From Pelagibacteraceae bacterium AG-430-I06 (GTDB taxonomy: Bacteria > Pseudomonadota > Alphaproteobacteria > Pelagibacterales > Pelagibacteraceae), in NCBI GenBank assembly GCA_003209895.1, contig QCOH01000008.1, positions 1 through 54,430 on the forward strand: a DNA stretch of 54,430 nt, in the 5' to 3' direction. Both the position numbers and the translations under genes were made by a program. Shown piece after piece: positions 1 through 54,430 of this stretch (positions are counted from its first letter, which is position 1; every line of letters begins with the position of its first letter). The notes under the pieces were generated by a model. That model worked only from the letters and a program-made list of their open reading frames with translations, was not told where the DNA came from and made no database searches.

Positions 1-240
1 AACGTAAACATTTGCACCTTTTTTTAAATATTGTTGAACTACATTTACAAGACCTTCATTAAAAATTACTATTCTGTGCCACTCTGTTTTTTCTTTTCTT
101 TCCCCAGTTGATTTGTCTTTCCAACTTTGACTGGTTGCAATACTAAGCCTTGCGACGTTTTTCCCGTTAACCATTTGTTTAATCTCTGGATCTGCCCCAA
201 GTCTTCCGATTAATTGTACTTTATTTAAACTTCCAGCCAT
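1..240 (-). CDS. ssb: single-stranded DNA-binding protein SSB (3' end outside window)
   Basis: The first 80 codons of SSB read leftward from an ATG at 240-238 and run off the window edge. The translation starts MAGSLNKVQLIGRLGADPEI and continues with VARLSIATSQSW and EKTEWHRIVIFN, the typical SSB OB-fold N-terminus. SSB coats single-stranded DNA in replication, recombination and repair. The acidic C-terminal tail that recruits partner proteins is not in the window. The gene diverges from uvrA, an arrangement common in alphaproteobacteria. I trust the family call; only the C-terminal half is unseen. Confidence 0.95.
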   Translation of the reverse strand, partial: MAGSLNKVQLIGRLGADPEIKQMVNGKNVARLSIATSQSWKDKSTGERKEKTEWHRIVIFNEGLVNVVQQYLKKGANVYV

Positions 241-338
241 AATATCTTAGGTTTATTATAATGAATAAATTTAACAAATAATTTTATAACATATTTGATC
301 GTTAATTATAAGACCAATATATTTTGGGGATAAAAAAG
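241..338. promoter_or_regulatory. divergent ssb/uvrA promoter region
   Basis: About 98 bp of AT-rich DNA separates the divergent starts of ssb and uvrA and must hold both promoters. TTATAAT-like hexamers occur on both strands around 253-264, but no convincing -35 box stands out. In many bacteria this region carries a LexA (SOS) operator. I saw neither a GTTC-N7-GTTC nor a CTG-N10-CAG element here. Confidence 0.5.
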
Positions 339-3215
339 ATGTTGAAAAAGATATTGATTAAAGGGGCAAAAGAACACAATTTAAAAAATATTTCATTAGA
401 GATACCAAAAGAAAAATTAATTGTAATAACCGGACTTTCTGGTTCCGGAAAATCATCTTTGGCATTTGATACAGTATATGCCGAAGGTCAAAGAAGGTAT
501 GTGGAAAGCCTTTCTGCATATGCAAGACAATTTTTAGACAAAATGAAAAAACCTAATGTTGATTTAATAGAGGGTTTGAGCCCAGCGATATCAATTGAGC
601 AAAAAAATGCTCCAAAAAATCCAAGATCTACTGTAGCAACGGTAACGGAAATTTATGATTATATGCGAGTTTTATATTCTAGGGTAGGAATACCCTATTC
701 ACCATTTACTGGTAAGCCTATTGTATCGCAGTCAGTGAGCGATATGGTTGATAAAATCAAAGCACTACCCAAAAGTTCAACAATTTTTTTACTTGCGCCA
801 GTAGTAAGAGGAAGAAAAGGTGAATACAAAAAAGATATTCTAAATTATAAAAAAAGAGGTTTTTTAAAAATCAAAGTGGATGGCACATATTACGACATCG
901 ATGATTTTCCGAATTTAAATAAAAAAATTAAGCACGATATCTCAATCATAGTCGACAGAATTGTTTTAAATTCAAATTTAGGTAATAGGCTTGCAGATAG
1001 TGTTGAAACGGCATTAAACTTATCAAACGGTTTGTTAATTGTTGAATATGAGAATGAAACTATACCAAAAAAATTTAGAAAAAAAGAAAGTGTAATTTTT
1101 TCATCTAAATTTTCTTGTCCTGAAAGTGGCTTCACAATTGAAGAAATAGAACCTAGGCTTTTTTCTTTTAATAGTCCTTTTGGAGCTTGCGAAGAGTGTG
1201 AAGGAATAGGCCATAACTTAAATGTTGACCCAAATCTCGTAATACCAGATAAAAATAAAAGTATTTCTGATGGCGCAATAGAGCCTTGGGCAAAATCTAC
1301 CTCTATGTACTATGCTCAAACTTTAGCATCTATAGGTAAGCACTATAAATTTGATTTATCTATAAAATGGAAAAAGCTTTCAAAAAGAATACAAGACATT
1401 ATACTTTACGGTTCTGATGACGATGAAATTAAATTCCATTATGACGATGGATACGAAAAATACGATACAAAAAAAACTTTTGAGGGTGTAATTAATAACT
1501 TAGAAAGAAGATATTTAGAAACAGATAGTGACTGGAAAAGAGAGGAAATTTCACAATATCAGAGCGAAACAAATTGCGATAAATGTAAAGGACTCCGTTT
1601 AAAAGACGAGGCTCTTTGTGTAAAAATTAATAAAATAAATATCAGCGAAGCAACTAGATTTTCAATAGAAGAAGCTAAAAAATGGTTTGATAACTTAGAA
1701 AATATATTATCAGCACGGGAAAAAAAAATTGCTCAACATATATTGAAAGAAATTAACGAAAGACTTAATTTTTTATTAAATGTTGGCTTAAATTATCTTA
1801 CGCTTTCAAGAGAGTCCGGAACTTTATCAGGTGGAGAGTCCCAAAGAATTAGATTAGCTTCTCAAATCGGCTCTGGTTTAACTGGAGTCTTGTATGTTCT
1901 AGATGAACCATCAATAGGTCTTCATCAAAGAGACAATAAAAAATTAATAGCTGCATTAAAAAGACTTAGAGATCTTGGTAATACAGTTATTGTCGTTGAA
2001 CATGATGTTGAAACTATGGAAAATGCTGATCACATTATAGATTTAGGACCAGAAGCAGGTACCAATGGAGGTAATATAAGTGCACAAGGTAACCTGCAAG
2101 ATATTATAAAAACTAAAGAAAGTATTACAGGAAATTATTTGTCTGGAAAAAAACATATTGAAGTTCCTAAAAAAAGAAAAAATGCCAAAAATGGAAGATT
2201 TTTAGAAATTTTAGGTGCGAGCGGTAATAATCTAAAGAATGTTGATCTTAAAATTCCTATTGGTACTCTCACTTGTGTTACTGGTGTTTCGGGAAGTGGA
2301 AAATCTACATTAATATTACAAACCTTATTTAATGCTCTAAATCTATTATTAAATAATAATAAATCTAGGAAATTACCTAAAGAGTTTAGAAATTACAAAG
2401 GAACAGAATTAATTGATAAAGTTATTGATATCGATCAATCGCCTATTGGAAGAACACCCCGATCAAATCCAGCAACTTATACTGGTGCGTTTGGTCCGAT
2501 AAGAGATTGGTTTGCAAATTTACCAGATTCAAAGACGAGAGGATATAAGCCTGGAAGATATTCGTTTAATGTTAGAGGTGGTAGATGCGAAACCTGTGAG
2601 GGTGATGGCGTAATAACTTATGAAATGCATTTTTTACCTGACGTGTATATTCCTTGCGACGCATGTAAAGGTACAAGATACAATAGAGAAACATTAGAAA
2701 TCAGATTTAAAAACAAAAATATTGCTGATGTATTAAATATGACAGTAGATGAAGCTTGTGATTTTTTTAAAAATATACCGGCTGTTTACTCTAAAATATT
2801 GACTTTAAAACATGTTGGGTTGGGCTACATAAAAATAGGCCAGCAGGCCACAACTTTATCGGGTGGTGAAGCTCAGAGAATAAAATTAGCAAAAGAACTA
2901 TCAAAAAGGTCAACGGGAAGAACACTGTACATACTTGATGAGCCTACAACTGGACTTCATGCACATGATATTAAGAAACTACTAGAAATATTGAAAGCTT
3001 TTGTTAATACTGGGAATACAGTTGTTGTTATTGAGCATAATCTAGATGTAATTAAAACTGCAGACTGGATTGTGGATATGGGTCCAGAAGGTGGTGATGA
3101 AGGTGGTAAAATAATTGCCGAAGGTTCTCCGGAAAAAATAGCAGAAATTCAGGGCAGTTATACAGGAAAATTTCTTAAAAATTTAATAAATGGTAAAATG
3201 AAAAAAACCGCATAA
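339..3215 (+). CDS. uvrA: excinuclease ABC subunit A
   Basis: UvrA is the ATP-dependent damage-recognition subunit of nucleotide excision repair, acting with UvrB. I start at ATG 339 (958 aa; E. coli UvrA is 940), which follows a GGGG Shine-Dalgarno; an in-frame TTG at 324 has none. Two ABC modules are visible: Walker [10 protein letters not shown] near residue 33 with signature LSGGESQR near 496, and Walker [10 protein letters not shown] near 649 with signature LSGGEAQR near 838. The second zinc module is intact (C750, C753, C773, C776). The first is not: the usual CxxC at 260-263 reads CPES, so one Cys is missing, while C284 and C287 remain. I recall the same change in other alphaproteobacterial UvrA proteins. 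Confidence 0.96.
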
Positions 3216-3242
3216 AAACTAATTTTTGTGCTATTATTAAGT

Positions 3243-3842
3243 ATGGTTAGTATATTAAATTCTTTGTCAAAAACTATTCATCTTTCGGTTATATTAGCTA
3301 TTTTATTGTTTGCAGGACTCTTTTTCTCTGGAGGTGATTGGGCTTTTGACAGGTTATTTTGGAGCTGGTTATTTAGATATCTTCATGTTGTTGTTGGAAT
3401 AATGTGGATTGGATTATTATGGTATTTAAATTTTGTACAAATACCAAATATGACTAAATTTACAGATGAACAAAAACCCGCTATTACAAAAATTATCGCC
3501 CCTGCTGTTTTGTTTTATTTTAGATGGGCTGCATTAGCGACAATAATAACTGGTTTAATTGTAGCTTATTTAAATGGGTATGTTCACGATGCAATGATAC
3601 TTGGTATTGGAAGTGGAGGAAAAAATACAGCGATTGGTATTGGTATGTGGCTAGGAATAATCATGGCCATTAATGTGTGGTTCATAATTTGGCCTAATCA
3701 AAAAAAAGTTCTGGGAATAGTTGAGTGTGCACCAGAAGATAAACCCAAGCACGCAAAAATAGCAATAATCACATCGCGTGTTAATACATTACTTTCTTTG
3801 CCAATGCTTATGACTATGGTAATTGCCCAAAACCTTTATTAA
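3243..3842 (+). CDS. PuuD-like integral membrane protein (urate hydroxylase membrane-domain family)
   Basis: A 199-aa protein with about four or five membrane segments. The segment RYLHVVVGIMWIGLLWYLNF, an aromatic-flanked His followed by GIMWIG, resembles the membrane domain of PuuD-type urate hydroxylases. PuuD proteins normally add a C-terminal cytochrome c domain with CxxCH; none is present here, so the biochemical role is unknown. I prefer ATG 3243 over GTG 3228. The gene lies 27 bp after uvrA on the same strand and overlaps the end of secF tail-to-tail by 3 bp. The family resemblance is moderate; a function in urate oxidation is not supported. Confidence 0.6.
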   Translation: MVSILNSLSKTIHLSVILAILLFAGLFFSGGDWAFDRLFWSWLFRYLHVVVGIMWIGLLWYLNFVQIPNMTKFTDEQKPAITKIIAPAVLFYFRWAALATIITGLIVAYLNGYVHDAMILGIGSGGKNTAIGIGMWLGIIMAINVWFIIWPNQKKVLGIVECAPEDKPKHAKIAIITSRVNTLLSLPMLMTMVIAQNLY

Positions 3843-4741
3843 ACTTCGCTGCTATCTTTATCGATGGTTTTAAAACTAACATTTAAATATTTAAGAATAG
3901 GACTAGCAACAAATATTGATGAGTAAGTGCCTACGATTACCCCAATTATCATAGCTAATGAAAAGCCCCTCAATATTTCTCCCCCTAAAATAAAAATTGA
4001 AAATAGAGCAAGTAGTGTTGTACTAGAGGTGATTATTGTTCTGGACAATGTTTCATTTATTGAAATATTAGAAATATCTTCAATTTTAAATTTTGAAAAT
4101 TTTCTTAAATTTTCTCTTATTCTGTCGTATATTACAACAGTGTCATTCATTGAGTAACCAACTATAGTTAAAACAGCAGCTACAATTGATAAATTAATTT
4201 CAAGAGATAATAATGAAAAAATACCAATTGTAATAAAAACATCGTGAAATATGGCCATTATTGATCCAAGACTGAATTGCCATTCAAATCTAACCCAAAT
4301 ATAAAAAAGCATAGCACCAAGGGCTAAGCTGATTGCCAAAATACCTGAATTTAGTAGTTCGGCGCTAACTTTGGGACCTACATTTTCTACTCTTCTAAAA
4401 TTTATTTCTGACCCAAGTTTATTTTTTACTTCATTTTTTATTTTTTTAATACTGTCCTTATTATTAAAAGTTTTTTTTTCAAATTTTATAAGGTAATCGC
4501 CAGTTTTACCAAATTCTTTAACATTTAAATCACCCAAATTCATATTGGAAAATGAGTCACGAATTTCAGAAATTTGTATATTTTTTGAGTCAATACGTAG
4601 CTCGATTAGTGTCCCGCCTTTAAAATCTATCCCAAAATTTAAACCTTTAAATAATATTAATAAAAAACTTATAATAACTAATAAAATAGAAATTATATTA
4701 GCCAATTTAAATTTGGAAACAAAATTATATTTAATGTTCAT
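3839..4741 (-). CDS. secF: protein translocase subunit SecF
   Basis: SecF (300 aa) works with SecD in the proton-motive-force-driven late stage of Sec export across the inner membrane. It has an N-terminal membrane helix, the hallmark FGIDFKGG (residues 36-43), a periplasmic domain, and five C-terminal helices including GYSMNDTVVIYDRIRENLR. The start ATG overlaps the stop of secD by 4 bp (ATGA), so the pair is probably translationally coupled. Length is usual for the family. Confidence 0.96.
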   Translation of the reverse strand: MNIKYNFVSKFKLANIISILLVIISFLLILFKGLNFGIDFKGGTLIELRIDSKNIQISEIRDSFSNMNLGDLNVKEFGKTGDYLIKFEKKTFNNKDSIKKIKNEVKNKLGSEINFRRVENVGPKVSAELLNSGILAISLALGAMLFYIWVRFEWQFSLGSIMAIFHDVFITIGIFSLLSLEINLSIVAAVLTIVGYSMNDTVVIYDRIRENLRKFSKFKIEDISNISINETLSRTIITSSTTLLALFSIFILGGEILRGFSLAMIIGVIVGTYSSIFVASPILKYLNVSFKTIDKDSSEV

Positions 4742-6291
4742 ATATTAATTTTACTTTCACTGTTTTTGAAAACAAATATCGAAATTAAATGTCTTGATAT
4801 AAAGTATGCAGAAAATAATGTTGTTATTAAACCTATAGATAATGTTACCGCAAAACCTTTAATTGGACCACTTCCAAATATAAACAAAATTATTGAAGCT
4901 ATTAATGTAGTAATATTTGCATCTAAAATTGTGGTAATTGATTTTCTAAATCCTAAATCAAAAGCTTGAACATTATTTTTTATATCAGAGAGTTCCTCTT
5001 TAATTCTCTCAAATATAAGAACATTTGCATCTACTGCCATCCCAACTGTCAAAATAATTCCAGCGATACCTGGCAATGTTAATGTAGCTTCGATTAATGT
5101 AAGAATCCCTATCAACATTAGTAAATTTGATATAAGTGCAAAATTAGCTATTAGTCCAAAAAGTCTATATTTAATAATCATAAATATAATGACTAAAGTA
5201 AAACCAACTATTAATGATATAATGCCTGCTTTGATTGAATCCTTTCCTAAATCTGGACCAACAGTTCTTTCTTCAGCAACGATTAAAGGGGTTGGTAGAG
5301 CTCCTGAACGTAGCAATAGTGATAAATCAGTAGCAGATTGAAAAGTAAAATTTCCAGAAATTGTTCCGTTTCCGCTTGTTATAGAATCTTGAATTACTGG
5401 AGCGCTTATAGCCTGACCATCAAGAATTATTGCTAATCTTTTTCCAATATTTTCAGAAGTAACTTTTCCAAATCTTTGAGATCCCAAACGATCCAAAGAA
5501 AATGCAACAATAGGTTGATTGTTAAGATTGTCAAATTTTGGTTGTGCATCTATTAAATTTTCGCCGCTTATAACAATTCTTTTACTAACTAGAATTTTTT
5601 CATTTGAATTTTGAAGTATAAGTTCTTCACTGCCAAATTCTCCCGATTGGTCTGTGACAAGTCTAAAATTTAGTTCTGCTGTTTTTCCTAGAAGCTCTTT
5701 TATTCTTTCAGGATCCTTAACACCAGGCAATTCTACAAGTATACGATTATTTCCTCTTTTTAAAATAGAAGGTTCTTTTGTTCCTACGTCATCTATTCTT
5801 CTCCTTACTATTTCAACAGATTGATTAACAGCTGCAGATTTTATATTTATAATGCCATACTTGGATAAATTAACATTAACTTTATTATTCAAAATTTTAT
5901 AATCTAATTCATAAGAATTGTATTGATTTAAAAAAGGATTAATCAAATTATTATTTTTTTCTAAAAAAAACTTTTCAAATTTATTTGAATCATTATCATT
6001 AAAATTAAACTCAATATTATTATCTTTTATAATGAAATTGTTAAATTTAATCTCTTCTTCCTTTAACTTTTTTTTTAAAGGAATGGCTTTTGATTGAATT
6101 GCTTTTCTCTCTAATAATGATGTGTCAATTTCTAAAAGTAAATAAGATCCTCCCTGAAGATCAAGACCTAAATTTATTTTTTTTTTTAAAAAAAAGTCTT
6201 CTGAATTTATAAAGTTAAAAAATGTAAAAATACTTGTAAGAAAAAAAATTAAATATATTGATATAGCTTTTAACTTTGAAAAATTCAGCAC
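4738..6291 (-). CDS. secD: protein translocase subunit SecD
   Basis: SecD (517 aa) is the partner of SecF. An N-terminal helix is followed by LGLDLQGG at residues 41-48, a large periplasmic region containing VEIVRRRIDDVGTKEPSI, and five C-terminal helices with the conserved GMAVDANVLIFERIKEEL. It is about 100 residues shorter than E. coli SecD, mainly in the periplasmic part, as in other alphaproteobacteria. It starts 4 bp after yajC and overlaps secF by 4 bp, giving a yajC-secD-secF unit. Confidence 0.96.
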   Translation of the reverse strand: MLNFSKLKAISIYLIFFLTSIFTFFNFINSEDFFLKKKINLGLDLQGGSYLLLEIDTSLLERKAIQSKAIPLKKKLKEEEIKFNNFIIKDNNIEFNFNDNDSNKFEKFFLEKNNNLINPFLNQYNSYELDYKILNNKVNVNLSKYGIINIKSAAVNQSVEIVRRRIDDVGTKEPSILKRGNNRILVELPGVKDPERIKELLGKTAELNFRLVTDQSGEFGSEELILQNSNEKILVSKRIVISGENLIDAQPKFDNLNNQPIVAFSLDRLGSQRFGKVTSENIGKRLAIILDGQAISAPVIQDSITSGNGTISGNFTFQSATDLSLLLRSGALPTPLIVAEERTVGPDLGKDSIKAGIISLIVGFTLVIIFMIIKYRLFGLIANFALISNLLMLIGILTLIEATLTLPGIAGIILTVGMAVDANVLIFERIKEELSDIKNNVQAFDLGFRKSITTILDANITTLIASIILFIFGSGPIKGFAVTLSIGLITTLFSAYFISRHLISIFVFKNSESKINI

Positions 6292-6295
6292 AAAA

Positions 6296-6577
6296 TTATT
6301 TTTTAATTTCTTTTTTTAAATGACTTTGTATCGTATTTCTAATAACTTGAACCTTAACTCCGCTTGATATTTCAATTTCTATTCTATCATCTTCAAAAAC
6401 TCTATCCACTTTTCCAATAATTCCGCCTGAGGTTATAACCTCATCTCCTCTTTTGAGGGCTTTAACCATATCCTTGTGTTCCCTTACTCTTTTTTGTTGA
6501 GGTCTAATTAGAAAAAAATAGAAAATAACAAAAATAAGTATTAATGGAATAAATTGTGCAAAATTAGATCCGCTCAT
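6296..6577 (-). CDS. yajC: Sec translocase accessory subunit YajC
   Basis: A 93-aa single-span protein: one N-terminal helix (FAQFIPLILIFVIFYFFLIR), then PQQKRVREHKDMVKALKRGD and a small basic domain with VITSGGIIGKV. This is the YajC pattern; YajC associates with SecDF and the YidC/SecYEG holotranslocon. It lies directly upstream of secD. In many alphaproteobacteria surE, pcm and a peptidase-like gene sit between serS and yajC; here serS is the immediate neighbour, 58 bp away, consistent with genome reduction. Confidence 0.93.
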   Translation of the reverse strand: MSGSNFAQFIPLILIFVIFYFFLIRPQQKRVREHKDMVKALKRGDEVITSGGIIGKVDRVFEDDRIEIEISSGVKVQVIRNTIQSHLKKEIKK

Positions 6578-6635
6578 TATGTTAGAATAAATATATTAAT
6601 AATATTATTTTAACAACTAATTTTTTTAATTAATA

Positions 6636-7883
6636 TTAAATTTTATCTAAATTTTTCATGTATGGTCTTAAGCAGTCAGGAATAGTTATAGAACCATCTG
6701 GGTTTTGATAGTTTTCGATAATTGCAATTAAAGTTCTACCAATAGCTAATCCTGAACCATTGAGGGTTCCTAAAAAATCATTTTTGCTATTTTCATCTTT
6801 AAATTTAGCTTTCATCCTTCTTGACTGAAATTGACCACAAGAAGAACAACTTGAAATTTCCCTATACTTATTTTCAGAAGGAATCCATACTTCAAGATCA
6901 ATTGTTTTTTCTGCACTAAATCCCATATCGCCAGTTGAAAGAAGAACCGACCTATATGGAAGTTTCAATTTTTTTAAAATTTTCTCGGCGCATGAAGTCA
7001 TTCTATCAAGCTCCTGAACACATTTGGCCGGATGTACGATACTTACTAGTTCGACTTTATAAAATTGATGTTGTCTCAACATTCCTTTTGTATCTTTTCC
7101 GTAACTACCCGCTTCTTTTCGAAAGCATGCTGTAGATGCAACTAATCTAATAGGAAGACTTTTGTTTGGTAGTATTTTCTCTTTTACCATGTTTGTTAAA
7201 ATAACTTCAGCTGTTGGTATTAAGTATTTTTTTTGATCACCGTCTAAATTTAGTTGAAACTGATCGTTCTCAAATTTAGGTATTTGACCTGTGCCATACA
7301 TTGTACTTTCATTTGCTATTAACGGTGGTGAAATTTCTTCATAACTAAACTCTTTTGTATGTGTATCTAACATAAAATTAGAAATCGCCCTTTCTAGCTC
7401 TGCAAACTTACCTTTCAAAAAAACAAATCTTGACCCAGAAGTTTTTGTCGCTGTATCAAAATCAATTAAATTTAGTTTTAAACCAATTTCATAGTGTGAC
7501 TTAGGTTCAAAATCAAATTTAGGCAATGCACCTTCTGTTTTTAATATTTTGTTTGACTCGGCATCTTTTCCGACCGGGACATCGTTTAAAGCTATATTGG
7601 GCATAATGTTTAAAATTGGATTTATTTTATTTTTTATTTGAGACTGTAAATTATCAAGTTTTTTTATCTCATCAGATATTTTTTTCGATTTATTAAATAA
7701 TTTTTTATCCTTAGTTTTAGATATTAATTTTTTTTCTTGTTCTAATTTTTCAATTTTTTGGGTTAGTTCTCTATTTTTTTTATCAAGTTTAAGTAATTCG
7801 TCAAAATTTATTTTTGAATTTCTATCTAAAATCTTTTTCTTAAAAAGTTTAGTATTTTCTCTGATAGATTTAATGTTATGCAT
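6636..7883 (-). CDS. serS: seryl-tRNA synthetase
   Basis: A class II aminoacyl-tRNA synthetase of 415 aa charging tRNA-Ser (and tRNA-Sec where present). A long charged coiled coil spans roughly residues 25-105, the tRNA-binding arm. Motif 2 appears as ACFRKEAGSYGKDTKGMLRQ and is followed by HQFYKVE. Motif 3 is visible as GSGLAIGRTLIAIIENYQ. The gene starts 1 bp after the end of tatC. Confidence 0.97.
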   Translation of the reverse strand: MHNIKSIRENTKLFKKKILDRNSKINFDELLKLDKKNRELTQKIEKLEQEKKLISKTKDKKLFNKSKKISDEIKKLDNLQSQIKNKINPILNIMPNIALNDVPVGKDAESNKILKTEGALPKFDFEPKSHYEIGLKLNLIDFDTATKTSGSRFVFLKGKFAELERAISNFMLDTHTKEFSYEEISPPLIANESTMYGTGQIPKFENDQFQLNLDGDQKKYLIPTAEVILTNMVKEKILPNKSLPIRLVASTACFRKEAGSYGKDTKGMLRQHQFYKVELVSIVHPAKCVQELDRMTSCAEKILKKLKLPYRSVLLSTGDMGFSAEKTIDLEVWIPSENKYREISSCSSCGQFQSRRMKAKFKDENSKNDFLGTLNGSGLAIGRTLIAIIENYQNPDGSITIPDCLRPYMKNLDKI

Positions 7884-7884
7884 T

Positions 7885-8643
7885 TTATTCTTTATTATTT
7901 TTTTCTGTAATTTTCACAGATAATATAGATAATTCATAGAGTATCAATAATGGTATTGCTAAACCAATTTGTGTAATTGGGTCCGGAGGTGTTAATATAG
8001 CGGCAGCAGCAAAAATTATAACAATAAAATATTTTCTTCTAAGCTTTAAATATTCTGAGTCAATAACACCTATCCTTGCTAGTAAATTTAATAAAACTGG
8101 TAATTGAAAACTTAATCCAAATGCAAAGATTAGTCTCATAATTAAAGATAAGTATTCATTAACTTTAGCTTCTAGTTGTATAGGTAAAATGTTGTTTGTT
8201 CCAGAAGTCTCAAAAGATAAAAAAAATTTAATTGCTAAAGGCATAACCAAATAATAAATAAGCATCGCACCAAGCAAGAATAAAATTGGTGTTGCGATTA
8301 AGTATGGTAATAAAGCTTTTTTTTCGTTTTGATATAAACCTGGTGCAACAAATTTCCATATTTGTGTTAAAACTATTGGACTCCCTAAAAAGATAGCGGC
8401 GAAAAAAGCAACTTTTAAATAAGTAATAAAAGTTTCGTGTAATGCAGTAAAAATTAATCTTCTTTCAATACCATCACCTTCTACTGCTTTTGCATATGGT
8501 TCTACTAAAAAATTATAAATATTTTCAGCAAAAATATATCCGGCAACAAAAATTACAAAAATAAAAATAAGTGAACGAATAAGTCTAGACCTAAGTTCGC
8601 TTAAATGGCTTACAAAAGAAGACTCTTTTTTATTTTCACCCAT
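7885..8643 (-). CDS. tatC: Sec-independent translocase subunit TatC
   Basis: TatC (252 aa) is the multispanning receptor for twin-arginine signal peptides. The N-terminus has HLSELRSRLIRSLI, followed by about six helices; the loop FVAPGLYQNEKKALLPY and the segment FGLSFQLPVLLNLLARIGVI are family hallmarks. I start at ATG 8643 (MGENKKESSFVSHL). An upstream in-frame extension to 8709 is lysine-rich and lies wholly inside tatB. The chosen start overlaps the tatB stop by 8 bp. Confidence 0.95.
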   Translation of the reverse strand: MGENKKESSFVSHLSELRSRLIRSLIFIFVIFVAGYIFAENIYNFLVEPYAKAVEGDGIERRLIFTALHETFITYLKVAFFAAIFLGSPIVLTQIWKFVAPGLYQNEKKALLPYLIATPILFLLGAMLIYYLVMPLAIKFFLSFETSGTNNILPIQLEAKVNEYLSLIMRLIFAFGLSFQLPVLLNLLARIGVIDSEYLKLRRKYFIVIIFAAAAILTPPDPITQIGLAIPLLILYELSILSVKITEKNNKE

Positions 8644-8866
8644 TTTTATTTTCTTCTTTTTTTGATGATTTTGTCTCTTTTGGTTCTTCGACTTTGATTT
8701 CATCATCAAAATTACTTAATTTTTCTTGGATATTCGAAAAATACCTTTTTGTTGAACCTATAAAATTTCCAATTTTTTTTAGTACAATGGGAAAATCTTT
8801 TGGTCCAATAACTAATATTGCTACTGTCACAATAATTAGTATTTCAAACCATCCAATCTGTGGCAT
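8636..8866 (-). CDS. tatB: Sec-independent translocase subunit TatB
   Basis: A 76-aa protein starting MPQIGWFEILIIVTVAILVI, with the Gly-Pro hinge (IGPKDFP) after the single helix. It then has an amphipathic helix (VLKKIGNFIGSTKRYFSNI) and a charged tail. Glu at position 8 and the GPKDFP hinge distinguish TatB from TatA. It is shorter than E. coli TatB (171 aa), as usual in reduced alphaproteobacteria. It lies 6 bp after tatA. Confidence 0.93.
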   Translation of the reverse strand: MPQIGWFEILIIVTVAILVIGPKDFPIVLKKIGNFIGSTKRYFSNIQEKLSNFDDEIKVEEPKETKSSKKEENKNG

Positions 8867-8872
8867 GATTAA

Positions 8873-9064
8873 TTACTTTTTCTCTGAATTGGAATCTTCT
8901 TCTTTATTTTCAGATGATTCTATCTTCTCGTCAGAAGACATACCTTTTTTGAAACTTTTAATTCCTTTAGCAACATCTCCCATTAAACTAGAAATTTTAC
9001 CTCTTCCAAAAAGTAAAACTACAAGGACAACTACTATCGCTATTTGCCAAAAACTTATACCCAT
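8873..9064 (-). CDS. tatA: Sec-independent translocase subunit TatA
   Basis: A 63-aa pore-forming Tat component. One helix ([15 protein letters not shown]) is followed by the [20 protein letters not shown] amphipathic segment and an acidic tail. The FG hinge after the helix and the conserved F-K-K-G are typical of TatA. It is first in the tatA-tatB-tatC trio, 43 bp after scpB. Confidence 0.93.
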
Positions 9065-9107
9065 AATTACCTATTTATATACAATAAATATTATTAAATA
9101 AATATCT

Positions 9108-9797
9108 TTATTCGTCAGTTTTCGGTGTCTCTTTTATCACCTCGTCTATATTTGAATAAATATTATCTTTCTTTTCCTTTTCTTGCTCTTTAAAGAATTT
9201 ACCAGTTCCAAATATTGATGAATCAACTGATGATGTATCTATTAAACCTGCAGAACTTAGTTCATCAATTGTCGGAAGATCAGACAGTTTTTGAATATTA
9301 AAATGATTTAAAAAATTTTCTGTAGTGACGTATTGAATTGGTTTTCCAGGAACATCCTTTCGGCCAGATGGTTTTATCCAATCTAATTCTAATAATACTT
9401 CCAATGTATTAGAGGCAAAAGCCACTCCTCTTATATTTTCAATTTCAGATCTAGTTACAGGCTGGTGATATACAATTATAGAAAGAGTTTCGATAGAGGC
9501 TCGCGACAATTTTTTTTGAGTGGATTTTTGTAGAGACATTAATTCAGATAAATCTGTAGCTGTTCTAAAAATCCATTTATTAGAGATGCACACTAAGTTA
9601 ATACCTCTTGAAGAGTATTCTTCTTGAATTTTTAATAAAATATTTTTTATATTCTTTGTTGTGCCAACTCTTTTTATTATAGTGTCCTCATCTAGAGGTT
9701 CGTCAGCAGCAAATATAATAGCTTCTATTTCTCGTTCTATCCTAGATTTTTTTTTTGGGAAATTAATTATATTATTATCGTTTTTGTCTTTTTGCAT
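9108..9797 (-). CDS. scpB: segregation and condensation protein B
   Basis: ScpB (229 aa) is the winged-helix kleisin-associated subunit of the SMC-ScpAB condensin that compacts and segregates chromosomes. The conserved core is visible: EIEAIIFAADEPLDEDTI, KLSRASIETLSIIVYHQPVT and RSEIENIRGVA, then GRKDVPGKPIQYVTTENFL. The C-terminal tail is charged and unconserved. It starts 7 bp after scpA. Confidence 0.94.
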   Translation of the reverse strand: MQKDKNDNNIINFPKKKSRIEREIEAIIFAADEPLDEDTIIKRVGTTKNIKNILLKIQEEYSSRGINLVCISNKWIFRTATDLSELMSLQKSTQKKLSRASIETLSIIVYHQPVTRSEIENIRGVAFASNTLEVLLELDWIKPSGRKDVPGKPIQYVTTENFLNHFNIQKLSDLPTIDELSSAGLIDTSSVDSSIFGTGKFFKEQEKEKKDNIYSNIDEVIKETPKTDE

Positions 9798-9804
9798 TTA
9801 ACAA

Positions 9805-10569
9805 TTATCTCTCTTTTAATTTCAATGGAGTATGCTTCGCAGTTCTAATTAAAATGTCATCAAATAAATTATTTTGCATTAAATCTATTACACCATCTTT
9901 CGTTAACTCAAGGCTTGCAGAAAAAATTGAAGCTAATGCTGTTTTTTTAAATTTATTTATTTTTGTGAAAGATTTTGGAACAAGTTCTTCAATTTTTTTC
10001 CAATCTGATATTAAATTCATATTGTCTTTAATTTGTTTGATTCCCTCTTGAGTAGTCATCACAGGAAGTTTGGGAATATCTATTCTTTGAAAAGAGGATT
10101 GAGTTTTAATTTCAGCATAAGTTTTAAGTAATTCGTACAATGTTACTTTATAGACTGGATTATTTATAGATCTTATTCCACCTTTTGAACCTCTATAAAA
10201 TAAATCTCTACCCACTCTTTCTTTTTTTAATAATTGATCAGAAAGCAATCTAATTAATTCTAATTTTTTTAATTGTAATTTAAGTTTTTCAGCAATTTCA
10301 TTGGCCTTAAATTTATCCTCTTCATCCTCTGGTAGAAGTAGTTTAGATTTCAAATAAGTTAACCAAGTAGCCATTAGCAAATATTCAAACGCTATGTCTA
10401 AATTTTTATCATCAAATTTTTTTATAAATTCTAAGAAACTATCGGCTAATTTAGTTACAGATATTTTTGTTAAATCAACTTTTTGATTTTTAGCTAATTC
10501 CAGAAGTGTTTCTAATGGACCTGTATAATTGGGTATTTCAATAGATATTTTTTTTATTTTTGATTCCAT
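9805..10569 (-). CDS. scpA: segregation and condensation protein A
   Basis: ScpA (254 aa) is the kleisin bridging the SMC heads. The N-terminal signature YTGPLETLLELAKNQKVDL, followed by TKISVTKLADSFLEFI, is diagnostic. The middle part LLMATWLTYLKSKLLLPEDE is also conserved. It is one of the nagZ-scpA-scpB-tatABC genes held together across alphaproteobacteria and lies 8 bp after nagZ. Confidence 0.94.
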   Translation of the reverse strand: MESKIKKISIEIPNYTGPLETLLELAKNQKVDLTKISVTKLADSFLEFIKKFDDKNLDIAFEYLLMATWLTYLKSKLLLPEDEEDKFKANEIAEKLKLQLKKLELIRLLSDQLLKKERVGRDLFYRGSKGGIRSINNPVYKVTLYELLKTYAEIKTQSSFQRIDIPKLPVMTTQEGIKQIKDNMNLISDWKKIEELVPKSFTKINKFKKTALASIFSASLELTKDGVIDLMQNNLFDDILIRTAKHTPLKLKER

Positions 10570-10577
10570 TTTTAATT

Positions 10578-11525
10578 TTATCTTAAAAATCTATAAAATT
10601 CCGAGGTTTTTTTCTTTGTGAAACTATCAATAAAGTTAATATTCCTTAATAATAGAGTTGATTCCCTTAAATTGCCCTTACAATACAATACTAGATTGCA
10701 ACCAGACTCTAGAGCTTTTTTGGAATTATAAATTAAATCATCACTTAAAGCTTTCATAGATATATCATCAGAAATCAATATTCCCTTAAAACTTAATCTT
10801 TTTCTTATAAAATCATTTATTATTTTTTTTGAGTGGGTAGCATTGAAAATAGGATCAATATTTTTATAAATAATATGAGCCGTCATAGCAAAATGACAGT
10901 TGATATTTTTAAAAGTATTAAAATCATTTATTAATAAATCTTTGAGAGGTTTTTTTATAATTGAAACCTGTTTATGCGTATCAACTTTTGATGAACCATG
11001 ACCCGGAATATGTTTAGACACACTACCAATTTTATTTTTTTTTAAAACATCAAAACATATATTTTTTAAAGAATTTACTGTATTTATTTTTTTTGAAAAA
11101 CTTCTATTTCCGATAATACTATTTGAATTTTTTTTAAATATATCTAAGACAGGTATAGTATTTATATTTATACCTCCCTCTTTTAATAATTGGCAGATAA
11201 AATATAGGTATTCAATATATGAATTTTTTCCAAGAATTTTATTTTTTTCATATAGGTAACCAAAATATGCCTGAGAATATGTTTTTGTATTAATTATATT
11301 TGATAGTCTTGATACCCTCCCGCCTTCTTCATCAACCAAAATAGGGTAATATTTATCATTTATTAAAGATCTGATTTTATTTGTTAAATTTTTAAGTTGT
11401 TTCAAATTTTTGATATTTCTTTTAAATAAAATTATACCCCAGGGTTTATGATTAACTATTAACTTTTCTTCCCCTTTAGATAGTTTAAATGATTTTATAC
11501 TAATAATGATCGCTTTTCTCTTCAT
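10578..11525 (-). CDS. nagZ: beta-N-acetylhexosaminidase (GH3)
   Basis: NagZ (315 aa) is a cytoplasmic GH3 TIM-barrel enzyme removing N-acetylglucosamine from muropeptides in peptidoglycan recycling. Family motifs seen: PWGIILFKRNI, PILVDEEGGRVSRL, the catalytic-loop motif KHIPGHGSSKVDTH, AMTAHIIY, and SDDISMKAL, whose first Asp is the expected nucleophile. It has no signal peptide, which fits the cytoplasm. It lies between a small membrane protein and scpA, separated by 3 and 8 bp. Confidence 0.92.
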   Translation of the reverse strand: MKRKAIIISIKSFKLSKGEEKLIVNHKPWGIILFKRNIKNLKQLKNLTNKIRSLINDKYYPILVDEEGGRVSRLSNIINTKTYSQAYFGYLYEKNKILGKNSYIEYLYFICQLLKEGGININTIPVLDIFKKNSNSIIGNRSFSKKINTVNSLKNICFDVLKKNKIGSVSKHIPGHGSSKVDTHKQVSIIKKPLKDLLINDFNTFKNINCHFAMTAHIIYKNIDPIFNATHSKKIINDFIRKRLSFKGILISDDISMKALSDDLIYNSKKALESGCNLVLYCKGNLRESTLLLRNINFIDSFTKKKTSEFYRFLR

Positions 11526-11528
11526 GAT

Positions 11529-11786
11529 TTATTTTAATAATTCCCAGACTTTTCTTTTTTTAATTTTATTTTCAAATATTTCATCTGAACTATATATTAT
11601 AACATTATTTGTGTCATTTTTGATTAAAGGGATACTGCTAGTATCGTATTCTTTTTTTTCTTGTGTCTCATTATATTTTTTATTCGTTAATGATATATTT
11701 TTAGTTGAGAAATAAGTTGATGTAACTAAATATAAAAAAAATAAAATTAATATGAAATAAAATATTTTTAATGAATTTCCGAACAT
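11529..11786 (-). CDS. small single-span membrane protein in the SPOR-protein slot
   Basis: An 85-aa protein with one N-terminal helix (IFYFILILFFLYLVTSTYF) and a hydrophilic, Lys/Asn/Glu-rich remainder probably facing the periplasm. I recognise no domain. Position is informative: in many alphaproteobacteria a SPOR-domain (peptidoglycan-binding) protein sits between argS and nagZ. This could be its remnant, keeping the anchor but without the roughly 70-residue SPOR domain. The start overlaps the argS stop by 1 bp (TAATG), which supports real translation. Confidence 0.7.
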   Translation of the reverse strand: MFGNSLKIFYFILILFFLYLVTSTYFSTKNISLTNKKYNETQEKKEYDTSSIPLIKNDTNNVIIYSSDEIFENKIKKRKVWELLK

Positions 11787-13507
11787 TACATTTTTTTAGG
11801 TAAGCTAACACCTAGTATTGACATTCCGTTTTGAAGAATTATAGAAATTAGTTGAAATATTTTAAATGACATTTTAGAATTCATTTTTCCGTCAATTATA
11901 AATTTTAATTCTTCATTTTTATTCCCTTGACTCCAATATGAGTGGAAAATTGTTGATAGATCATATAGGTAAAACGTAATTCTGTGAGGTTCCAGCTTTG
12001 TGGAAGCAATGTCTATAACTTTTGGCCATTCTATAATTTTTCTTATTAATTTATTTTCAAAATCGTTAGGTTTAAAATCTTCAATATTAAATGATATATC
12101 TTTATATAAATTTATTTTTAGTGTTTTAAATAAGGAATTAATTCTTGCATAACAATACTGAACATAGAAAACGGGATTGTCTTTATTTTTCTCTAAGACT
12201 TTTGAAAAATCGAATTCTAATTCAGATTCGTTACCTCGATTTAACATCATAAATCTTATCGAGTCTTTATCTACTTCTTTTAATAAATCATTGACTGAAA
12301 TAAAATCTCCTAGACGTTTTGACATTTTGAATGGTTGTCCGTTTTTATAAAGCTTTACTAGTTGGCAGACTTTACATGTTAATTTTATTTTATTTTTCGA
12401 TATGGCTTTTACTGCTGCTGTTATTCGTTTTATATATCCTGTGTGATCAGCACCAAGTATATTAATTAAATTATCATAATTTCTTTTAACTTTATGTGAG
12501 TGGTAAGCTAGATCGTTCGCAAAATATGTCCATGAGCCATCATCTTTTTGTAAAGATCTATCATTATCATCACCGAACGATGTTGATTTAAATATTAGTT
12601 TTTTAATACTCTTCCAGTTTTTTTGGTTTTCTCCTTTGGGAGGCTGGAGATAACCTTCGATTACTAATTTGTCTTTTTTCAAAATCATTAAACATTTTTT
12701 TATAAGATTTTTTTTTACTATTTCTGTCTCGTAAAAAAAATTATCATGTTTAATTCCTAAATGCTTTAAGTCTAACTTTATTAAATTCATTGAATGTTTT
12801 ATAGCTTCTTTAGATAATTTTTTTTCAATTTTTTTTAAATTATCCAATTTGATATCAGGATTGATTTTTATAATTTTATTTGCAATATCTATAATATAAG
12901 ACCCAGGATATAGACCTTTGTTAGAAGGGAATGGAACTTTAAGCTTAATTTCTTTTAATCTGTGAAATACAGATTCAGTAAAAATATTAATTTGATTACC
13001 ATAGTCATTTACGTAAAATTCTTTTGTTACTTTATTGCCATTAAAGATTAATAAATTCGATATAACATCGCCAAATACTGCTCCTCTGCAATGACCAACA
13101 TGGAGAGGGCCAGTAGGATTCGCTGAAACAAATTCAATATTATATTTTCGTCTACTAACATTTGAGCCATATTTATTTTTGTTTTTTAAAATATTTTGAA
13201 TGTTTTTGATCCAAGCTTTTTTGCTGATTTTAATATTTAGAAAACCGGGACCAGCTATATCTATTTGTGAAAAATTATCATTTTGAATAATTAATTTTTT
13301 TATTTTCTCTGCTAAATCTCTAGGTGACAGATTATTTTGTTTTCCTAATATTAACGCAATATTACAAGATAAATCATAATCGAAGTTTTCAGGTGGTTTT
13401 TCTAATATAATATTAGAAAGATTTTTATTTTTGACAATCTTATTAAAGGATTTGTCATTTAAAACTATTTGTTTAATTTTTTCTAAATAAATTATAAATA
13501 CATTCAT
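11786..13507 (-). CDS. argS: arginyl-tRNA synthetase
   Basis: A class I synthetase of 573 aa. The HIGH signature appears as FVSANPTGPLHVGHCRGAVF and the KMSKS signature as PFKMSKRLGDFISV. The C-terminal DALR anticodon-binding domain is present and ends ILGVSLPKKM, a typical ArgS terminus. The gene overlaps dgt by 4 bp (ATGA) and the next small gene by 1 bp, so all three are probably cotranscribed and coupled. Confidence 0.97.
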   Translation of the reverse strand: MNVFIIYLEKIKQIVLNDKSFNKIVKNKNLSNIILEKPPENFDYDLSCNIALILGKQNNLSPRDLAEKIKKLIIQNDNFSQIDIAGPGFLNIKISKKAWIKNIQNILKNKNKYGSNVSRRKYNIEFVSANPTGPLHVGHCRGAVFGDVISNLLIFNGNKVTKEFYVNDYGNQINIFTESVFHRLKEIKLKVPFPSNKGLYPGSYIIDIANKIIKINPDIKLDNLKKIEKKLSKEAIKHSMNLIKLDLKHLGIKHDNFFYETEIVKKNLIKKCLMILKKDKLVIEGYLQPPKGENQKNWKSIKKLIFKSTSFGDDNDRSLQKDDGSWTYFANDLAYHSHKVKRNYDNLINILGADHTGYIKRITAAVKAISKNKIKLTCKVCQLVKLYKNGQPFKMSKRLGDFISVNDLLKEVDKDSIRFMMLNRGNESELEFDFSKVLEKNKDNPVFYVQYCYARINSLFKTLKINLYKDISFNIEDFKPNDFENKLIRKIIEWPKVIDIASTKLEPHRITFYLYDLSTIFHSYWSQGNKNEELKFIIDGKMNSKMSFKIFQLISIILQNGMSILGVSLPKKM

Positions 13508-14634
13508 TTTATAGATTTATACAATTTGATAGCATATCTATCAGTCATACCAGCAATAAAATCGCAAACAATTCTTTCTTTTTGAAAACTATTTAAATAC
13601 GTATTTTTAATAAAATTCTTCGGTTTTTTAATTATTTTTTTAAATAAAGTGTTAACAATTTTCATTCCTTGTTTGGTTTTATTTGCTACTAATGGGTGCT
13701 TATACATATTTTCTTTTAAAAAAAACTTTATTTCTTGATCAAAATCTTTCATTTTTTCTGAAAAGTCTACTAATCGCAATTTTGATTTGTAAATATCATT
13801 TATATTTTTCGAATTGTCCATTTTCAAATTTTTTCTTGTATTTTTAATAACATCTTTTACCATTTCGTTAATAATTTCTCTTATAATTTCGTTTATTATC
13901 AATTCTTTATTTCTATGTTTATTTTTTTTTTTATGTTTATAAATTATATCCGAAAGTACCGGTATATATGACAAATCATTAACATTAAATAAACCAGCTT
14001 TTATACCATCTTGTAAATCATGGCTATTATAAGCAATATCATCTGATATAGAGGAAAATTGAGCTTCTAAAGATGGTTTGTTTAAAAAGTGAATTTTATT
14101 TTTAAAAATTTTTGGTCCCAAAATCTCATCAAACATTGTTTTGTCTTCTATCGGGCCGTTGTGTTTAATTAGTCCATCAAGAGTTTCTAAAGACAGATTT
14201 AATCCTTTAAAATTATAATATTTATTTTCTAACAATGTAACTATCCTTAATGTTTGAATATTATGATCAAAGCCATTAAAATTTGTCATACATTCGTTAA
14301 GAGACTCTTCGCCAGCGTGACCAAAAGGTGGATGACCAAGATCATGAGCCAAACTTACTGTTTCACATAAATCTTCATTTAATTTAAAAATTTTAGCAAA
14401 TGTTCTTGCAATCTGTGAAACTTCAAGAGAATGTGTTATTCGAGTTCTATAGTGGTCTATGTCCGTATTAATAAAAACCTGCGTTTTATGCTTGAGTCTC
14501 CTAAATGCTCTAGAATGTATTACTCGATCTCTATCTCTTTGATAAGGAGGTCGTAGTTGGCTGGTTTTTTCTGTATAAATCCTTCCGATCGATTTAACGG
14601 GTGTAGCGACTTTTGAATATTCGTATTTTGTCAT
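13504..14634 (-). CDS. dgt: deoxyguanosinetriphosphate triphosphohydrolase-like protein
   Basis: A 376-aa HD-domain protein of the dGTPase family, which hydrolyses dNTPs to deoxynucleoside and triphosphate. Motifs: RDRDRVIHSRAFRRLKHKTQ, the metal-binding RTRITHSLEVSQIAR, and AHDLGHPPFGHAGE (H...HD). A further conserved SISDDIAYNSHDLQDGIKAG supplies the last Asp. Substrate preference cannot be read from sequence; many family members act on several dNTPs. It diverges from erpA, a frequent alphaproteobacterial arrangement. Confidence 0.92.
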   Translation of the reverse strand: MTKYEYSKVATPVKSIGRIYTEKTSQLRPPYQRDRDRVIHSRAFRRLKHKTQVFINTDIDHYRTRITHSLEVSQIARTFAKIFKLNEDLCETVSLAHDLGHPPFGHAGEESLNECMTNFNGFDHNIQTLRIVTLLENKYYNFKGLNLSLETLDGLIKHNGPIEDKTMFDEILGPKIFKNKIHFLNKPSLEAQFSSISDDIAYNSHDLQDGIKAGLFNVNDLSYIPVLSDIIYKHKKKNKHRNKELIINEIIREIINEMVKDVIKNTRKNLKMDNSKNINDIYKSKLRLVDFSEKMKDFDQEIKFFLKENMYKHPLVANKTKQGMKIVNTLFKKIIKKPKNFIKNTYLNSFQKERIVCDFIAGMTDRYAIKLYKSIK

Positions 14635-14674
14635 AAGATGTGTTAAAATAACAATATTACATAATTTTAAGAAT

Positions 14675-14992
14675 ATGACTAATAAAATTGAATTTACAGA
14701 CTCTGCAAAAAAAGAGATTGAAAAAATTGTTCTAGCAAAAGGTAAGAATACTTATTTTAGAATATCTGTTTTAGGAGGAGGATGTTCTGGTTTTAAATAT
14801 AACTTCTCTTTTGACGATAAAACAAAGCCTGATGATATTATCTTTAATAAAACAGTAATTGACAAAAACTCTTTACAAATCATTGATGGTTCAACCATTG
14901 ACTTTAAGAAAGAGTTAATAGGGAATTCTTTTGTTATAAATAATCCTAAAGCAAACTCTTCGTGTGGTTGTGGATTATCTTTTTCTATTTAA
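14675..14992 (+). CDS. erpA: A-type iron-sulfur cluster insertion protein (ErpA/IscA family)
   Basis: A 105-aa A-type carrier that delivers Fe-S clusters to apoproteins. The three conserved cysteines are present: C37 in GGGCSGF and C97/C99 in NSSCGCG near the C-terminus. Whether it is ErpA or IscA cannot be settled from the sequence alone, but the erpA-xthA pair diverging from dgt is the usual ErpA setting in alphaproteobacteria. Its stop overlaps the start of xthA by 1 bp (TAATG). Confidence 0.9.
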   Translation: MTNKIEFTDSAKKEIEKIVLAKGKNTYFRISVLGGGCSGFKYNFSFDDKTKPDDIIFNKTVIDKNSLQIIDGSTIDFKKELIGNSFVINNPKANSSCGCGLSFSI

Positions 14993-15768
14993 TGAAAATT
15001 GTTTCTTGGAATGTAAATTCTGTAAGAGCTAGAATTATAAATATATCAGAATATATAGAAAAATTTAAACCTGATATATTAATGTTACAAGAAATCAAAA
15101 CAGAAGAAAAAAACTTTCCATTTGAAAATTTTAAAAAACTAAAATATGAATCTTATGTTTTTGGACAAAAATCTTATAATGGAGTTGCTATTATTACAAA
15201 ATCAAAAATTAGTGGTTTTGAAAAAAATTATATTAAAGATAAAAAAAACCAAGCAAGAATTTCAAAATGTGAAGTAAAGATAAAGTCTAATCTAGTTAAT
15301 TTATTTAACATTTATGTTCCAAATGGAAACCCAATAAACACGGATAAATATCAGTATAAAAAAGACTGGCTAAACCTTTTTATTAAAAAAATCGAGCAAA
15401 GTTTAAAAGCTAATAAAAATATAATTATTGGTGGTGATTTTAATATTATTCCAGAAGAAATAGATGTACATGATCATACAAGATATGAGAATGATGCTTT
15501 ATTTAAAATTGAAATTAGAAAAAAATTTCGAGAGCTAATAAATTTAGGTTTCGTAGATATTTATCGACATATAAATAAAAACAAACAGGAATATACTTTC
15601 TGGGATTATTTTGCAGGTTCTTGGCAGAAAAATTTAGGTATGAGAATTGATCATTTTTTGATTTCAAATAATTTAATTAATAGAATTCAAAATGTAAAAA
15701 TAAACAAATTTCCAAGATCAAGAATTAAACCATCAGATCATACACCAATTGAGTTGGAGATTATTTAA
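14992..15768 (+). CDS. xthA: exodeoxyribonuclease III / AP endonuclease
   Basis: A 258-aa exonuclease III family member for base-excision repair. Motifs in order: MKIVSWNVNSVRARI, LMLQEIKTEE (metal-binding Glu), YNGVAIITKS, IYVPNGNP, GGDFNIIPEEIDVHD, MRIDHFLIS and PSDHTPIELEI (catalytic Asp-His). I start at ATG 14992 rather than at the hydrophobic 10-residue extension that overlaps erpA. It converges on manC with an 8-bp overlap of the 3' ends. Confidence 0.95.
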   Translation: MKIVSWNVNSVRARIINISEYIEKFKPDILMLQEIKTEEKNFPFENFKKLKYESYVFGQKSYNGVAIITKSKISGFEKNYIKDKKNQARISKCEVKIKSNLVNLFNIYVPNGNPINTDKYQYKKDWLNLFIKKIEQSLKANKNIIIGGDFNIIPEEIDVHDHTRYENDALFKIEIRKKFRELINLGFVDIYRHINKNKQEYTFWDYFAGSWQKNLGMRIDHFLISNNLINRIQNVKINKFPRSRIKPSDHTPIELEII

Positions 15769-16966
15769 TCCTGCCGTAAATATCTTTATATCTAATTATA
15801 TCATTTTCTCTTAAAATAGAACCAATTTGTACTTCCATTATTTTAACTGGAGTATTAAAAATATTTTCAATTCTATGAATAGAACCACACGAAATAAATA
15901 CAGATTCGTTAGGTTTTTTAAAAAATTTATTTTTGTTAATTGTAATCATTGGTTTACCAGAGGATACTGTCCAGTGTTCAGATCGATGATTATGTTTTTG
16001 TAAACTTATAGATGATTTAGAATTGACCACTAGTTCTTTTATTAAAAAACCTTTTCCATAAAAAAGATTAGTATATTTGCCCCAGGGTCTATAAAAAACG
16101 TTCTTCTTTTTAAAATATTTTTTTTTGTTATTTTTAAAAACATTGGTGATTTGTTTCCAATCACCAAGATCATTCCATGGCGAATCTAAATTAATTACAT
16201 TAATATTTTTTGATTTTTCTAAAATTGCATAGTCAAAAGATAAATTTTTAATTTTTAAAAAACTTTGTTTGTTCAGAATATAAGTATTTTTGATAATTTT
16301 TGATTTAATCAACGAGTCTAAACAAAATTTTAGTGTTTTAGGGTCATGTTTTAGAAAGTTTGAAATAATTGAAATTTTGTTAGCAAAAATCATTCCTGAA
16401 TTCCATAAACCTTTTCTCTTTAAAATCTTTTTAGCTTTAGATAAAATTGGTTTTTCTATAAAACGAGTAACTTTACTTATATTATTAGATTTTCTTTTCG
16501 ACATAATATAACCATATTCAGAAGATGGGGTCTTGGGTTTTATGCCAAAGAGAAAAATATTCTCATTGTTAAGGTTTTTTATATTTTTTTTTAATTGTGT
16601 AATAAGTTTATTTTTTTTTTCTAATAAATGATCAGAAGGAAAACAAAAAATCGGTTGCTGATAATCTATCTCGTTTAATAAAGTTGAGGAAAGAATAGCT
16701 GCCGATGTATTCTTTTTAATAGGTTCTAGAACTATTGTATAATTTTTAACCTTATAATTGTTTAAAAATTTCTTTGTTGTATTTAGATATTTTAAATTTG
16801 TGCTTATAACCGGGGTATCGAAAATTGGATCTTTAATTCTTTCTAATGTTTTTTTAAAAAGTGTCCAACCACCAAAATCTATAAATTGTTTTGGGATATT
16901 ATTTTTAGACTCTGGCCATAATCTTGTACCTGCTCCTCCACATAGGATTATAGGTTTAATTTTCAT
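15761..16966 (-). CDS. manC: mannose-1-phosphate guanylyltransferase
   Basis: A 401-aa GDP-mannose-forming nucleotidyltransferase. The N-terminal pyrophosphorylase motif PIILCGGAGTRLWPESKNNI and FCFPSDHLL are clear, as is FGIKPKTPSSEYGYI. A C-terminal cupin segment (RPWGKYTNLFYG, LQKHNHRSEHWTVSSG) is typical of ManC/AlgA, but the protein is about 70 residues shorter than many bifunctional homologues, so isomerase activity is uncertain. GDP-mannose feeds lipopolysaccharide and glycan synthesis. It follows ilvD with no gap (TAA then ATG). Confidence 0.9.
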   Translation of the reverse strand: MKIKPIILCGGAGTRLWPESKNNIPKQFIDFGGWTLFKKTLERIKDPIFDTPVISTNLKYLNTTKKFLNNYKVKNYTIVLEPIKKNTSAAILSSTLLNEIDYQQPIFCFPSDHLLEKKNKLITQLKKNIKNLNNENIFLFGIKPKTPSSEYGYIMSKRKSNNISKVTRFIEKPILSKAKKILKRKGLWNSGMIFANKISIISNFLKHDPKTLKFCLDSLIKSKIIKNTYILNKQSFLKIKNLSFDYAILEKSKNINVINLDSPWNDLGDWKQITNVFKNNKKKYFKKKNVFYRPWGKYTNLFYGKGFLIKELVVNSKSSISLQKHNHRSEHWTVSSGKPMITINKNKFFKKPNESVFISCGSIHRIENIFNTPVKIMEVQIGSILRENDIIRYKDIYGRIK

Positions 16967-18685
16967 TTATATATCTGCATAACACTTAACTTCTTTTTTT
17001 CCACCAGGATGGGTTGAGGCACCTAAATAAGCTGGTCCAACAGTTTGAGCGTACTTCCACAGAGTTCCATTACCAAAGTTAATTTTTTTTGGTTTCCATT
17101 TCTTTCTTCTTTTAAAAAATTCTTTTTTTGAAAGATGGGCGTTTATTGTTCCTTTTTTTGCATCAATATGAATTATATCTCCATTCTTTAGTAAAGCTAT
17201 AGGACCCCCAACAGAAGCTTCAGGTCCAACATGACCAATACAAAATCCTCTTGTTGCCCCAGAGAATCTTCCGTCTGTTATCAATGCAACTTTTTCACCC
17301 ATGCCTTGTCCATATATAGCGGCTGTAGTTTGTAACATTTCTCTCATCCCCGGCCCGCCTTTTGGTCCTTCGTGTCTAATAACTATTACATCGCCTTTTT
17401 TATATTTTTTATTTAAGACAGCTTTTAAAGCAGACTCCTCGCTGTCAAAACACCTGGCCTTGCCTGTAAAACTTAACTTTTTTAATCCCGCAATTTTTAC
17501 AATTGCTCCATGTGGTGACAAGTTTCCTTTCAATCCTACAACACCCCCGTCTTTTGTAATTGGGTTATTATATTTTCGCATTACTTTTTGTCTTATATTG
17601 AATTTAACGTTTTTTAAATTTTCACGCATAGTTTTTCCGGTTACTGTTAAACAGTCACCGTGTAAATATCCACCATCTAACATTGTTTTTAATAACATAG
17701 GAATTCCTCCTGCTTTCCACATGTCTTTAGCTACATATAAACCACCAGGTTTCAAGTTTGCTAAATAAGGAGTTCTTCTAAAAATTTTTGCTACATCCAT
17801 TAAATCAAATTTAATTCCTATTTCGTTTGCTATAGCAGGCAAATGTAATGCTGCATTAGTTGATCCACCAGTAGCAGCAACAACTGCTGCAGCATTTTCT
17901 AAAGATTTTCTTGTTACAATGTCCCGGGGTCTAATTTTTTTTCTTAATAAATTCATTACCATTTTTCCACTAGCTACTGCAAATTTATCTCTCTTTTGAT
18001 ATGGCGCCGGAGTTCCTGCGGAATAAGGTAAAGCAAGACCAATTGCCTCTGAAACACATGCCATTGTATTAGCTGTAAATTGTCCGCCACAAGCACCTGC
18101 GCTTGGACAAGCTTTTAATTCCAATTTTCTTAGAGCATGTTGAGAAATTTTTCCTGAAGAATATTCACCAACTCCTTCTATAACATCTTGAACGGTTATG
18201 TCTTTTCCGTTAAGTCTTCCAGGTAATATTGATCCTCCATAAATAAAAACACTCGGAACGTTTAATCTAACCATTGCCATCATCAAACCTGGCAAAGATT
18301 TGTCACAGCCCGCCAAACCAACTAAAGCGTCATAACAATGCCCTCTAACTGTAAGTTCTGTAGAATCAGCAATAATATCTCTAGAAACTAAGGAAGACTT
18401 CATGCCTTCATGACCCATTGCAATTCCATCAGTTACAGTAATTGTGCAAAATTCTCTTGGAGTTCCGCCACCTAATTTAACACCTTTTTTGACAGATTGT
18501 GCTTGCCTCATTAAAGCAATGTTACATGGTGCAGCTTCATTCCAAGTTGATACAACGCCTACGAAAGGTTTTGAAACATCTTTTTCAGTAAGATTCATGC
18601 CATAATAGAAAGATCTTTGAAAAGCTTTTTCTGGACCCAGTGTTGTATGTCTGCTTGGTAATTTTTTTTTGTTAAATTTTATCAT
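16967..18685 (-). CDS. ilvD: dihydroxy-acid dehydratase
   Basis: IlvD (572 aa) carries out the third step of branched-chain amino-acid synthesis. It dehydrates 2,3-dihydroxy-isovalerate and -methylvalerate using an Fe-S cluster. Conserved parts: [54 protein letters not shown] (cluster Cys residues) and [20 protein letters not shown] near the C-terminus. The ATG overlaps the valS stop by 4 bp, so the pair may be coupled despite unrelated functions. Confidence 0.97.
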
Positions 18686-21315
18686 TTAAAGCTTTTGATA
18701 GTTAAATTTATTTTGTCTATATCTTTTTTTAATTCATTATAGGTATTTTTATCCTGTTCTACAATATGCTTTGGAGCTTTTTCAATAAAGCTTTTATTAT
18801 CTAATTTTTTACTTATAGTTTCTAATTCTATAGAAAATTTGCTTTTTTTCTTTATGAGATTGTCTCTTATAAGGTTTAGATCAACGTCCTTGTCAAAATA
18901 AATCTTAAAAATTTCGCCTGAAACAACTAAACTGGCATATTCTGCGTCTAAATCATTCGTACTTATTGAGTTAATTCTTCCTAGTTTTTTTAATATAGTT
19001 TGGTTTTTTAAAAAAAGATTTTGCCGATTTTTGTTTACACTTTTAATTGATATATCAACAAAGGAACCAGGATTTACATTTAGTTCACTTTTAAAAGACC
19101 TTAAAAGTGAAATCACATGAATTACTTGATTAACATTTGTAACATCTTTATCAATTAATACTTTGGTTTCCTTGAACCATGGTGTAAGCATTAAGTACTT
19201 GTTTTTTTTGGATCCTAATTTATTTTTTAACCATAATTCTTCAGTAATAAACGGAATAAAAGGGTGTAATAATATAAGTATTTCTTTAAAAATAAGCCCA
19301 GAGGTATTCTTAACTTCTTTAATGTTTTTTGTATTTTTAGAAAAAAGTATTGTTTTTGAAAGTTCTAAATACCAATCGCAATAACTATTCCACACAAACT
19401 TATAAATAACCCTACATGCTTCATCAAATCTATAATTTTTAATAAAGCTTGATGCTTCATTTTTCGTATTAATTAATTCAGAACATATCCATTTATTAAT
19501 GTTTAAAGAGAGTTTGTTAGATTTTATTTTACCTTTGAAATTACATTTGTTTACATTTAAAAAATTATTTGCATTCCAAATTTTAGTAAGAAAATTCCTA
19601 TAACCTTTAACTCTCTGTTCTGATAGCTTTACATCCCTACCTGGAGAGGCCATAGATAATAAGGTAAATCTCAGTGCATCCGCACTATAACTTTCAATAA
19701 GGTTCAATGGGTCGATAACATTACCTTTTGACTTTGACATTTTTTGTCCTTTTTCATCTCGTACAAGAGCGTGAACATATATTTCTTTGAACGGTTCTTT
19801 ATTTAAGAATTCCATACCTAGCATCATCATTCTAGCTACCCAAAAAAATATAATATCAAAACCGGTGACCAATACTGAGGTAGGATAAAATCTTTTAAGA
19901 TAATGATTAGAAACGGGCCAACCTAAAGTAGCAAAAGGCCAAAGACCAGAAGAAAACCATGTATCCAAAACATCTGGATCTCTGATTAACTTTACATTTT
20001 TTTTGTAGTATTTCCTTGCTTCTAATTTTGCTTTTTTTTCATTTTCAGCAACAAATATTTTTTTATCAGGACCATACCAAGCTGGTATCTGATGGCCCCA
20101 CCAAAGTTGTCTTGATACACACCATGGCTCTATGTTGTCCATCCATTGAAAATAAGTTTTCGACCAATTTGGGGGAAAAAAAATCGTTTTTTTATTCCTA
20201 ACAATCTTTTTTGCTTTTATAGAAAGTTTTTTTGCATCAACAAACCATTGTTCTGTTAAATACGGTTCAATTATTGAATTTGATCTGTCTCCATAAGGGA
20301 CTTTATTTTTGATATTTTCTTCTTTTACTAAAATTTGTAATTCAATTAACTTGTTTAAAATTTTTTTTCTCGCATCAAATCTATCTAGACCGACATATTC
20401 GCTTGGAGCATTATTGTTAATTTTTCCATCTTCATTAAAAATATTAATCAATTTTAATTTTTGTCTTTTACCAACATTAAAATCATTAAAATCATGAGCC
20501 GGAGTAATTTTGACTGCTCCAGTTCCTTGTGTAGGGTCTGCATATTCATCTTGAATAATTTTTAACCTTCTCCCTACAATCGGTAAAATTGCAAATTTGT
20601 TTAAAACATTTTTATATCTATTATCTTTTGGATTTACTGCAATTGCAGTATCACCAATCATGGTTTCAGGTCTTGTAGTAGCAATGGTAATAAATTCACG
20701 AGAATTCTCTATTCTGTATTTAATATAGTAAAGTTTTGAATTTACCTCTCTCTGATCTACTTCTAAATCAGAAATTGCTGTCTTTAGAACTGTATCCCAA
20801 TTTACAAGTTTTTTAGACTTATAAATAAGTTTTTTTTTGTGAAGTTCTACAAAAACTTTTACAACAGCTTTCGAGATATTTTTGTCTAAAGTAAAAGCAT
20901 TTCTAGACCAATCGCATGAGCAACCTAGTTTTTTTAGTTGATTAATAATTTTCCCACCATATTCATTTTTCCATTCCCATACTTTTTTTATAAATTTTTC
21001 TCTTCCAATTTTGTTTTTATCTATGTTTTGTGATTTTAGATATTTCTCTACCAAAGCCTGGGTTGCTATACCTGCATGATCTGTTCCGGGTTGCCACAAG
21101 GTTTCAAAACTATTCATTCTATAATATCTTGCCAAAACATCTTGAAGAGAATTGTTTAGAGCATGCCCCATGTGTAGACTGCCAGTTATATTTGGTGGCG
21201 GTATAACTATAGAAAAACTTTTATTATTTTTTTTCGGTTTAAATAGCTTGTTTTTTTCCCAATAAGAAAAGATTTTATTCTCAACTTTTTTATGATTATA
21301 CCTATCTAGACTCAT
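18682..21315 (-). CDS. valS: valyl-tRNA synthetase
   Basis: A class I synthetase of 877 aa. HIGH motif: [25 protein letters not shown] motif: [20 protein letters not shown]. The editing domain ([17 protein letters not shown]) and the short C-terminal coiled-coil arm are present. I start at ATG 21315 ([10 protein letters not shown]); an in-frame extension to 21342 is hydrophobic and uncharacteristic. Transcription probably begins in the 85 bp between this start and tRNA-Cys. Confidence 0.97.
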
Positions 21316-21400
21316 ACCTATAAATATTAATAATATATACAAACTTCTAGCTTTATTTTTCTATATAAAGGTATATTAATCTCATTATTATTATTAAACT

Positions 21401-21474
21401 GGCCACGTGGCGGAATGGTTACGCAGAGGATTGCAAATCCTTTTATCCCAGTTCGATTCTGGGCGTGGCCTCCA
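21401..21474 (+). tRNA. tRNA-Cys (GCA)
   Basis: A 74-nt cloverleaf with encoded CCA. Acceptor GGCCACG pairs with CGTGGCC (21464-21470), followed by discriminator U and CCA. The anticodon loop TTGCAAA sits on an AGGA/TCCT stem and reads GCA (Cys). The T arm contains GTTCGATTC. It lies 47 bp before tRNA-Asn on the same strand. Confidence 0.97.
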
Positions 21475-21521
21475 AATTAAGTCTTGTTATAAATTTTATA
21501 TATTGTAAGTATATCCTTTAT

Positions 21522-21597
21522 TCCTCGGTAGCTCAGTTGGTAGAGCAGTTGACTGTTAATCAATTGGTCGCAGGTTCGAGTCCTGCCCGAGGAGCCA
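21522..21597 (+). tRNA. tRNA-Asn (GUU)
   Basis: A 76-nt cloverleaf with encoded CCA. Acceptor TCCTCGG pairs with CCGAGGA; the discriminator is G. The anticodon loop CTGTTAA reads GUU (Asn) on a GTTGA/TCAAT stem. The T loop is TTCGAGT. The 3' end is 2 bp from the convergent XRE regulator gene. Confidence 0.97.
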
Positions 21598-21599
21598 AA

Positions 21600-21968
21600 T
21601 CAACCAGTCTCTTTAAGATCAGTGGTATTTTTTAAGATTTGTAGAACTTTAGTTTTTTGAGTTTGTGAAAGCTTAGTAAATATTTTGACAATAAAAGAAT
21701 AATTTAAATCTGCCATTTCGTCTTGGTTAATGTTCTCACCTACTTTATTTTCTGCATAATCTTCATAAAAATAGTTTACAGGCACTTTTAAGAAAACAGC
21801 TAGCTGTAAGAGACGGCTAGAACTAACACCATTTGTCCCTTTTTCGTATTTTTGTATTTGTTGGAAGGTTACATTAATTGCATTTGCTACTTTTGTTTGG
21901 GTGAGACCAAGTGACAGCCTACGCATTCTTAACTTTTTTCCTAAATGCGTGTTAAAGTTTTTTTCCAT
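21600..21968 (-). CDS. XRE-family transcriptional regulator
   Basis: A 122-aa protein with an N-terminal helix-turn-helix of the Cro/C1 type, about residues 9-63: LGKKLRMRRLSLGLTQTKVA, then NVTFQQIQKYEKGTNGVSSS. The C-terminal half is helical and unassigned. This compact form, with an HTH plus an acidic linker and short helical tail, is widespread in alphaproteobacteria as a single-domain regulator of cell-surface or growth-phase genes. Its target here is unknown. It is the only general regulator in the window besides zur. Confidence 0.85.
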   Translation of the reverse strand: MEKNFNTHLGKKLRMRRLSLGLTQTKVANAINVTFQQIQKYEKGTNGVSSSRLLQLAVFLKVPVNYFYEDYAENKVGENINQDEMADLNYSFIVKIFTKLSQTQKTKVLQILKNTTDLKETG

Positions 21969-22136
21969 TTTATTCCCTCAGATTTTGAGATTGAACATTA
22001 AAAAAAATATTTTAGCAATAGTTAATATAGATATTTGTAATTTTAATTTGGGTCAAAAAAACCCTTATTTTATATAAAAAAAAACATAACTATCTTGACA
22101 TATCTGGAATTTTAATGAGTTTTTTTATTTAAAAAA

Positions 22137-22820
22137 TTAATATTTTACCTCATTTAATCGATACTCCCATTTTCCAAATTTTTCATAAGAGGCTTTAATC
22201 CAAATTAGTGATGCCTCGTCGTACCAAATTTTTAAATTAAGCTTTTTTTCATTCATGGGTTTTTCGTTTTTTGAAAAAAGATGAAAATTAACTGTATTAA
22301 ATTCTTTATTTTTAATAAATATTTTATCTTTGCCCAAATATTTTACTTCTTGATTTATAACTCTTCCTGATATTGAGCTAATTTGATGTTGTTTTAATAC
22401 GATTTCATGATTCCACAAGTCACTAATTATAGAGTCGTATGTTGTTTTGCCATTAAATGATGATCCATCAATCAATAATTTTTTTTTATCTGATTTTATT
22501 CTAACATATTTTTTTTTATCATTTTGCAGTGTTTCTGAATTAAATTCTAACAACATATTATCCTTATAAATTCCGTTACTTTTTGTTCTATATTTCATTA
22601 AATCTATGCCGAGTTTATTAACTTTAAAATAACCAGAACCTACTACATGAAGTTTACCGTTTATTCTGTTGAACTCAAAATTATGATACCCAATTAGTTC
22701 GTTATTCAAAAATAAATCATATTTTAACACTTTGATTTTATTATAATGATTTACGTGTGAATGCAGTTCGTTTGGTAATAAAATTAACCAAAAAAATATA
22801 AAGATTGAAAATCTTTCCAT
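22137..22820 (-). CDS. secreted protein, DUF6134/DUF3108-like
   Basis: A 227-aa protein with an N-terminal signal segment (FSIFIFFWLILLPNELHS). The mature part is beta-rich: LKYDLFLNNELIGYHNFEF, then later LWNHEIVLKQHQISSISGRV and a C-terminal LIWIKASYEKFGKWEYRL. This layout resembles the DUF6134 and DUF3108 periplasmic families, in which a 'Y-x-h-hh-x-G-x-x-IG' strand opens the fold. No enzymatic motif is seen. It follows aapP by 16 bp on the same strand and may simply be read from that operon. Confidence 0.6.
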   Translation of the reverse strand: MERFSIFIFFWLILLPNELHSHVNHYNKIKVLKYDLFLNNELIGYHNFEFNRINGKLHVVGSGYFKVNKLGIDLMKYRTKSNGIYKDNMLLEFNSETLQNDKKKYVRIKSDKKKLLIDGSSFNGKTTYDSIISDLWNHEIVLKQHQISSISGRVINQEVKYLGKDKIFIKNKEFNTVNFHLFSKNEKPMNEKKLNLKIWYDEASLIWIKASYEKFGKWEYRLNEVKY

Positions 22821-22836
22821 TAAATTTTATAAAAAT

Positions 22837-23568
22837 TTAAAGAATTTGACTTAAAAATAACTTCGTTCTTTCATTTTTTGGATTAGCGAAGAAATCTTTA
22901 GTTTTAGCTCTTTCTACAATCATTCCTTCGTCCATAAAAACAACTTCATCGGCTACTTCTTTTGCAAAACCCATCTCATGTGTTACCACGATCATTGTCA
23001 TTCCAGCTTTTGCGAGATTAACCATGGCATCTAATACTTCTTTAATCATCTCGGGATCTAAAGCTGATGTAGGTTCATCAAAAAGCATAATTTTTGGCTC
23101 CATACATAAAGCTCTTGCAAGAGCGGCTCTCTGTTGTTGCCCGCCGGATAATTGTCCAGGAAATTTCGCTGCTTGATCAGCAATTTGAACTTGCTCTAGT
23201 TGTTTCATTGCAAGCTCTTCAGCTTTCTTCTTTGGAGTTTTTTTTACCCATATAGGCGCAAGAGTACAATTGTCTAAAATTGATAAATGAGGAAATAAAT
23301 TAAATTGCTGAAAAACCATGCCAACTTCAGCTCTTATTTTTTCAATATCTTTTGTTTTTTCTGAAAGTTCGTTACCATCAACTATGATTTGTCCCTTTTG
23401 ATGTTCTTCAAGTCTATTTATACATCTAATTAAAGTGGATTTTCCTGATCCTGAGGGTCCACAAACAACTATTTTTTGTTTTTCCCCTACTTCAAGATTT
23501 ATATCTTTGAGGACCTGAAAATCTCCAAACCATTTGTTTACATCTTTCATTTGTATAATCGTTGTCAT
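22837..23568 (-). CDS. aapP: general L-amino-acid ABC transporter ATP-binding protein
   Basis: A 243-aa ABC ATPase of the polar amino-acid family. Walker [10 protein letters not shown] (residues 36-44), Q-loop [16 protein letters not shown], signature [15 protein letters not shown], Walker B IMLFDEP, D-loop SALDP and H-loop VVTHEMGFA are all intact. It should energise AapQ/AapM. It is the last transporter gene of an aapJ-aapQ-aapM-aapP operon, 7 bp after aapM. Confidence 0.95.
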
Positions 23569-23575
23569 AAATTCC

Positions 23576-24850
23576 TTATCTATCGGTTTTATACTTTAAC
23601 TCTAAATGTTGACTATATCTACTCATAGCATAACAAATTACCCAGAATAATATAGAGGCAAAAATATAGCCCTCCATTGCATATCCTAGCCATTTAGGAT
23701 TAGTTTTTGCCATTTGAAGCATACCAACAACTTCTGATAAACCTACTACAAATATTAATGGAGTATCTTTGACTAAAGCTAAAAAAGTATTTGCAATTCC
23801 CGGTATAACCAATTTTAAAGCCTGGGGTAAAATTACAAAAATTTGCATTTTCCAATAACCCATTCCTAAAGATTTAGCGGCATCATATTGACCACGAGGT
23901 AAAGCTTGCAACCCTCCCCTAATTACTTCTGCAACATATGCAGCTTCAAAAAGAATTATTGCAACAATAACTCTAACTAATTTATCTACAAAAGCATCTG
24001 CTGGTAAAAACATTGGAAACATTACTGATGACATGAATAAAACTGTGATCAACGGAACTCCTCTCCAGAACTCTATATATCCAATAGATATATATCTTAT
24101 AACTGGTAACTCTGATCTTCTTCCTAAAGCTAAAATCATTCCAAGTGGAAAACAAAATATTAGCCCAAAAAAAGATACTATAAATGTAAGTGATAAACCG
24201 CCCCATGCATTTGTTTCTACCCATTCTAATCCGAATGAACCACCAGATATCAGAAAATATATAATTAAAAATGCAATTATTGGATAAGCAATAGCATAAT
24301 AAAAAGTTAAGTAATTTTTATATTTTCCTTTTGCAAAAAAACCAACAAAAGCAAAAGAAATTAAAATAATGAAGGCTAAGTTTATTCTCCAATGAAATTC
24401 ATTTGGATACATTCCGTACATGAATCTTCTGAACCATATTTTAATATAAGTCCAACACGCTCCCTCTATCGATGAGCAAGCTTCTTTGCTGTCACCAGAA
24501 ATATTGGCGTCAAAAATCATCCAATTTAGAGATGGAGGTAAAGCAAGTAAAGTAATGAAAATTATTAAGAGGGTTAATCCCGCGTTAAATATATTATTGT
24601 TTACACTCTTGTTTATAATGTCTACAGTTTTCACTCCTGAGTACTCGAGCCTAATCATCTGTAGGCCAGCTAACCCTAAAAGAAGTGGAAGTAAAAAGTT
24701 TACAAAATCAGGTAAAAAAGATGCAAAATTCAAGTTAAAAAAGCTTCTAAGAAAAACATCAAAAATACTTAAAAATATTAATAAAGCTCCAATGTATAAG
24801 TAAACTTTAAAATTATCTCTATTTGGCTTTAAAATATTAATATTAATCAT
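23576..24850 (-). CDS. aapM: general L-amino-acid ABC transporter permease AapM
   Basis: A 424-aa inner-membrane permease. The C-terminal half carries the HisM/ArtM-type core with the EAA-like loop [20 protein letters not shown], which contacts the ATPase. The N-terminal half holds extra helices and a periplasmic segment with two Cys ([18 protein letters not shown]), typical of AapM/YhdY and absent from short HisM-type permeases. It starts 1 bp after aapQ. Confidence 0.94.
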
Positions 24851-24851
24851 T

Positions 24852-26003
24852 TTACTTCTCTTTTATTGCTATTTTTTTATTGTACCAATTCATTAACAAA
24901 GATATAGAGAGGCTTAACGTTAAATACGTTAACATTGTAATTGATACGATTTCAATTGCTCTACCAGTTTGCATTAGGGCTGTTCCGGCAAAAACTAATA
25001 CTAGATCTGGATATGCTATAGCTGCCGCTAAAGATGAGTTTTTAGTCAAATTTAAATATTGATTTGTTGTTGGCGGGATAATAATTCTTAGAGCTTGAGG
25101 CATGATAACTAATTTTAAAATTTGGTTTGGCGTTAAACCAACAGATGCAGCTGCCTCTTTTTGACCTTTACTAATGCCCTGAATACCTGCCCTTACGCAT
25201 TCAGCAACAAAAGTAGAGGTATACAAAGATAAAGCTAAAACAAGTGCCAATAGTTCCGGTGGTAGGCTTATACCACCTTCATAAATAAAAGAAGTTTTAG
25301 ATAACTGTTTTAAGACTGGCAATTCAACCTCTGCTTGTGATAAACCGGTTATTAAAGTCAAGGACGGAAAAACTATTAATAAAGATAATGAAATAATAAA
25401 AACGGGAAGCTGTTTACCTTTTTCCTCTTGTAGTTTTTTAGCATAAGTTCGTATGAGCACAATTAAAATTATCGCTGCTAAGATTGAATATAAAAAAATA
25501 TTCAAATTATTCCATAATAGCCCCGGGATGTAATATCCCTTGATCGTAAGATAAGTCGCTCCAAGAAATGGTTCAGTATTTTCAGGTAATGGTAGTGCTC
25601 TTAAAGCTGCATAATACCAAAAAAATATTTGTAATAACAATGGTACATTTCTAAAAAATTCTACATACCATAAAGCTGAGTTTCTGATTAAATAATTCGG
25701 AGATAATCTAGCAATTCCCATGATTACTCCTATAATGGTACAAAATATAATTCCTAAAACTGATACGAGTATGGTGTTTAATAGTCCAACTAAGTAGGCT
25801 CTAGCGTATGAATGCGATCCATCATAGTCAATTAACGAAAACTGAACATCAAAGGACGATTCTTGGCTTAAAAAACCATAACCAAAATCAATACCCCTAT
25901 TCGACATGTTTAATTGAGCATTAATTGTAAAAAAACCGAATATTAACACAATAAATAAAAGTGTTAAAATCTGCGGGAGAATTTTTTTTATTTTATTATC
26001 CAT
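24852..26003 (-). CDS. aapQ: general L-amino-acid ABC transporter permease AapQ
   Basis: A 383-aa permease paired with AapM. The N-terminus contains GIDFGYGFLSQESSFDVQFS, a conserved AapQ feature, and the C-terminal core has GIQGISKGQKEAAASVGLTP (EAA loop) followed by IMPQALRIIIPPTTNQYLNL. It is separated from aapJ by a 70-bp gap holding a strong stem-loop, and its ATG lacks a clear Shine-Dalgarno. Confidence 0.94.
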   Translation of the reverse strand: MDNKIKKILPQILTLLFIVLIFGFFTINAQLNMSNRGIDFGYGFLSQESSFDVQFSLIDYDGSHSYARAYLVGLLNTILVSVLGIIFCTIIGVIMGIARLSPNYLIRNSALWYVEFFRNVPLLLQIFFWYYAALRALPLPENTEPFLGATYLTIKGYYIPGLLWNNLNIFLYSILAAIILIVLIRTYAKKLQEEKGKQLPVFIISLSLLIVFPSLTLITGLSQAEVELPVLKQLSKTSFIYEGGISLPPELLALVLALSLYTSTFVAECVRAGIQGISKGQKEAAASVGLTPNQILKLVIMPQALRIIIPPTTNQYLNLTKNSSLAAAIAYPDLVLVFAGTALMQTGRAIEIVSITMLTYLTLSLSISLLMNWYNKKIAIKEK

Positions 26004-26022
26004 TAAGTTTCATTAATAAAAA

Positions 26023-26048
26023 AAAGGGCCGGAAAAATCCAGCCCTTT
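26023..26048 (-). terminator. stem-loop with T-run between aapJ and aapQ
   Basis: Read leftward, the RNA forms an 11-position stem AAAGGGCTGGA / TCCGGCCCTTT with one mismatch and a four-base loop, followed by a run of Ts (26022-26015). This has the form of an intrinsic terminator. Because it lies inside the aap operon, it probably acts as a partial terminator or 3'-end protector that raises binding-protein mRNA over permease mRNA. Confidence 0.85.
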
Positions 26049-26073
26049 CTTTTTAAATAATTATTATTAGCAA

Positions 26074-27114
26074 TTATCTTGCTGGTGGAACGTAAAGTAT
26101 ACCACCTTTAGTCCATAATTCATTTGGACCTCTTTTAGGTAAAATACCTGTGTCTGCTATATGTTTTTTATAGCTTTCACCATAATTACCTACTTGCTTG
26201 ATAATTCTTAGGCTCCATTCGTTGTCTAATCCAAATGCAGCACCTAATTCACCTTCAGCTCCAACAAGTCTTTTAATTGCTGGGTTTTCAGATGTTTTCA
26301 TGCTGTCGGCATTAGATGAATTAACACCGTATTCTTCTGCTTCAATCATTGTATTTAATGACCATCTAACAATATCTTCCCATACAGAATCCCCTTGTCT
26401 TACAACAGGACCTAAAGGTTCTTTTGATATTGTTTCAGGTAATACAATGTGATCATTTGGTGCACTCAATTTAGTTCTTTGAGCGGCCAAACCAGATTTA
26501 TCAGTTGTGTAAGTATCACATCTACCGGCATCGTAAGCTGCTACAACTTCGTCAGCTTTTTCAAATGCAACAGGTTCATATTTAATTCCTTTTGAGTTAA
26601 AGAAATCTCTCATATTTAACTCTGTTGTTGTACCAATGTTCGTACATGCAGATATCCCACTTCTAAAATCTCTAGTAGATTTTATTCCTGAGTTTTTTCT
26701 AACCATGAAACCTTGACCATCATAGAAATTTACACCAACAAAAGTTAAACCAATGTCAGCATCTCTTGATAAAGTCCAAGTAGTATTTCTTGATAGAACA
26801 TCTATTTCGCCAGATGTAAGTGCAGTAAATCTTTCTTTAGCGCTTAAAGGAAAGTATTTTACTTTTTCAGAGTCGCCTAGTACTGCAGCAGCAACTGCTC
26901 TGCAAACATCAACGTCTATTCCAGTCCAATTTCCAGATGCATCCGCATTAGAAAATCCTGGTAAACCTTGAGAAACTCCGCACTTAACAAAGCCGGCTTT
27001 TTTAGTATTGTCCAAAGTTTTAGATTTTTTTCCACTTCCTCCGCCCTGCTGACAAGCTGCCAACAAAACAACTGCAGAAAAAAATAAAACAAAGTTTCTT
27101 ACTATTTTTAGCAT
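26074..27114 (-). CDS. aapJ: general L-amino-acid ABC transporter substrate-binding protein
   Basis: A 346-aa family-3 binding protein for polar or general amino acids. Mature-domain motifs: FVKCGVSQGLPGFSNADASG, WTGIDVDVCRAVAAAVLGD and LSRNTTWTLSRD. The signal peptide ends LLAAC, with Cys at residue 21, followed by QQGGGSGKK; this is a lipobox plus flexible linker, so it may be membrane-anchored, unlike classical soluble AapJ. A strong Shine-Dalgarno (AAGGAG) precedes the ATG. First gene of the operon. Confidence 0.95.
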   Translation of the reverse strand: MLKIVRNFVLFFSAVVLLAACQQGGGSGKKSKTLDNTKKAGFVKCGVSQGLPGFSNADASGNWTGIDVDVCRAVAAAVLGDSEKVKYFPLSAKERFTALTSGEIDVLSRNTTWTLSRDADIGLTFVGVNFYDGQGFMVRKNSGIKSTRDFRSGISACTNIGTTTELNMRDFFNSKGIKYEPVAFEKADEVVAAYDAGRCDTYTTDKSGLAAQRTKLSAPNDHIVLPETISKEPLGPVVRQGDSVWEDIVRWSLNTMIEAEEYGVNSSNADSMKTSENPAIKRLVGAEGELGAAFGLDNEWSLRIIKQVGNYGESYKKHIADTGILPKRGPNELWTKGGILYVPPAR

Positions 27115-27133
27115 TTATGCTCCTTATCTTTAT

Positions 27134-27172
27134 TTTTATTGTTAACAATAAAATTACAAACAATGTAATTTT
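27134..27172 (-). promoter_or_regulatory. two overlapping inverted repeats in the aapJ leader
   Basis: A perfect 20-bp palindrome TTTTATTGTTAACAATAAAA occupies 27134-27153. It abuts and shares four bases with a second inverted repeat, AAAATTACA (27150-27158) / TGTAATTTT (27164-27172), with a 5-nt spacer. Both lie between the predicted transcription start and the aapJ Shine-Dalgarno. They could be operators for a repressor or leader RNA structure; no regulator is assigned. Confidence 0.5.
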
Positions 27173-27178
27173 AACATT

Positions 27179-27207
27179 AGTATCGATTATTACATATTTA
27201 TGTTCAA
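27179..27207 (-). promoter_or_regulatory. predicted sigma-70 promoter of aapJ
   Basis: On the minus strand TTGAAC (27207-27202) and GATACT (27184-27179) are separated by exactly 17 bp, a good match to -35 and -10 boxes. The predicted start of transcription, about 27172, leaves a leader of nearly 60 nt holding the inverted repeats. Confidence 0.5.
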
Positions 27208-27322
27208 GTTATTTGAGGGTGACTTTAAATGACATAAAGCTAATAGGGGTTTATTAAATACTTCATATACTAATTATAATTTAATACTAACTACATTTAG
27301 ATAATTGCTACTTTTGATAGAA

Positions 27323-27399
27323 TGGCGCGCCCTGAAGGATTCGAACCTACGACCCTCGGTTTAGAAAACCGATGCTCTATCCAACTGAGCTAAGGGCGC
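27323..27399 (-). tRNA. tRNA-Arg (UCU)
   Basis: A 77-nt cloverleaf on the minus strand with encoded CCA. Acceptor GCGCCCT pairs with AGGGCGC; the discriminator is G. The anticodon loop TTCTAAA reads UCU (Arg, AGA/AGG codons). The T loop is TTCGAAT. AGA is the dominant Arg codon in this AT-rich genome, so this is a major tRNA. It lies 23 bp after the iron-transport ATPase gene on the same strand. Confidence 0.97.
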
Positions 27400-27422
27400 T
27401 TAACATTATTATATATACTTAC

Positions 27423-28493
27423 TTAAAAACATACTAGGTGGTCAATATAAATTGGAGTTTTAATTCCAAATTTTTCATTTTTTTCATGTTGATGAATATG
27501 ATGAGAATGAACAAAAACTGGCAAATGCTCACCCTTTTTTGTTTTTAAGGTATAAATAAAATTTGTTCCTCTAAATTTTCTATCAACAACGTCTAATTTT
27601 AGATTGCTTTGATCGTCGTGTATCAAATCTTCAGGTTGTAAAAGAAGTTTAACTTTCGAACCAGAAGTAAAATTGTTGGATAATTTTCCTCTAATTTCTC
27701 CTAATTCATCATGTTTTAATCTATGAACTGCGCACTCACTATCAATAACTTTAACGTCTATAAAAATACCCTTGTTTAAGAAATTTGCTACATCGATAGA
27801 ATTGGGTTCGTGATGAACATTATATGGCACGTCATATTGTTTTAACTCTTGATTTAGTATTATTCCGCATTTATCAGCAATTGAAAAAGCTTCGAAAGAA
27901 TCATGCGTTACTAAAATTGTAGTAAGACTAATTTCTTTTAATAAATTTTTTACTGAGTATTGTATTTCGTCTTTTAAACTTTGGTCAATATTAGAAAAAG
28001 GCTCATCAAGTAGTAATAAATCTGGTTTCGACATTATCGATCTTGCTAGAGAGACCCTTTGGGCTTCTCCAGCGCTAATTTGATGAGGATACTTCTCTAA
28101 TATTGGATCAATATGTAGTAACTTAATAATATCATCAACATTTAAAGTAATTCCATTTCCATTGGATCTTTTTTTTCCAAAATTAATATTGTCAATGACT
28201 TTGTAATTTGGAAAAAGAGAATTATCCTGAAACGATAAAGCTATATTTCTTTTTTCTGGTTCCAAATGAAAATTATCAGAAGAAATTATTTTATTTTTTA
28301 AATAAATTTCACCTGAATTAATTTTTTGTAGACCAGCTATTGTTCTTAATATAGTGGTTTTTCCAACACCTGATGGACCTAACAATGAAACTATATCGCC
28401 TTGTTTTTCTATTTTTAAATTTACTTTGTTAACCTTATTTTTTTCACTGGCCGCAAAGTGACCGTTTCTAATTTCAAAAAAATTTTTTGACAT
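27423..28493 (-). CDS. fbpC: ferric-iron ABC transporter ATP-binding protein (FbpC-like)
   Basis: A 356-aa ABC ATPase of the Fe(3+)/thiamine family. Walker A GPSGVGKTT, Q-loop LSFQDNSLFPNYKV, Walker B LLLLDEP, D-loop FSNIDQ and H-loop VTHDSFEAF are intact; the signature reads ISAGEAQRVSLARS, a tolerated variant of LSGGQ. A C-terminal regulatory domain of about 130 aa includes a His-rich end (FVHSHHIHQHEK). It follows the permease by 12 bp and completes a three-gene iron importer. Confidence 0.9.
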   Translation of the reverse strand: MSKNFFEIRNGHFAASEKNKVNKVNLKIEKQGDIVSLLGPSGVGKTTILRTIAGLQKINSGEIYLKNKIISSDNFHLEPEKRNIALSFQDNSLFPNYKVIDNINFGKKRSNGNGITLNVDDIIKLLHIDPILEKYPHQISAGEAQRVSLARSIMSKPDLLLLDEPFSNIDQSLKDEIQYSVKNLLKEISLTTILVTHDSFEAFSIADKCGIILNQELKQYDVPYNVHHEPNSIDVANFLNKGIFIDVKVIDSECAVHRLKHDELGEIRGKLSNNFTSGSKVKLLLQPEDLIHDDQSNLKLDVVDRKFRGTNFIYTLKTKKGEHLPVFVHSHHIHQHEKNEKFGIKTPIYIDHLVCF

Positions 28494-28505
28494 TAGTTGA
28501 TTATA

Positions 28506-30122
28506 TTAATTTTTAGGTGAAAGTATATATTTTGAGGAGAATAATATTAAAATTGTTGACCAGCCTATCAAAAATAAAGAGGGTAAAGCTGCAGCTTCTA
28601 ATAAATCTTGTGAAGCATAAACAAAAGCCTGTGTAGCAAATGTCTCAAAATTAAAAGGTCTTAGAATCATAGTTATGGGCAGTTCTTTTATTACCTCAAG
28701 TGAAATTAATACTACTATTAAAATAATGTTATTTTTTAAATATGGAATATGTATTTTTGAAAAAGTTTTAACTTTTGAATATCCAAGTAAATATGCGCTT
28801 TCGTCAATTGAATTATTAATTTTCTCATAACTTGATTTAATTCCATTAAATGAAAGTGAAAAAAATCTAACGAAGTATGCAAGTATTAAACCTGATATTG
28901 AGCCAATAAATAAATTTTTTGTACTTCCAACATTAAAATTATTTGTGATTAAGTCGCTAAGATTGGAAAAGAAAGTTATAAATGCTACTGCTAAGATTAC
29001 GCCTGGAATTGCATAGCCCGAAATTGAAAAATTAGTTAAATAATTTAATATTTTACTTTTTGATATTCTACTACCAAAATTAATTATCAAAGAGATAAAA
29101 ACTAAAAATATACTTGCTAGCCCAACTAAATATAGCGTATTTAGATTAATTTTTAAAATATCTATATCTTGAAAATATTTTGGAAATTTTACTGTCCAAA
29201 AAATCATTTGTGAAACCGGAAAAACAAAACTTATAAAAAAAATTGTTAAACAGAATGAAAAAGGAATTATAGATTTCTTGCCAGTTAATCTAATTTTATT
29301 AATTGGTTTAAAGCCACGACTGGGTTGGTGATATTTTGCTTCTCTTCTTGAATATAATTCAAGCGAAAACAGTAATAAAATAAATATAAGTAGTATAAAT
29401 GAAATTTGATTGGCAGTGTTTAGATCATCATATGACAACCATGAGTTATAAATTCCAGTTGTTAAAGTATTTACACTGAAAAAAGACACTGTGCCGAAAT
29501 CAGATAGACATTCCATAGATACCAGAGCCAATCCTGCAATAATAGCCGGCCTAGCTGACGGCAATATAATTTTAAAGAAGGTCTCTTTTTCGGTTAAACC
29601 TAAATTTTGGCCGACCTCAATATAGTTATTAGATTGGAACAAAAAAGATGATCTTGTTAAAACAAATACGTAAGGAAAAAGTGAAAAACTTATTGCTATA
29701 ATAGATCCAAGTAAGCTGTCAAATTTTGGTATAAGTGGGTTATAATTATGTTCACCAAATAAATTGGTTAATATAGTATACGCAGTTCCGTAATTTTCAA
29801 AAAAAGCTATTATAGAAAATCCAAAAATGTATCCTGGTATTGCAAATGCTAAAATTAAAGACCAGCTAAAAAAATTGGAAAGAGGAAAGTCGTAAAAAGA
29901 TACAAAATAAGCTGATGTTACACCTATAAAAAACGTTATTACCAAAACAGAGACTAATATTATTAATGAATTATTGATATAATCAAAAAGAAAAGTGTTT
30001 TTTAATAAAGTAAAATAATTACTTGTTTCAGAAAAAAAACTAAAAAAAACTGTTATTATAGGTAGTGCAACTATACCAGCTATAAGAAATGAAATGAAAA
30101 ACCAAATATTATATCGAGTCAT
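28506..30122 (-). CDS. fbpB: ferric-iron ABC transporter permease (FbpB-like)
   Basis: A 538-aa permease with about twelve helices in two homologous halves, the FbpB/SfuB layout in which one polypeptide supplies both membrane domains. The first EAA-like loop is NLGLTEKETFFKIILPSARP and the second is DESAYLLGYSKVKTFSKIHI. Its ATG lies 8 bp after a stem-loop and has no recognisable Shine-Dalgarno. It should act with the upstream binding protein and FbpC to bring ferric iron across the inner membrane. Confidence 0.92.
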   Translation of the reverse strand: MTRYNIWFFISFLIAGIVALPIITVFFSFFSETSNYFTLLKNTFLFDYINNSLIILVSVLVITFFIGVTSAYFVSFYDFPLSNFFSWSLILAFAIPGYIFGFSIIAFFENYGTAYTILTNLFGEHNYNPLIPKFDSLLGSIIAISFSLFPYVFVLTRSSFLFQSNNYIEVGQNLGLTEKETFFKIILPSARPAIIAGLALVSMECLSDFGTVSFFSVNTLTTGIYNSWLSYDDLNTANQISFILLIFILLLFSLELYSRREAKYHQPSRGFKPINKIRLTGKKSIIPFSFCLTIFFISFVFPVSQMIFWTVKFPKYFQDIDILKINLNTLYLVGLASIFLVFISLIINFGSRISKSKILNYLTNFSISGYAIPGVILAVAFITFFSNLSDLITNNFNVGSTKNLFIGSISGLILAYFVRFFSLSFNGIKSSYEKINNSIDESAYLLGYSKVKTFSKIHIPYLKNNIILIVVLISLEVIKELPITMILRPFNFETFATQAFVYASQDLLEAAALPSLFLIGWSTILILFSSKYILSPKN

Positions 30123-30130
30123 TAAAATTT

Positions 30131-30160
30131 AATTGTGTTGCACAATAGTGCAGCACAATT
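30131..30160 (-). terminator. stem-loop between iron-binding protein and permease genes
   Basis: A 13-position inverted repeat, AATTGTGTTGCAC / GTGCAGCACAATT in plus-strand letters, with one imperfect pair and a 4-nt loop. It sits in the 50-bp gap between the two iron-transport genes. Read leftward it is followed only by AAATTTTAAT, so it is a weak terminator at best and may instead protect the upstream mRNA end or hide the next start. Confidence 0.75.
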
Positions 30161-30172
30161 TTAATTATATAA

Positions 30173-31204
30173 CTATTTCCAACCAGCCGCTGTCATTACT
30201 TCTAATGCATCAGCCTGTCTTTTACCGTAGTTTACAACTTTTGTTTTTAGATCTTGTTTAAAATCTAAACCCATATTCACTACTAGTGGGTGAGGTGAAA
30301 CACCCGCGATCATAGGATACTCAAAAGTATTGTTTACTATGTGGTTTTGCGCTTCTTCACTAAGTAAAAATTCTACTAATTTAATTGCGTTAGCTTTATT
30401 AGGAGCTCCCTTAACTAAACCTGCGCCACTAATGTTCATATGAGTTCCCCTGCCATCCTGGTTTGGAAAAAAAGGTTTCACTTTTTTAGCTGCTGCTTGC
30501 TGTTCAGCACCTTTTTTTCCTGATAGCATAAGAGCTAAATAATATGTATTAGCTACTGCAATGTCTGCTTCTCCTGCTGCAACTGCTAAGATTTGAGCTC
30601 TATCATTACCTTTTGGAGCTCTTGCCATATTTTTAACCATTCCTTTTGACCACTCTGCAACTTTTCCTTTTCCATTATTTTTTATTAATGAAGCAACGAG
30701 TGATTGATTATAAATATTGTTTGATGCTCTTATTACCAATCTACCTTGCCATTTAGGATCAGCTAAACTCTCATATGTTAAACCAGCTAACTCTGCACCA
30801 GTAACTCTTGATGGAGCGAAGTAAACTATTCTCGCTCTTTTCGCTATTCCAACCCATTTAGATGTTCTAAAATTACTAGGAACTGCAGATTTAATTGCTG
30901 AGCTAGTAAGTCCACCTTGTAAGTTAGCCTGAAATGCTCCTAATCTTCCGGCATCTGCTGTTATATATAAATCAGCCGTGCCTCCTTCTGCGATAATTCT
31001 TTTTTCAAGAGCACCAGATTTACCTGAAACAACATTTACTTTTATTCCATTTTTTTCCGTGAATTTTTCATATAGCTGGACATCAGAATCATAATGCCTA
31101 GCGCTAAAAATATTAACCTCATTAGCAAAAACTGAGTTAACAAATATCAATGTGGTAAACAAACCTACAAGAGCTACGCTAACTATTTTTGTCACTTTAC
31201 TCAT
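30173..31204 (-). CDS. futA: ferric-iron-binding periplasmic protein (FutA/FbpA-like)
   Basis: A 343-aa family-1 binding protein. After the signal peptide (VSVALVGLFTTLIFVNSVFA) the mature part opens NEVNIFSARHYDSDVQLYEK and contains EGGTADLYITADAGRLGAFQ and AVANTYYLALML; the His/Tyr pairs match iron ligands of FutA/IdiA proteins. I start at ATG 31204, which follows GGGAGG; an upstream in-frame extension runs through the operator region and lacks a Shine-Dalgarno. A Fur-box-like palindrome lies just upstream. Confidence 0.94.
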   Translation of the reverse strand: MSKVTKIVSVALVGLFTTLIFVNSVFANEVNIFSARHYDSDVQLYEKFTEKNGIKVNVVSGKSGALEKRIIAEGGTADLYITADAGRLGAFQANLQGGLTSSAIKSAVPSNFRTSKWVGIAKRARIVYFAPSRVTGAELAGLTYESLADPKWQGRLVIRASNNIYNQSLVASLIKNNGKGKVAEWSKGMVKNMARAPKGNDRAQILAVAAGEADIAVANTYYLALMLSGKKGAEQQAAAKKVKPFFPNQDGRGTHMNISGAGLVKGAPNKANAIKLVEFLLSEEAQNHIVNNTFEYPMIAGVSPHPLVVNMGLDFKQDLKTKVVNYGKRQADALEVMTAAGWK

Positions 31205-31245
31205 TTTTCCTCCCTTTGTTATTTTGAGAACAATTATCATATAAA

Positions 31246-31260
31246 TGATAATGATTATCA
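31246..31260 (-). promoter_or_regulatory. Fur-box-like palindrome upstream of the iron transporter
   Basis: TGATAATGATTATCA is a perfect 7-1-7 palindrome and a close match to the classical Fur recognition unit. A second partial half (CAATTATCATAT) lies at 31231-31242. It sits about 40 bp before the binding-protein ATG, over the probable promoter. Iron-dependent repression by a Fur/Mur-type regulator is the natural reading, though no fur gene is in the window apart from the zinc-type zur. Confidence 0.75.
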
Positions 31261-31280
31261 ATAACAAATTGTCGCATACC

Positions 31281-32186
31281 CTACGATTTTAGTAGGAATA
31301 AAGAATAATATTTCTTTTTATCTTGCCAATATTGCTGTGTTTTCCATCCAGTTTGTGATGCCAAGGCTTTAAAGGATTTAATGGTAAATTTATTTGATAT
31401 CTCTACTAAAATCTTCTCACTTTTTTTTAATACAATTGTTTTGTTTTTAATTTTAAAAGTTTGAAAGATCTTGCTAACAAGAAAACCTTGAATACATTTT
31501 TTTTGTGAATTGTAAAATCCATGATAGTAAAAGTTTTTTATATTAAGCTTGGTTTTTTGAGTTCTGTTTATGATATTAATTAAATTTAAACTAAATTTTG
31601 CTGTATAACCTTTTTTATCGTTATAAGCATTATGAAGGATTTTTTTATTTTTAATAAGGTCGGCACCAATAAAGATGAAATTATCTTTACCGATACTTTT
31701 GCGTATATTTATTAAAAATTTTTTCTCCTCTCTATAATGAAAATTTCCTATTGAAGATCCAAGAAAAAAACATACTTTTGTTGTTTTTTTAAAGTTAGGA
31801 ATTTTAAATCGTTTTGAATAATCTACTTTTAATGGTTTTATTATAAGTTTAGGATATTTTTTTTTTAATTTAAAAGCAGATTTTTTTACAAAATTAAGAG
31901 ATATATCAAGAGGAACATAATACTTAACCTTTTTATTGATAAGAATTTTAATTTTATCTGCGGCACCACTACCTAGTTCAACAAATGCTAATGATCCTTT
32001 GAATAAAGCGGGTATTTTTTTTGAGATTTTTTTAAGAATCTCTTTTTCTTTTCGTGTGGGGTAATATTCTTTTTGTTGTGTGATTTTTTCAAAATATTTA
32101 CTTCCTTGTAAATCATAATGATATTTGGAAGGAATAATTTTGTTCTTTTTAGATAATCCAGAAATAAGGTCTTTTTGCAGTGTCAT
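31281..32186 (-). CDS. egtD: EgtD-like L-histidine N-alpha-methyltransferase
   Basis: A 301-aa SAM-dependent methyltransferase of the EgtD family, which trimethylates histidine to hercynine, the first step to ergothioneine. Motifs: KYHYDLQGSKYFEKITQQKE, then YYPTRKEKEIL, the SAM loop FVELGSGAADKI, and LGSSIGNF with the Asn expected to hold the histidine amino group. Further on are AYNDKKGYTAKFSLNLI (expected Tyr) and LVEISNKF (Glu and Ser of the carboxylate site). No EgtB gene is adjacent. It is slightly shorter than the roughly 320-aa family norm. Confidence 0.82.
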   Translation of the reverse strand: MTLQKDLISGLSKKNKIIPSKYHYDLQGSKYFEKITQQKEYYPTRKEKEILKKISKKIPALFKGSLAFVELGSGAADKIKILINKKVKYYVPLDISLNFVKKSAFKLKKKYPKLIIKPLKVDYSKRFKIPNFKKTTKVCFFLGSSIGNFHYREEKKFLINIRKSIGKDNFIFIGADLIKNKKILHNAYNDKKGYTAKFSLNLINIINRTQKTKLNIKNFYYHGFYNSQKKCIQGFLVSKIFQTFKIKNKTIVLKKSEKILVEISNKFTIKSFKALASQTGWKTQQYWQDKKKYYSLFLLKS

Positions 32187-32268
32187 TTTCTTAATTTATG
32201 TATTTTAATAGCAAAAAAAATACTAAATGTACAATTGACTTATTTGACTTTCGTACTAAATATTTCAT

Positions 32269-32457
32269 ATGTTATTACAAAACCTGCTCCTATTTTTAAT
32301 TCTAGTAACTTTGCTTACTTATACTTTTATTCCTTGGGAATATAAGAGAGGAAAATTTAGCAAACCATCGATCAAAGTTATTACATATTGGTGGTTAATG
32401 TTTGCTGCATTATCGGCTATTATAATTTTTATTATTGGTTCAATAATATTTACCTAG
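32269..32457 (+). CDS. small two-helix membrane protein, unrecognised
   Basis: A 62-aa frame with two hydrophobic stretches, LLLFLILVTLLTYTFIPW and YWWLMFAALSAIIIFIIGSI, joined by a basic loop (EYKRGKFSKPSIK). I recognise no family. It is not antisense to a gene except for 8 bp at its 3' end, where it converges with proW, and its amino-acid make-up suits a real membrane protein. It diverges from egtD across 82 bp. Confidence 0.55.
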   Translation: MLLQNLLLFLILVTLLTYTFIPWEYKRGKFSKPSIKVITYWWLMFAALSAIIIFIIGSIIFT

Positions 32458-33316
32458 TTTTAATATTATCTTGAGGGACAATTTTTTGTGTAATTCTATC
32501 TAATACTATTGCCAGTATTACTATTCCTGTACCACCGATAACGGCTCCTCCAATATCAAGTCTACCTAATGCTACATAAACGGTCAGGCCTAATCCTCCG
32601 GCACCAATTAAAGCAGCTATAACTACCATTGATAATGCTAACATTAATGTTTGATTTACACCTGCCATTATAGTCTTTAATGCTAAAGGTAATTCAATTC
32701 TGTGTAAAATTTTAAACTTTGATAATCCTAAACTCGCACCTGCTTCTTTAAATCCCTTACCTACTTGTCTTATACCCAAATTTGTAAGTCTAATAACCGG
32801 AGGTAAAGCAAAAATAATAGTAGCTACTACACCAGGTGTTAATCCTACACCAAATAGCATTACAACAGGTATAAGGTAAACAAAACTTGGAATAGTTTGC
32901 ATTATATCTAATATAGGTCTTAAAATTATTTCAAAAATTTTACTTCTGGACGCTGCAATACCTAATGGTATTCCAATAATCATACAAAAGATAACGGCTG
33001 TAAAAATCATAGCAAGTGTTGTCATGGTTTCTTTCCATAAATCAACTAAGTCTATAGCGATTAAGCTTATTGCTGCAAAAAAAGCAAATTTTACTCCGTT
33101 AGTTTTCCAGGCAAAAAAAATAAAAATTAAAATGACAATTGGAAATGGTATCCAGTTAAATAGCGAGTCTAATCCTTCAAGAGTTCCATCAATGGGTGCG
33201 GCTAACTTCTTAAAGAGCGGCCGTTGTGTAAACAGCCACTCTTTAATATTTCTTTCAATCCATTCTGCTATCGGAATGTAAATTTCGTAGTCAGAAGGTG
33301 CAAATTTTAAGCTCAC
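32450..33316 (-). CDS. proW: glycine betaine/proline-type ABC transporter permease
   Basis: A 288-aa ProW/OpuAB permease. An N-terminal region (EWIERNIKEWLFTQRPLFKK) precedes about six helices; the ATPase-contact loop is KGFKEAGASLGLSKFKILHR and the C-terminal helix pair includes AALIGAGGLGLTVYVALGRL. It follows proX by 17 bp with no stem-loop between, unlike the other ABC operons here. No ATPase (proV) gene lies beside it. Confidence 0.93.
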   Translation of the reverse strand: MSLKFAPSDYEIYIPIAEWIERNIKEWLFTQRPLFKKLAAPIDGTLEGLDSLFNWIPFPIVILIFIFFAWKTNGVKFAFFAAISLIAIDLVDLWKETMTTLAMIFTAVIFCMIIGIPLGIAASRSKIFEIILRPILDIMQTIPSFVYLIPVVMLFGVGLTPGVVATIIFALPPVIRLTNLGIRQVGKGFKEAGASLGLSKFKILHRIELPLALKTIMAGVNQTLMLALSMVVIAALIGAGGLGLTVYVALGRLDIGGAVIGGTGIVILAIVLDRITQKIVPQDNIKTR

Positions 33317-33333
33317 TTAACTTAAATTGCTAC

Positions 33334-34276
33334 CTATTTAATCCAACTATCGAACGTGCTTTGGTTAGCTTTTATCCAAGCAGCAGCATGCTTTTTAATT
33401 GCTCTTTCGCTTTTCTCGCCCGCATTCATTTTCATGTTTTGAGCAGCAATATCAGCTAAAGGAATTGATGCTTTTTTAAGCATTTTCGCAATATCTTTAT
33501 TTGCTTTAAGGAAATCTGCATTAGCAGCTGGTCGGATGTCATCAGCACCAAAACCCATATTTATTTTAGATTTTGTTGCATTAGGAACGCTAACTTTTTT
33601 TAGTTTCGCTATATGGAACTTCTATCCAAACAACGTCAGAACCAAGTTTTAGAGCACCAACAGTCCAATTCGGAGTCCATGTATAAAATAATACAGGTTT
33701 TCCGTTTTTGTATTTAGCTACTACATCAGCCATAGAAGCAGAGTAGTCAGCTTTTACTGGATTAATAAAGTCACCTAAACCAAGTTCAGCAAAATGTTTT
33801 GTAATTTGCTTTTCGCAACCCCAACCTGGAGGGCAAGCAACCATGTCTGCTTTACCATCGCCATTAGAGTCCCATGCTTTAGCGTTAGCTTTAATGTCCA
33901 TTACGCTTTTGATTCCATACTTATCAGCTGATTTTTTATCAACTAGATAACCTTGTAATCCGCCTTTTTTCATCACATAACCAACTTTCTTAACTTTACC
34001 TTTGGCTTCTTTGATGTAACCGTCGTGAGTTCCAAACCAACCGTTAACCCATAGGTCTAGATCTCCCGCAGCTGCAGCTACGTAAAATACTGAAGGTTTG
34101 ATAGCTTTAGGTTCAGTTACTGTGTGTCCCATTGCTTCCAATGCTTGTTTGTATATTTCAGCTTGGAAATAACCAGTATCCCAGTTTGCTTTTGCCATTT
34201 TAACTTCAGCGGCATTAGCAGCGCTAGTGATAGCGATCGAAGTAAACAAAGCAACTATTAACTTAAATAGTCTCAT
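33334..34276 (-). CDS. proX: glycine betaine/proline-type substrate-binding protein, frameshifted
   Basis: A ProX/OpuAC-type periplasmic binding protein broken into two frames. The first 228 codons (signal peptide FKLIVALFTSIAITSAANAA, then VKMAKANWDTGYFQAEIYKQ) end at a stop near 33590. The rest (MGFGADDIRPAANADFLKAN to QSTFDSWIK) continues one frame away. The switch falls in a run of seven As (33595-33601, minus strand); with six As the protein reads YSETKKVSVPNATKSK straight through, giving about 313 aa. A strong Shine-Dalgarno (GGGGGG) precedes the ATG. A consensus error or recent slippage is likelier than old decay, since both parts are well kept. Confidence 0.88.
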
Positions 34277-34408
34277 TCTTCCCCCCTTATTTGTTTAATT
34301 ATTAATTAATAATTGTAAAAAGCTAACATGTATGAAATGTTTATGTAACCGCTATGCAACTAAAAAGTGAGTTAAATTAGGCCTGTAAAATGGACATTTT
34401 TGAAGAAT

Positions 34409-34813
34409 TTATTGTTTTAATTTACAATTTTTACATAAACCGAAAAATTCTAAATTATATTTCTTAAATTTCATTCCAGAATTATCATGAAAATTACTCA
34501 AATATTTTGAAAGTTTAGCGTTTTTTATCTCTTTAACATGCTCACAATTATCACAAATTGAAAAAGCTGTTGCATTGGAAATTTCACATTCTGAATTATT
34601 ACAAGCTATAAAAGCATTTTTACTCTCTATTTTATGGATTTTTCCTATCTTTATTAACTTTTCTAAAGCTCTGTAAACTTGCAAAGGTGCTTTTATTCCT
34701 TTTTTTTGAACATTGTAAAGTATTGAATAAGCTTTTAGGGGTCCTTTTGCTTTCTCAATTAAATTAAGAACTATTTGTTGGTTTTTTGATAGCTGTTCTA
34801 GTTTCTGAGACAT
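34409..34813 (-). CDS. zur: Fur-family zinc uptake regulator (Zur)
   Basis: A 134-aa Fur-family repressor: N-terminal winged helix (AYSILYNVQKKGIKAPLQVY, then RALEKLIKIGKIHKI) and C-terminal metal-binding part with CNNSEC, CDNCEH and the terminal CKNC pair expected for structural zinc. Its place at the end of znuC-znuB and the two palindromes before znuA/znuC make Zur, rather than Fur, the best call. It would repress zinc uptake, and itself, when zinc is plentiful. Confidence 0.88.
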   Translation of the reverse strand: MSQKLEQLSKNQQIVLNLIEKAKGPLKAYSILYNVQKKGIKAPLQVYRALEKLIKIGKIHKIESKNAFIACNNSECEISNATAFSICDNCEHVKEIKNAKLSKYLSNFHDNSGMKFKKYNLEFFGLCKNCKLKQ

Positions 34814-34835
34814 AAATTATTTTAACACTTTCATT

Positions 34836-35639
34836 TTATTTTTTCAAATCCGAAACTTTTTTAAATTTGATTAATGATAATATAAACAATAGCAATGTAG
34901 CAGTTATAATTGATGGCCCTGAAGCTGAATTAATTTTTAAGGATGTGAATAAACCAGCTAAAACAGATATCAATCCAAATATTACTGAAAAAATAACCAT
35001 TTGTTTAGGATTGTTAGAGACATTTCTTGCGGTTGCAGCAGGTATTATAAGCATACCGGTTATTAAAAGAAGTCCTACAATTTTAATTGAAATGGCAATA
35101 AGTGCTGCTGTTAAAATTGTAAAAATTGCATTGAATTTATCGGGCTTCATACCCTCAGCTTCTGATAATTCATAATTAACTGTTGATGCAAATAATGGTT
35201 TCCAGATTAATTTAAGAATAATTAGTATTAGACCGCCACCTAGCCAAATAACCAATAAATCATTTTGATTTACAGCTAAAATATCTCCAAATAACAAAGC
35301 CATTACATCAAATCTAATTGAAGTTAAAAAACCTATAACTACAAGCCCAACAGCTAATGAAGCGTGAGCTAATAGACCTAATAAAGCATCATTTGGTAAT
35401 TTTGTTTTTTTTTGTAACTGTAATAATAAGATTGCTAAGACTGCAGAGATTATAAATACCGAAAAAGCGATATTAATTTCAAAAAATAATGCCATTGTAA
35501 CACCTAATAATGCTGAATGAGCAAGTGTACCCGCGAAAAAAGACAATCTCCTCCAAACTACAAAGCATCCGAGTGGTCCGGTTACAAGTGTAATACCTAT
35601 TCCCGCTATCAGTGCTCTAATAAAAAAATCATCAAGCAT
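34836..35639 (-). CDS. znuB: zinc ABC transporter permease
   Basis: A 267-aa ABC-3 family permease with about eight helices. Conserved pieces: AGIGITLVTGPLGCFVVWRR, then FAGTLAHSALLGVTMALFFE and KIVGLLLITGMLIIPAATAR. It starts 2 bp after znuC and precedes zur by 22 bp, giving a znuC-znuB-zur operon. Confidence 0.94.
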   Translation of the reverse strand: MLDDFFIRALIAGIGITLVTGPLGCFVVWRRLSFFAGTLAHSALLGVTMALFFEINIAFSVFIISAVLAILLLQLQKKTKLPNDALLGLLAHASLAVGLVVIGFLTSIRFDVMALLFGDILAVNQNDLLVIWLGGGLILIILKLIWKPLFASTVNYELSEAEGMKPDKFNAIFTILTAALIAISIKIVGLLLITGMLIIPAATARNVSNNPKQMVIFSVIFGLISVLAGLFTSLKINSASGPSIITATLLLFILSLIKFKKVSDLKK

Positions 35640-35641
35640 AT

Positions 35642-36394
35642 TTATTTTTTTGGATCAATTGAGCCATCCGCTGAGTGTGAATGGTCATGATCGTGTTCAT
35701 ATAAAGATAATATATTTGAAGCTCTGTCCCCAAATAATTCTTTATATTTTTCATCTTTAACAACTCTATGAGGTTTTCCTGAGCAACAAACATGCCCATT
35801 TAAACATATGACAAAATCTGTTGCTGACATAACAACGTGAAGATCATGTGAAATTAAAAGAATTCCACAATTTAATTTTTCTGATATTTTTTTAATTAAT
35901 TTGTACAAAGCAATTTCACCTTTAAAATCAACACCTTGTACAGGTTCGTCTAATACTAAAAGCTCAGGTTTTTTTGCAATGGCTCTTGCAATTAAAACTC
36001 TTTGAAATTCACCGCCAGATAAATTACTTAAGCTTTTATTTTTTAAATGATCAACTCCTGTTAAGTTTAAAGCAACGTTTATTTGATCATTTTTTAGATT
36101 TTCAGTTAAAGACATAAAATCAATTACTCTTATGGGAAGTGTCCAATCAACTAAAACTTTTTGTGGTACATAGCCTATTCTTTCAGTAAATCTTCTTACT
36201 CTGCCTTCTATTTTTTTATAAATACCAAGAGCAATTTTTGCTGTAGTCGATTTGCCTGATCCATTTGGCCCTATTAAAGTTACTATTTCTCCTTGTTTTA
36301 CTTTTAGTGAAACTTCTTTAATTAATGCCTTATCATTTAAGTAAAAGCTTGCGTTTTCTACTTCTAAGAGAATTCTTTTATTTTTATTTTCCAT
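35642..36394 (-). CDS. znuC: zinc ABC transporter ATP-binding protein
   Basis: A 250-aa ABC ATPase: Walker A GPNGSGKST, Q-loop IGYVPQKVLVDWTLPI, signature LSGGEFQRVLIARA, Walker B LLVLDEP and H-loop LISHDLHVVM are intact. The C-terminal tail ends EHDHDHSHSADGS, a short His/Asp-rich metal-binding stretch, and there is a GHVCCSGKPH segment, both typical of ZnuC. It diverges from znuA across the Zur boxes. Confidence 0.95.
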   Translation of the reverse strand: MENKNKRILLEVENASFYLNDKALIKEVSLKVKQGEIVTLIGPNGSGKSTTAKIALGIYKKIEGRVRRFTERIGYVPQKVLVDWTLPIRVIDFMSLTENLKNDQINVALNLTGVDHLKNKSLSNLSGGEFQRVLIARAIAKKPELLVLDEPVQGVDFKGEIALYKLIKKISEKLNCGILLISHDLHVVMSATDFVICLNGHVCCSGKPHRVVKDEKYKELFGDRASNILSLYEHDHDHSHSADGSIDPKK

Positions 36395-36417
36395 AAATAA
36401 ACCCTTGATTTATAAAA

Positions 36418-36448
36418 TGTTATATTATAACAAACGTTATATTATAAC
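36418..36448. promoter_or_regulatory. two tandem Zur-like operators in the znuC/znuA divergent promoter
   Basis: GTTATATTATAAC occurs twice, at 36419-36431 and 36436-36448, starts 17 bp apart. Each is a 6-1-6 palindrome (GTTATA-n-TATAAC), close to known alphaproteobacterial Zur sites. The first is extended by flanking T and A. Lying in the 69-bp divergent gap, they could control znuA and znuC-znuB-zur together. An AAGGAG Shine-Dalgarno for znuA follows at once. Confidence 0.82.
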
Positions 36449-36463
36449 ATTTTAAGGAGCAAC

Positions 36464-37516
36464 ATGAAACGAACCCTATTTATTACATTGTTTTTATCAA
36501 TATTTTCCTTTAACAGCATGGTATCTGCCGACATTAAGGTAGTTACATCAATTAAGCCAATACATTCATTAGCTGCATACGTTATGGATGGTGTTGGAAA
36601 ACCTAGTGTAATAGTAGATGGTTATAATTCACCACACGGTTTTAGCTTAAAACCTTCGCATGCAAAAATGATTGAAAATGCAGATTTAATCATTTGGGTT
36701 GGTGAAGATTTAGAAGCGTTTCTAGAAAAACCATTAAATTCAATTGCAAAAAAAGCAACAAAAGTTGAATTAATGGATTTAAAAGGAATTAAAAAATTAA
36801 AATTTAGAGAAAAGAATATATTCGAAGGTCACGATGATCACGGTCACAAAGAAGATAAACATGATGATCACGGACATAAAAAAGATAAGCACGATGATCA
36901 CGGACATAAAAAAGATAAGCACGATGATCACGGACATAAAAAAGATAAGCACGATGATCACGGACATAAAAAAGATAAACACGATGATCATGGACACGAG
37001 GGACATGCTCACGGAGAACACGATCCGCACATTTGGTTAGACCCAATGAATGCCAAAGTGATTATTAAAGAAATTACAAAACAATTGGTTAAGCTTGATT
37101 CAGCAAACAGTGAAAAATATAATGCAAATTCTAAAAAAGCTATTGCTGATATAGATACTTTAACAAAATCTATTAAAAAAGACTTAAATAAAAATTCAAG
37201 AGTTGTAGTTTTCCATGATGCTTATCAATATTTTGAAAATAGATTTGGAATTAAAGTTCTTGGTGCATTAACTGTAAATACAGACGTATTACCTGGTGCT
37301 GAACAATTAGCTGAGATTAGAGAAGTTATTGAACATGAAAAAATTAATTGTATTTTTTCAGAACCACAGTTTAATCCATCAATTATAAAAACAATTGCAA
37401 AGGATACAAATATTAAGACTGGTGTATTAGATCCTCTAGGAGCAACCATAGACAAGGGTAAAGGCATGTATTCAGAATTGCTGAAAAATATGTCTTCATC
37501 TTTTAAAGGTTGTTAA
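36464..37516 (+). CDS. znuA: zinc-binding periplasmic protein ZnuA with long His-rich loop
   Basis: A 350-aa cluster A-I binding protein with signal peptide (LFITLFLSIFSFNSMVSA). Zinc ligands expected from the family lie in SPHGFSLKPSH, in DPHIWLDPMNAK and in VVFHDAYQYF. Between the first two is a loop of about 60 residues, nearly all His/Asp/Lys, made of tandem HDDHGHKKDK units. Such loops capture zinc for transfer to the site, but this one is long and highly regular. The end LKNMSSSFKGC is a typical ZnuA terminus. Confidence 0.95.
   Translation: MKRTLFITLFLSIFSFNSMVSADIKVVTSIKPIHSLAAYVMDGVGKPSVIVDGYNSPHGFSLKPSHAKMIENADLIIWVGEDLEAFLEKPLNSIAKKATKVELMDLKGIKKLKFREKNIFEGHDDHGHKEDKHDDHGHKKDKHDDHGHKKDKHDDHGHKKDKHDDHGHKKDKHDDHGHEGHAHGEHDPHIWLDPMNAKVIIKEITKQLVKLDSANSEKYNANSKKAIADIDTLTKSIKKDLNKNSRVVVFHDAYQYFENRFGIKVLGALTVNTDVLPGAEQLAEIREVIEHEKINCIFSEPQFNPSIIKTIAKDTNIKTGVLDPLGATIDKGKGMYSELLKNMSSSFKGC
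36830..37000 (+). repeat. 30-bp in-frame tandem repeat in znuA
   Basis: Five full copies and a partial sixth of a 30-bp unit beginning CACGATGATCACGGACATAA; each encodes HDDHGHKKDK with minor changes. Copies start at 36830, 36860, 36890, 36920, 36950 and 36980. The middle three copies are identical, indicating recent expansion or homogenisation. Copy-number change in steps of 10 residues would keep the frame. Confidence 0.95.
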
Positions 37517-37532
37517 AAAAAAATTTAACTAT

Positions 37533-37946
37533 TCACCGATAAAATGCAGATTTAAAGTTCTGGTGTGTTTTTTCCAGTCTGTGTTCAAATAAGTACAAAC
37601 CTTGCCACGTTCCAAGTATTAATTCTTTGTTTTTCACACTTAAAGATAAATGGTTGTTAGTTAAAGCTGATTTAATATGGGCGGGCATATCATCTTTTCC
37701 TTCAGTACTGTGTATATAACTTTTATTCATTGGTACTAATTTATCAAAGAAATTTTTCATATCTTTTAAAACATCAGGATCAGCATTTTCTTGTATCATT
37801 AATGATGCACTCGTATGTAAAATATTAATATTTAAAATACCATTATTAAGTTTTTCATCATCAACCCAATTAACAATTTGAGGTGTAAAGTTATAAAGGT
37901 CTTGACCTTTGGTTTTGATGCTAATTTTGTGGAAAAGCTGATGCAT
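37533..37946 (-). CDS. yjbQ: YjbQ family (UPF0047) protein
   Basis: A 137-aa member of the YjbQ/UPF0047 family, some of which have weak thiamine-phosphate synthase activity. Conserved motifs: GILNINILHTSASLMIQENA, then DMPAHIKSALT and GTWQGLYLFEHRLEKT, which contain the family's His, Asp and Glu. The true cellular role is unsettled. It lies 4 bp below the restored stop of the adjacent sugar-transport ATPase gene on the same strand. Confidence 0.88.
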   Translation of the reverse strand: MHQLFHKISIKTKGQDLYNFTPQIVNWVDDEKLNNGILNINILHTSASLMIQENADPDVLKDMKNFFDKLVPMNKSYIHSTEGKDDMPAHIKSALTNNHLSLSVKNKELILGTWQGLYLFEHRLEKTHQNFKSAFYR

Positions 37947-37950
37947 TAAA

Positions 37951-39010
37951 TTATTTGTTTAAAATTCTTTTTCTATTTGCATCAAAAAAATAAATATTTT
38001 TTTTTTGAAAATGATATTTTTGAATGGTCTTTGTTTACATTATTTGAGGTTTTTATTCTAAATTCTTTTCCGTTCAAAGTTGTATATATTATTTTTTCAA
38101 AGCCAAGGTTCTCAATAATATCGACCTTTATATCAACTTTAACATCACTAGAATCATCTGTTTTGATGTGTTCTGGTCTAATTCCCATAAAAATATCATC
38201 TGAAAACTTATAGTTATCAAATTTTATTTTATTATTAAAAATGTTTATTATGTTTTGATTTGTTATTTTATCTTTGCCAATCTTTAAAATATTCATTTTT
38301 GGTGAACCTATAAACTCCGCAACGAAAATATTGTTAGGATTGTTATATATTTGGTCCGGTGAACCGTATTGTTCAATTAAACCTTCGTTTAAAATTACAA
38401 TCTTGTCAGCCAAAGTCATAGCTTCTACTTGATCATGTGTTACATAAATTATATTTGTACCCAGCTTTTTATGAAGTTTTGAAATTTCAACACGCATTTC
38501 TGATCTTAAGGCAGCATCTAGGTTTGAAAGAGGTTCGTCGAAAAGAAATAATTTAGGATTTCGAGTTATTGCTCTTCCTATTGCCACCCTTTGTCTTTGT
38601 CCGCCGGAAAGTTGTCTTGGTTTTCTCTCAAGAAGATTTTCAATTTGAAGTGTTTTTGCAGCATCTTTTACTTTTTTATCTATTTCGTTTTTATCAATTT
38701 TTTCATTTTTCAAGCCGAAGGACATGTTTTCGTAAACATTCATGTGTGGGTATAAAGCGTATGATTGAAAAACCATAGCAATTCCTCTTTTTGATGGAAT
38801 TAAATTATTTATTAGTTTTTTATCTAAATGTATTTCGCCCTCATCGACTGACTCCAAACCTGAAATCATTCTTAGAAGTGTTGACTTTCCGCATCCTGAT
38901 GGACCTACTAGAACAATAAACTCACCATGATTAATTTTAATATTAAATTTATTTATTACTTTGTTGCTTCCAAAAGATTTTTCAATATTTTTTAATTCTA
39001 TAGTGGCCAT
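37951..39010 (-). CDS. sugar-type ABC transporter ATP-binding protein (UgpC/MsmK family), end frameshifted
   Basis: A carbohydrate-type ABC ATPase with C-terminal regulatory domain: Walker [11 protein letters not shown]-loop [16 protein letters not shown], signature [15 protein letters not shown], Walker B LFLFDEP and H-loop VTHDQVEAM are intact. As printed it stops at 37982 with the odd end [10 protein letters not shown]. Removing one A from a run of ten (37997-38006) gives [17 protein letters not shown] and a stop at 37951, exactly the FD-x-N-x-x-R-I terminus usual here, for 352 aa. It diverges from the binding-protein gene at 39177 and probably energises that importer. Confidence 0.9.
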
Positions 39011-39073
39011 ACGTTTTACAACTAGAAGTTTAATTTATATTTACTTTTTAAATAAATGCTTAATTTAAAGTAA

Positions 39074-39115
39074 TGTAAAAATTACACGCATGCTATATTT
39101 TTTTTATAAGGGGTT
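39074..39115 (+). promoter_or_regulatory. palindrome and possible promoter before the sugar-binding protein
   Basis: TGTAAAAATTACA (39074-39086) is a 5-3-5 inverted repeat. Starting within it, TTACAC (39082-39087) is followed after 17 bp by TATAAG (39105-39110), a plausible but weak -35/-10 pair. No LacI- or ROK-type regulator lies nearby, so the operator reading is tentative. Confidence 0.35.
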
Positions 39116-39176
39116 TATTATGCTCGGAAATTTGGTAGGTTTTCTGGTTAAAAAATTAATAAATAATGGGGCAAAA

Positions 39177-40499
39177 ATGAAAAAAATAATAATATATATA
39201 TTTGCTTTTGTTTTTCTGACTAACAGTAGTTATGCAGGGATTACATTTTGGACGACTGAAGTACAGCCGGCTAGGATGGAAAAACAAAAAGCAATGGCAA
39301 AAGATTTTGAATCTAAGACTGGTATTAGTGTTGAAGTTATACCTGTTGAAGAAAAGGATCTTGGAACAAGAGCAACTGCTGCAGCAGCTGCGGGTGACTT
39401 ACCAGATGTGATTTATCATACACTTCAGTATGTATTACCTTGGGCAGAAGCTGGAATTTTAGATATAGATGCTAATAACGATGTTGTAAAAACATTAGGA
39501 AAGAAAACTTTCGCACCAGGTGCTCTCAATATGGCAAAATCAGGTGGCAAAATAGCTGCCGTGCCTGTAGATGGTTGGACACAAATGGTAGTCTACAGAA
39601 AAGATCTTTTTGAAAAAGCCGGTTTAGCACCACCTACAAGTTATGCAAATATTGTTAAGGCAGTGGAGACACTATCAAATCAATATATGTACGGGTTTGT
39701 AGCTGCAACAAAAACTGACGAAAACTTTATGAGTCAAGTGCTAGAACACGTACTTTTAGCAAATGGAGTTAACTTAGTTAAAAAGGGAGGAACAAAAAAA
39801 CAAGGTAAAGCTTTAAAAAATTCGCTGGAATTTTATAAGACTATAGCTTTAGCTAGTCCTAGAGGAGAGCTATTTTGGAAACAATCAAGAGAACTTTACT
39901 TTGCGGGACAAACTCCAATGATTATCTGGTCTCCGTTTATAATGGATGAACTAGCGGGTTTAAGAGACTCTGCTCCACCAACAATAAATAGTGATCCAAC
40001 ATCACCGGAACTTGCATCAAAAACAGGATTCATTACAAACTTTAGTGGTCCTAATAATAAAAAAGGTGCAGCATGGGCAGATGTTAGATATTTTGGAATC
40101 ACAGCTGATGCCGATACAGATGAAGCTAAAAAATTCATTGAATACTCAATGGATGAAGGTTACACGGCTACACTATCAATTGCACCAGAAGGTAAATTTC
40201 CTGTAAGAAGAGGAAATTCAAGTGATCCGGCTGCTTTTACAAAAGCATGGAGCAAACTTCCTGTGGGTGTAGATAGAAAGAAACCTTTAACAGAACTTTA
40301 TTCTGCTGATGTTATTAATAACATTGTTGCAGGTTTAGATACTGCTAACAGATGGGGTGTTAAAGAAGGTGAGCTTTCAAGAGCATCAAAAATCATCAAT
40401 GCACAATTCTTAAACAGAATCACAAGAGAATATATTGATGGTATAATTTCAGTTGATCAGGCAGTTGATAAAATCAACGCTGAATTAGCAAAATATTAG
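39177..40499 (+). CDS. sugar-type ABC transporter substrate-binding protein
   Basis: A 440-aa family-1 carbohydrate-binding protein. Signal peptide IIIYIFAFVFLTNSSYA is followed by GITFWTTEVQPARMEKQKAM, GDLPDVIYHTLQYVLPW and IAAVPVDGWTQMVVYRKDLF. I start at ATG 39177, which follows GGGG; a longer frame from 39090 has no Shine-Dalgarno and adds an atypical leader. The ligand cannot be read directly; the operon's GH63-type glycosidase suggests a small glycoside. A terminator-like stem-loop follows the stop. Confidence 0.9.
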   Translation: MKKIIIYIFAFVFLTNSSYAGITFWTTEVQPARMEKQKAMAKDFESKTGISVEVIPVEEKDLGTRATAAAAAGDLPDVIYHTLQYVLPWAEAGILDIDANNDVVKTLGKKTFAPGALNMAKSGGKIAAVPVDGWTQMVVYRKDLFEKAGLAPPTSYANIVKAVETLSNQYMYGFVAATKTDENFMSQVLEHVLLANGVNLVKKGGTKKQGKALKNSLEFYKTIALASPRGELFWKQSRELYFAGQTPMIIWSPFIMDELAGLRDSAPPTINSDPTSPELASKTGFITNFSGPNNKKGAAWADVRYFGITADADTDEAKKFIEYSMDEGYTATLSIAPEGKFPVRRGNSSDPAAFTKAWSKLPVGVDRKKPLTELYSADVINNIVAGLDTANRWGVKEGELSRASKIINAQFLNRITREYIDGIISVDQAVDKINAELAKY

Positions 40500-40512
40500 T
40501 AAAATTATTTTT

Positions 40513-40545
40513 AAAAAGCGGGTAATATAACATTATCCGCTTTTT
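40513..40545 (+). terminator. stem-loop between sugar-binding protein and first permease genes
   Basis: A 14-bp stem AAAAAGCGGGTAAT / ATTATCCGCTTTTT with one G-T pair and a 5-nt loop, ending in T5. It lies in the 48-bp gap and finishes 2 bp before the permease ATG (40548), so any ribosome-binding site of the permease is inside the stem. It can act both as partial terminator and as a block to initiation. Confidence 0.88.
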
Positions 40546-40547
40546 AT

Positions 40548-41807
40548 ATGACCGATACTTTATCAAAAATAGAAAAAAGAACAGCATACACTCTCTTATT
40601 GCCGGCGGTGTTTTTAGTATTTGCTATAGTTTTGTTTCCAATTTTTGCAAATATTTGGATAAGTTTTAAAGAAGTTCAATTAAAAGATATTAGAATTCCT
40701 GAACCAAGAGTAAAAAAAATTGTAAAAACAATATCTGAAGATAATACAAAATTAAAAATTGTTTATAGGCTCAGAAACAGTTCTTTAATTGAAAATATTG
40801 ATAATATTAAATTTTTGGACAAACTTCCTACAAATATTGAACCTATAGATCTGGACTCAAGATGCACGTTTCGATCAAAAAAAATTCAATGTGATTTTGG
40901 TAATTGGGAGGCAAAATATAGAGAGAATTTTGAGATTGTGGTTCAAAATGTTAATAAAGTTAAGATTGATAAAAATTCTATTAAATCTCAAAAACCAAAA
41001 CTATCTGGCGATGCTGACAATATTTTACTAACAACAAAATTTACATTAAAAAATTTTAAACAAGTTTTTAATGAAAATGAATTTTTAGATTTACTACTTA
41101 CTACCTTTTATTTTACTTTTTTTGGAACAGTTGGGGCTATTATTTTTGGTATGTTTGCGGCTCAGTTAGTTAATCAAAAATTTTATGGCAGGACTTTTAT
41201 GAGAAGCATTCTCCTTTTTCCATATGTTGGACCTGTAGTTGCATTAGCTTACACGTGGACTTTATTACTTGATCCAAATAGCGGTACATTAAACGCTTTG
41301 TTGATTAATTTTGGTGTCCTGGATAAACCTATAAATTTATTGGGACAAAAATACATTGAATTAAATTTCATGGGGTTTGACATTAAATTAAGGTTGGCAC
41401 TAACAACGGTAATAATGTTTGAGATTTGGAGATATTTTCCCCTAGCCTTCTTGTTTATTTTAGCAAGATTACAAGCTGTACCAAAAGATTTATATGAAGC
41501 TGCTGAAGTTGACGGTGCTGGACCATTGAGAAAGTTTGTAAATATTACACTTCCACAGATAACAGCAATTTTATCTATTTTATTCATGATTAGATTTATT
41601 TGGAACTTTAATAAATTCGAAGACATTTTTCTTTTAACTGGCGGAGCATCTGGAACAAGAACTTTACCAATAAATGTTTACCAACAAGGCTTTGCTGTTT
41701 CAAACATCGGAATGGGGTCTGCTGTTTCAATAGTTATAGTTGTGTTGTTAATAATTTTTATGATTGTTTACTTTAAATTAATTGGGAAGCGTGCAAATGA
41801 AATATAA
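40548..41807 (+). CDS. sugar-type ABC permease (MalF-like) with periplasmic insert
   Basis: A 419-aa permease, over 100 residues longer than the usual 290-310. Helix 1 (about 14-38) is followed by a hydrophilic insert, residues 41-175, before helix 2. Within it, KIVYRLRNSSLIENIDNIKF, DKLPTNIEPI, two Cys (106, 115) and QCDFGNWEAKYRENFEIVV match the pattern of DUF11-type Ig-like domains (D-x-LP ... C ... C-x-h-G-x-h). The remaining core is normal, with EAAEVDGAGPLRKFVNITLP as the ATPase-contact loop. MalF also has a periplasmic insert, but a different fold. Its substrate-side role is inferred. Confidence 0.88.
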   Translation: MTDTLSKIEKRTAYTLLLPAVFLVFAIVLFPIFANIWISFKEVQLKDIRIPEPRVKKIVKTISEDNTKLKIVYRLRNSSLIENIDNIKFLDKLPTNIEPIDLDSRCTFRSKKIQCDFGNWEAKYRENFEIVVQNVNKVKIDKNSIKSQKPKLSGDADNILLTTKFTLKNFKQVFNENEFLDLLLTTFYFTFFGTVGAIIFGMFAAQLVNQKFYGRTFMRSILLFPYVGPVVALAYTWTLLLDPNSGTLNALLINFGVLDKPINLLGQKYIELNFMGFDIKLRLALTTVIMFEIWRYFPLAFLFILARLQAVPKDLYEAAEVDGAGPLRKFVNITLPQITAILSILFMIRFIWNFNKFEDIFLLTGGASGTRTLPINVYQQGFAVSNIGMGSAVSIVIVVLLIIFMIVYFKLIGKRANEI

Positions 41808-42990
41808 GCCATTATTAATTTATTTATTTATATCTTCTGTTTTTCTGACTCTAATAAGTTCGATCTGGAAAATAATGGCCACTCTTCAAGGTTTAAAATT
41901 AACAGAAATTAATTTAAATATGAATTTTATTTTAGCTTTATTATTAAGTTTATCTTTTATTTTAATAGGGAAAAAAATAAATCATCAAATGAAAATTCTA
42001 ACACTTTCATTATTTTTTACCTTTTCCTACATTTTAATAAATGAAAGCGCTCCGATTTGGTATGATATCGGGATTTTTTTAATAACTTTGTTTTTTACAA
42101 ATAGACTTAAAAATTATGACACAAATCTATTAAAAGAAGATTTTATTTCTGAAAAAATTTTTTTCGATTTTCTCTCTCTATTTGCAATAGTGTTTTTTGC
42201 TTTTGTAATATTATTTCCATTTTATCTAATGTTTGTAACTAGTTTTAAAACTCAAGCAGCATTGTTATTTAATCCATTAGATTTAAGCATTAATTTTGCA
42301 AATAATCTTGCTGAGGTATTTAAATCTTATTTTATTATTTTTAAAACTTATGACTTTGGAAGATATATTTATACAAGTTCTATTGTCTCAATAGGAACTG
42401 TAATTATTACTTTAATCTTTGCAATACCGGCTGCTTATGCGGTAGCTAGATTAAACTTTTTTGGTAAAACTTTTTTATCTACCTCAATATTAGTAATATA
42501 CATGTTCCCTGCCATTGTTTTGGTAATTCCTCTTTACACTGTCTTTAGTCAGTTAGGATTAAGAAATTCAATCGAAGGTCTACTGATCGTCTATACAGCA
42601 ACAACTTTGCCAGTCGCTATATACATGCTTCAAGGATATTTCAAAAGTATTCCAAAAGAAATAGAGGATGCTGGTCTTATGGATGGACAAAATTGGTTTG
42701 GAATAATAATTAAAATAATAATTCCTTTAAGTTTACCAGCAATTGCATCTGTTGCGTTGTATGTTTTTATGATTGCTTGGAATGAATTTTTATTTTCTTT
42801 AATGTTTTTAGATAACCCAAAATCGTTTACTCTATCCAGAGCTATTAATCACTTGACAGGTGATGCTGAAACACCAAGACAATATTTAATGGCTGGATCG
42901 GTTATAGTAACACTTCCAATTCTTTTAATTTTTGTTTACTTTGAAAAATATCTAGTAAGTGGATTAACCGCTGGAAGTGTTAAAGGTTAA
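41797..42990 (+). CDS. sugar-type ABC permease (MalG-like) with extra N-terminal helices
   Basis: A 397-aa permease from ATG 41797, overlapping the previous gene by 11 bp. The core begins near residue 125 (FFDFLSLFAIVFFAFVILFP, then FYLMFVTSFKTQ) and is a normal MalG-type domain with KEIEDAGLMDGQNWFGIIIK as EAA loop. Before it lie about 110 residues with four predicted helices (near 5-25, 42-58, 66-82, 88-101), absent from ordinary MalG proteins of about 280 aa. Its function is unknown; it might bind the enlarged partner permease. Confidence 0.87.
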   Translation: MKYKPLLIYLFISSVFLTLISSIWKIMATLQGLKLTEINLNMNFILALLLSLSFILIGKKINHQMKILTLSLFFTFSYILINESAPIWYDIGIFLITLFFTNRLKNYDTNLLKEDFISEKIFFDFLSLFAIVFFAFVILFPFYLMFVTSFKTQAALLFNPLDLSINFANNLAEVFKSYFIIFKTYDFGRYIYTSSIVSIGTVIITLIFAIPAAYAVARLNFFGKTFLSTSILVIYMFPAIVLVIPLYTVFSQLGLRNSIEGLLIVYTATTLPVAIYMLQGYFKSIPKEIEDAGLMDGQNWFGIIIKIIIPLSLPAIASVALYVFMIAWNEFLFSLMFLDNPKSFTLSRAINHLTGDAETPRQYLMAGSVIVTLPILLIFVYFEKYLVSGLTAGSVKG

Positions 42991-44246
42991 TGAAAGAGAC
43001 AATCGAAATTGCAAAACAGGTTTTAAAAAATAATAGAAAATCTGGTTATACACTTCCCACAAACAATAAATTATATCCTGCTCAGTGGAATTGGGACTCC
43101 GCTTTCATTGCGCTGGGTTACTCATATTTTAATATGGATTACGCAATAAAAGAATTGGAAACTCTTTTATCAGGTCAATGGGAGGATGGGATGGTCCCCC
43201 ATATTCTATTTCATGGTAATGATGAAACTTATTTTCCTAATCATAAAACATGGGAATGCGGAAATAAGATACCTTCTTCTGGTATTACTCAACCACCAAT
43301 AATCGCAACAATAGTTAAAAAAATAATCGATAAAAATAAATTAGACCAAGTTCAAATGGAAAGAATGCAAATAATTATAAAAAAATTAAAGAAATATTTA
43401 GACTGGTTTTATAATTACAGAGATACAAGCAAAATTGGTCTCGTATCAATTATTCATCCATGGGAGAGTGGGCTTGATAATTCTCCTATTTGGGATGGTC
43501 CATTGAACAAAGTTAAAATTGATGGAAATTTAAAATATGAGAGAAGAGATCTCAATGTTTCAAAAAGTGAAAATAGACCTCTTAAAAAAGACTACGATGC
43601 TTATATAACTTTATTGAATAAGCTCAAAAAACATAAATATAACCCGAATAAAATTATAAGTGAGTCTATGTTTAATGTGATTGATATTGGTTTTAATTCA
43701 ATACTAATTAGAGCTACAAAAGATCTTGTTGAAGTAGCAAAAAAATTTAATTTAGATTTTAGTGATCTTAAAAAGAAAACTATGATGTCAGAAGAAAGTT
43801 TAATTAAATTTTATAAAGATGCAGAGCAAAGTTTTTTTTCTTACGATTTTAAGAATCATAATTTAATAAAAGTAGATGCTATTTCAAATTATTTTATATT
43901 GTTTGCAAATATTGGAAACGAAGACGTTAATAATAAAATTATAAATAAACTAAAAAAATATAATTCACAGAAAAAATACTTTTTTACTACGGTAAACCCA
44001 ATTGACAAAACTTTTGAAGAAACCAGATATTGGAGAGGTCCTGTATGGATAAATTCAAATTGGATAATACATCAAGGCCTTTTAGATAAGGATAAAGATT
44101 TTGCTAAATTAACAAAAAATAAAACTCTAGATCTTTTAGAAAAAAGTAAATTTTATGAATATTATAATTACAATACTGGAGAGTCCTTAGGTGCTAACAA
44201 TTTTTCTTGGTCAGCAGCTTTATATTTAGATTTAAAATTTAGTTAA
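42990..44246 (+). CDS. GH63-type glycoside hydrolase (glycosylglycerate hydrolase-like)
   Basis: A 418-aa (alpha/alpha)6-barrel glycosidase without signal peptide, hence cytoplasmic. Motifs AQWNWDSAFIALGY (near residue 33), SIIHPWESGLDNSPIWDG (156-166 core), RYWRGPVWINSNWIIHQGL and NTGESLGANNFSWSAALYLD match bacterial GH63 enzymes such as mannosyl- and glucosylglycerate hydrolases. The Asp in GLDNSP and the Glu in NTGESLG are candidate catalytic acids by analogy. The start overlaps the permease stop by 1 bp (TAATG), so it is part of the importer operon and probably cleaves its cargo. Trehalase-like activity is an alternative. Confidence 0.83.
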   Translation: MKETIEIAKQVLKNNRKSGYTLPTNNKLYPAQWNWDSAFIALGYSYFNMDYAIKELETLLSGQWEDGMVPHILFHGNDETYFPNHKTWECGNKIPSSGITQPPIIATIVKKIIDKNKLDQVQMERMQIIIKKLKKYLDWFYNYRDTSKIGLVSIIHPWESGLDNSPIWDGPLNKVKIDGNLKYERRDLNVSKSENRPLKKDYDAYITLLNKLKKHKYNPNKIISESMFNVIDIGFNSILIRATKDLVEVAKKFNLDFSDLKKKTMMSEESLIKFYKDAEQSFFSYDFKNHNLIKVDAISNYFILFANIGNEDVNNKIINKLKKYNSQKKYFFTTVNPIDKTFEETRYWRGPVWINSNWIIHQGLLDKDKDFAKLTKNKTLDLLEKSKFYEYYNYNTGESLGANNFSWSAALYLDLKFS

Positions 44247-44302
44247 TTAAAATTCCATTAATTTACTTATTCTACCAAAATATGTTATATAATTTTATTC
44301 GA

Positions 44303-45713
44303 ATGGAAAAAAAAAGCAAAAATTATAGCAACTCTCGGACCAGCGATTTACAATGAAAAAAAGCTTAGAAAAATTATTAATTTAGGTGTTGATGCTTTTA
44401 GAATAAATTTTAGTCACGATACAAAAAAAATTATAAAAATTGTTAATATAATTAGAAAGCTAGAAAGAAAATCTAATAAGAAATTAGCTTTAATTGGGGA
44501 TTTACAGGGAATTAAGTTTCGGATTGGAAAATTTAAATCTAATTCAATTAAGATCAACTTTAAAGAAAAGATTATATTTGAAAACAAAAATATAATTAGT
44601 CGTAATAAAAAAATTCCTCTCTTGCATTCTGAAATATATAAAAATATTAAAAAAGGTAATATGATTTTAATTGATGACGGAAAATATTTATTTCGAGTAA
44701 TTAAAAAAAAAAAGAAATCCATTTTTACACAATGTGAAAGTAAAAACTGCATATTGTATAGTAATAAAAGTGTTCACGTACCTGGAATAAAAGTATCGTT
44801 AAACACTCTTACAAAAAAAGACAAAAAAGATATACAGTTCGCAAAAAAAATTGGTTGTAATTGGATTGCCTTATCTTATTTACAAAATTCTAAAATAATT
44901 AAATCGACTAGAAAAATTATCAATTCTGATATGGGTATAATTGCCAAAATTGAAAATAGTATGGCTGTCAAAAATATTGATGACATAATTGATAAAAGTG
45001 ATGCTTTGATGATTGCCCGTGGGGACCTTGCAATGGATGTTGGTCACAGCGATGTACCAAATGTGCAATTAGATATTATAAAAAAATGTGCCAAAGCCTT
45101 CAAGCCTGTAATCGTAGCAACACAGATGTTAGAAAGCATGATTGAAAATTTGTCGCCCACAAGAGCCGAGATTAATGATATTGCAACTGCCATATTTCAA
45201 GGGGCGGATGCCGTTATGCTCTCAGCTGAGTCCGCTATAGGTAAAAATCCCATCCAAAGTGTTAAAACAATGTCCAATACAATTCTTTCTACTGAGAAAT
45301 ATAAAAGGAAACATATTGAAGATTTTAAAAGTAAAATAAATTTACAAAAAGATGCAATGAAATCTATGGTTCTTTCAATTAAAGATTTGGCTTACAATCC
45401 TCAAGTTAAATGTATTATTGCATTTTCAAACTCTGGAAAAACTGCAAAAATTGTTTCATCAATGCGCCCCGCTGTAAGGATTATTACAATATCTCCTAAA
45501 ATAAATATTAGTAGATCCATCTCTTTATTTTGGGGAGTAAAATCTATTAACAGTAAAGATGCAAAAAATTGGAAAGAAATGATGAAAATTTCAAAAGAAA
45601 TAATTAAAAAAGAAAAATTTATAAACAGAGGTGACTTAGTTGTTATCACTGCTGGTTTACCATTCGGTAAAGCTAAAATGACAAATATGATTAGACTTTA
45701 CGAGGTTAATTAA
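44303..45713 (+). CDS. pyk: pyruvate kinase, N-terminus frameshifted
   Basis: Pyruvate kinase converts PEP and ADP to pyruvate and ATP. From 44307 one frame reads KKAKIIATLGPAIYNEKKL, GVDAFRINFSHD, GDLQGIKFRIG, then later MIARGDLAMDVG and ATQMLESMIENLSPTRAEIN, a full family set. However, the only suitable ATG (44303) is one frame away: a run of nine As (44307-44315) holds one too many, and with eight it reads MEKKAKIIATLGPA, 469 aa. The gene follows the glycosidase by 56 bp and converges on the BASS gene with an 8-bp overlap. Confidence 0.9.
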
Positions 45714-46554
45714 TATTCTTTACAAAAAAAACAAATATTAAAGATGTTAAAAACATTATTAGTGCATAAGCAGCGGTTGGGATTAGAAAGGTTATATCGC
45801 TAAATAATTGACTTGCTACGAAAACAGCTAGAGTTCCATTTTGAAGTCCACATTCCAATGAAACACATTTTCTCTGAGCGACTCCGCTGGCTAAAAATTT
45901 TGCAACATAATAACCAGTTATCATCATAACAATATTTAATACTAAAGTTATCACTCCTGCTTGAGTTATATAACTCATTATATTTTCCCATTCTTCAACC
46001 CATATGGCTGCAAAGACAATTGCAAATAAAATAATTGAAATTCTTTGAATCATAAATGTTCTAGAAGTTATAAAATTTGTAGCAAATTTTCTTATTACCA
46101 TCCCTAAAAGAACAGGCAAAGTGACAACTAAAAACATTTTCATTGATATCCCAATCATGGATATCTCCTTAGAGATATTACTAATTTCTAATAAATCAGC
46201 AGACATAAAAACAATAAATGGAACAGAAAAAATGCTTATTAAACTTATAATTGCTGTTAAGGATACTGATAAAGCGACATCACCGTTTGCAAATTTTGTT
46301 AAAACATTAGATGTAACTCCGCCAGGTGCTGCGGCAATAATCATAACTCCTAAAGCAAGTTCTAAAGGGGTATTAAAAATTTTTATTAAAATAAAAGCAA
46401 TAATTGGAAGTAAGACAAGTTGACAAATTAATCCAACAATAAAATCTTTTGGCTGTTTAATAACTCTTAAAAAATCTTGTCCGGTTAAACCAAGACCAAG
46501 AGCTAACATGATTAGCGCGAGCGCTATAGGAGCAATTTTAGTAACAACTTCCAT
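45706..46554 (-). CDS. bile acid:sodium symporter (BASS) family transporter
   Basis: A 282-aa membrane protein with about nine helices. The conserved GVMIIAAAPGGVTSNVLTKF and the later ECGLQNGTLAVFVASQLF are the two crossover-region motifs of the BASS family, which couples sodium to uptake of organic anions such as pyruvate, pantothenate or taurocholate. The substrate here is unknown; pyruvate or another small acid would suit the pyk and gapA neighbours but that is a guess. It starts 2 bp after gapA. Confidence 0.88.
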   Translation of the reverse strand: MEVVTKIAPIALALIMLALGLGLTGQDFLRVIKQPKDFIVGLICQLVLLPIIAFILIKIFNTPLELALGVMIIAAAPGGVTSNVLTKFANGDVALSVSLTAIISLISIFSVPFIVFMSADLLEISNISKEISMIGISMKMFLVVTLPVLLGMVIRKFATNFITSRTFMIQRISIILFAIVFAAIWVEEWENIMSYITQAGVITLVLNIVMMITGYYVAKFLASGVAQRKCVSLECGLQNGTLAVFVASQLFSDITFLIPTAAYALIMFLTSLIFVFFVKNIN

Positions 46555-46556
46555 TT

Positions 46557-47561
46557 TTAGATAAGTTTTGATATTTGTATAGCGGTATCACACATTCTGT
46601 TTGAAAAACCCCATTCATTATCATACCAAGACAAGACTCTACTAAATTTACCTTTAATTACTTGCGTTTGAGTTATATCAAAAATAGAACTATGTGGATC
46701 GTGATTAAAATCTTTTGAAACAAGAGGTTTTTTGTTAATTGCAAGAATACCTTTTAGACTGTTTTGAGATGCTTTTGACATTGCATCATTAATTGTGTCT
46801 GCAGAAACTTCTTTTTTAGTAACAACTGTAAAATCTATTAGAGAAACATTGGGCGTTGGAACTCTAATTGCAGTTCCATCTAGTTTTCCTTTGAGACTTG
46901 GTAAAACTAAACTTAGCGCTTTTGCTGCACCAGTCGAAGTAGGTATCATTGCTCCCTCGGTTGATCTTGCTCGTCTTAAATCTTTATGAAGTGTATCTAA
47001 TAATTTTTGATCACCCGTATAACTATGTATTGTAGTCATATAGCCATACTCAATTCCAAAATTATTTTCTAAAACCATAGCAACAGGAGCTAGGCAATTA
47101 GTTGTACAGGATCCGTTTGAAATTATATTGTGATCTTTTTTTAAATCTTTGCTGTTAACGCCTTGAACAATAGTAAAATCAACTTCTTTTGCGGGTGCAG
47201 AAATAATTACTTTTTTCGCACCACCTTTAACGTGATTTTGTGCAGATGATTTATCTAAAAATCTACCTGTACATTCTAAAACTACATCGGCATTTACCTT
47301 GCTCCAAGGAATCTTACCAGGGTCTTTTTCAGCATAAACTTTTATTTTTTGATTTGAAATTTCAAAACCATCTTTTGATGTTTTAACGTCATGAATTAAA
47401 GTCCCATGTGTACTATCATATTTTATCAAGTGTGCATTAGTTTCAATTGAACCAAGGTCATTAATAGCAACGACTTGTATTTTATCCTTATAATTTTCTA
47501 ATAAAGCTCTTAGAATAAGTCTTCCAATTCTACCAAAGCCATTTATTCCGATTTTAACCAT
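46557..47561 (-). CDS. gapA: glyceraldehyde-3-phosphate dehydrogenase
   Basis: A 334-aa GAPDH: Rossmann motif INGFGRIGRLILRALLE, NDLG with the Asp that favours NAD, catalytic ISNGSCTTNCLAPVA, HSYTGDQKLLD and the C-terminal SWYDNEWGFSNRMCD. It oxidises glyceraldehyde-3-phosphate in glycolysis or runs in reverse in gluconeogenesis. It starts 3 bp after the DUF2160 gene at the end of the glycerol importer operon, so it is probably cotranscribed with glycerol uptake. Confidence 0.96.
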   Translation of the reverse strand: MVKIGINGFGRIGRLILRALLENYKDKIQVVAINDLGSIETNAHLIKYDSTHGTLIHDVKTSKDGFEISNQKIKVYAEKDPGKIPWSKVNADVVLECTGRFLDKSSAQNHVKGGAKKVIISAPAKEVDFTIVQGVNSKDLKKDHNIISNGSCTTNCLAPVAMVLENNFGIEYGYMTTIHSYTGDQKLLDTLHKDLRRARSTEGAMIPTSTGAAKALSLVLPSLKGKLDGTAIRVPTPNVSLIDFTVVTKKEVSADTINDAMSKASQNSLKGILAINKKPLVSKDFNHDPHSSIFDITQTQVIKGKFSRVLSWYDNEWGFSNRMCDTAIQISKLI

Positions 47562-47564
47562 GAA

Positions 47565-47935
47565 TTAAAAATATCTAAAGACTACCACGGCAAAAGCAAC
47601 AGAAATAATTGTTGCTATCCACAAATAAGGGCCAATTAATCCAAGCCATCCTAAGTGAATAAATGCACTGCTAAGTAAAGATATAAACAGTCTGTCCCCT
47701 CTTGTTGTATCTAATCCTAATGCTCCTCTTCTTGGGCTTCCCCCCCGGAACTCTCTTTTCCCACATAACCATAGCTGTTAAACAAATTGCAATAAAAAGA
47801 AAAAAAGCAGCTGTTTGCCAAGTCCAAGCCATCCATGTGATGAACTCAAAATCGAGAAAACCTTTTTTCTCTAGACTTAGATACAGAGTCCCATGTGGCC
47901 AAAAATAAAACTTTATCTGTGGGTATAATAATCAT
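47565..47935 (-). pseudogene. DUF2160 small membrane protein of the glycerol importer, double frameshift
   Basis: No single frame covers this stretch, but three pieces join to a DUF2160-like protein, a family found next to glpQ and glpV in glycerol importer operons. From ATG 47935 (overlapping the glpQ stop as ATGA) it reads MIIIPTDKVLFLATWDSVSK; after an A6 run (47863-47868), GFLDFEFITWMAWTWQTAAF and on to VPGG; after a G7 run (47740-47746), SPRRGALGLDTTRGDRLF to VVVFRYF. Each run is one base too long; corrected, the gene encodes 122 aa. The first shift is less certain, since the family could begin at the internal WMAWT Met. Both shifts may be sequence errors. Confidence 0.75.
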
Positions 47936-48732
47936 ACTCTACCTAATGCAAATCCTTTCGCTATATAATTTCTTACAAAATATATTACAATAGCACCGGG
48001 TATTATAGTTAAACTTCCAGCTGCAGCTAACAAACCTAATTCATATCCAGAGGTACTAACTGTTCTTGTCATTGTAGCTGCAATAGGTTTTGCAGCAACT
48101 GCTGTTAAAGTTTTAGCTAATAACAATTCGACCCATGAGAACATAAAACAAAAGAACATTGTAATTCCAATACCAGCGACAATTGTTGGAATGAATATTT
48201 TAATGAAAAATCTCCAGAAAGAGTATCCATCTACATATGCGGTTTCATCTAATTCTTTTGGAACGGCTGATATAAATCCTTCTAATATCCACACAGCTAA
48301 AGGAATATTAAACAAACAGTGTGATAGGGCTACTGCTATATGCGTATCAAACAAATTTATAGAAGAGTAAAATTGAAAGAAAGGTAATGCAAAAACTGCT
48401 GGTGGTGCCATACGATTTGTTAAAAGCCAGAAAAATAAATGCTTATCTCCTAAAAATTTATATCTTGAAAATGCATAAGCGGCCGGTAATGCAGCAGCCA
48501 CAGATAATACTGTATTCATCAAAACATAATAGATTGAGTTTAAATATCCAGTATACCATGTCTTATCCGTAAAAATTGTTATGTAATTCTCAAATGTAAA
48601 TTTTTGTGGCCATAAAGAATAAGTGTTTATAATTTCGGTTGTTGTTTTAAATGACATGTTTAACAACCAATAAATAGGTAACATTAAAAAAATTATATAG
48701 AGTGTAGGTACCAACCATTTAAATTTTTTCAT
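47932..48732 (-). CDS. glpQ: glycerol ABC transporter permease GlpQ
   Basis: A 266-aa MalG-type permease with six helices. Features: WLLNMSFKTTTEIINTYSLW, AAALPAAYAFSRYKFLGDKH and the ATPase-contact loop SAVPKELDETAYVDGYSFWR. The gene set (binding protein, two ATPases, two permeases and a DUF2160 protein, next to glpK) matches the GlpVSTPQ glycerol importer described in rhizobia. The ATG overlaps the glpP stop by 4 bp. Confidence 0.9.
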   Translation of the reverse strand: MKKFKWLVPTLYIIFLMLPIYWLLNMSFKTTTEIINTYSLWPQKFTFENYITIFTDKTWYTGYLNSIYYVLMNTVLSVAAALPAAYAFSRYKFLGDKHLFFWLLTNRMAPPAVFALPFFQFYSSINLFDTHIAVALSHCLFNIPLAVWILEGFISAVPKELDETAYVDGYSFWRFFIKIFIPTIVAGIGITMFFCFMFSWVELLLAKTLTAVAAKPIAATMTRTVSTSGYELGLLAAAGSLTIIPGAIVIYFVRNYIAKGFALGRV

Positions 48733-49596
48733 GATTGACCCTCGTTTCTCATCATTAAATTATAAAAAACCCAACATACTAATAGAACTATAAAGAAATA
48801 AATTAATGACATAGCGGCTGCAGGACCTAAATCAAACTGTCCTAATGCCATCTTTACTAAATCAATTGATAAAAATGCTGTTGCATTGCCAGGTCCGCCA
48901 CCTGTTAAAACAAAAGGCTCAGTATAAATCATAAAACTATCCATAAATCTTAATAGGATAGCTATTGTTAAAACTTTTTTCATTTTAGGAAGCTCGATAT
49001 GTCTGAAGACTGCCCATCTACTAGCGCCATCAATTTCAGCAGCTTGGTAATACGCAGGCTGAATAGATCTTAAGCCAGCATATGAGAGTAAAACTACCAA
49101 AGATGTCCAATGCCAGACATCCATTAAAACAGTTGTGAACCACGCATCACCTATCTGTTGAGTGAAATTATAATCAAAACCTATAGCGTTTAATGTATGA
49201 CCTAAAAAACCAATTTGAGGTAAAGCAAATATATTCCACATTGCTCCAACTACATTCCATGGAATTAATAGTGGCATTGACATCAAAACTAAACAAATTG
49301 ATACACCAATACCTTTTTTTTGGCATCGTAAGAGCAATAGCAACACCGAGAGGAATTTGTATAAAAAGTATAATTCCAGTAAATAAAAATTGTCTTCCTA
49401 AAGCTGCATGAAATCTTTCAGACCTTAGTATTTGCTTAAACCACCTAGTACCTTCCCAAGTGAAAACGTTGTTACCAAATGTTTCTTGGAATGCATAATT
49501 TACTACAGTCATAAGAGGCACAACAGCATTAAAAGCAACCAGGATAAAAACTGGTATGACAAATAACCAAGCTTTTTGATTTAATGTTTTGTTCAT
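48729..49596 (-). CDS. glpP: glycerol ABC transporter permease GlpP, frameshifted
   Basis: A MalF-type permease split between two frames. From ATG 49596, MNKTLNQKAWLFVIPVFILV runs to IQIPLGVAIALTMPKK; the remainder GIGVSICLVLMSMPLLIPWN to LMMRNEGQS is one frame away. The join is a run of eight As (49314-49321, minus strand) where seven would keep the frame and give 288 aa, normal for the family. The EAA loop YYQAAEIDGASRWAVFRHIE is in the second part. Its ATG overlaps the glpT stop as ATGA and its stop overlaps glpQ likewise. Confidence 0.87.
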
Positions 49597-50657
49597 TCTA
49601 TTATCCAGTTATCTCCATAAGCATAAGTAAATTTTTTATCAAAAGATAAGTAAGTGCTTTCAGTAGGAATATTTTGTGATGAATGTGAAAGAACTTTAAT
49701 TTTTCCACTTTTGCATATCGTATCGATAATTTTATATCTACCAGTATTACTTACCTTTAAAACCTTCACCGGTATTCCGTCCTTACTAAAAGATACAAAT
49801 TCTGGTCTGATGCCTATTTCTGTTTTAGTAAAATTAGATTTTTTAATTTGTGATCCAGTTTCTATTTTTACTCCATCAATCGCTGCTATGCCATCATTTA
49901 ACTCACATGGTAAAATATTCATGCCAGGTGATCCTATAAAGTGTCCAACAAAAGTATGTTTCGGTTTTTCAAATAACTCGACCGGTGTACCAGTCTGAAC
50001 AATTTGGCCTTCGTGCATTACAACAACTTGGTCTGCAAAAGTGAGTGCTTCTGTTTGGTCATGGGTTACATAGATCATGGTTCTATTAATTTTTTGATGT
50101 AGCTCCTTAAGTTTTGAACGAAGTATCCATTTCAGATGTGGATCAATTACTGTTAGAGGTTCATCAAACATAATCACGTTTACATTAGCTCTTACCAATC
50201 CTCTTCCTAATGAAATTTTTTGTTTTCCATCAGCAGTTAATCCTGCGGCCCTATTATTTAGAGTGTTGGTAAGCTCTAGCATTTCTGCTATTTCCTTTAC
50301 CCTAGTGTCAATTTCTCCATCTGACATTCCCCTATTTTTTAATGGAAAAGCCAAATTGTCATATACGGTCATGGTGTCGTAGATAACTGGAAATTGAAAT
50401 ATTTGGGCGATATTTCTTTCAACCGGTGACAATGAAGTTATATCTTTTCCATCAAATAAAATTTTACCCTTTGTAGGATTTAAAAGACCTGAAATTATAT
50501 TTAACAAAGTAGTTTTGCCACAGCCAGAAGGGCCAAGTAAAGCATAAGCTCCGCCATCTTTCCAATCAAGATTTATATTTTTAAGAGCCCAATCTGAATC
50601 TAAACTTTGTTTATCAAGATAGCTATGACTTAGATTTGCTAATGTTATTTTAGACAT
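49593..50657 (-). CDS. glpT: glycerol ABC transporter ATPase GlpT (degenerate signature)
   Basis: A 354-aa carbohydrate-type ABC ATPase. Walker A GPSGCGKTT, Walker B VIMFDEP and H-loop YVTHDQTEA are intact, but the ABC signature, normally LSGGQ, reads LTADGKQKISLGRG. Since signature motifs act on ATP held by the partner subunit, the site formed with GlpS Walker A is probably weak. It overlaps glpS by 8 bp. Confidence 0.9.
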   Translation of the reverse strand: MSKITLANLSHSYLDKQSLDSDWALKNINLDWKDGGAYALLGPSGCGKTTLLNIISGLLNPTKGKILFDGKDITSLSPVERNIAQIFQFPVIYDTMTVYDNLAFPLKNRGMSDGEIDTRVKEIAEMLELTNTLNNRAAGLTADGKQKISLGRGLVRANVNVIMFDEPLTVIDPHLKWILRSKLKELHQKINRTMIYVTHDQTEALTFADQVVVMHEGQIVQTGTPVELFEKPKHTFVGHFIGSPGMNILPCELNDGIAAIDGVKIETGSQIKKSNFTKTEIGIRPEFVSFSKDGIPVKVLKVSNTGRYKIIDTICKSGKIKVLSHSSQNIPTESTYLSFDKKFTYAYGDNWIIE

Positions 50658-51717
50658 GTTTCACCAAGTTATTACTTTCGTCAAAATATAAAAATTCATC
50701 TATATTCATATATAATTTAGCTTCTTGACCAACATTCATTTGATGAGTTCCATTCGACAAAGAAACCCAATCTAAATTTTCATTTCGGAAATGAATTAGG
50801 CTTTCTGATCCACTTAATTCCGATATTAAGATTTTTCCTTTAATTTCAACAGAGTTGTTACCTTCTTTATAAGTCGTAATGTTGTGTGGTCTTATACCAA
50901 CCTTATATTTTCCGTCTTTTAAATTTGTATTTTTTGTACTCCATTTTACTGTGTCTTTTAACAAAGAAAAGCTATCACCATTTTTTTGAACTTCAGATAT
51001 ATTCATTGGTGGATCACTAAAGACTTTAGCTGAAATTAGATTTTTTGGTTTATTGTAAACCTCAATTGTTTTGCCATATTGTATAACTTTACCTTCAAGA
51101 AGGGTTGCCGTGTTTCCACCTATTAATAGTGCATCCGACGGTTCTGTTGTGGCATATACAACAATACAATCTCTATTTTCAAATAGTTTTGGTAATTCCT
51201 CTCTAAGTTCTTCTCGTAATTTAAAGTCTAAATTTGCAAGCGGTTCATCTAAAAGAATTAAACCAGAGTCTTTTACTAATGCTCTAGCCAGTGCTGTCCT
51301 TTGTTGCTGGCCACCTGAAAGTTCATTGGGTTTTTTGTTTAACATACCAGATAATTTTAATAAATCAGCTATATCACCAACTCTTTTTTTTATTTCATCA
51401 GGATTAATACCTGTGATTTTTAAGGGTGATGCTATGTTATCAAACACAGTAAAGTTTGGATAATTAATAAATTGCTGATAGACCATAGAGACATTTCTTT
51501 TTTGAACTGCTTGACCAGTAACATTTTTTCCATCAAACCATATTTCTCCATTTGTAGGTTTGTCTAGGCCTGCCATAATCTGCATTAAGGTTGTTTTACC
51601 TGCCAAAGTAGATCCTAACAAAATATTGATAGTATTTTTTTGAAAAGTTAAATCTGTTCTATAAATATGAGTATCTTGTCCAATTTTTTTTTCAACTCTT
51701 TTAAGTTCTAAACTCAT
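50650..51717 (-). CDS. glpS: glycerol ABC transporter ATPase GlpS (missing H-loop His)
   Basis: A 355-aa partner of GlpT. Walker A is GSTLAGKTT (a GxxxxGKT variant), the signature [15 protein letters not shown] and Walker B LILLDEP are intact, but the H-loop reads VVYATTEPSDAL with Thr in place of the catalytic-site His. This defect complements that of GlpT. The ATG follows a stem-loop after glpV and has no clear Shine-Dalgarno. Confidence 0.9.
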   Translation of the reverse strand: MSLELKRVEKKIGQDTHIYRTDLTFQKNTINILLGSTLAGKTTLMQIMAGLDKPTNGEIWFDGKNVTGQAVQKRNVSMVYQQFINYPNFTVFDNIASPLKITGINPDEIKKRVGDIADLLKLSGMLNKKPNELSGGQQQRTALARALVKDSGLILLDEPLANLDFKLREELREELPKLFENRDCIVVYATTEPSDALLIGGNTATLLEGKVIQYGKTIEVYNKPKNLISAKVFSDPPMNISEVQKNGDSFSLLKDTVKWSTKNTNLKDGKYKVGIRPHNITTYKEGNNSVEIKGKILISELSGSESLIHFRNENLDWVSLSNGTHQMNVGQEAKLYMNIDEFLYFDESNNLVKHV

Positions 51718-51744
51718 AATAATTTATTTTAATTTAATTAAAAA

Positions 51745-51763
51745 GGGGGCGATTAACGCCCCC
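51745..51763 (-). terminator. GC-rich stem-loop with T-run between glpV and glpS
   Basis: A perfect 7-bp stem GGGGGCG / CGCCCCC with a 5-nt loop; read leftward it is followed by TTTTTAATT. In a genome this AT-rich such a G/C block is striking. It has the form of an intrinsic terminator but lies inside the operon, 27 bp before the glpS ATG, so it is likely a partial terminator or 3'-end protector for glpV mRNA. Confidence 0.88.
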
Positions 51764-51788
51764 TTACATAATTTAGATTAACGTCTTT

Positions 51789-53507
51789 TTACTTCCACGC
51801 ATCTTTGTAAGCAACAGTCTTACCTTGTGGTTTTTCATTACGTTTCGCTTTAGGCGAACCTTTCTTACTTAACCATTTGTTTGAGTCTGACTCTTTGTTA
51901 AGTCTTGGACCGCAACCACCGTAAGTGTTATTGGCTTTGTCAGCCGCTTCCATACGAGACATAACTAAGTCCATCTCACCAGCGAGACGATCCATAGCTT
52001 GTTGTGGAGTAAACGCACCAGAGTTTACATCTCCAATTTGTTGCCACCATATTTGTGCAAGTTTTGGATAGTCTGGAACGTTGATACCAGTTGGTGACCA
52101 TAATACTCGGTTTTTAGATCTGTAGAATTCTACAAGTCCGCCAAGTTTAGGAGCTCTGTCAGTAAAAGATTTATGGTTAATATCACTATCTCTAATGATA
52201 GTTAAACCAACGTGACTTTTCTTAAGAGATACAGTTTTTGAAACTGTAAACTGAGCGTATAACCATGCAGCTTTTCTTCTATCAACTGGAGTAGACTTAA
52301 ATAAAGTCCATGATCCAGCATCTTGATATCCAAGCTTCATACCTTCATCCCAGTAAGGACCTTTTGGTGAAGGACCCATTCTCCATAATGGAGTACCATT
52401 ATCATCAACAGTTTTGTTTCCTGCACTTTTTGGTGCAACCATTGATGCTGTAAATGCTGTATACCAGAAAATTTGTTGTGCAACGTTTCCTGATGATAGC
52501 GCTGGTAATGACTGGTAAAAGTCCATAGCAGCTGCACCTGGAGGAGCGTATTGTCTTAACCACTCGTCCCATTTTCTAATAGCGTAAACTGCGGCTGGAC
52601 CGTTAGCTGCACCACCACGAGATACCGAAGCACCTACTGGGTTACAAGAACCTTTTTCCATTCTTATTCCCCATTCGTCAACTGGTACACCGTTTGGTTT
52701 ACCAACCGAACCTGCTCCAGCCATTGATAACCACGCGTCAGTCATTCTCCAACCTAAATCTGGAGCTCTTTTACCGTAGTCCATATGACCGTATACTCTA
52801 ACACCATCAATATTCTTAACATCGTTTGTAAAGAAATTGGCGATGTCTTCATAAGCAGACCAGTTAACTGGTACACCTAAGTCATAACCATATTTAGCTT
52901 TAAACTTTTTCTTTAAATCAGGTTTATCAAACCAATCTTTTCTAAACCAATAAAGGTTTGCGAATTGTTGGTCTGGTAGCTGATACAATTTACCATCCGG
53001 ACCTGTTGTAAATGATTTACCAATAAAATCATCAATATCAAGAGTTGGTAAAGTAACATCTTTACCTTCGCCTGCCATCCAGTCTGTTAAATTTACTGCA
53101 AGCTGAAGTCTTGAGTGCGTACCAATTAAATCAGAATCATTGATATATGCATCGTACAAGTTTCTTCCAGTTTGCATTTGTGTTTGAACTGCCTGTACTA
53201 CTTCTCCTTCTCCAAGCAATTGGTGATTTACTTTAATACCAGTAATTTCCCCAAATGCTTTTGTAAGAGTTTTAGACTCGTAAGTGTGAGTTGGAATAGT
53301 TTCAGATAGAACGTTAATTTCCATTCCTTTAAAAGGCGCTGCAGCCTTTTGAAACCATTGTAATTCTTTAACTCTTTGTTTTTCTGACAAAGTAGATAAA
53401 CTAAACTCACCTTTTGCCCATTTACTAATCGCATCAGCATAAGCCGATGTGAAAAGAAGAGAAAAAGTAACAGCAACAGTTAAGATCGATCTTAATGTTT
53501 TTAACAT
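51789..53507 (-). CDS. glpV: glycerol ABC transporter substrate-binding protein GlpV
   Basis: A 572-aa periplasmic binding protein, long for its class as GlpV proteins are. Signal peptide SILTVAVTFSLLFTSAYA is followed by DAISKWAKGEFSLSTLSEKQ, then NVLSETIPTHTYESKTLTKA and LPDQQFANLYWFRKDWFDKP. Two Cys (in KGSCNPVGA and YGGCGPRL) could form a disulfide. I start at ATG 53507, preceded by GGGGG; a frame open to 53555 runs into the promoter. Confidence 0.94.
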   Translation of the reverse strand: MLKTLRSILTVAVTFSLLFTSAYADAISKWAKGEFSLSTLSEKQRVKELQWFQKAAAPFKGMEINVLSETIPTHTYESKTLTKAFGEITGIKVNHQLLGEGEVVQAVQTQMQTGRNLYDAYINDSDLIGTHSRLQLAVNLTDWMAGEGKDVTLPTLDIDDFIGKSFTTGPDGKLYQLPDQQFANLYWFRKDWFDKPDLKKKFKAKYGYDLGVPVNWSAYEDIANFFTNDVKNIDGVRVYGHMDYGKRAPDLGWRMTDAWLSMAGAGSVGKPNGVPVDEWGIRMEKGSCNPVGASVSRGGAANGPAAVYAIRKWDEWLRQYAPPGAAAMDFYQSLPALSSGNVAQQIFWYTAFTASMVAPKSAGNKTVDDNGTPLWRMGPSPKGPYWDEGMKLGYQDAGSWTLFKSTPVDRRKAAWLYAQFTVSKTVSLKKSHVGLTIIRDSDINHKSFTDRAPKLGGLVEFYRSKNRVLWSPTGINVPDYPKLAQIWWQQIGDVNSGAFTPQQAMDRLAGEMDLVMSRMEAADKANNTYGGCGPRLNKESDSNKWLSKKGSPKAKRNEKPQGKTVAYKDAWK

Positions 53508-53540
53508 TTTACCCCCGTTGTTGTTGTTTAAACGTTGTTT

Positions 53541-53569
53541 ATTAAACCGAATCATAGCTCTTCTGTCAA
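53541..53569 (-). promoter_or_regulatory. predicted sigma-70 promoter of glpV
   Basis: On the minus strand a perfect -35 TTGACA (53569-53564) and -10 TTTAAT (53546-53541) are exactly 17 bp apart, the best promoter match seen in the window. It lies in the 100-bp gap between glpK and glpV, so glpV can be transcribed independently of glpK. The leader would be about 25 nt, ending in GGGGG before the ATG. Confidence 0.75.
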
Positions 53570-53607
53570 AAGCAAACTTATAAAATTTTTTTCAATTATA
53601 AATTGTA

Positions 53608-54430
53608 TTAAGTAATTAAAGTTCTTTGAATTGCTGTATTCCAGCCCTTAAGAACTTTTTTTCTTTCTTTATTATTAACTCTTGGAGAGAATTTTTTATC
53701 TAAACTCCATTGTTTAGAAATTTCTTTTAAAGATTTGTAAACTCCTATTTTTAATCCAGCCATAAAAGCTGCTCCAAGAGCGGTTGTTTCATGTACTTTT
53801 GGTCTTAAAACTTTAACGTTGATCATATCTGCTAAATATTGTGAAAACCAATTGTTCATAACCATGCCGCCATCCACCTTAACTAGTTTAGGTCTTAAAC
53901 CGTCATTTCTCATAGCTTCAAACAAATCGTATGTTTGATAAGCAACAGACTCTAAAGTTGCTCTAACAATTTCCTTGGGTCCAGTATCTCTTGTTATTCC
54001 ACTAAGAACTCCTCTTGCATTGGCATTCCAATAAGGAGCGCCTATACCAGTAAAAGCTGGGACTAAATAAATTCCCGCGTTGTCTTTTAATGATCTGACG
54101 ATTTTTTCAGTATCTGAGGCTTTTTTTATAAACTTCATTCGGTCTCTTACCCATTGAACTCCAGCACCCGCTATAAAAATTGAGCCTTCGAGTGCATATG
54201 TGGTTTTACCATTTATTCTGTAACCTATGGTCGTTAACAATCTATTTTTTGAATATATTTTTCTAGAACCTGTGTTTAATAAAATAAAAGCACCAGTTCC
54301 GTAAGTACTTTTTAAAGAGCCTGGTTCAAAACAGCACTGACCTATTGTTGCTGATTGTTGGTCACCAACAACTCCTCTGATTGGAATTGATTTGCCAGTT
54401 ATTGAAGGATGTGTTGATCCATAATCATCA
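53608..54430 (-). CDS. glpK: glycerol kinase (5' end outside window)
   Basis: The C-terminal 273 codons of a FGGY-family kinase, open to the window edge at 54430. Visible: PIRGVVGDQQSATIGQCCFE, GSLKSTYGTGAFILLNTG, YALEGSIFIAGAGVQWVRDR, then LVPAFTGIGAPYWNANARGV and VDGGMVMNNWFSQYLADMIN. These are typical glycerol kinase motifs. The enzyme phosphorylates imported glycerol to glycerol-3-phosphate, and trapping by the kinase fits its place upstream of glpV. Confidence 0.95.
   Translation of the reverse strand, partial: DDYGSTHPSITGKSIPIRGVVGDQQSATIGQCCFEPGSLKSTYGTGAFILLNTGSRKIYSKNRLLTTIGYRINGKTTYALEGSIFIAGAGVQWVRDRMKFIKKASDTEKIVRSLKDNAGIYLVPAFTGIGAPYWNANARGVLSGITRDTGPKEIVRATLESVAYQTYDLFEAMRNDGLRPKLVKVDGGMVMNNWFSQYLADMINVKVLRPKVHETTALGAAFMAGLKIGVYKSLKEISKQWSLDKKFSPRVNNKERKKVLKGWNTAIQRTLIT

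Follow-up and report, generated by a model that had tools for sequence, protein, structure and literature searches.

Complementary motif defects in the GlpS and GlpT ATPases of a predicted glycerol importer suggest a MalK-type motor with a single hydrolytic site

Main finding

The two ATPases GlpS and GlpT, encoded by adjacent genes within the window, i.e., the whole stretch of 54,430 nucleotides of Pelagibacteraceae bacterium AG-430-I06 (contig QCOH01000008.1) analysed here, probably form an obligate 1:1 heterodimer that would act as the motor of a glycerol importer with one hydrolytic site. An initial annotation of this DNA had proposed that the pair has one intact composite ATP site and a second one with two defects; sequence comparisons supported this proposal well, and it was strengthened by further deviations in the A-loop and D-loop of the second site and by the strict conservation of the split in all pairs examined.

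The locus and its genes

The genes lie on the minus strand in the order glpK, glpV, glpS, glpT, glpP, glpQ and a DUF2160 gene (Table 1). Two ATPases, two permeases and a solute-binding protein (SBP) beside glycerol genes correspond to the GlpSTPQV gene set, with glpK present and glpP frameshifted. In the window, glpT shares 8 bases with glpS and 4 bases with the first glpP frame. The break in glpP falls on a T run at 49314-49321, and the comparison with locus L010 returned a single-base difference at the same spot. The PF09928 match of the DUF2160 gene spans positions 1-48 of 88, while the reading frame is uninterrupted in 8 relatives among the matches listed. Because of the frameshifts in these two genes, the importer of the window's own genome may be broken. 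The draft of this genome comprises 0.92 Mb with a completeness of 77.6%, and its closest named relatives found were uncultured Pelagibacteraceae genomes.

The importer genes are also clustered on Rhizobium johnstonii pRL9, on a Tistrella plasmid and on a Celeribacter plasmid, with glpD beside them in all three cases and glpK in two. Glycerol transport by the importer of the window is proposed by homology to a system analysed by mutation, which is described in the last section.

Table 1. Genes of the importer locus and catalytic motifs of GlpS and GlpT in the window.
Feature	Position	Strand	Remarks
glpK, glycerol kinase	53608..54429	minus	NF000756, TIGR01311; truncated by window end
glpV, SBP of the importer	51789..53555	minus	PF01547; synteny with Rhizobium, Tistrella, Celeribacter
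glpS, MalK/UgpC-type ATPase, 355 aa	50650..51717	minus	
glpT, MalK/UgpC-type ATPase, 354 aa	49593..50657	minus	
glpP, permease, two frames in this assembly	48729..49596	minus	ORFs 49174-49596 and 48729-49346
glpQ, permease	47932..48732	minus	PF00528
DUF2160 small membrane protein gene, frameshift-shortened in this assembly	47671..47832	minus	PF09928
GlpS Walker A GSTLAGKT, residues 35-42	51592..51615	minus	atypical; Lys and Thr present
GlpS signature LSGGQ, residues 133-137, intact	51307..51321	minus	would act on GlpT nucleotide
GlpS Walker B LILLDEP, residues 153-159, glutamate E158 retained	51241..51261	minus	
GlpS H-loop ATTEPSD, residues 189-195, T191 replaces His	51133..51153	minus	
GlpT Walker A GPSGCGKT, residues 42-49, canonical	50511..50534	minus	
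GlpT degenerate signature LTADG, residues 140-144	50226..50240	minus	
GlpT Walker B VIMFDEP, residues 161-167, Asp and Glu retained	50157..50177	minus	
GlpT D-loop LTVIDPH, residues 168-174	50136..50156	minus	differs from LSNLDA of MalK, UgpC
GlpT H-loop His199, intact	50061..50063	minus	

Fold and catalytic motifs of GlpS and GlpT

Both proteins were assigned to the MalK/CUT1 type, which combines an ABC_tran domain with a MalK-like C-terminal domain. PF00005 was matched in GlpS and GlpT, and the C-terminal domain was weak by Pfam, with OB_MalK scoring 27.1 bits in GlpT (cut-off 27) and being absent from GlpS in the Pfam search at E 0.001. The AlphaFold2 model of GlpS (pLDDT 89.4) matched MalK chain 4khz_B over its whole length with a Z of 38.2 and an rmsd of 3.1 over 353 residues, the Z values against MalK chains ranging from 35 to 38. 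The GlpT model showed a pLDDT of 83.3 and was weaker about residues 141-190.

Motif positions were taken from the alignment of GlpS and GlpT to E. coli MalK (NC_000913.3) and UgpC. In the A-loop, MalK Trp13 corresponds to Ile12 of GlpS, which lacks the aromatic residue, and to Tyr13 of GlpT. The Walker A lysine is Lys42 in MalK, Lys41 in GlpS and Lys48 in GlpT, the Q-loop glutamine is Gln82, Gln81 and Gln88 respectively, and the Asp-Glu of Walker B (D158-E159 in MalK) is present in both proteins. The signature S135-G136-G137-Q138 of MalK is S134-G135-G136-Q137 in GlpS and T141-A142-D143-G144 in GlpT, where the Asp of LTAD takes the place of the second Gly of LSGG. H-loop residue H192 of MalK is T191 in GlpS and H199 in GlpT, and the D-loop reads SNLD in MalK, ANLD in GlpS and TVID in GlpT.

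The intact Walker A/B and H-loop and the degenerate LTADG signature attributed to GlpT by the initial annotation were thus recovered in the alignment to MalK/UgpC, and the ORFs of both proteins were located at the expected places. Its reading of GlpS stood for LSGGQ, for the Walker Lys/Thr and Asp-Glu residues and for the Thr at the H-loop, and had to be amended for Walker A, which fits GxxxxGKT and departs from the family-usual GPSGCGK[ST].

The D-loop of an ABC subunit is assigned to the opposite composite site. In an ABC dimer, one subunit contributes its Walker motifs and its A-, Q- and H-loops to a site and the other subunit contributes the signature, and the D-loop is usually not in contact with the nucleotide, as described in PMC7756269. 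As composite sites form across subunits, the site made by the GlpS Walker motifs and the GlpT signature holds all the deviations, while the other is canonical; assuming a head-to-tail heterodimer, the deviations are confined to one of the two composite sites, as in a degenerate site. The Walker B glutamate, which degenerate exporter sites usually but not necessarily lack, is present here. Neither GlpS nor GlpT carries the canonical LSGGQ and the H-loop His in the same protein, a combination that defines canonical homodimers and not the fold family.

The GlpS sequence was also inspected for a histidine able to replace the missing one. The window protein has His at 17, 278, 309, 325 and 354 only, and the alignment ruled out a compensating His near its H-loop. 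Among 136 GlpS sequences, the columns with His in at least 25% were 17 (134 sequences), 19 (44), 207 (43) and a further six at or beyond 278. A nearby compensating His had been named as an observation that would contradict the annotation: none occurs in the GlpS of the window, although 11 of the 136 GlpS, the window protein not among these, have a His three residues after T191, which may substitute in those proteins.

Conservation of the complementary split

A first set of 136 GlpS and 134 GlpT was examined, from which 7 ORFs scoring below 280 bits or not clearly of S or T type (the L122 pair, L123, L042, two of L063, and L059) were left out. All 136 GlpS have LSGGQ and none has an H-loop His; none of the 134 GlpT has LSGGQ and 133 have the His, the remaining one being truncated by the contig end. 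Position 191 of GlpS is Thr in 125 and Ser in 11 sequences, the A-loop position is Val in 114 and Ile in 14, and P193 is found in 135 of 136. In the replacement signature of GlpT, L140, K145 and Q146 each occur in 134/134 and D143 in 133/134; its D-loop is LTVIDPH in 124 of 134 and LTVIDP in 157 of 157 sequences of the larger set described below. In 134 of the 136 GlpS loci a GlpT was found as well; in the two exceptions (L039 and L086) the contig ends at GlpS or a short distance from it.

GlpS matches fell into groups by score, with at least 411 bits in 45 of 385 class genomes, three at 306-317 bits and the next at 252. Among 61 near-relative genomes, many of them incomplete, glpS was found in 6, own genome included. 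GlpS and GlpT of R. johnstonii 3841 pRL9 are 50 and 56% identical to those of the window and carry the same motifs.

The survey was then enlarged to ORFs of at least 200 aa scoring at least 80 bits, with phylum-wide hits added, resulting in 453 ORFs from 247 loci, a non-random sample chosen for likeness to GlpS or its tandem cousins as the best 80 or 30 per search. It contained 202 tandem pairs, 186 of them distinct after removal of repeats: 158 of the GlpST type, 12 otherwise complementary, 15 half-way and 1 near canonical. Each of the 158 GlpST-type pairs, of which 3 come from a sister importer, combines a GlpS-type protein with SGG and no H-loop His and a GlpT-type protein with the His and no SGG, as seen in the alignment across genomes that the initial annotation had suggested; canonical orthologues, which it had regarded as contrary evidence, were seen in none of the 136 GlpS, 134 GlpT or 158 distinct pairs. 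The Walker A KT and Walker B DE of GlpS were retained in 158/158 pairs. Both defects in one protein were found in 0 of the 453 MalK-type ORFs. The pair order is inverted in a few rows, as ORFs run from stop to stop. Of the 49 single ORFs, 40 have both SGG and His, namely the 30 UgpC controls and 10 more, which include three distant ABC ATPases in L063 and L059. A further 6 have SGG and no His, 2 have a degenerate signature and His, and 1 is gapped; these 9 exceptions are GlpS or belong to a His-to-Pro family, and their partner was truncated or missed.

Comparison of the window genes with four relatives gave dN/dS values of 0.029-0.099 in seven of eight cases; the ratios are rough because dS was near or beyond saturation in these seven (0.97-1.83) and undefined in the eighth. 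The branching orders of GlpS and GlpT broadly matched in a tree of 28 pairs. As the replacement motifs are conserved, the complementary state looks like a selected one and not like decay, and, judged from these alignments, the split is old and strictly conserved among the pairs examined.

The UgpC-type control loci showed LSGGQ and His in 30/30 cases, a favourable control because these loci were the best 30 matches to that model among 115 genomes. A control within the own genome covered 14 other ABC ATPases on 13 of 14 stretches (L261 and four weak or partial PF00005 matches were left out). Twelve of them carry an H-loop His and two, which are LivF-like, carry Gln instead; SGG is present in 11. 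One of these LivF-like proteins has LSGGE with Gln beside a LivG-like neighbour with LSFGQ and His, and the second Liv-like set has Gln with an unchanged signature. E. coli LivF shows MSGGE with VEQN, and LivG shows LAYGD with IEHD. As LivF/LivG are complementary in E. coli and in one own-genome pair, the split is, on the basis of these motifs, wider among importers than first supposed and milder in Liv.

The sister importer and other tandem pairs

The three GlpS matches at 306-317 bits (L119, L120 and L121) belong to a sister importer, located beside a zinc alcohol dehydrogenase gene together with an SBP and two permeases; from the neighbouring gene we would guess an alcohol or diol as its substrate. 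It shows the same split, with STTDP or ASTDP in the S type and LTADQKQ with the His in the T type, and in the 28-pair tree its ATPases branch apart from the remaining 25 GlpS (95/93) and the remaining 25 GlpT (93/89). The glycerol and the sister system occur together in genome G356, which belongs to the same family as the window.

In tandem pairs from one taxonomic family (f83) of the class, FSGGE[RK]QR occurs with Pro in place of the H-loop His, and the partner has L[GS]ASE[LM]QR with the His and an LSNLE D-loop; the 12 distinct pairs of this His-to-Pro family, which is unrelated to GlpS/GlpT, are all complementary. The half-way family, likewise from f83, pairs LSVNE[LM]QK plus His with LSGGERQR plus His, i.e., signature loss only, in 15 distinct pairs. 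L170, with LAGGD and LSGGE and the His in both proteins, was the sole symmetric tandem pair among the loci examined.

Trees were built from chosen samples of 80 rows (the 28-pair tree) and 64 rows. The T-type proteins of the Pro and half-way families form one group (100/99). The 80-row tree may join the long S and T branches artificially. AU tests rejected neither a single clade of all S (p 0.516) nor one of all T (p 0.396); when the half-way family was removed, GlpS with the Pro family gave p 0.557 and GlpT with its partner p 0.0471, a marginal rejection. Change counts (H-loop 1, signature 2) clash with the 64-row tree, which has two H-loop losses, and were set aside.

Proposed mechanism and alternative explanations

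In the mechanism that we favour, GlpS and GlpT would pair 1:1 as the importer motor, and pairing should be enforced because either homodimer would be without a complete site. The canonical site would be built by GlpT Walker A/B, Q-loop, aromatic A-loop and His with the LSGGQ and near-normal D-loop of GlpS, and is predicted to hydrolyse ATP. The degenerate site would combine the GlpS Walker Lys/Glu, the Thr replacing His and the non-aromatic A-loop with LTADx and the TVID D-loop of GlpT; it may bind nucleotide or help the cohesion of the dimer without a useful rate of hydrolysis, like TAP and Pdr5. Slow hydrolysis at this second site is conceivable because GlpS has retained its Walker B Glu. 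It is also conceivable that the two ATPases act with other permeases.

The retained Walker residues of GlpS would also fit a motor in which both sites hydrolyse ATP, with T191 or E192 of GlpS and LTADxKQ of GlpT forming an alternative working catalytic site. The strong conservation of the replacement motifs and the His found three residues on in 11/136 GlpS are in line with such a site, and the canonical site of ABCC1 is described in PMC7756269 as tolerating His to Gln or Asn. We consider this explanation unlikely, however: both contributions to one site are altered together, along with the A-loop and the D-loop, LTAD has an Asp in place of the second Gly of LSGG, and GlpS has Thr, neither Gln nor Asn. 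A somewhat smaller chance is given to a mainly regulatory or structural GlpS that scarcely binds ATP, so that the motor would be GlpT on a GlpS scaffold; the lack of an aromatic residue in the A-loop (Val in 114 and Ile in 14 of 136 sequences) and the altered Walker A speak for it, whereas the conserved Walker A Lys/Thr, Walker B Asp/Glu and Q-loop Gln would be odd in a protein that does not bind nucleotide.

The frameshifts in glpP and in the DUF2160 gene, together with the presence of glpS in only 6/61 genomes searched, might point to assembly errors, or to relaxed decay in a small genome whose operon is dying. This origin of the deviations is very improbable, as glpS and glpT are intact, dN/dS is low and relatives across the phylum have the same motifs; local decay or assembly error in glpS and glpT was refuted by the last two observations.

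Beyond the single motor with one active site, we lean, with less assurance, towards a little-noticed class of obligate heterodimers among MalK-type importers, having a single hydrolytic site and a dead site selected as a module, LTADxKQ facing TTEP. The glycerol importers, the sister importer and the His-to-Pro family would be members, and the signature-only family may represent an initial step towards this state. The number of hydrolysis events that an importer needs is still debated, and the maltose importer, the model of this fold, has two identical ATP sites. GlpS-GlpT represents a natural experiment in the MalK fold, with one site seemingly off and maintained in every pair examined, phylum-wide. 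The question is directly testable in a soil or marine bacterium, as separate genes let each site be altered alone.

Comparison with known systems

The GlpSTPQ(U)V importers of Rhizobium leguminosarum and Ruegeria pomeroyi have the same gene set as the window, which differs from them in its two frameshifts and in the placement of glpK and the SBP gene, both of which lie to the glpS side. An insertion mutant in SPO0608 of R. pomeroyi (glpVSTPQ, SPO0608-0612) grew on glycerol to a density 79.6% lower, and its drawdown was reduced by 78.8%, as reported in Table 1 of PMC10130141; SPO0608 is apparently not an ATPase gene. The impairment of this mutant on glycerol indicates that importers of this kind work; the motor motifs were read here in the window, its relatives and R. 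johnstonii. PMC7912956 cites a glycerol role for the R. leguminosarum importer and links a similar importer of Cupriavidus metallidurans to zinc resistance, a further indication of functional importers of this kind. No mention of a degenerate site was found in either paper.

MalK and UgpC, which are CUT1 homodimers, have the fold, the domain order and the Walker A/B and Q-loop residues in common with GlpS/GlpT; MalK forms two identical canonical sites, whereas GlpS/GlpT are two genes with one degenerate site. In TAP (ABCB2/B3), TM287/288 and Pdr5 the signature is lost in one half and catalytic-side motifs in the other, which leaves one canonical site, like in GlpS/GlpT. These are, however, exporters, and their degenerate sites are usually without the Walker B Glu (PMC7544095, PMC7756269), which GlpS retains. 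For Pdr5, PMC7756269 reports LNVEQ and a Tyr at the H-loop.

The initial annotation had called such asymmetry unusual in sugar-type importers. This may hold for the MalK/CUT1 type, but RbsA (ribose) and NupO (guanosine) are fused-ATPase importers with a predicted degenerate site according to PMC11466899, and LivF/LivG show a milder split. RbsA/NupO have two domains per chain and have lost the Walker A Lys of the second domain, which is kept in GlpS/GlpT. The branched-chain amino-acid importer LivF/LivG has the same complementary split with milder changes, in another importer family. DppD/DppF were considered as an importer precedent, for which PMC12136057 offers only a supplementary figure that aligns them with consensus and degenerate sites. 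Neither a degenerate site in GlpS/GlpT nor a MalK-type degenerate-site case with the Walker B Glu kept was found in a search of titles and abstracts, whose coverage left out most subscription papers. Degenerate-site ABC transporters are well known among exporters and published for RbsA/NupO, and the MalK-type variant described here, as deduced from its motifs, appears to be new.

Integrity of the glycerol importer genes

In GlpS, the A-loop position, which bears no aromatic residue, is closely followed by H17 (window positions 51667-51669), a nearly invariant histidine that occurs in 134 of 136 GlpS proteins and may touch the base in place of the missing aromatic side chain.

Two glpP frames (48729-49596) meet at a run of eight T on the plus strand (49314-49321), where comparison with the locus of a relative (L010) returned a one-base gap, indicating either an assembly error or a broken permease. 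The gene for the small membrane protein DUF2160 is also frameshifted in the window, whereas it is uninterrupted in all eight relatives listed. Since the two frameshifts fall in one operon, indel errors or operon decay are suggested.

Elsewhere in the window, a match to UgpC-type ATPases (37973-39010) has its frame crossed by one TGA and one TAG. In the tree, GlpS and GlpT of an actinomycete record (Enemella evansiae, L052) fall inside the proteobacterial branch beside Celeribacter, by either recent transfer or contamination.

Distribution of the ATPase asymmetry

The sister importer showed the same ATPase asymmetry as GlpS and GlpT in all three loci. Among tandem MalK-type pairs, the one in L171 and L173 has the histidine of one member replaced by proline and the signature gone from the other, with asparaginase-like and ferredoxin-type genes as neighbours in L171. 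The L169 pair and its relatives (L189-L202) have lost only one signature, a possible intermediate.

Loci of paired ATPases, and position of the shortened DUF2160 gene
Feature	Locus	Positions	Remarks
Sister importer	L119	4791-10279	adjoins zinc alcohol dehydrogenase gene
Sister importer	L120	4299-9799	as L119
Sister importer	L121	4464-9971	as L119
Tandem MalK-type pair	L171	1630-3833	unrelated to GlpS/GlpT; also L173
Tandem MalK-type pair	L169	6133-8307	signature LSVNE[LM]QK in one member
LivF-type ATPase and LivG-type partner	L255	687-2227	own genome, C24
LivF-type ATPase and LivG-type partner	L263	4725-6207	E. coli
DUF2160 gene	window	47671-47832	after glpQ; shortened by frameshift

In both LivF-type ATPases the H-loop histidine is replaced by glutamine and the signature of the LivG-type partner is changed, so that this textbook importer carries a complementary split.
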